Of a stretch of DNA of 24,476 nt, positions 1-24,476 are shown one piece after another. Numbering within the stretch: the first letter of the stretch is position 1; each line of letters starts with the position of its first letter. Under the pieces are notes generated by a model, which did not search any database, was not told where the DNA came from, and saw only the letters and a list, made by a program, of their open reading frames with translations. The position numbers were made by a program, and so were the translations under genes. The stretch is from a virus, in IMG/VR virus record IMGVR_UViG_3300020443_000129, positions 1 to 24,476 of that record; one strand, 5' to 3'.

Positions 1-213
1 ATGTTGGACATGCCGATGATCAATTTTGCGACCGTGGAAGGCGGCTGGGAAATGTACTGCCTGAAATGCCACTCTGCCGAGTTCAACGTCACCGATCGCT
101 CACCGTGGAGCCAGTTCGAGATCCGGCCGGGTGCCCCGCATGGGAGGTGCTACATCATAAAATGCCGTTCATGTGGCCACGAGGCTATCCGGAACTCACT
201 GCAACCGGATTGA
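1..213 (+). CDS. Small zinc-ribbon protein
   Basis: This 70-residue ORF carries two Cys pairs, CLKC near residue 20 and CRSC near residue 55, about 35 residues apart. That is the usual layout of a four-cysteine zinc ribbon. No other domain is visible. The ATG at base 1 is the first base of the window, so the true start may lie upstream. An in-frame ATG at 52 puts the first Cys pair at the very N-terminus and has a GGAAGG motif ten bases before it, so it is a credible alternative start. The gene runs on the plus strand, towards the tail-fibre genes, together with the next two ORFs. Such proteins often bind nucleic acid or protein; no specific role can be given. Confidence 0.55.
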   Translation: MLDMPMINFATVEGGWEMYCLKCHSAEFNVTDRSPWSQFEIRPGAPHGRCYIIKCRSCGHEAIRNSLQPD

Positions 214-302
214 GCGCTACTTTTCGTAGAGCTGACTCGTGCCCGTACTGATTGTCTCGCACGGCCACACCGGCCAGGGGCCAGCAAGACCCAGTGGTGC
301 CA

Positions 303-599
303 ATGAGCGAGTACGAGATCACCCAGTGGCGCAAACGCCTCGAGCGCAAGGGCTGGCTCGGCCTGAGCCGGTCATCGCCGCCGATCGACAGGCTGGTCGA
401 GTACCACGTTGTCTGGCAGGGCTGGCTGATCAGCGGTCGCTGCGTGCTGGGCAAGGAGATCAAGGACGACTGGTGGAAGCCAGGCACGCCGCAATACCTG
501 CTGTCCCGCAAGCATGGTATCAGTGATGGTGTGTGGCGGCTGGCGAAGGATCAGCGGGCAGAGGTGGGGCAGGTGAGGCGGCGGTTTGTACGCTCTTGA
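303..599 (+). CDS. Hypothetical basic protein
   Basis: I do not recognise this protein of about 98 residues. It is rich in Trp, Arg and Lys, begins MSEYEITQWRKR, and shows no membrane segment or signal peptide. The frame is also open from a TTG at 252, but neither start has a convincing Shine-Dalgarno sequence; ATG 303 is preferred because the sequence after it looks like a normal soluble N-terminus. Its stop at 597-599 is in the same frame as the next ORF. It could be an accessory phage gene or the edge of host DNA. The opposite-strand ORF over 185-511 is judged a shadow. Confidence 0.5.
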   Translation: MSEYEITQWRKRLERKGWLGLSRSSPPIDRLVEYHVVWQGWLISGRCVLGKEIKDDWWKPGTPQYLLSRKHGISDGVWRLAKDQRAEVGQVRRRFVRS

Positions 600-625
600 A
601 ATAAGGCAAAGCCTCGACTTAGCAA
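596..625 (+). promoter_or_regulatory. Candidate sigma70-type promoter
   Basis: TTGAAA at 596-601 matches the -35 consensus at five of six positions. Eighteen bases downstream, TAGCAA at 620-625 matches the -10 at only three of six. It would start transcription about 20 bases before the GTG at 651, leaving room for the TGAGGA ribosome-binding site. It is the only promoter-like element seen before the AT-rich gene, and the weak -10 keeps it tentative. Confidence 0.25.
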
Positions 626-650
626 CTTGTTTACAACTGAGGATATATGT

Positions 651-1145
651 GTGTTTTCTTGGGCTGATGTTGCGAAGGTTTTCGTTGCAGGAACATTGAC
701 GTTTTCTTTTTCATATTTATTAAAGCCTTTGCTTTTACTGGCTCGCGACTATATTGTGTGGGCCTATATTGATCTAAGAATAATAAATAAAGATTTAAGC
801 CTATCCGCTGATAGGCACGCTTTGGCATATCTCGATCTGACGAAAAAATACACTTACCTAACCAGTATTCAAGTTGATAGGAAAGTGACCCGATATTTTA
901 TAGGGGATACTGAGGTCCACAAGGAAGAATTTGACTCTTACAGGTCTTTTCGCGATAGTGCCAGAACGAGATTCTTTAAGGAAAAGCAATTTTTGAATCG
1001 GCGCGCAATTTGGCTAAATAGGCTGGTTCGTCACTATGAACAAAATGAAAAATCGATAATTGAGGATATTGTTGAAGAGCGCATCGAGAGTAGCGAGTCA
1101 ATGACAGTATATGCTGAGCCCTATAGAATTAGGGGGATTGATTAA
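651..1145 (+). CDS. AT-rich predicted membrane-anchored protein
   Basis: I do not recognise this gene. It is plainly AT-rich and uses codons such as ATA, TTT and AAA that are rare in the neighbours, which suggests recent acquisition. The first 45 residues contain a hydrophobic stretch (VAKVFVAGTLTFSFSYLL, then LLLL), giving one or two likely membrane segments. The remaining 120 residues are charged and helical, probably cytoplasmic. The frame is open from TTG 627, but GTG 651 follows TGAGGA at 638-643 with a seven-base spacer and is the better start; no in-frame ATG occurs until near the C-terminus. It converges with the tail-fibre genes, a usual position for lysogenic-conversion genes. A role in superinfection exclusion or defence is only a guess. 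Confidence 0.6.
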   Translation: MFSWADVAKVFVAGTLTFSFSYLLKPLLLLARDYIVWAYIDLRIINKDLSLSADRHALAYLDLTKKYTYLTSIQVDRKVTRYFIGDTEVHKEEFDSYRSFRDSARTRFFKEKQFLNRRAIWLNRLVRHYEQNEKSIIEDIVEERIESSESMTVYAEPYRIRGID

Positions 1146-1212
1146 GTTTCGTTGAACGGCCTGCTTAGTTCCAATGGATATGCATTCGAACAGGCCATCC
1201 CTGGCATTCACA

Positions 1213-1602
1213 TCACTCCCAGCTGATCGCCTCAACGGCTTCCACCGTCTCGGCGGCTTTCACCTGATCCTCAAGAGCCTGGCGCTTTCCTGTAGCCAGG
1301 CCGCTCGCCTGAATCCATGCATCGGCCTTGGCGATGATCCGCGTCGCTAGTTCGGCTTTGTCCATGCCCCGGCCAGTTGCCACGGCATCCAGTAGAGGCG
1401 TGGCGGTGGCTGAGTCAGCCAGGAATGCCCGCGCCTCTCGCTCCTGCTTGTCCCACGTCATCTGCTCCGACTCGGGGTACTCGCTGCGGATGCTGGCCAA
1501 CTCGGCCTCATAGGCCGCGTTGATGCGGCGTATGGTAGTTGCCTTTGCGTGATCAAGCAGCTCTTCGGCAGTCGGTGCCGCCACCCAGTTCACTGCACCC
1601 AT
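1213..1602 (-). CDS. Tail fibre assembly-like protein (DUF4376-like)
   Basis: This 129-residue protein has the general pattern of DUF4376 domains: Ala- and Glu-rich helices, a central MTWDKQEREARAFLAD segment, and a C-terminus reading TGKRQALEDQV followed by a final Trp-Glu. DUF4376 domains occur in small proteins next to phage tail fibre genes and are thought to help fibre folding or attachment. Here it is the last gene of the minus-strand operon, two genes after the fibre. Its ATG overlaps the stop of the upstream gene as TAATG, which indicates translational coupling. The family assignment is from pattern recognition; the assembly role is from context. Confidence 0.7.
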   Translation of the reverse strand: MGAVNWVAAPTAEELLDHAKATTIRRINAAYEAELASIRSEYPESEQMTWDKQEREARAFLADSATATPLLDAVATGRGMDKAELATRIIAKADAWIQASGLATGKRQALEDQVKAAETVEAVEAISWE

Positions 1603-1928
1603 TAGATGGTCACCTCGCGTTCAGTCTTGGCCAGTTCGTACTCTGCCAGACGTTCCTGGAAAGACTCGTCGGTCTCGTCTTCGCCCTGCACCGGAGCACT
1701 TCCATACCAGCCCAGCAGCGTGACAGTCAGCTTACCTTCAGCTTTGGTGGCCTGGATCAGCGGGTTTGGCTCCAGGACAGTCTCGAAGTCGCTGGCAGAT
1801 CCATCAGGCATGCCGGTGAAGTCAAAGGAGTCCTCGACCCCGTTAACGGTAGCGTGTAGGACGTCACCTTCAGCCCAGTAGCTGTAGGTTATGCTCGTGC
1901 TGTTCTGTGGTGTGAGAGTGGCTTTCAT
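1602..1928 (-). CDS. Hypothetical tail fibre-associated protein
   Basis: This acidic protein of 108 residues lies between the tail fibre and the DUF4376-like gene. The N-terminal half is predicted mostly beta (ITYSYW, VLHATVNGVEDSFDF, KLTVTLLGWYG), while the last 25 residues are charged and helical (ESFQERLAEYELAK). The start is well supported by AGGGG five bases before the ATG. It begins only nine bases after the fibre stop and is coupled to the next gene through TAATG, so the three are translated as a unit. A fibre chaperone or small virion component would fit, but I recognise no family. Confidence 0.65.
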   Translation of the reverse strand: MKATLTPQNSTSITYSYWAEGDVLHATVNGVEDSFDFTGMPDGSASDFETVLEPNPLIQATKAEGKLTVTLLGWYGSAPVQGEDETDESFQERLAEYELAKTEREVTI

Positions 1929-1937
1929 AATGTCCCC

Positions 1938-3677
1938 TTAGTTGTACCAGCGGCCTTTGGCAGTGGCGTGCAGGTAGTAGCCGATGGCGGCACTGCTCTG
2001 CGATGCTACGCCCCTAAGTTTTGCCGTGCTTCCTGTTGTGGTGCGGCCCACTCCCCACACGATAATGCTATCGTCGCTGTGCCTGATCCCTGTAACGCCC
2101 ATTACAGGTTTGTCCACAAACGCGGCAGGGAAGGTCCATGTCTGATCGGCACTGTGGAAAAGGGACCCATTACTTCCTGGGACCGCAGTAGTTGTGCCGA
2201 GGCCGTCAACTTCGATAAAGCAGATGAGCGTACCGTCAGCGAACCTGAGAAATTCCCCATTACTGTTGGAGCCACGCTCCAACAGACCCCCGGAAGGTAC
2301 GCCATCAGCGTCCATGCCCACGGATTGGACTGCGTTTCGGTTGCTGTACAGAAAGCTCCATTTGTGCCAGTTAATGGGGGAGGTGTAGTCGCTTACAGAG
2401 TTTTCGGCAGAACGTCTTTGATAAATCTTCCCGTTGTTCCCAAACAGTATTTGCTGGCCCCAGCCGCTGTAATTCCTGGCGTTACTCGGGTGGCCGCAGG
2501 AGAGTACCGTGCCGTACTGCACTGGCAGCTCGTCAGCAGCCATCTGGGCCGCGCTTACGTTCAGTCCGTAGAGGCCTGTGGGAAGGTTGTGTGTGAAACT
2601 GGTAGGGCTTGGTGGGTATATGGAGCTAATTAGCCCAGCAGCGCCTACCCGCGCGATTTTGCTCGTATCCTTGTCTGTTTCAGTAGTGGCCACGTCCCTG
2701 CTGGCCGCCGTGCCCGCATCCGAGATCGTAGCCAGGGTTTGCGTGCCTGTGTGGTTCGAGCGTTGTACCGCGTGTGCTTGGGCCTCGGTGGCCTTGGTGT
2801 CGGCATAGCTTTTGGCTGCTGACTCAGCACTGGCGGCTGATCCAGCCGCATCGAACTCAGCAGCATTGCGGCTGTAAATGTCGCCGGCCTCGTTTGGCAG
2901 CCCGGAGCCAGGCGCATGAACAAGGTCTGCAGCATCTATGGAGGCGGCGGAAGCAGCTGCATCAGTCGCAGATTGGGCGGCATCTGCCTCGCTAGCTGCT
3001 GCTGCGCTTTCTGATCCTGCAGCATTCGATTCGCTGGCCGCAGCGGCGCTCGCAGCGCTCGCTGCATTCGAGGCAGAGGTGGCCGCATTGCCCTCGCTCG
3101 CTGCTGCCGCACTGGCTGAGCTGGCGGCATTCGCCTCGCTGGTTGACGCGGCGTCGGCACTGTCGGAGGCGCTGGATGCCAATGCGCTGGCTGCGCTCGC
3201 CGAGTTGGCGGCATTATGCTCACTCGTAGCCGCGTTTGAGGCTGATTCGTTGGCCGCCGACGCACTGTCGGCAGCGTTGGATTCGCTTGCGGCCGCCTCG
3301 CCGGCAGAGGCCACGGCCTCATCCCGGTACCCGCGGGCTTCGTCCACCAATGCCCGGAACTCGATCACGATGCCAGGCGTCAAGTCTTGCTCACCTTGCC
3401 ACTCGACCACCAGCTCGTTTAGATCGGTGGCGGTGGAGTCAGCACGCACCTCCAGATTCTTGGCGAGCTCGAGGAATGACCGGCCTTGCATCACGCGCAC
3501 GTCGTAGCGACCCACCTCGACGGAGATGGAGTAGTCGCCCTGGGCGTCGGTGATCGCCTCGGCACGGATGTGGTTCAGGACGGTGGCGGATGTCCTGACG
3601 GCGTCAAAGCGGATGGTCGCCCCGGGCAGCGGCTGGCCATAGGGGTCTTTCAGTACGCCGGTAAGCGTCACTGCCAT
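1938..3677 (-). CDS. Side tail fibre protein
   Basis: This 579-residue protein is built like lambda Stf-type fibres. Residues 1-95 form a beta-rich N-terminal domain with a LKDPYGQPLPGATIRF start, resembling the prophage tail-fibre N-terminal domain that docks on the tail. Residues about 120-247 are almost only Ala, Ser, Asn, Glu and Asp in repeated short units, a likely trimeric coiled-coil or rod. The C-terminal third is Trp/Tyr/Gly-rich; a segment at about 465-485 (SNSNGEFLRFADGTLICF) resembles a motif common in phage fibre tips, and the protein ends HATAKGRWYN. The tip probably binds the host surface. GGGAG lies seven bases before the ATG, directly after a terminator hairpin, so its supply is probably controlled separately from J. 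Confidence 0.88.
   Translation of the reverse strand: MAVTLTGVLKDPYGQPLPGATIRFDAVRTSATVLNHIRAEAITDAQGDYSISVEVGRYDVRVMQGRSFLELAKNLEVRADSTATDLNELVVEWQGEQDLTPGIVIEFRALVDEARGYRDEAVASAGEAAASESNAADSASAANESASNAATSEHNAANSASAASALASSASDSADAASTSEANAASSASAAAASEGNAATSASNAASAASAAAASESNAAGSESAAAASEADAAQSATDAAASAASIDAADLVHAPGSGLPNEAGDIYSRNAAEFDAAGSAASAESAAKSYADTKATEAQAHAVQRSNHTGTQTLATISDAGTAASRDVATTETDKDTSKIARVGAAGLISSIYPPSPTSFTHNLPTGLYGLNVSAAQMAADELPVQYGTVLSCGHPSNARNYSGWGQQILFGNNGKIYQRRSAENSVSDYTSPINWHKWSFLYSNRNAVQSVGMDADGVPSGGLLERGSNSNGEFLRFADGTLICFIEVDGLGTTTAVPGSNGSLFHSADQTWTFPAAFVDKPVMGVTGIRHSDDSIIVWGVGRTTTGSTAKLRGVASQSSAAIGYYLHATAKGRWYN
2935..3320 (-). repeat. Ala/Ser-rich degenerate repeat in tail fibre
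   Basis: This segment encodes fibre residues 120-247 as tandem degenerate units such as ASESNAADSASAA and ASEGNAATSASNAA. At DNA level GCAGC, GCTGCC and TTGGCGGCATT blocks recur. The units vary in length and sequence, so this is a protein-level rod repeat rather than a perfect DNA repeat. Units could be gained or lost by recombination, changing fibre length. Confidence 0.8.
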
Positions 3678-3691
3678 GGTGTGTCTCCCAC

Positions 3692-3713
3692 AAAAAAACC
3701 CGCGCTTGGCGGG
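3692..3713 (-). terminator. Intrinsic terminator before tail fibre
   Basis: On the minus strand, CCCGC and GCGGG pair around a five-base loop and are followed by seven T. It starts four bases after the stop of the upstream 119-residue gene. GGGAG for the fibre gene follows the T-tract after only a few bases. Confidence 0.8.
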
Positions 3714-3716
3714 CTG

Positions 3717-4076
3717 TTAGAGTGCGTTGCGAAAACGGGTCAGGGCCCGATGCATGTCGGCGGGTGTGTCGGATCTTCGAATGTCGGCCTTGGCCGCGAT
3801 ACGCGCCTCCTCGATGGTGCCGGCGCGTTTTTCCCATCGGGTTCGAGCGCGCTTGATGCGCTGGCAGACGGTGATCACGTCAGCGTCCGTGGCGGTCGCC
3901 TCGGCTTCGACCATTGGCCCCGAGCCTTGGGCCGCCTCGGCCAGCTTGAGCCGGTAGACGGCCTCTTGGGCGGGTGAAACGTAGCGAGCAGCCTCGGCCT
4001 CGCTGTCCACCAATGCCAGATAGTGCCGCTCGGCCTCTGCCCGTGAGGAGAACCGGCGAACGCTCAACCTATCCAT
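3717..4076 (-). CDS. Hypothetical helical protein
   Basis: This 119-residue protein is rich in Ala, Arg and Glu and almost wholly helical by composition (AEAERHYLALVDSEAEAAR, then ITVCQRIKRARTRWEKR). It has no signal peptide or membrane segment. It overlaps the upstream gene by eight bases and its stop is next to an intrinsic terminator, so it ends the transcription unit that contains J. A small protein here, after J and before the side fibre, could be a virion or fibre-attachment factor. I do not recognise the family. Confidence 0.65.
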   Translation of the reverse strand: MDRLSVRRFSSRAEAERHYLALVDSEAEAARYVSPAQEAVYRLKLAEAAQGSGPMVEAEATATDADVITVCQRIKRARTRWEKRAGTIEEARIAAKADIRRSDTPADMHRALTRFRNAL

Positions 4077-4455
4077 CGATCGTTACCTCCAGGGTTTCAT
4101 TGAGGCGCCAGGCGGGGCCGACCAGGTGGATCTGGTAGGTGCCCGGCACGTCGACATCGAGCTGGGCGCTGTCGCTAGTTGTGACCATCTGTTGGCCGTC
4201 CATCGCCAGCAGGGTGCCAGGCTCCAGCCCAGTGATGGTGGCCGTTAAGCCCTCGACGGCTACCTGAGCATCCCGGTGCTGCTTTGGCTTGATCTGGCCG
4301 TCTTCCAGGTCCACGTAGTGGGCAGCGTCGTCGAAGCCTGCCTCGACCTCGATATAGTCTTCGTGCTCACCACACTGCATCTCGACATGGTCTTCGGGGC
4401 ACTGTGTGACGCGTTGGATAAGGCCCGATAGCTCGCAGTAAATAGCCACGATCAT
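4069..4455 (-). CDS. Hypothetical beta-rich protein after J
   Basis: I do not recognise this acidic 128-residue protein. The N-terminal part contains two Cys (QCPEDHVEMQCGEHEDY), and the C-terminal half alternates short strands with turns (TATITGLEPGTLLAMDG, then YQIHLVGPAW), suggesting an Ig-like or other small beta domain. Its ATG overlaps the J stop as ATGA, a tight coupling that points to a function with the tail tip, for example as an accessory to J. It overlaps the next gene by eight bases. Confidence 0.65.
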   Translation of the reverse strand: MIVAIYCELSGLIQRVTQCPEDHVEMQCGEHEDYIEVEAGFDDAAHYVDLEDGQIKPKQHRDAQVAVEGLTATITGLEPGTLLAMDGQQMVTTSDSAQLDVDVPGTYQIHLVGPAWRLNETLEVTIDG

Positions 4456-7400
4456 CTTTTTGTCCCCATGATAATGAGACCGGCATAGTTGATATTTACG
4501 TTTCCTATTGCGTTGTAGCCTTGGACCTTAACGGTCACGCCATATTGAGTTCCGCAATCCAATATGCCGTTCGGCCCCGGGTTGTCACCTGCACCTACTT
4601 CGTGCTTCACAGCGCCATCTAGAACAAAACGAAAGTAATTTCCGTTGCCTGTACTGACCGCCGAGAACCAGGCAAAGGCCCGACCACCCTCTGCATTGAT
4701 GTAGACGGATAGCAGGTCTCGCCAATTTCCGTTGCTGCTGATGTCACTGGTGCGTGACGTTCCTGTTGGGATGGTCACCGCCTGCCCGGCAATCTGCAGC
4801 GTGTCGACCTGTGCGTCTCCGATCTTGGCTCGCGTGATCGCTGCATTGCCGATCTTGGCGTTGGTGATTGCGCCGTTGCGAATATGGGCGTTCTGGACGT
4901 CGATGTTGAACAGCTTGCCATAATCCACATGGAGCTCATCGGCCTGGATGTAGTTGGCCTTCACCTTACCGTTCTCGACGATGAACGAGCCATCGGACGC
5001 CTTGAGCTTGGTGAACGTCAGGTACTGGATCAGCGCTTCTTTGATGTAGGTGGTGCTGCCCTGCACGAAGAAGGGGATGACTTCGCTTTCCGGCAGGCCC
5101 GGCGGAGCAACTGCAAACCTATCTGCTCGGACGATGAAATCGACCTGAGCCCCATCGTTTGCCAGTCCAATGCCGCCCACGAGGCCGTTGGCGTCTACGC
5201 GCAACGTCCACATGGCGCTGATCCTATCGCCTTGAGCATTGATCGCTGTCGTTGCCTGCTCCTCGACGCTGGCGATGTCCTGTCCAAGCTGCGTTTGAAC
5301 GGTGTTGATTTGCTGGATGCTGTACTCGTCACCGTCCTGCCGGTCGAGCACCTCCTGCTGGATGGCGTTGCTGTTTTCGGTTATCTGTTCGATGTCCTGC
5401 TGTAGTTCTGGCCAGAGGTCGGACTCCTTTATCTCCCCGCTAATGATGTCCATGATCACAGACGGGTCGTTGTCGGTCGTGGCCTGCACCGGATACCAGT
5501 CCGAGGCGCCGTAGGCGTTGACTCCTCGGATGTAGTAGTAATAGGTAGTGTCGGGGGATAGCTCAGTATCGGTGAGAACGGCGCCGACGCCGACACGTAC
5601 GGCATTTGACTCGATGAGCCCCGTCTCGAGCGCGACGTTAGAGCGCCAGAATTCCCACATTTGCCCGGGATAGAGGCCGCTGGGCGTCAGGGTGATGGTG
5701 AAGGTGCCAACGTCGATGTCCACGCTATCCGGCGGCGTCGGCAGCAGCAGACCGGCCACGTTGGTGGTCCGGTACGCCCAGGGCGACGCGGAGCCGGTAC
5801 CGGTGATGCCGCGGACACGGATCTGCCATTCACCCGGCTCTGCATCGAGGATGTCGAACGACGTGCCCGGGCCTGTGAAGGCCTCACCCCATGACACGTC
5901 ATTCGGCCCCTGCACCTCGGCAATATAACGGACGACTCGAGCGTCATCGCTGGGCGTCCAACTGACGGTGATCTTCTGGTGCTCGGTTCCGCCAGCCAGG
6001 TACTTGGATGCCTCGACGGTAATGGAGTAGGGCGCCGCCACCGGGCCGGTCGGGATCAGCGTGTAATCCTCGTCCGGCAGGTTGAGGCCCTGCTCGACGC
6101 GATCGTACTTCGTCGGGTCATGCTCGACGGCGGTGATCTGGTATATCGCTGTCTCCTGCTCAGCAACGGACAGCACCCGGAACTTGCGTGGCTCCACGTC
6201 TTGGCTCGACAGCATCCAGATGGCGCCACGGATCGGCTCAGCTGAGAGCGGGCTGACCAACTCGACATGATCACCGGCGAACCGGTCGACCTGCCTGCGC
6301 TCAATCCCCCCGGTGGGCAACAGCACGTCCAGGTACCAGTCGCTGCCGCTGACCTGCTCGGGCACCTGGTCAAGCACCAGGGCAGAGAGCCCCGGGCGAA
6401 CGATTCGGCCAGAAAGCCGGGCGCCGGCCGTGGTCGGGTCGTTGACTGCGATGATGTCGCCCGGGCGCAGGTCGGCATGGTCGACGCTGGCCTGGTAGGT
6501 GATCGTCTCGGTTTCAGCGCGCTCGCTGTAGAGCATCCATTTGCCAAGGCGGTGTGCCTGGCCGCGACTGGTGCAGCCTACGGCGGTGACGTCGATCTGC
6601 TTCCAGCCGAATTGCTGGACGGCATCGGCATCCTCAACGACCTCGACCTGGAGGCGATAGTTATCGCCAGGGTCGTTCCAGCTCACCAGAGCGACCGAGT
6701 GCCGGGCCTTGAGCGCGGTGCCGCTGTACTCGAATTCACCGTCGACGACATTGGCCGGTGACACCAGCTTGACCGGATCGGCCGGCATGTCGGCTGTCGC
6801 CATGACGGTATTGGCGCCCCAGTAGGTCATGCCGCGGAACGCAGTCGCCAGGGTGTCGAGCGCCTTGATGGCTTCCTCTCGGCTCGACAGCACGGTGTTG
6901 AAGGTAAAGCGCGGCTCTTGGCCGCCGAAGCCATCAGGGATCAGCTCGTCGCAGTATTGGGCGATCTGGTAGAGGCCCCACTTGTCGACGTTCTCCAGCC
7001 CGGCGCCGTACCGCTCGCTGGTGGCCAGATCGAGAAAGCACCACGCGGGGTTGTCGGTCCACGCCAGCTTGAACGAGCCGTTCCACAGGCCGGTGTATTC
7101 GCGAGTCTCGGGGTTGTAGTTGGTCGGCACCCGGACGATCAGGCCCTTGACGTCGTAGCTGCGCGAGGGGATCTGGCTGCCAAAATCCTGGGCATCGACC
7201 TCGAGCCCGACCAGTGCGGTATCGGGATACTGTAGCTTGGCGTCGATGATCTCGGTGTAAGTGGCCCAGTACGTCGCGTTGCGCAGGGTGGCGCTGCCGT
7301 TGTCGGGCGTCACTCGGCGCACGCGGATGTCCCAGGGGCCATCGCCGGTGAGCGGCACACGATAGGACCGCTGGTAGGGGCTGGTGGTCTTGCCCTTGAT

Positions 7401-7901
7401 GATGTCGTAGCGCTTCTCGGACCAGCTGCCTCCATTGGGGCGAACATCGACGGCCACCGCCACCTCGGTGGGCAGCAGATCGCCATTCTCGACGTTCTGA
7501 TAGCTTAGCGCCTGCACCTGGACGGTAACGCGAGCGGCATCGGCCTCCGGGTTGGTGACGGTGCGAATGACTGGCGTGGCGTTGGTCACCCCGGTCGATA
7601 CATCGTTGGCAGTCTCCACCGCAGGGAAGCCGGCGATGTGCGACTGATCAGGCTCACCAGTGCGGGTGTGAACGGTCACGCCTTGGAAGTTGAAGTCGCC
7701 GCCCTCGTCCTGCAACGGCGTCTCATCCAGATAGATGCTCTTGAGGCCATTGGTCAGGCCGACAATCGGCCCCTCGCCCAGCACGTCGATGATCCTAGCC
7801 TTGGAGGTTGAGCGAAGGGTGTTGGGCGCCTCGCGGGGAGTGCGGGCTTCATCGCCGCCGCCCTTGCCGCCTTTCGCGCCATAGACAACCAGATCGGTCA
7901 T
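4452..7901 (-). CDS. J: Central tail tip / host specificity protein J
   Basis: This 1149-residue protein matches lambda gpJ in length, position and layout. It starts with a Gly/Lys-rich stretch (VVYGAKGGKGGGDEART) and a typical STSKARIIDVLGEGPIVGL segment. Residues about 80-610 form the J hub region. Two fibronectin type III-like domains follow at about 617-715 and 716-810. A DUF1983-like segment is near 850-960 (VDFIVRADRFAV), then a helix and a repeat of ITNAKIGNAAITRAKIGDAQ before a beta-rich tip of about 100 residues. J forms the central fibre under the tail and binds the receptor. The ATG overlaps the stop of I as ATGA. The last 100 residues are likely the variable receptor-binding part. 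Confidence 0.95.
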   Translation of the reverse strand: MTDLVVYGAKGGKGGGDEARTPREAPNTLRSTSKARIIDVLGEGPIVGLTNGLKSIYLDETPLQDEGGDFNFQGVTVHTRTGEPDQSHIAGFPAVETANDVSTGVTNATPVIRTVTNPEADAARVTVQVQALSYQNVENGDLLPTEVAVAVDVRPNGGSWSEKRYDIIKGKTTSPYQRSYRVPLTGDGPWDIRVRRVTPDNGSATLRNATYWATYTEIIDAKLQYPDTALVGLEVDAQDFGSQIPSRSYDVKGLIVRVPTNYNPETREYTGLWNGSFKLAWTDNPAWCFLDLATSERYGAGLENVDKWGLYQIAQYCDELIPDGFGGQEPRFTFNTVLSSREEAIKALDTLATAFRGMTYWGANTVMATADMPADPVKLVSPANVVDGEFEYSGTALKARHSVALVSWNDPGDNYRLQVEVVEDADAVQQFGWKQIDVTAVGCTSRGQAHRLGKWMLYSERAETETITYQASVDHADLRPGDIIAVNDPTTAGARLSGRIVRPGLSALVLDQVPEQVSGSDWYLDVLLPTGGIERRQVDRFAGDHVELVSPLSAEPIRGAIWMLSSQDVEPRKFRVLSVAEQETAIYQITAVEHDPTKYDRVEQGLNLPDEDYTLIPTGPVAAPYSITVEASKYLAGGTEHQKITVSWTPSDDARVVRYIAEVQGPNDVSWGEAFTGPGTSFDILDAEPGEWQIRVRGITGTGSASPWAYRTTNVAGLLLPTPPDSVDIDVGTFTITLTPSGLYPGQMWEFWRSNVALETGLIESNAVRVGVGAVLTDTELSPDTTYYYYIRGVNAYGASDWYPVQATTDNDPSVIMDIISGEIKESDLWPELQQDIEQITENSNAIQQEVLDRQDGDEYSIQQINTVQTQLGQDIASVEEQATTAINAQGDRISAMWTLRVDANGLVGGIGLANDGAQVDFIVRADRFAVAPPGLPESEVIPFFVQGSTTYIKEALIQYLTFTKLKASDGSFIVENGKVKANYIQADELHVDYGKLFNIDVQNAHIRNGAITNAKIGNAAITRAKIGDAQVDTLQIAGQAVTIPTGTSRTSDISSNGNWRDLLSVYINAEGGRAFAWFSAVSTGNGNYFRFVLDGAVKHEVGAGDNPGPNGILDCGTQYGVTVKVQGYNAIGNVNINYAGLIIMGTKR

Positions 7902-8473
7902 TCGTCCAGCTCCTCAGCAGTCATGCCGGCAGATGCCACAACGCTACCCACCTTCACGCGGCCATAGATCACCGGCACCGGCAGGCCCTGGGTGCTGGTG
8001 TTGGTGGGTCCATCGAACAGGAAGGAAGGGCGCTCGTCGGGTCGCTCCCGCTCGCCGTAGTCGCCTGTCTGCGGGGTGGGCGACAGCATCTGTGCGACAC
8101 CACCCAAGGCAAGAGCCAGGCCCGCATTGAACATCCCGGGCCCGAAAACGGGGCCAGCCCAGAAGCTGGCAACCATCAGGACGGCGCCCGCAATGGTCTG
8201 CCAGATACCATCGCCCCCAGCCCCGGCGACCGCTGGGAGTAAGTGAATCTCGGTGTCGTCATCCATGCCGACCATCAGACCTTCTTCGTCGAGCGACACG
8301 CCGCCATCGAGAGGGCCGCGCACGACATGCCAGTCGCCATCACGGATGACAGCCTCGAAGCCGGGAATCTGGATCAACAGCGCACGGATGGCCTCGGCAG
8401 GGTCACGGACGTCCAACGAAAAGGACTCGCCGAAGCGAGCCCCAAGAAAGCCATGCAGATAGAGCGTTTTCAT
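7898..8473 (-). CDS. I: Tail assembly protein I
   Basis: This 191-residue protein belongs to the lambda gpI (TapI) family. It opens MKTLYLHGFLGARFGE, has a ubiquitin-like N-terminal part, a hydrophobic Gly/Ala-rich middle (IAGAVLMVASFWAGPVFGPG, then LALALGGVAQML) and the conserved QGLPVPVIYGRVKVGS end. It is needed to assemble the tail tip around J and is not thought to remain in the virion. The frame stays open to 9127, but that extension is Arg/Pro-rich shadow of K. ATG 8473 overlaps the K stop by one base (TGATG), as expected for K-I coupling, and I overlaps J as ATGA. Confidence 0.92.
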   Translation of the reverse strand: MKTLYLHGFLGARFGESFSLDVRDPAEAIRALLIQIPGFEAVIRDGDWHVVRGPLDGGVSLDEEGLMVGMDDDTEIHLLPAVAGAGGDGIWQTIAGAVLMVASFWAGPVFGPGMFNAGLALALGGVAQMLSPTPQTGDYGERERPDERPSFLFDGPTNTSTQGLPVPVIYGRVKVGSVVASAGMTAEELDE

Positions 8474-9225
8474 CAGTCCCTCGACGTGTGACGGAGCCAG
8501 TGGGTGATGTAGGGGAGCCAACGGGCGGCAGGGTCTCGGCGCGAAATCCGGGTGGGGTCGACAGGATGCCGGCCAGACGGATGGTGCAGGCATAGCCCGT
8601 TCTCGACCAGGACGCCGCCATGGTTGGGCACGTCGCTGCGAAGCTGGGCGAACCACATATCGCCGGGCATGGCCTTGTCCGCTTCGATAACGCGGAACCC
8701 CGCCTGCTCGAAACCCTGGCGGTAGAGGTCTTGCCCTTTGAGCCACCATTCCCACGAGCGAGGAAACTCGGGAAGATCGATGCCCAGTTCCATCGCGTAG
8801 TAGTCGCGGATCAGGGCGTAGCAGTCGGTCACGCCGTGGACGAAGCCCCTGCCGATAAGCTCCGGCCGGTCGCCGCCGCCCCACCAGCGAACGGGTGTCG
8901 TGGCGTTGCCATCGGTGGCCACGATCCCCCACGGAACGCCCGAGGCAATCTGGCCGCGCATGTCGGCCTCGCTGGGGCAGTCCGGGTAGTCCGGGTGTGA
9001 GTGAACAATGGCCCGCAGACCCTGGGCGGTGGCCGCTGCCATATCGCGCTTGGCAATGGCGAAGCTGGTTCGGGGGGCGTCTGCCACATTGGCTACCTGC
9101 CGGCAGCCGTGGTCGGTGATCAACCACACAGCCTCATTTGGATAGGCGGCCAGGGCTTCGGCGCGTATTAGCGCCTCATTATGATTCGAACTCAGACAGT
9201 CGACTAATGGCATTGGTTGCGTCAT
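8473..9225 (-). CDS. K: Tail tip assembly protein K (JAMM + NlpC/P60)
   Basis: This protein of about 250 residues is lambda gpK-like, with two peptidase domains. The N-terminal JAMM/MPN domain has the metal motif HSHPDYPDCPSEAD at about 75-88, giving the His-x-His-x10-Asp spacing, with an upstream Glu in YPNEAVWL. The C-terminal NlpC/P60 domain has its nucleophile Cys at about 135 (GVTDCYALIRDYY) and a His at about 202 (PNHGGVL). The first domain may process a tail component; the second probably cuts cell-wall peptide during DNA entry. The start is uncertain: GTG 9228, ATG 9225 and ATG 9213 are all possible and none has a strong ribosome-binding site. Unlike in lambda, an antisense gene separates it from L. 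Confidence 0.92.
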   Translation of the reverse strand: MTQPMPLVDCLSSNHNEALIRAEALAAYPNEAVWLITDHGCRQVANVADAPRTSFAIAKRDMAAATAQGLRAIVHSHPDYPDCPSEADMRGQIASGVPWGIVATDGNATTPVRWWGGGDRPELIGRGFVHGVTDCYALIRDYYAMELGIDLPEFPRSWEWWLKGQDLYRQGFEQAGFRVIEADKAMPGDMWFAQLRSDVPNHGGVLVENGLCLHHPSGRHPVDPTRISRRDPAARWLPYITHWLRHTSRD

Positions 9226-9241
9226 CACCCGATGCTAAAGA
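9213..9241 (+). promoter_or_regulatory. Weak candidate promoter for antisense gene
   Basis: TTGGTT (9213-9218) and TAAAGA (9236-9241) are spaced 17 bases apart in front of the plus-strand gene at 9276, each matching the sigma70 consensus at only three positions. It overlaps the start of K on the other strand. It is listed because the antisense gene needs its own promoter; sequence support is weak. Confidence 0.2.
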
Positions 9242-9275
9242 TAGGGAACACTCACAACCAAATGAAGGATTCGGC

Positions 9276-9494
9276 ATGAGCAAGTGGGAGTTAAAGAAGG
9301 TTTGCATTGTTGAGCCTGGTAGAGGGGGCATCGTCGAGGCTAATTACCTCAATGATGCTGGTGTCCACTGGGCGTTCACCATGTCTTTTCCAGAGGATGG
9401 CGCTGAGATGAGCATTTCCGAACTGATTGATTTCGTGGAGTTAGAGCGAGAGCGTCTTCTCTCTGATGCAGGGGCCAAGCCTGGCAACTTTTGA
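9276..9494 (+). CDS. Antisense 72-residue gene between K and L
   Basis: I do not recognise this small acidic soluble protein, which begins MSKWELKKVCIVEPGRG and ends in a helix (SELIDFVELERERLL). GAAGGAT five bases before ATG 9276 is a strong ribosome-binding site, which supports a real gene and fixes the start over the in-frame extension to 9138. It is on the opposite strand to all surrounding tail genes. Its stop at 9494 nearly touches the stop of L at 9496, so the two genes converge tail to tail. In lambda-type phages L and K are normally adjacent, so this is probably an inserted accessory (moron) gene, perhaps expressed in the lysogen. Confidence 0.65.
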   Translation: MSKWELKKVCIVEPGRGGIVEANYLNDAGVHWAFTMSFPEDGAEMSISELIDFVELERERLLSDAGAKPGNF

Positions 9495-9495
9495 A

Positions 9496-10206
9496 TCATC
9501 TCACCCGGCCTACGCCCGGGAATGCCCGTGTCGGAAGGACGCCGGCTTGTCCGAACCTCAACCGGCAGTCGCTCAAGCGCTTGCCGCACACATCGCGCCC
9601 CATGCCGGGCAGGGCATCTGACCCATCAGCCTCCCACTCGCCGGAGCCAGAATAAGGGCAGGTCACGCCCTCGTAGCGGTACTGGGTGCCATCAAACCAG
9701 CGGTAACGATGCGTGCACGAGTCCCGCAGGATCTGCCGGTGGGGAATCATCCGGCCTTCCTGATCCATCTGTACCGACAGCTCGAACTGAATCTGCCGGC
9801 GGTTCTGCGAGGCCTTGCGCTCGATCACGTAGTAGTCGATCGGGAATAAGGCCTCGGGGTCGGGCGCTGTGCCGTCATCCAGGTGCCGACGGTAGGTGCG
9901 CAGGCGCTTGACCGGGGCGCCGACCAGGTCGTAGGCACTGATCACCAGCGACAGAAACGCGAGCTCCATTGCGGTGACCGTAAGCGTCGGCCGGGGCAGG
10001 GTGCCCTGGCCGTTCCACTCGAAGCCCTCGGCCTTGATCGGCACCGGCTGGTACTCGTAGCCATTGAACCGAACTGGGCCGCCGTCGACCGGGTAAGGCG
10101 CGAAGCGCAGAATGCCGTCGCCATAGTTTCGAGCATCTAGCTCCAACATGGTGACGATCGCGTCCTGCTCCAGGCGCTGGGTGTCGGAAGCGATGACCTG
10201 ACTCAT
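9496..10206 (-). CDS. L: Minor tail protein L
   Basis: This 236-residue protein matches lambda gpL. The N-terminal two thirds form the tip domain (GILRFAPYPVDGGPVRFNG, later FPIDYYVIER). The C-terminal third contains four Cys at about 164, 183, 207 and 214 (RDSC, VTCPYSG, RDVC, LSDC), the residues that in the lambda family bind an iron-sulfur cluster. L joins the tail tip complex with M, K, I and J. The ATG overlaps the M stop as ATGA. The gene ends one base from the end of the convergent antisense gene. Confidence 0.92.
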   Translation of the reverse strand: MSQVIASDTQRLEQDAIVTMLELDARNYGDGILRFAPYPVDGGPVRFNGYEYQPVPIKAEGFEWNGQGTLPRPTLTVTAMELAFLSLVISAYDLVGAPVKRLRTYRRHLDDGTAPDPEALFPIDYYVIERKASQNRRQIQFELSVQMDQEGRMIPHRQILRDSCTHRYRWFDGTQYRYEGVTCPYSGSGEWEADGSDALPGMGRDVCGKRLSDCRLRFGQAGVLPTRAFPGVGRVR

Positions 10207-10559
10207 AGCCCGAAGTCCTCGATAAAAGTGGCTGTCAGGGTGTGCCGCTTAAAGGTGTCTACGGTGACCTTGGGGTGCTCTTTGCAAACCACCCGCCATG
10301 CCTCGGGTTCTTCGGAGACCTGCCACAGGAAGGCGTAAACGCCCCGGCGCTCCAGCAGAAAGTCCCGCAGGCGCTCCATCTGGTCTTGGGTGATGAGGCT
10401 CCACGTCACGGTCCACTCTCGCCTGGACGAGTTGATACCGGTGGGGCGACGCTGCTCGTATCCGTCGCCAAAGCTCACCGCGTCCACAGCAAACGAGCCG
10501 CCGCCGGTCAGCCCATAGTCAGGCTCCCGGCCAATATCGGGGAGGAAGTCGATCTCCAT
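10203..10559 (-). CDS. M: Minor tail protein M
   Basis: This 118-residue protein belongs to the phage minor tail protein M family. Typical features are VSFGDGYEQRRPTGINSSRREWTVTW near the N-terminus, followed by a helix with LRDFLLERRGVYAFLWQ and the end TLTATFIEDFGL. M connects the tape measure and tube end to L in the tail tip. AGAGG lies six bases before the ATG. It lies three bases after the tape measure stop and overlaps L as ATGA, so H, M and L form one translated block. Confidence 0.93.
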   Translation of the reverse strand: MEIDFLPDIGREPDYGLTGGGSFAVDAVSFGDGYEQRRPTGINSSRREWTVTWSLITQDQMERLRDFLLERRGVYAFLWQVSEEPEAWRVVCKEHPKVTVDTFKRHTLTATFIEDFGL

Positions 10560-10562
10560 GGA

Positions 10563-13103
10563 TTACCTCTTGGCGAGCAGCCCGCCGGGGCGCTGCTGCT
10601 CGATGATGAACTGAGCGAACTGGGCCTTGTTGGCGCGCTTGAAGGCATCAGCCTGGCGTTCTGCATCTTGCTGTGTGGCGCCTGGCTGGGCTTCAACTGT
10701 GATCTGCGGGGCGTAGGTGATCTGCGGGGCCATCGAGGACGATGCGCTAGCGCCCACCAGGCCGCCATTGGCGTAGCCGGGCATGTTGTTGAGGCGCTCG
10801 AGCATAGGCAGGACGCCTGGCCGTTTCACCACTTCTCGGCGCACAACAAACTCTTCACCATGAACTACGCCTTTCGGTTCGTACTTGCCGCCAGGGCCTG
10901 TCCATCCACCCTCCGCAAAGCCCTGGAAGCTGCCAGCGCTCGAAGAGCCGTATGAAACTCCAAATGCGCTCCCGCCTGACGCGCTACCGAAAGCGCTGCC
11001 GATTAAGCCGCCCCAGTCAAAGCCTGAGATTGCCTCGACTGCGGGCTCGGTGATGCTCTTGCGAACCGCAAGGCGAGCGATGTCCTCGGCAATGCCGGCC
11101 AGGACTTCCCGGAAACCCTCGCCGCCCACGATGGCGTCCTCGAACGCGCTGGAGAAGGTCAGCCCGAGATCCCGAGTGAGGTCGTCAGTCTCCTTGACCT
11201 TCTCCGCCAGCCCGCCGGTGGCGATCTGCTCCATGAAGCCGCCGGTCAGCTCTACCGAATACTGTGTGCGCAGTCGCTCCTGGGCCTCAGCAAGGCGAAA
11301 TGTGTTGTCAGCGGCAGCTTTGAGGTCGAGAAGATCCATTTCCTCCCGAAACTGCCGGTGGGCAGCTTCAAGGGGGAATAAGCGATCGATCAGGCGCTGC
11401 TGGGACTCGGCGAGCTCTTTTGTGGCTTTGTCTGCTTCATCTGTGCTCTCAGCCAGGGCTCTTAAGCTGTTGGTGGGCTTTATGCTGCTTTCGCCCAGCG
11501 ATTCCAGGCGATTCTCAAGCTGGACAACAGCCTCGTCGTAGCTGGCAATCTCTGTTTCGATTTGCCGCACGGCTTCCACTGCTTGATTCCGCCCCGGGCC
11601 AGCGCCTGGGCCGATGCCGACATAGCCCGGCCCAGGGCCTTGCATCTGGATGGCGTCTCGTTCCGCTCGCGCTGTCTGCGCAGCTCGCTGTAGGTCCGCG
11701 ATATCAGCCGAGAGCTTGGATATGCCGTTCTTGAGCGCTGCTTCGCTGTTCATGTTGATTGAGTCTGTCAGCGCATCAACAGTGGAGGTGACTGACTCAA
11801 TTCTAGGCTGCACTAGGCCCAGTTCTTCTCGGAAGTAGTAGATGCTTCCAGCCGCCACAACGGCTGCACCTACGGGCCCGCCAAGGAGGGCTACAGCGCC
11901 GGACAGACCACGAGCCGCAATGCTGGCTCGCCCCATTGCCGCTGCCGCTGCGTTTGTCGCAGCCGTGTGAGCTCCTGCTGCCTCTGCAGCTCGAACTCTT
12001 GACGCAGAAAGAGCGTCAAGAGCGAATCTGTGAGCTGCTGTGCCTCGAGTAGCTTGCTCTTCGATACGGTTGGAACTCAGCATGACTTTTGCTGCTGCCA
12101 GCTCAGCAGCCGTGCGACGGGTCACAGACTGCGCCGCCAGAGCATCAGCCTTGGCGCTGGAGAGAGCTGCAGCCGCCTGGGTGGCCGAGGCAGCTGCTGA
12201 TGCAGATAGGGCCCCGATCAGGCGCCCTCCGATAACTATGGCCACGCCTCCCGCAGTATCGGCCATGACGTCCAGGTTGCTGACCAGTGTTGCTACGCCT
12301 TCACCGACAGTTCCAAGGACGTCACTCAGCTCGTCTCCATAGCCAGCGATCTGGCGAGATATCGATGTTGAGATAATGCGCTCAAGCTGTTGAAACTCCC
12401 CTCTCAGGTCGGCCAAGGCTTGTAGGTCGCTTTCAGAAAGGACAGCATTTAGTCGGTCGGCTTCATCGGCCATAGCCTTGAAGCCTTCGCCACCATTGCG
12501 AAGAAGTGGGATGAGCTCTGTGGTGTCGCTGGCCAGCGCCTCCAGATAGAAGGTTGTCTCTGACGCTGAGAGATTCGCCTTCTCAAGGCCATTGTAAATC
12601 GCTTGCAGGGCCTGCGGGCCGGACATGCGGGCCAGCTCGTCCACAGTCAGGCCGATCTTTGGCGCAATGCCTTCAAAGAAGTCCGCGAATTCGCCAGCAC
12701 CAGTCTGGAGGAAATCCCCGATGCGGTCCTGCGTGTCACGGAGAATATCTGCGAGCTTCTCCTGCTCCACGCCATAGGCTTCTGCGCCATAGGCTAGGCG
12801 CTGAAACTGCTCCGAGCTGGTGTCTGAGATGCGTGCAAGAGTTTGGATTTGCCGAGCGGAATCAGACGCCTGCCTTGCGACCGCTCCAAACGCAGCACCG
12901 CCAGCAGCAATGCTCGCGAGAGCTCCACTCGCAGCGAGAGCCGCTGCTTTTACGCGAGCAGCTGATTCAGTGACATCATTTAGCGAACCGGATGCCCTGT
13001 CACCAGCCCGATCGACATCGACCAGCCCACGTTCCACGCGCTTTAACGACCGCTCACCGCTACGGCTGTCGATCGCCAACTCAAGGCGGCTGGAATAAGG
13101 CAT
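10563..13103 (-). CDS. H: Tail tape measure protein H
   Basis: This protein of about 846 residues is the tape measure: the longest gene after J, located between the chaperone pair and M, with a [23 protein letters not shown] start typical of lambda-like tape measures. It is mostly helical and Ala-rich. Hydrophobic stretches at about 50-78 and 390-425 (the latter ending [16 protein letters not shown]) could enter the host membrane during DNA injection. The C-terminal part has a Gly/Ser-rich region and the common [23 protein letters not shown] segment. Lambda H is 853 residues, so tail length is probably similar. GGAG lies six bases before ATG 13103; the GTG at 13106 is too close to it. A terminator hairpin stands just upstream of the ribosome-binding site. 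Confidence 0.95.
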
Positions 13104-13120
13104 CACAATCTCCGGGCATT

Positions 13121-13142
13121 AAAAAACCCGCACTATGGCGGG
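13121..13142 (-). terminator. Intrinsic terminator between lipoprotein and tape measure
   Basis: On the minus strand, CCCGC and GCGGG pair around a six-base loop, followed by six T. It lies about 60 bases after the lipoprotein stop, and the tape measure ribosome-binding site CCCGGAGA begins four to five bases after the T-tract. Confidence 0.8.
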
Positions 13143-13200
13143 CTTCGTGTCGTGGTCTTGATTTATTCGATTGCGCTTTAGCGGCATGTCCGAGAAAGGC

Positions 13201-13614
13201 CTAAAACGCAGTGCGCGATAAATCGAGGGAACCGCTGGCGTCCATCGAAATCCGATATCGTTTGGTCTCGCCCGATTCCAAATCCGCCCCAAGCTCTTGA
13301 ACAAGGCTGGCACAGATACCTCCTCCGGTTGTAATGCCCAGAACGCTATCACCAGGGGCAACGTAGAAGGAAGCCGTCTCTTCGGGTTCGAACTCGGCGA
13401 CTTTCTTACCATCGACGTGCAAGCTGACGTTACACATCGAAAAGTTGATTCCCGAGTCTCTCGTCACTTGAACCGTCGCGTATGGGGAAGCCGGTACTGA
13501 CTGGAGGCCGAAGAGCCTACTATCCGGAACTTGGTCGGCTTGCTCTGCTGGAATCGGTGAGGTTGCGCATCCCGTCAGAAGCGCAGCGGCCGCGAGTGAC
13601 AGCCATCCCTTCAT
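13201..13614 (-). CDS. Predicted outer-membrane lipoprotein (moron candidate)
   Basis: The 137-residue product has a lipoprotein signal: MKGW, a hydrophobic stretch, then the lipobox LLTGC with Cys at residue 16. Ala after the Cys predicts sorting to the outer membrane. The mature part is beta-rich (ATVQVTRDSG, VSLHVDGKKVAEFEP, ETASFYVAPGDSVLGI, RYRISMD), resembling small periplasmic beta domains of the DUF2846 kind, without a firm match. Two Cys at about 61 and 100 could form a disulfide. It lies between the GT chaperone and the tape measure, where lambda has no gene. AGGGGA lies close upstream of the ATG, and the T-domain frame ends five bases before it. A surface lipoprotein that blocks superinfecting phage would fit, but this is inference. 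Confidence 0.8.
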   Translation of the reverse strand: MKGWLSLAAAALLTGCATSPIPAEQADQVPDSRLFGLQSVPASPYATVQVTRDSGINFSMCNVSLHVDGKKVAEFEPEETASFYVAPGDSVLGITTGGGICASLVQELGADLESGETKRYRISMDASGSLDLSRTAF

Positions 13615-13618
13615 GTTG

Positions 13619-14292
13619 TTATCCCCTGCTTTCCATGTATGCCCAGTCCATCTCCCGAATGACAGAGATGAACTCGTCCGCTGAGCAGGGTAGCACCATC
13701 ATCTGGCGCAAGGCAGCCATCTCAGACAACGGTATGGGTTGGATGGTACCGAAGCCGGCAGGCCTTGAAGGGGAGAGAAGGTCAAACAGATGCAGCCAGA
13801 AGGCGCAGCGCTCGTCGATCTCAGGCGGCTCAACCTGTCTAGAGAGATTGAGCGCCTTTGCGATCGTGGCGAGCTTGGTTTCTCGTCCGGCTGTTGTCAG
13901 GCGGTATTTGAGCGCTGCCGCGGCTTTTTTCCTTGGTCCTCAATGTCTTCACGACGAAAGTTGGACAGGTCGTTGGCCTGACTGAGAATGCGCGCCACCA
14001 GATCAGGATTGTCCAGCATCACCTCAACTGCATTTTCGATGCTGTAGGGGATCGGCTCGCCGCTGTCGTCTTCGACACCGCTCCAGTCTCGAAGAACGCC
14101 GGTGGCGATGGCCGTGTACAGGGCGCGCTCTTTCTCAGCAGGCTCGATCTTCTTCCGATAACCGGATTCCTCCAGCGCCTGCTCGTAAATGGGGTTGCCA
14201 GCTCGGGCGACCTTGAACTGGCCGCCCATGATTGCTAGCCAAACGCCCTGAGTGAAGGCGTCAGGTGAGTATCGTTTTGCATTGAAAGCCAT
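13619..14292 (-). CDS. GT: Tail assembly chaperone GT (candidate -1 frameshift fusion)
   Basis: A -1 slip on A AAA AAG (13924-13930) would extend the G protein by 101 residues to a TAA at 13619-13621, giving about 224 residues. The extension starts AAAALKYRLTTAGRETK, contains a FWLHLFDLLS helix and ends MDWAYMESRG. I translated it by hand; it has no stop across about 300 bases although it lacks an own start codon near the slip site. In lambda, G and GT arise the same way, and the T part recruits the tube protein to the tape measure. The position directly before the tape measure region fits exactly. GAGG about seven bases before the slip site may act as an internal stimulator as in dnaX, and CCGCGG follows closely. 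Confidence 0.8.
13897..14292 (-). CDS. G: Tail assembly chaperone G
   Basis: This is the unshifted chaperone of 131 residues, beginning MAFNAKRYSPDAFTQGVW. It is helical and acidic, with a KIEPAEKERALYTAIATGVL helix and IENAVEVMLDNPDLVARIL near the end. Lambda-type G binds the tape measure and, with GT, controls tail tube assembly; it is not in the mature tail. The frame extends upstream to 14451, but that part is Ser/Pro/Arg-rich shadow of the tube gene. ATG 14292 is preceded by AGGAAT and lies eleven bases after the tube stop. The zero frame ends shortly after the slippery site with KKPRQRSNTA, as expected when most ribosomes do not shift. Confidence 0.85.
   Translation of the reverse strand: MAFNAKRYSPDAFTQGVWLAIMGGQFKVARAGNPIYEQALEESGYRKKIEPAEKERALYTAIATGVLRDWSGVEDDSGEPIPYSIENAVEVMLDNPDLVARILSQANDLSNFRREDIEDQGKKPRQRSNTA
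13924..13930 (-). other. Slippery heptamer A AAA AAG
   Basis: Minus-strand AAAAAAG is in the X XXY YYZ register of the G frame (GGA AAA AAG). It is the strongest known class of bacterial -1 slip site, the one used in dnaX, and leads into the open T frame described for GT. Confidence 0.85.
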
Positions 14293-14302
14293 CGGGGATT
14301 CC

Positions 14303-15217
14303 TTATACCAGCACGCGGGTGACTTTGATTGGGGTGTTCTTGGCGGTGTAGTTGAGCGACACCTGCACGATGTCCTCGTTACCACCATCCGGCAGCTCGC
14401 CATCGATCTCGATCTCGGGCAGCTCGAAGGTGTAGCTGTTGCCAGCGGCATCGGTCAGAGGGAAGGACACAGCTATAGCTTCGCGGGTCAGCATCTTCTT
14501 CCACTGGTTCCAGGCCGCCTTACTCCAGGCCATGGTGAGCGACCCGGAGACGTTGGCCGATGTGGCAATCAGGGCGCCGGGACCGGTCTTGCCGAGGCAG
14601 CGCTGGGTTTTCATCGTGCTGTCGATCGACATGGACAGGGCGCTGATACAGGCCTCGCCGGCCAAGGTGGCGCCGTCGACCAGAATGTCGCCAACACTGG
14701 TGGCCGAGCCCATCGCCACGGTGGTTGTTTGAGGATTCACGGTGCCTGCTGCAGTCGGGTCGGTCTCGCCGTCCTCATAGCCGAGGCCCATGCCGGTGAA
14801 GCTGCAGGTCACCTTGCCTTCTTCGGGGATGTCGAGCTGCATGGCACCGATGTGCACGCCCTTGAAGGTTGAGTAGACGCCGATGTCCTTGAATGCCTTC
14901 ACGATGGTGAAGGTGTGGCGGTCAGCACCAATCTCCAGCACATCAGTCGCCCAGGTGCCGTAGAAGGCTGCCTCGAGCAGCTTGTCGAACGTGCCCGCGC
15001 TCATCTCGCCAGCCAGGTCGCCGGAGTAGTCGAGGCTGGTGATGATGCTGCCGCCCTGCATGCGCGTCTCGCGGATCTCAGCAGAGACCTCGGTGGAGAC
15101 GTTGGGCGTCAGGGTATTGCCGGTGAGGCGCAGGGTGTCCCAGGTCGCCGGATCGGGCGTTTCCCCAGGCGTGGACTCGGGAGCGAGGTAGGTTGCGATC
15201 TGAGAACCTGAGCTCAT
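14303..15217 (-). CDS. Major tail tube protein
   Basis: This 304-residue protein has the pattern of the phage tail tube family: an N-terminal ATYLAPESTPGETPDPATWDTLRLTGN, the acidic TEVSAEIRETRM loop, and GDLAGEMSAGTFDKLLEAAF. It has two related halves, each with a DYSGDL or NVSGSLTM strand, and is longer than lambda V; this two-part form is common in this tube family. It polymerises into the tail tube around the tape measure. GGAG lies six bases before the ATG, and a terminator hairpin is directly upstream of that site, which may let this high-copy gene be translated from its own transcript end or start. Confidence 0.9.
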   Translation of the reverse strand: MSSGSQIATYLAPESTPGETPDPATWDTLRLTGNTLTPNVSTEVSAEIRETRMQGGSIITSLDYSGDLAGEMSAGTFDKLLEAAFYGTWATDVLEIGADRHTFTIVKAFKDIGVYSTFKGVHIGAMQLDIPEEGKVTCSFTGMGLGYEDGETDPTAAGTVNPQTTTVAMGSATSVGDILVDGATLAGEACISALSMSIDSTMKTQRCLGKTGPGALIATSANVSGSLTMAWSKAAWNQWKKMLTREAIAVSFPLTDAAGNSYTFELPEIEIDGELPDGGNEDIVQVSLNYTAKNTPIKVTRVLV

Positions 15218-15234
15218 GATTTTCTCCAGGCATG

Positions 15235-15256
15235 AAAAAAGCCGCTCAAGGCGGCT
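15235..15256 (-). terminator. Intrinsic terminator before tail tube gene
   Basis: On the minus strand, AGCCGC and GCGGCT pair around a five-base loop, and the T-run follows directly. It lies about 22 bases after the stop of the tail terminator-like gene, and GCCTGGAGA for the tube gene follows the T-tract by three bases. Confidence 0.8.
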
Positions 15257-15278
15257 CGGAGGTGGGCGGTGGGGCGGT

Positions 15279-15677
15279 TTAGCCGACGCGGAAGGGCGTC
15301 GATACGTTCAGTTGATACCAGCCGTCAGAGGGGCCCGCGCGCTGCACTGACGAGGCGAGAGTCTCAAGGTGCCCGGTACGCCAGAGCTGCAGGTGCGCAG
15401 CCAGGGCGTCGGCAATCTGATACGCCTGGCGGCTGCCATGATTGTCCTTGGTGAACACCTGGCACATGATCAGTCCGGGACGGCGAACGCAGGGTTCGGA
15501 GCCGAGACCAGCGACGAAGCTGTCGCCGTGCTGGATGGTCAGCCGCACCCAGGGCTCCTGGTTGGCGATGGCTGCATCTACGTTCGGTCCGCTGGGGGCG
15601 CCGTCATAGGCCACGGGCCAGCCATCCCACGCCACCATGCGCGACTCGATAGCGATGCGGATCTTGTCGAAGGTCAA
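15279..15677 (-). CDS. Tail terminator-like protein (DUF4128-like)
   Basis: This 132-residue protein begins MTFDKIRIAIESRM, contains AIANQEPWVRLTIQHGDSF and QVFTKDNHGSRQAYQIADALAAHLQ, and ends in a short beta segment. This pattern matches phage proteins with DUF4128, which serve as tail terminators equivalent to lambda U, capping the tube at its head-proximal end. Its place between the gp10-like neck gene and the tube gene is the expected one. The start is TTG 15677, which overlaps the upstream stop (AATTGA) and has GAGG eight bases before it; the next in-frame ATG would remove part of the first helix. Confidence 0.8.
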   Translation of the reverse strand: MTFDKIRIAIESRMVAWDGWPVAYDGAPSGPNVDAAIANQEPWVRLTIQHGDSFVAGLGSEPCVRRPGLIMCQVFTKDNHGSRQAYQIADALAAHLQLWRTGHLETLASSVQRAGPSDGWYQLNVSTPFRVG

Positions 15678-16069
15678 TTGATATACCTCGCACGCAAGGA
15701 TTCGAAGGCAATGGAATAGACGCCTAGAGGCGCCTGCTGTGAATGCCCATGTTCCAGGCTCTCGCCGTAGATTATGTTTGACTGAAGGACCACAGCTTTG
15801 AAGGGCTTGCCCCGGGCGGCTGACAAAACAGCCTCGGCATCTCGCCGGACTCGGGCGCCTGACTTGTCCGGCTCGGGCACCACTGAGTTGTCACTGCCAT
15901 TTACGGTAACCAGATGACTCCCCTTGTAGGCCCCTGTATCGACAGGTGAGTGAAGAATGAGCTGCTGCAGAGCGAACAGCACCATTTCACCCTGCTGTTT
16001 CTCCAGGGCGTACTCCACTTCTCGCGCAAAGCCGGAAAGTGATTTGGACCATCCCTTGCGCGTCGTCAT
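15674..16069 (-). CDS. HK97 gp10-like neck protein
   Basis: The 131-residue product has the mark of the HK97 gp10/lambda Z group: a basic helical N-terminus (KGWSKSLSGFAREVEYALEKQ), then LILHSPVDTGAYKGSHLVTVNG, and a C-terminal IIYGESLEHGHSQQAPLG before the final helix. Such proteins join the head connector to the tail. The frame is open up to 16192, but that extension crosses a terminator hairpin; ATG 16069 has GGAG five bases upstream and is clearly right. It overlaps the tail terminator-like gene by four bases. Confidence 0.87.
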   Translation of the reverse strand: MTTRKGWSKSLSGFAREVEYALEKQQGEMVLFALQQLILHSPVDTGAYKGSHLVTVNGSDNSVVPEPDKSGARVRRDAEAVLSAARGKPFKAVVLQSNIIYGESLEHGHSQQAPLGVYSIAFESLRARYIN

Positions 16070-16084
16070 TTTTTCTCCAGGCGT

Positions 16085-16108
16085 AAAAAACCCAGCACGT
16101 CGGCTGGG
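16085..16108 (-). terminator. Intrinsic terminator before gp10-like gene
   Basis: On the minus strand, CCCAGC and GCTGGG pair around a six-base loop, followed by six T. It lies about 17 bases after the stop of the alpha-CTD-like gene, and CGCCTGGAGA with the next start codon follows directly. Confidence 0.82.
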
Positions 16109-16124
16109 CAAGTAGCGGCAGGCC

Positions 16125-16505
16125 CTAGCGTGATCGTAAGCCACCGTAAGGTTCCAAAGCTTGCTGTAAGTCCTCAATGAGGGCCACGCCAACTCCCTCC
16201 GTTCTGCGTAGCTCCTGGTGGGATAGCTTCACGGCTTGAGCAACGGTGGATATGCCAAAGTGACGGAGGAAAGACTTGGTCTTTGCGCGCTTGACGAGAT
16301 CGTGAACGTTGATAGCGGACCATTCCTGCTCTTTGTGAGCCAACTCCCGCTCTTTCAACATCTCCGCCGCGATGCTGTACGCGGTTCTTGCAATCGCTGC
16401 CCGATGCCGGGTGTCGGAGCTGAGAAGCTCTACGCCCTCGGCCGTGACCAGAGACTTCATCGCCTCAACGGCAAATTGATCCAGCAACTCGTTGTCATCG
16501 CTCAT
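16125..16505 (-). CDS. RNA polymerase alpha-CTD-like helix-hairpin-helix protein
   Basis: The product has 126 residues from ATG 16505. Residues 1-60 are helical and acidic. Residues about 66-121 resemble the C-terminal domain of bacterial RNA polymerase alpha: a SFLRHFGISTVAQAV helix-turn, then a HQELRRTEGVG hairpin and an IEDLQQALEPYG helix, matching the alpha pattern of Leu, Ile-x-Thr, Glu-Leu-x-x-Thr and Gly. The alpha Arg that contacts UP-element DNA aligns with a Lys, but the Lys-Ser pair after the hairpin Gly is not kept, so DNA contact may differ. No virion motif is seen. It lies between connector and neck genes and is followed by its own terminator. The open frame from TTG 16556 has poorer support. 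A regulatory or host-polymerase role is inference. Confidence 0.65.
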   Translation of the reverse strand: MSDDNELLDQFAVEAMKSLVTAEGVELLSSDTRHRAAIARTAYSIAAEMLKERELAHKEQEWSAINVHDLVKRAKTKSFLRHFGISTVAQAVKLSHQELRRTEGVGVALIEDLQQALEPYGGLRSR

Positions 16506-16562
16506 TCTGTAACCGCCAGGTAGAGGTGGTGCAGCTATTGTAGCCGATTGTTCCAATTCAGT

Positions 16563-16940
16563 TTACGGTCTCCTGAGTTGAATCGTCCAGGTGGCCTTGG
16601 CCGGATCCTGTCCAACGTTAACCACCAGCATGCCGTCGATGGTGTCGTCGACCTTGGGCGTGGCCGGGGCCTGGTCAGCGTCCAAGATCAGTTCGTTCTG
16701 GAGTACGCCGGAGAGTTTCACGTCGGTACGCCTGATGTGCTGATCGTCGACCTCTTGGACCGAGTATCCGCTGAATACCCCTCGGCCAGAGTAGGCTACC
16801 GTTGTCGTACTGCTGCCAGTCACTGGATCGTACTCGCCGGCTATCTCGCGGGAGCCAGTGAAGCGCCGCACGGCGTCACTCAGCTTGCCGTCGAACGCCT
16901 TGGGCACCTTGGCGTTGATCTTATCCTGGATGTAGCCCAT
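16563..16940 (-). CDS. Head-tail connector / head closure-like protein
   Basis: This protein of about 125 residues has a helical start (GYIQDKINAKVPKAFDGKLSDA) and then is beta-rich (STTTVAYSGRGVFSGYS, RTDVKLSGVLQNELILDAD, DGMLVVNVG). The layout resembles phage head closure or stopper proteins. Its location between the DnaT-like connector and the gp10-like neck gene supports this. AGAGG lies five bases before ATG 16940, so this is a better start than GTG 16943. Its start codon shares a base with the stop of the upstream gene (TGATG). Confidence 0.72.
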   Translation of the reverse strand: MGYIQDKINAKVPKAFDGKLSDAVRRFTGSREIAGEYDPVTGSSTTTVAYSGRGVFSGYSVQEVDDQHIRRTDVKLSGVLQNELILDADQAPATPKVDDTIDGMLVVNVGQDPAKATWTIQLRRP

Positions 16941-17314
16941 CACAACCTCTTGAGGATGGTGACCCCGTTGGTCTTCGGAAGGTACGGGGCCAGCAGGTCG
17001 GAGATCATCGACAGCGCGCCGGTCTGCGCCTGGGCGCCGTCCTGGTACTCGGTCTCCACCTCGACGGTGTCGGCCCTTACCCGCTCGCGCTTCACGGCGC
17101 CGTCGGTGTCGGCGTAGAGCCGGCCATTCGCCGCCTCTTGGGCCAGCAGGGCGCCGGCCATGACCACGTCATCGTCGACAGGATCGGCGAGCCGGGCCCG
17201 CTTGGCGGTGAGCCAGGTGTTGGCCTCCAGCACGGCGCGCGTCTTGTCGCCCGAGCCTTCCCAGCCGGCGCCCAGTTTGGTGTCGACATCGTCAACGGTG
17301 ACGTAGGTGGCCAT
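16940..17314 (-). CDS. Head-tail adaptor (DnaT-like family)
   Basis: The 124-residue protein starts MATYVTVDDVDTKLGAGWEG and has a helical core (TRAVLEANTWLTAKRARL, VVMAGALLAQEAANGRLYAD) and a C-terminal LSMISDLLAPYLP. It fits the phage family that databases name putative DnaT-like ssDNA-binding protein. In phages these are encoded in the head-tail connector block and most likely act as adaptors under the portal, not in replication. GGAG lies six bases before the ATG. It is followed by the head closure-like gene with a one-base overlap. Confidence 0.78.
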   Translation of the reverse strand: MATYVTVDDVDTKLGAGWEGSGDKTRAVLEANTWLTAKRARLADPVDDDVVMAGALLAQEAANGRLYADTDGAVKRERVRADTVEVETEYQDGAQAQTGALSMISDLLAPYLPKTNGVTILKRL

Positions 17315-17317
17315 GGG

Positions 17318-17671
17318 TTACTCCTGCCCGTCTTCGTCCTGGCTGCCGGACTCGATCTCGGCCATCCGCTGTTCCAGGGTCTCGGTCTTGGTGTTGGCAC
17401 CGGGGCGCTTGCCGGTGGCGTGCTCGATGGCGTTCATTAGCTCGGCGCGGCGGGCCCGCTCGTCGGACTCGGCATCATCCGGGCGCTCTTCATCGGTGCC
17501 GATCACCTCGACCTCGATGCCGGCGGCCTCGTAGGCGGCGACCACGTCGGGGTGATGGCCCTCGACGGTGACGCTGGTGGCGGCCTTGTCGGCGCCGGCG
17601 AAGAAGCGGGGATTGCGGTACTGCCGCCCGGGCTCGAAGCCGCGGCGGCGCGTGGTGTAGATCAGGTGCAT
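17318..17671 (-). CDS. Hypothetical protein after major capsid gene
   Basis: This 117-residue protein begins MHLIYTTRRRGFEPGRQYRNPRFF, has a short alpha/beta middle (ATSVTVEGHHPDVVAAYEAAGIEVEVIG) and a highly charged C-terminal half. A segment near the end (ATGKRPGANTKTETLEQRMAEIE) resembles the small HeH/LEM-like helix motif seen in several phage proteins near capsid genes. It has AGGAA seven bases before the ATG and is separated from the capsid gene by a strong hairpin. A virion role is possible but not shown. Confidence 0.65.
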   Translation of the reverse strand: MHLIYTTRRRGFEPGRQYRNPRFFAGADKAATSVTVEGHHPDVVAAYEAAGIEVEVIGTDEERPDDAESDERARRAELMNAIEHATGKRPGANTKTETLEQRMAEIESGSQDEDGQE

Positions 17672-17694
17672 GGCTGATTCCTATCAGCTGGCCA

Positions 17695-17718
17695 GCGGGC
17701 GACCCGTAGGCCGCCCGC
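17695..17718 (-). other. Hairpin after major capsid gene, no U-tract
   Basis: GCGGGCG and CGCCCGC form a perfect seven-base stem around a ten-base loop, just after the capsid stop. There is no T-tract, so it is not a normal terminator. A stable hairpin here could protect the 3' end of the capsid message or slow the ribosome or polymerase. Confidence 0.6.
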
Positions 17719-17724
17719 CAGGGA

Positions 17725-18684
17725 TCACAGAGAGGTCACGATGACGCCGGCGGTGTCCTTAACATCGCTGGCGATCTGCGACCAGTTCCCGCCGGTGCCG
17801 ATGGTGGCGTCGTCGGGCGACTTGGTGCCGCCATAGGAGTAGCCCTTGAGGCCGAGGTTGTAGGTGTACTCGGCCTGGAAGATCCGGCGGATGTTCTCGT
17901 CGCCGGTCTTCTCCTCGACGGTGGCGTAGTAGTCGTTGTTGTCCTCGACAACCGCGGCACCTTCGGCCAGGCCAAGGGTGTGGTAGTGGTCGGTGCCAGC
18001 ACCGCCACCATCGGCCTCGTACAGCGCAGGAGAGTCGGTCATCACAAACCGGCGGCCGAATCCATCCTGGGTGACGCGCACGGTGCCGAATTCGAACAGC
18101 TGATTGCCGTTGGTCAGGGCGCCGTCGAACAGGTCGGTCATCGGCTTGGAGTGGAGCACCCAGACCATGATGTCCATCATGCGATCGCCGAACTTGCCGG
18201 CGCCCTTGTTGAGGGCGTTCAGATTCAGAGTGCCAGCAGTGGCGTCGTGCGCCACGGCGGAGTTGCCGATCATCGCGGTCTGCAGGGCCAGGATGGCGGT
18301 GTTCACCTCATCGGCGATGACGCCTCGAGCGACCTGCTCGCCGATCACCACACCGGCCTCTTCGGGCTGACGCTGAATCCACTGAAACTGCTGCGGCTGG
18401 AACTCCACCGGGGAGGTGCCGCCGGCGATCTTCACCGCTACATGGTCCATCTGGGCCAGAGTGGTCGGGGTGACGGCGCCGGTGCCGTAGGCGTTGCGAC
18501 GACGCATCAGGTTGGCGATGGCCTTGTAGGAGGCCTCGTGAGCGAAATCGCCCACGTTGCCCGCCTGCTGGAGCTGCAGAGCACCGCCGGTGGCGGCGTT
18601 GAACAGTTCGATCTGCTGGCGGATGGTCTCGGTGGCTGCCGAGTACAGGAAGTCGTTGAAGACTTTCATATCAGAGAGTGCCAT
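17725..18684 (-). CDS. Major capsid protein (Gp13-like)
   Basis: This 319-residue protein is the major coat protein by position (scaffold before, connectors after) and by its pattern. It starts MALSDMKVFNDFLYSAATETI, has ALQLQQAGNVGDFAHEASYKA, a region GVIADEVNTAILALQTAM, then MMDIMVWVLHSKPMTDLFDGAL and RFVMTDSPAL, typical of the Gp13-like major capsid family with an HK97-type fold. The expected HK97-style prohead protease is not encoded nearby, and the protein lacks an obvious N-terminal delta domain, which agrees with a separate scaffold. GAGG lies nine bases before the ATG. The N-terminus needs no cleavage motif that I can see. Confidence 0.88.
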   Translation of the reverse strand: MALSDMKVFNDFLYSAATETIRQQIELFNAATGGALQLQQAGNVGDFAHEASYKAIANLMRRRNAYGTGAVTPTTLAQMDHVAVKIAGGTSPVEFQPQQFQWIQRQPEEAGVVIGEQVARGVIADEVNTAILALQTAMIGNSAVAHDATAGTLNLNALNKGAGKFGDRMMDIMVWVLHSKPMTDLFDGALTNGNQLFEFGTVRVTQDGFGRRFVMTDSPALYEADGGGAGTDHYHTLGLAEGAAVVEDNNDYYATVEEKTGDENIRRIFQAEYTYNLGLKGYSYGGTKSPDDATIGTGGNWSQIASDVKDTAGVIVTSL

Positions 18685-18695
18685 AGGGCGCTACC

Positions 18696-19421
18696 TCATT
18701 GGTTTTGCTTGCGTTTCAGGATTTCCACCTTTTCGGCGGTAGACTTCGCGTCCTTCCACGCCCTTGGCGCTGAGGAACCACCTCCGCCACCCGGCGCCCC
18801 TGACCCCTTGGGCTGCGGGAACCAGTGCGGAGCTTTCTCTCGCATGGACTCAAGCCATGCGGAAGGGGTGAGAGGCTTGCCGTCTGCATCCAGACCGGCC
18901 TCCTCTCGGGGCACAACGTTGCCCTCGTCATCGACTTCGAACAGCGAACTTGCGCGGTAGACTGCGTCTTGAACAGCCGAGTCCACGATGCCGACTTCGG
19001 CGGCCGCAGTTCGGATCTCGTCGCTCATGACCCGGCCGCGGAACTTGTCGGCGAACGCCTTGGCGCTCTCTGCGGTCTGCTGAGCCTCGCTCAGCTGGCG
19101 GTCATAGCCTTCCCGCATCCGCTCTGTGCGCTTGTTCAGCACCTCGTCGAGCTTGCCGTCGGCGATCAGCTGGGCCTCCTCGTTCTCGGCCAGCTGCTGC
19201 TCGAGCCTGCGGGCCCGCTCGGGGTCCAGCCCCTCGAATTGCTTGAGCTGAGACTTGAGCGTTTTCTGTGATTCGAGCAGTTGGTCGCGCTTTGACTTGA
19301 GGCCGCTGACCTCGCTGTTGAGCGCTTCCTCATGTTTGGCGTCCAGCGCCTCCTTGAGAGCCTTGGCCTTGTCTTCTTCAAGCTCGATGCCGAGTTCAGA
19401 GAAGTCGATTTCCAGTGGCAT
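18696..19421 (-). CDS. Capsid scaffold protein (GP20-like)
   Basis: This protein of 241 residues has a long, highly charged coiled-coil region over about residues 10-130 (KAKALKEALDAKHEEALNSE, RARRLEQQLAENEEAQ), a helix around AFADKFRGRVMSDEIRTAA, then a segment about VDSAVQDAVYRASSLFEVDD and a Gly/Pro-rich tail. This is the layout of phage minor structural GP20-like scaffolds, which template capsid assembly. The frame stays open to 19469, but AAGGAG nine bases before ATG 19421 marks the start. It lies directly before the coat gene. The Gly-rich linker and basic C-terminus (KSTAEKVEILKRKQ) probably contact the coat protein. Confidence 0.87.
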   Translation of the reverse strand: MPLEIDFSELGIELEEDKAKALKEALDAKHEEALNSEVSGLKSKRDQLLESQKTLKSQLKQFEGLDPERARRLEQQLAENEEAQLIADGKLDEVLNKRTERMREGYDRQLSEAQQTAESAKAFADKFRGRVMSDEIRTAAAEVGIVDSAVQDAVYRASSLFEVDDEGNVVPREEAGLDADGKPLTPSAWLESMREKAPHWFPQPKGSGAPGGGGGSSAPRAWKDAKSTAEKVEILKRKQNQ

Positions 19422-19467
19422 GGTGTTGTGCTCCTTGAGCGGTGGTACAAGCCCGCCTCGCGGGCAC

Positions 19468-19492
19468 AAAAAGCCCAGCGCTATGGCTGGGC
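19468..19492 (-). terminator. Intrinsic terminator before scaffold gene
   Basis: On the minus strand, GCCCAGC and GCTGGGC form a seven-base stem with a six-base loop, followed by five T. A second perfect hairpin (GCCCGC, loop GAG, GCGGGC at 19451-19465) follows three bases later, with only a weak T-run. The pair may act in tandem. It lies 20 bases after the stop of the 82-residue gene. Confidence 0.8.
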
Positions 19493-19512
19493 CTGAAGGT
19501 GATTAGTGGTGA

Positions 19513-19761
19513 TCAGACCGAGGCGACGGTCTTGCCGTTGGCGTTCATGATCCATGCGCGATCCTTGGCGTGGATGAACCGGCGGCAGAGGGTGCCATCC
19601 GGATCAACAAAGCACAGGATGACGCGCGGCAGGCCCGACTGATCAAGGTCTTTGGTGAGGGCCTCGTAGTCGGTTTCGCCACACTGGACCAGGGTGACGT
19701 CCCGCTGCGCTGCCTCCAGCGTCACGGAGTCGCTCTCCGGTGCGATCTTAATGGTGAACAT
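19513..19761 (-). CDS. Hypothetical 82-residue protein between two terminators
   Basis: This small protein has beta-type segments (MFTIKIAPESDSVTLEAAQ, RVILCFVDPDGTLCRRF) and ends AWIMNANGKTVASV, a closing pattern seen in small unassigned phage proteins. AGAGGAAG five bases before ATG 19761 supports the start. The gene stands alone: one terminator lies just upstream and another just downstream, so it forms its own unit within the head operon. Three Cys are present (positions 27, 50 and 59) but they do not form a recognisable metal motif. No function is proposed. Confidence 0.65.
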   Translation of the reverse strand: MFTIKIAPESDSVTLEAAQRDVTLVQCGETDYEALTKDLDQSGLPRVILCFVDPDGTLCRRFIHAKDRAWIMNANGKTVASV

Positions 19762-19790
19762 GTCGTCTTCCTCTTGCTGCTGCGGCTACG

Positions 19791-19815
19791 AAAAAGCCCC
19801 GCACGATGGCGAGGC
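19791..19815 (-). terminator. Intrinsic terminator after 50-residue gene
   Basis: On the minus strand, GCCTCGC and GCGGGGC pair over seven positions (one T-G wobble) around a six-base loop, followed by five T. It lies 17 bases after the stop of the 50-residue gene and about 30 bases before the start of the 82-residue gene. Confidence 0.78.
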
Positions 19816-19832
19816 TTGGGGTGAATCGCTGG

Positions 19833-19985
19833 TCAGTCTTCGAGGTCGCCGAGACGGCGTCGCACCTCGAAGGCGAGGTTCCAGCAGAGGCGAGCCTGGA
19901 GCTGGTCAGCGAGCGTGCCGCTGCCGGATTGCAGCAAGCGCCACAATCGCCACCAGGTGATGAAGTCGGGGTCGGCGGGGGTCAT
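19833..19985 (-). CDS. Small 50-residue protein after MuF gene
   Basis: This short ORF fills the gap between the MuF-type gene and a terminator. It reads MTPADPDFITWWRLWRLL, then a Gly/Ser turn, LADQLQARLCWNLAFEVR and ends RRRLGDLED. It has a Trp-rich amphipathic N-terminal helix and a basic second helix. The ATG is 14 bases after the MuF stop, with TGAGG just before it. The tight fit between the upstream stop and the downstream terminator is the best argument that it is real. It could be a small virion or assembly factor; no family is recognised. Confidence 0.55.
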   Translation of the reverse strand: MTPADPDFITWWRLWRLLQSGSGTLADQLQARLCWNLAFEVRRRLGDLED

Positions 19986-19999
19986 GCCCTCAGCCTACC

Positions 20000-21160
20000 T
20001 CAAGCCGCCTCACCGAACACCTCGGCGAATGTCTCGCGGTCGCGGTCGCGCAGCTCGTCCAGCGTGTACTCGCGCTGCCGCGGGTCGGTGAAACGGTCCA
20101 GGCTGTAGCCGCCCTCCTTGTAGAGCCGGTAGCGACGTTCGCCCAGCCACTCGCGCTGATACCGCGCACTCTGGCGCGAGAACCAGTCGGAGTAGGTAGT
20201 GCCAGCGCTGACCTGCCCGACCTCGAGACCGGCCGCCTCGCGCTGCCTCTTGGTCATGTTGCCGATGCTGCGGAACTTGGCCTGGTCGTCGCGCCCTTTG
20301 ACCTTGAGAGCGCGCACGTAGGGACGTTGGCCCATGATGTCGCCGTCGAGCGAGGGCGCCAGGCAGCAGCGGCACCGGTGATGCAGCGGCGGCTCGGGGT
20401 GTGGCTCGTCGATCTTCCAGCGGCGGCCGTCGAGCGGTGCGCAGCGGCGACAGGTTCGCCCCTCGAGCTGGGCCACCCAGACCACATGGGTGACGCCCAG
20501 GGCGTTGTAGGTCTCCCGGTAGGCCTCGTTGCTCATGTGCTGACGAGCCGTGCGCACTACGTTGTCTACATTGTTGCGCGTCGTCTGCAGCACGCCATCG
20601 CGGTATTTGAGCGCCGGCGTCCCGCGCAGGGCGCGGATGATCTGGCTGTTGCTCTGGCCCTCGCTGACGCCTTGGCGGATGGTGCTGTAGACCCGGTTGC
20701 GGGTGGCCGGCCCGATGTCGGCCAGCATGCCCTCGACGAACTCCCCCATCACCGGTCGGGAGAGAGCGGCCGATGCCACAGCAGGAGCCGGCGGGATCTC
20801 GCCCTCTACCGCCTGGGCGATGAGGTCGCGGACGTATCCCGCCTCCTGATCGGCTAGGGCCGCCAGCTCCTTGAGACTCATGGTCTTGATGCGCTCGCCA
20901 AGCGTCGAGACCCAGCGGTCGATTGCGTCGCGCAACCCCTTGAGCCGAGTCGTGTGGTAGCGGCCCCGGGCGAACGCCTGGAGCTCGGCAGGCGTCAGGT
21001 TGTCGAGGCGCTCGCCGATCTCCCGGGGAAGCTCGGCGCTCATTTCGTCGATGATCGCCAGCGCCTTATTGACGTGCGCTGTGCCGGTGCGGTGCAGGTA
21101 TGAGACATGCTGCGCCAGAGCGGTGACGATCCGGCGCTGTGCGTCCTCACGATCACTCAT
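20000..21160 (-). CDS. Phage head morphogenesis protein (MuF/SPP1 gp7-like)
   Basis: This 386-residue protein carries the MuF domain at about residues 223-275, with THVVWVAQLEGRTCRRCAPL, DGRRW and the Cys/His end HHRCRCCLAP. These are the conserved Cys, Asp-Gly and His-Arg-Cys-x-Cys features of the family. The N-terminal 200 residues are helical. MuF-type proteins are present in few copies in the procapsid, bind the portal and may be ejected with DNA. The C-terminal 110 residues are basic and Tyr/Arg-rich (YSDWFSRQSARYQREWLG), a common extension. The start codon overlaps the portal stop by eight bases, which supports joint expression with the portal. Confidence 0.9.
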   Translation of the reverse strand: MSDREDAQRRIVTALAQHVSYLHRTGTAHVNKALAIIDEMSAELPREIGERLDNLTPAELQAFARGRYHTTRLKGLRDAIDRWVSTLGERIKTMSLKELAALADQEAGYVRDLIAQAVEGEIPPAPAVASAALSRPVMGEFVEGMLADIGPATRNRVYSTIRQGVSEGQSNSQIIRALRGTPALKYRDGVLQTTRNNVDNVVRTARQHMSNEAYRETYNALGVTHVVWVAQLEGRTCRRCAPLDGRRWKIDEPHPEPPLHHRCRCCLAPSLDGDIMGQRPYVRALKVKGRDDQAKFRSIGNMTKRQREAAGLEVGQVSAGTTYSDWFSRQSARYQREWLGERRYRLYKEGGYSLDRFTDPRQREYTLDELRDRDRETFAEVFGEAA

Positions 21161-22535
21161 CGTCGGTTACCTGACCATCGAGCAGGGCCAACAGGTCCTG
21201 GTCGGCGAGATTGGTGACCCCGGCCTTGCGCAACGACTCGAACAGCACCGCCTGCGGCACCTCGTCGGCCAGGCGCAGATCGCGAACGATGCCCATCATT
21301 GCGGCATCGATCTCGGCCTTGGTGAATTCGGGCTCGACCTTGAACGCGATGGCATCGATGTCGGCCTGCGGCAGGTTCAGCCAGCGGCCGAAGTAGCGAA
21401 GCAGCTGCTCAATGCCCTCGGCCGCGGTAACCACGACGCTGTACAGGCTGGTGTGCTGATCGCTCTGGCGGGCCTTGCGGGCCTCGCCAGATTCGTCGGC
21501 TCCGGCGTCGATCACCCGAGCTCCGGCCTCGAGCGCAGTGTTGCGCTGGTCCTGCATCGCCGTGCGGTTGGCCTCGATGCCCGCGCCCTGAAACTCGAGA
21601 TACCCGACCTTGCCGTCCTTGCCCACATTCCAGGCGGCCATGGGACCGCTGACACTGAATTGCTCGTCCTCGCCCAGGTCCGCGGCGATCCACGGCTGGG
21701 GATGCGAGGTGTAATGGAGACTGGTGTAGTAGTCTGCCGAGAGTTGGTAGCTCTTGAGCGCCGCCTTCGCCATGGTCAGCAGCGGAATCTCGTCGGTGTC
21801 GGCGTTGTTGTCGGTGCTGCCCAAGAAGACCAGGGGGACGAAGTCGAGCGGCGCCTGGTTAGTGCCCGGCATGTCTTCCTCGCCGACTGCTTCACCATGC
21901 TCATCCAGCAGACGCACCCGGTATCGGCCCTCGTTGAGGTCGAGCACTCGGTAGCGGGCCTCACTGTCGTGACTGAACTCGTCGCCCTTGTGCACGGCCT
22001 CGCGCAGAACAGTCAGCACTAGATCGCGACGCCCATCGACGTCAGCTTCGCGCCAGTTGATGGCGTCGAGCGCGCCGTAGAGGGCCACATAGGGTCGGCC
22101 GTCGCCATCCCAGTCTGCGAGCAGCGGCTGCCGGCCGTAGGCCAGCAAGTCCCGCACGGCGCGCAGGAACAGTGTCTTGAGCGGGAAGCCGTCGGCCGTG
22201 GCCTCGTCCTGAAGGGAGGCTAGGGAGGTCGGTAGGTTTATCTCAGGTTCCTGGCGAGACACAAGCCCCATCATCGTACGCAGTGAGTCCTTCACCCACA
22301 GCGGGTATTGGGCGCGCCGCTTGTAGGACTGGTAGATCTCCCGGGCCTCGTCGAGCGACAGCATCGCGCTTTCGTCGGTTTTCGCCTGGTGCTCGAGGGC
22401 CAGCTGACCGCTGGTCTTCGGCAGGTAGCCGATGCCAGCATCCTTGATAGCGCCTTCCCCTTCGATGCTGTCGCGCATCAGCTCCCAATCGGTGAGCTTG
22501 TCGTCGTATTGGGGGTGTGTCGTGGTGACAGGCAT
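21153..22535 (-). CDS. Portal protein (DUF4055-type)
   Basis: This 460-residue protein matches DUF4055 proteins, the portal type of a group of siphophages. Features are TTHPQYDDKLTDWELMRDSI at the N-terminus, then LKTLFLRAVRDLLAYGRQPLLADW, a conserved YVALYGALDAINWRE, GSTDNNADTDEIPLLTMAKA, and a C-terminal helical part (LLRYFGRWLN, EPEFTKAEIDAAMMGI). The portal ring is where DNA enters and leaves the capsid and where terminase docks. It lies between terL and the MuF gene, the usual place. The stop of terL is two bases before its ATG (TGATATG). Confidence 0.88.
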   Translation of the reverse strand: MPVTTTHPQYDDKLTDWELMRDSIEGEGAIKDAGIGYLPKTSGQLALEHQAKTDESAMLSLDEAREIYQSYKRRAQYPLWVKDSLRTMMGLVSRQEPEINLPTSLASLQDEATADGFPLKTLFLRAVRDLLAYGRQPLLADWDGDGRPYVALYGALDAINWREADVDGRRDLVLTVLREAVHKGDEFSHDSEARYRVLDLNEGRYRVRLLDEHGEAVGEEDMPGTNQAPLDFVPLVFLGSTDNNADTDEIPLLTMAKAALKSYQLSADYYTSLHYTSHPQPWIAADLGEDEQFSVSGPMAAWNVGKDGKVGYLEFQGAGIEANRTAMQDQRNTALEAGARVIDAGADESGEARKARQSDQHTSLYSVVVTAAEGIEQLLRYFGRWLNLPQADIDAIAFKVEPEFTKAEIDAAMMGIVRDLRLADEVPQAVLFESLRKAGVTNLADQDLLALLDGQVTDDE

Positions 22536-22536
22536 A

Positions 22537-23862
22537 TCAGGCGAGTCCTCGAATGCGTTTCATGCCGACCTTCGGCTTGTTGACCAAGTAATCCTTCACA
22601 ATGAAGTACCCGGCAGCGTCGTTGGGGTGATCCTTGTCGTTCTCTTTGTCAGGTTCGCCTTGTTTGTTCCATGCCTGCTGCTCTAACGCGTCGGTATAAG
22701 CTGGGCATGCATAGGGGTTTACCTTGTAGCGGCGCTCGCCCTTGGCGTTGCAAAACGCCGCATTCATCGAGTTGACGCGGTCCTTGACAGGTGGGTTACT
22801 GGCGTTCACCACCACCCGAAAGCCGGCGTCACGCAATTGAGCAATGTCCGTTGTCGACGCATTCACTGACCGGCGCGAGTCGCCCGAGGCGTCGGGGTAT
22901 ACGTGGATTTCGCAGGTCTTGATGTAATCGTCGCCGTCATAGCGCCAATAGCGCTCTTTGATGCGGCGGATCATGTCGGGGGTGTCGTGCCCCCCCATGA
23001 TTTCGTCCACCGCGCGAGGATCGCCGTCACGCTTCACATGGGTCACTGCCGCCATCTTGCCGACGTTGAAGTCCATGCCGATAAACAGAGGTTCGCCCTG
23101 CTGCACGGTGTCCATGCAAGCATTCAGCGCCCTATCGAACTGCCGGTAGACCGTGCCAGTGGTCAGGTTGACGAATAGGCCGCGCAGGTAGGCATCGATC
23201 AGCTGCGGCGGATAGGCCTCCAGCAGAGCATCGATGTAGTCATCTGGCAGGTTCGCCTCGTTGTCATAGGTCGATGCCTGAACCAGACCGTAGCGCTGGG
23301 CCATAGACGGCTTATCACGCAACGCTTTGACGAACTGCTGGTGGACGAACTTGAACCCCTCGGGCGTCGTCGTCACGTCGATGCCGTTCTTGAGCCCGTC
23401 GACCTTGTAGCGCATCCGCGCCATGATCTTACGCCAGGCCATTTCGGCCTTGGCAGTAGCCATCAGGTCGAGCTCGTCGACCAGGGCGTGCCCGATCTTG
23501 AAACCGACGATGCTGCCAGGCTTGTCCATCGAGCGGCATATCACAGTGGAGCGGTACTGCCGACCGCTATACAGGTGGACCTCGCGGTTTGCCTCTCGCA
23601 CCTCAGCGCGCAAGGCGAGTGAGTGCGCGACCTCCTCGATGGTCGGGTAGAAGATGTCCCGGATCTGAGGATAGGTCGGGGCGAAGTACCCCATATTGAT
23701 GCGCGGGTGTTGCCAAGCGTGGGCGCCGATTCCGCTACAGCCGACCCACGTCTTGCCAGAGCCAAAGCCGGCCACGTAGGCCCGGAACTTCTGCTGCATC
23801 GCCAGGAACTGACCTTGCGGGCGATTAAGCGTCGCCTCGGTTTCGATCGGGGTCGCTGGCAT
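22537..23862 (-). CDS. terL: Terminase large subunit
   Basis: This 441-residue protein is the packaging motor. The ATPase part has Walker A AGFGSGKT at 31-38, Walker B ALVDELD at 126-132 and a coupling TTTP motif near 164. The nuclease part has its first acidic residue in GMDFNVG (Asp 264), a second in YPDASG (Asp 324) and an acidic HPNDAAGY motif near 411-419. All expected catalytic residues are present. It overlaps terS by 38 bases and has AAGG six bases before the ATG. The family type would decide headful versus cos packaging, but I cannot assign it from sequence alone. Confidence 0.96.
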   Translation of the reverse strand: MPATPIETEATLNRPQGQFLAMQQKFRAYVAGFGSGKTWVGCSGIGAHAWQHPRINMGYFAPTYPQIRDIFYPTIEEVAHSLALRAEVREANREVHLYSGRQYRSTVICRSMDKPGSIVGFKIGHALVDELDLMATAKAEMAWRKIMARMRYKVDGLKNGIDVTTTPEGFKFVHQQFVKALRDKPSMAQRYGLVQASTYDNEANLPDDYIDALLEAYPPQLIDAYLRGLFVNLTTGTVYRQFDRALNACMDTVQQGEPLFIGMDFNVGKMAAVTHVKRDGDPRAVDEIMGGHDTPDMIRRIKERYWRYDGDDYIKTCEIHVYPDASGDSRRSVNASTTDIAQLRDAGFRVVVNASNPPVKDRVNSMNAAFCNAKGERRYKVNPYACPAYTDALEQQAWNKQGEPDKENDKDHPNDAAGYFIVKDYLVNKPKVGMKRIRGLA

Positions 23863-24283
23863 CCTGCACCTTGAAGACGACGTTGACCGGTTGGGGCGCG
23901 TCGTCCTGTCCGTCTGGTTCCGGTTTGTTGCGCCACCTGTCTGGCTTGCGATTGTTCAGCCATATGGCGGCGGCGGTAGTGTCAGGCGGGTAATGCTTGG
24001 TCGTCTGGTGAGTGACGATCTCGCCTTGGTTGTTGAACACCTTCTCTTCGGGGTGGCTATACCCGAGGGCGCGCTCATACAGCCGGGAAGCCACTTCGGC
24101 ATCGGCCATGACCTTGCCGTTTTTTATGGACTCCGAAAACGCCGCGTGATCCTTCTTCCACTTGTTGATCGTGGATTCGGTAACCTCGAAGAAATCGGCC
24201 ATCTCGGCATCCGTGGCGCCCAGCAAGCACAGCTTGCGGGCCTGCTCGGCGAACGCAGCCTTGTACTTGGTTGGTCGTGCCAT
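23825..24283 (-). CDS. terS: Terminase small subunit
   Basis: The 152-residue product begins MARPTKYKAAFAEQARKLC and has a helix-turn-helix in LLGATDAEMADFFEVTESTINKWKKDH (about 20-47), as in phage small terminases that recognise packaging sites. A central helical oligomerisation region (DAEVASRLYERALGYSH) is followed by the common TKHYPPDTTAAAIWLNNRKPDRW segment, and the C-terminus is acidic and unstructured. TGAGG lies five bases before the ATG. An inverted repeat upstream of the gene is a possible target. Confidence 0.92.
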   Translation of the reverse strand: MARPTKYKAAFAEQARKLCLLGATDAEMADFFEVTESTINKWKKDHAAFSESIKNGKVMADAEVASRLYERALGYSHPEEKVFNNQGEIVTHQTTKHYPPDTTAAAIWLNNRKPDRWRNKPEPDGQDDAPQPVNVVFKVQDASDPDRNRGDA

Positions 24284-24312
24284 GGTTGCCTCATTGAATA
24301 AGCGGTGCTGAA

Positions 24313-24345
24313 CTCACGGCGGACGGACTTGCCAGCCACCGTGAG
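24313..24345. repeat. Inverted repeat upstream of terS
   Basis: CTCACGG (24313-24319) and CCGTGAG (24339-24345) form perfect arms with a 19-base spacer. There is no T-tract on either strand. Position just before terS suggests either a packaging (pac or cos) recognition element or a regulatory hairpin. The sequence does not distinguish these. Confidence 0.5.
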
Positions 24346-24353
24346 CAATACGG

Positions 24354-24464
24354 TCATGCAAGCAGGCGCAGTTGCATCTGATCCTCGAGCATGCTGATCC
24401 GGCTCTCGAGGGGCTGCTTCTCGTGCTTCCATCCGGCAAGGCCGCGGCCACACATGCTCGCCAT
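24354..24464 (-). CDS. Small ORF upstream of terS (possibly incomplete)
   Basis: The frame reads MASMCGRGLAGWKHEKQPLE and then a short Leu/Met-rich helix ending in TGA, 36 residues from ATG 24464. AGGCGG lies just before that ATG. The frame is open to the window edge, so a longer protein beginning outside is possible. The second half (SRISMLEDQMQLRLLA) looks like a coiled-coil helix. No family is recognised; the overlapping alternative frame to 24453 is Arg/Pro-rich and less protein-like. Confidence 0.4.
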   Translation of the reverse strand: MASMCGRGLAGWKHEKQPLESRISMLEDQMQLRLLA

Positions 24465-24476
24465 CCGCCTGCCGGT

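Follow-up and report, generated by a model that had tools for sequence, protein, structure and literature searches.

A slippery heptamer conserved among phage relatives marks a very probable lambda-type G/GT tail assembly chaperone pair

Introduction

Is an open stretch of about a hundred codons, lying in the -1 frame at the end of a short tail gene and lacking a start codon of its own near its beginning, expressed by frameshifting? The question is raised by a minus-strand locus in a 24,476-nucleotide stretch of viral DNA (IMG/VR virus record IMGVR_UViG_3300020443_000129; the whole stretch is hereafter called the window), for which the first-pass annotation had proposed a programmed -1 frameshift that makes a G/GT chaperone pair. 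Obtaining two chaperones from one message by slippage is an ordinary and well-known phage trick, and the lambda tail assembly chaperones gpG and gpGT were reportedly described by Xu, Hendrix and Duda in 2004.

Results

On re-reading the sequence we found the proposed coordinates of the gene, the heptamer, the -1 frame and its stop to be correct throughout. The zero-frame gene G (13897..14292, minus strand) encodes 131 aa from an ATG to a TGA at 13899-13897 and contains the slippery heptamer A_AAA_AAG (13924..13930, minus strand), which is followed by CC and stands in register with G, as is evident from its codon context (GAC CAA GGA AAA AAG CCG CGG). No stop occurs in the -1 frame between 13939 and the TAA at 13621-13619, giving 103 codons counted from the first slip codon, or the predicted 101 when counted past the two lysines, and ATG, GTG and TTG are absent from the first 40 codons of this frame. 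The extension T (13619..13930, minus strand) would form the C-terminal part of a GT protein of 224 aa. By itself, the heptamer is weak evidence: its letters are unremarkable, since AAAAAAG occurs twice in the window when 0.86 occurrences are expected, and an in-register X_XXY_YYZ appears near the 3' end in 3.4% of codon-shuffled versions of G. It is the relatives that raise the site, at its conserved position, far above chance (see below).

Both halves of the candidate GT protein resemble known tail assembly chaperones. G matches the PHROG profiles phrog_313 (E 9e-22) and phrog_8233 (E 7e-13), both annotated as tail assembly chaperone, and T matches phrog_3817 (tail chaperonin, E 4e-7). Joining the two improves the score against phrog_8233 to 76.1 bits, compared with 49.7 for G alone (a gain of 26 bits) and 16.1 for T alone, and the joined protein is colinear with this family almost end to end (20-244 of 271) and with phrog_313 over 26-240 of 258. 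Homology thus spans both halves, and these PHROG families already contain colinear G-T proteins. T of the window stays below the curated cut-off of the Pfam family Phage_TAC_18 (PF23812; 17.3 versus 27 bits), and 15 of 24 relatives of T match that family at E values up to 0.01 (best 1.6e-22). The predicted structure of T consists of five helices (pLDDT 84.9), and among its better matches in a fold search of viral proteins are tail assembly chaperones and pre-tape-measure chaperones, annotated as such and 262-268 aa long. For the predicted structure of G (pLDDT 79.4), the HK97 tail assembly chaperone 2ob9 ranked first in a fold search of the PDB, but weakly (E 0.16), and profiles of G and T, run against the PDB sequences, gave no convincing match to a solved chaperone. 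A tblastn search of phage records with T returned no matches, because T diverges too fast for a single-sequence search.

The neighbouring genes, all on the minus strand, place the pair in a tail module. Upstream of G lie the genes for the tail terminator (15279..15677; Pfam PF13554, E 1e-9; phrog_179, E 3e-34) and the tail tube protein (14303..15217; Pfam Phage_tube_2, E 6e-45), and beyond T follow a phage lipoprotein gene (13201..13614; phrog_890, E 7e-35) and the gene for the tail length tape measure protein (10563..13106; phrog_2854, E 2e-67). G and T therefore sit between the tube and tape measure genes, with the lipoprotein gene intervening after T. At the corresponding position, the related locus L014 encodes another protein, which resembles the lipoprotein at its start.

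To assess conservation, we collected G genes, including those in phage records, by similarity to G only, such that the presence of T was not a selection criterion, and we scored a gene as positive when an in-register X_XXY_YYZ within the last 30 G codons was followed by at least 80 open -1 codons. This combination was found in 36 of 37 G genes (window included) versus 5 of about 240 other open reading frames from the same loci; the raw background was 12 of 247, of which we removed 7 because they were the same G genes retrieved a second time, or near-copies of them. Many of the 37 loci are closely related, and by our reading they represent roughly 20 lineages. The lone exception (L041) has neither heptamer nor T. 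Scattered stops in the -1 frame of relatives, which the first-pass annotation had named as the observation that would speak against a frameshift, were looked for and the frame proved open in all 36 others, with T domains that align across the set. That the two-frame layout reflects faulty sequencing or a degraded gene has nothing in its favour beyond the frame disruption itself and is already refuted by the relatives, since they share this layout in dozens of independent records from isolated phages and prophages alike; we accord it practically no probability, all the more as T is under purifying selection (see below).

The sites of the relatives also bear on how the frame is changed. AAAAAAG, AAAAAAC, GGGAAAC, AAAAAAA and GGGAAAA are all found among them, and this variety, with the tandem-slip rule kept, argues for ribosomal slippage rather than transcriptional slippage on a homopolymer. 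Slippage of RNA polymerase on the A run could be invoked for the window, where the site is a short homopolymer of six A followed by G, yet six A are short for transcriptional slippage, and relatives carry G_GGA_AAC, G_GGA_AAG, G_GGT_TTT or A_AAA_AAC at the same place, sites that obey the tandem-slip rule without being long homopolymers. We therefore regard a transcriptional origin of the frame change as hardly credible.

A different reading dispenses with frameshifting: T would be a gene of its own, with an internal or non-standard start at which translation is coupled to the end of G. Some annotated relatives do list T as a "tail chaperonin" CDS of its own, and some T frames have an in-frame ATG, GTG or TTG within 40 codons. 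However, such codons are absent from the first 40 T codons of the window, as the first-pass annotation had noted for the region near the slip, and from those of 12 of 26 other loci. Moreover, when the stop of G comes immediately past the heptamer, the annotated T starts can lie far beyond it (147 nt in phage NP1 and 120 nt in phage PaMx25) and thereby drop conserved residues. The presence of the heptamer also goes with the presence of T, and the colinear G-T proteins of the PHROG families likewise speak for a joined product. An independently started T is thus very unlikely, and a GT fusion made by frameshifting is the reading that we retain.

Comparison of related T sequences, which had been proposed as a test for purifying selection, revealed that T is constrained in the -1 frame and in this frame only. 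The dN/dS ratio of T read in the -1 frame is 0.16 between the window and its closest relative (L022), 0.16 for L002/L016, 0.13 for L016/L018, 0.20 for L028/L029 and 0.03 for L008/L013; the L020/L021 pair is weaker, at 0.61. Third positions of the -1 frame change most between the members of such pairs, and when the same bases are read in the other two frames the ratio exceeds 1 wherever it is computable for these pairs.

A second sample came from prophages. Searching 275 genomes of the Vreelandella andesensis family (Halomonadaceae) with a G profile identified 15 G-like genes. Eight of them adjoin a tail-tube gene, and for every one of these the T profile finds a match in the -1 frame; a canonical heptamer is present in seven of the eight, the exception (L058) having an imperfect G_GAA_AAG. 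The remaining seven G-like genes lack T and heptamer alike and do not lie next to a tube gene. The association between heptamer and T (Fisher p 0.0014) is uncorrected for relatedness, and several of the seven T-less genes are close copies of each other. The prophage sample thus ties the heptamer signal to T. Extending the search for further prophages to the whole order added few new G genes.

The G-like genes that stand alone, having neither T nor heptamer, are those of L055-L057 and L059, L062:3554-3970 and L063:3363-3782, and tape-measure-like genes lie near the last two. In the L061 prophage, a G/T pair (2416-2889) is followed about 2 kb on by a second G-like gene (4981-5367) that also lacks T and heptamer and is located just before the tape measure gene.

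With regard to stimulators, GAGG indeed stands 7 nt before the heptamer (13938..13941, minus strand), as originally described, but the role of internal Shine-Dalgarno stimulator proposed for it did not hold up: we rejected it on the grounds that pairing to the anti-SD is weak (-5.9 kcal/mol) and that placement is not conserved, with spacing ranging from 4 to 18 nt across relatives. For the family as a whole, SD-like sites before the heptamer have a mean of -7.0 versus -4.3 for the background. RNA structure directly 3' of the heptamer is not significant in the window (z -0.2 to -0.9), and a downstream hairpin or pseudoknot as stimulator was likewise dismissed, as no consistent signal was detected beside the heptamer. 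A strong hairpin inside T (13824..13856, minus strand), present only in the window and L022, begins about 68 nt past the heptamer and extends to about 100 nt, farther away than a standard -1 stimulator would be. As to the slip context itself, CC is reported to be the dinucleotide that most favours a shift in E. coli when it follows A_AAA_AAG (PMC5009743). The tRNA-Lys genes examined in eight Halomonadaceae genomes, which are hosts of the prophage relatives, all have the anticodon UUU, and no match to a CUU tRNA-Lys was found in the same eight genomes; under this condition a single tRNA decodes AAA as well as AAG.

Discussion

Given the layout, the open -1 frame, the homology and the purifying selection observed by computation, the locus very probably encodes a lambda-type G/GT pair of tail assembly chaperones made by -1 frameshifting, as first proposed from the sequence: the colinear PHROG matches, the position between tube and tape measure genes and the conservation of T and heptamer in relatives all point to it, and the support from relatives is unusually good. 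What we infer from the known systems is that ribosomes slip here, how efficiently they do so, and what G and T bind. Most ribosomes would terminate at the TGA of G (13899-13897), and a minority would slip by -1 on A_AAA_AAG, where two tRNA-Lys would re-pair from AAA-AAG to AAA-AAA, and then read through T to give the 224-aa GT. If the pair works as in lambda, many G and few GT molecules would coat the tape measure protein, with the T part recruiting tail tube subunits. In lambda, the G part acts on the tape measure and the T part recruits the tube protein (PMC5009743).

The pair shares with lambda gpG/gpGT its place in the gene order, after the tail tube gene and before the tape measure gene, as well as the G-T layout, a short G whose in-register heptamer comes late, and a T extension without its own start. 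The lambda heptamer is G_GGA_AAG, unlike the A_AAA_AAG of the window, and the window proteins match other PHROG families. The heptamer had been described as of the dnaX type rather than the lambda type; it is indeed the A_AAA_AAG of dnaX, but the contrast with lambda is not distinguishing, as relatives interchange A_AAA_AAG, A_AAA_AAC and G_GGA_AAC-type sites. Beyond the identical heptamer, the E. coli dnaX system is comparable in that the hosts of the prophage relatives rely, in the genes examined, on tRNA-Lys(UUU) alone. The dnaX site is preceded by a well-placed SD and followed by a stable hairpin, whereas neither a strong SD at a fixed upstream spacing nor a stable hairpin about 5-6 nt downstream is evident in the window. 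Moreover, the dnaX shift shortens the product, whereas the proposed G/GT shift lengthens it.

Closer counterparts are the YuA-like phages (Mesyanzhinovviridae: MP1412, M6 and Bhz59; also NEU2024) and Nipunavirus (NP1 and PaMx25), which have a homologous G (about 30-38% identity) and a T that aligns with that of the window. We found a heptamer and an open -1 frame in those that we read (MP1412, NEU2024, Bhz59, NP1 and PaMx25), the sites differing from that of the window in being G_GGA_AAC, G_GGA_AAA or A_AAA_AAC. None of the YuA-like and Nipunavirus records opened annotates a joined G/T CDS, and MP1412 lists no T gene; among our loci, L007 (MP1412), L008 (NP1), L013 (PaMx25), L009, L010 and L006 all combine heptamer and open -1 frame with no joined CDS. 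Nested G/T chaperone genes have been described in Escherichia phage 9g, a distant relative of the YuA phages, for which the authors report a -2 shift on CCCUUUUUUU (PMC4276943), in contrast to the -1 shift proposed for the window.

These results confirm that the conserved tail-chaperone frameshift extends to largely uncultured phages and to phages of Halomonadaceae. Their value lies mostly in the correction of annotations and in the natural variety of heptamers: MP1412, NP1, PaMx25, R5C, AXL3 and Bhz59 have the same signal and no joined CDS, with T missing or separately annotated, and the occurrence of different heptamers at one homologous position across hosts would suit tests of how phages tune slippery sites to host tRNAs. 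One lead in this direction comes from the eight T-bearing prophages (loci within L046-L058; hosts G001, G030, G042, G144, G151, G227, G241 and G253). In the hosts of the four with A_AAA_AAG, the anticodon stem of tRNA-Lys(UUU) closes with A31-U39, and the other four sites (G_GGA_AAG twice, G_GGT_TTT and G_GAA_AAG) occur in hosts with G31-C39; L049 and L053 encode similar T proteins, and their heptamers differ in line with the closing pair of the host. It is conceivable, if rather unlikely, that the heptamer of this chaperone family is retuned when a phage changes host, a comparison confounded with host GC, and possibly with host kinship, and hence a lead only, since GC around the host tRNA-Lys genes splits the two groups as well (0.53-0.62 versus 0.63-0.66).

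Finally, when the window (13961-13619) is compared with L014/L022, which lie on one contig, the T proteins are 94% identical and the G proteins only 42%, and DNA identity, about 0.2-0.7 up to the AAAAAAG heptamer, jumps there to above 0.9. The slip site therefore doubles as a boundary of module exchange in the window/L022 pair.
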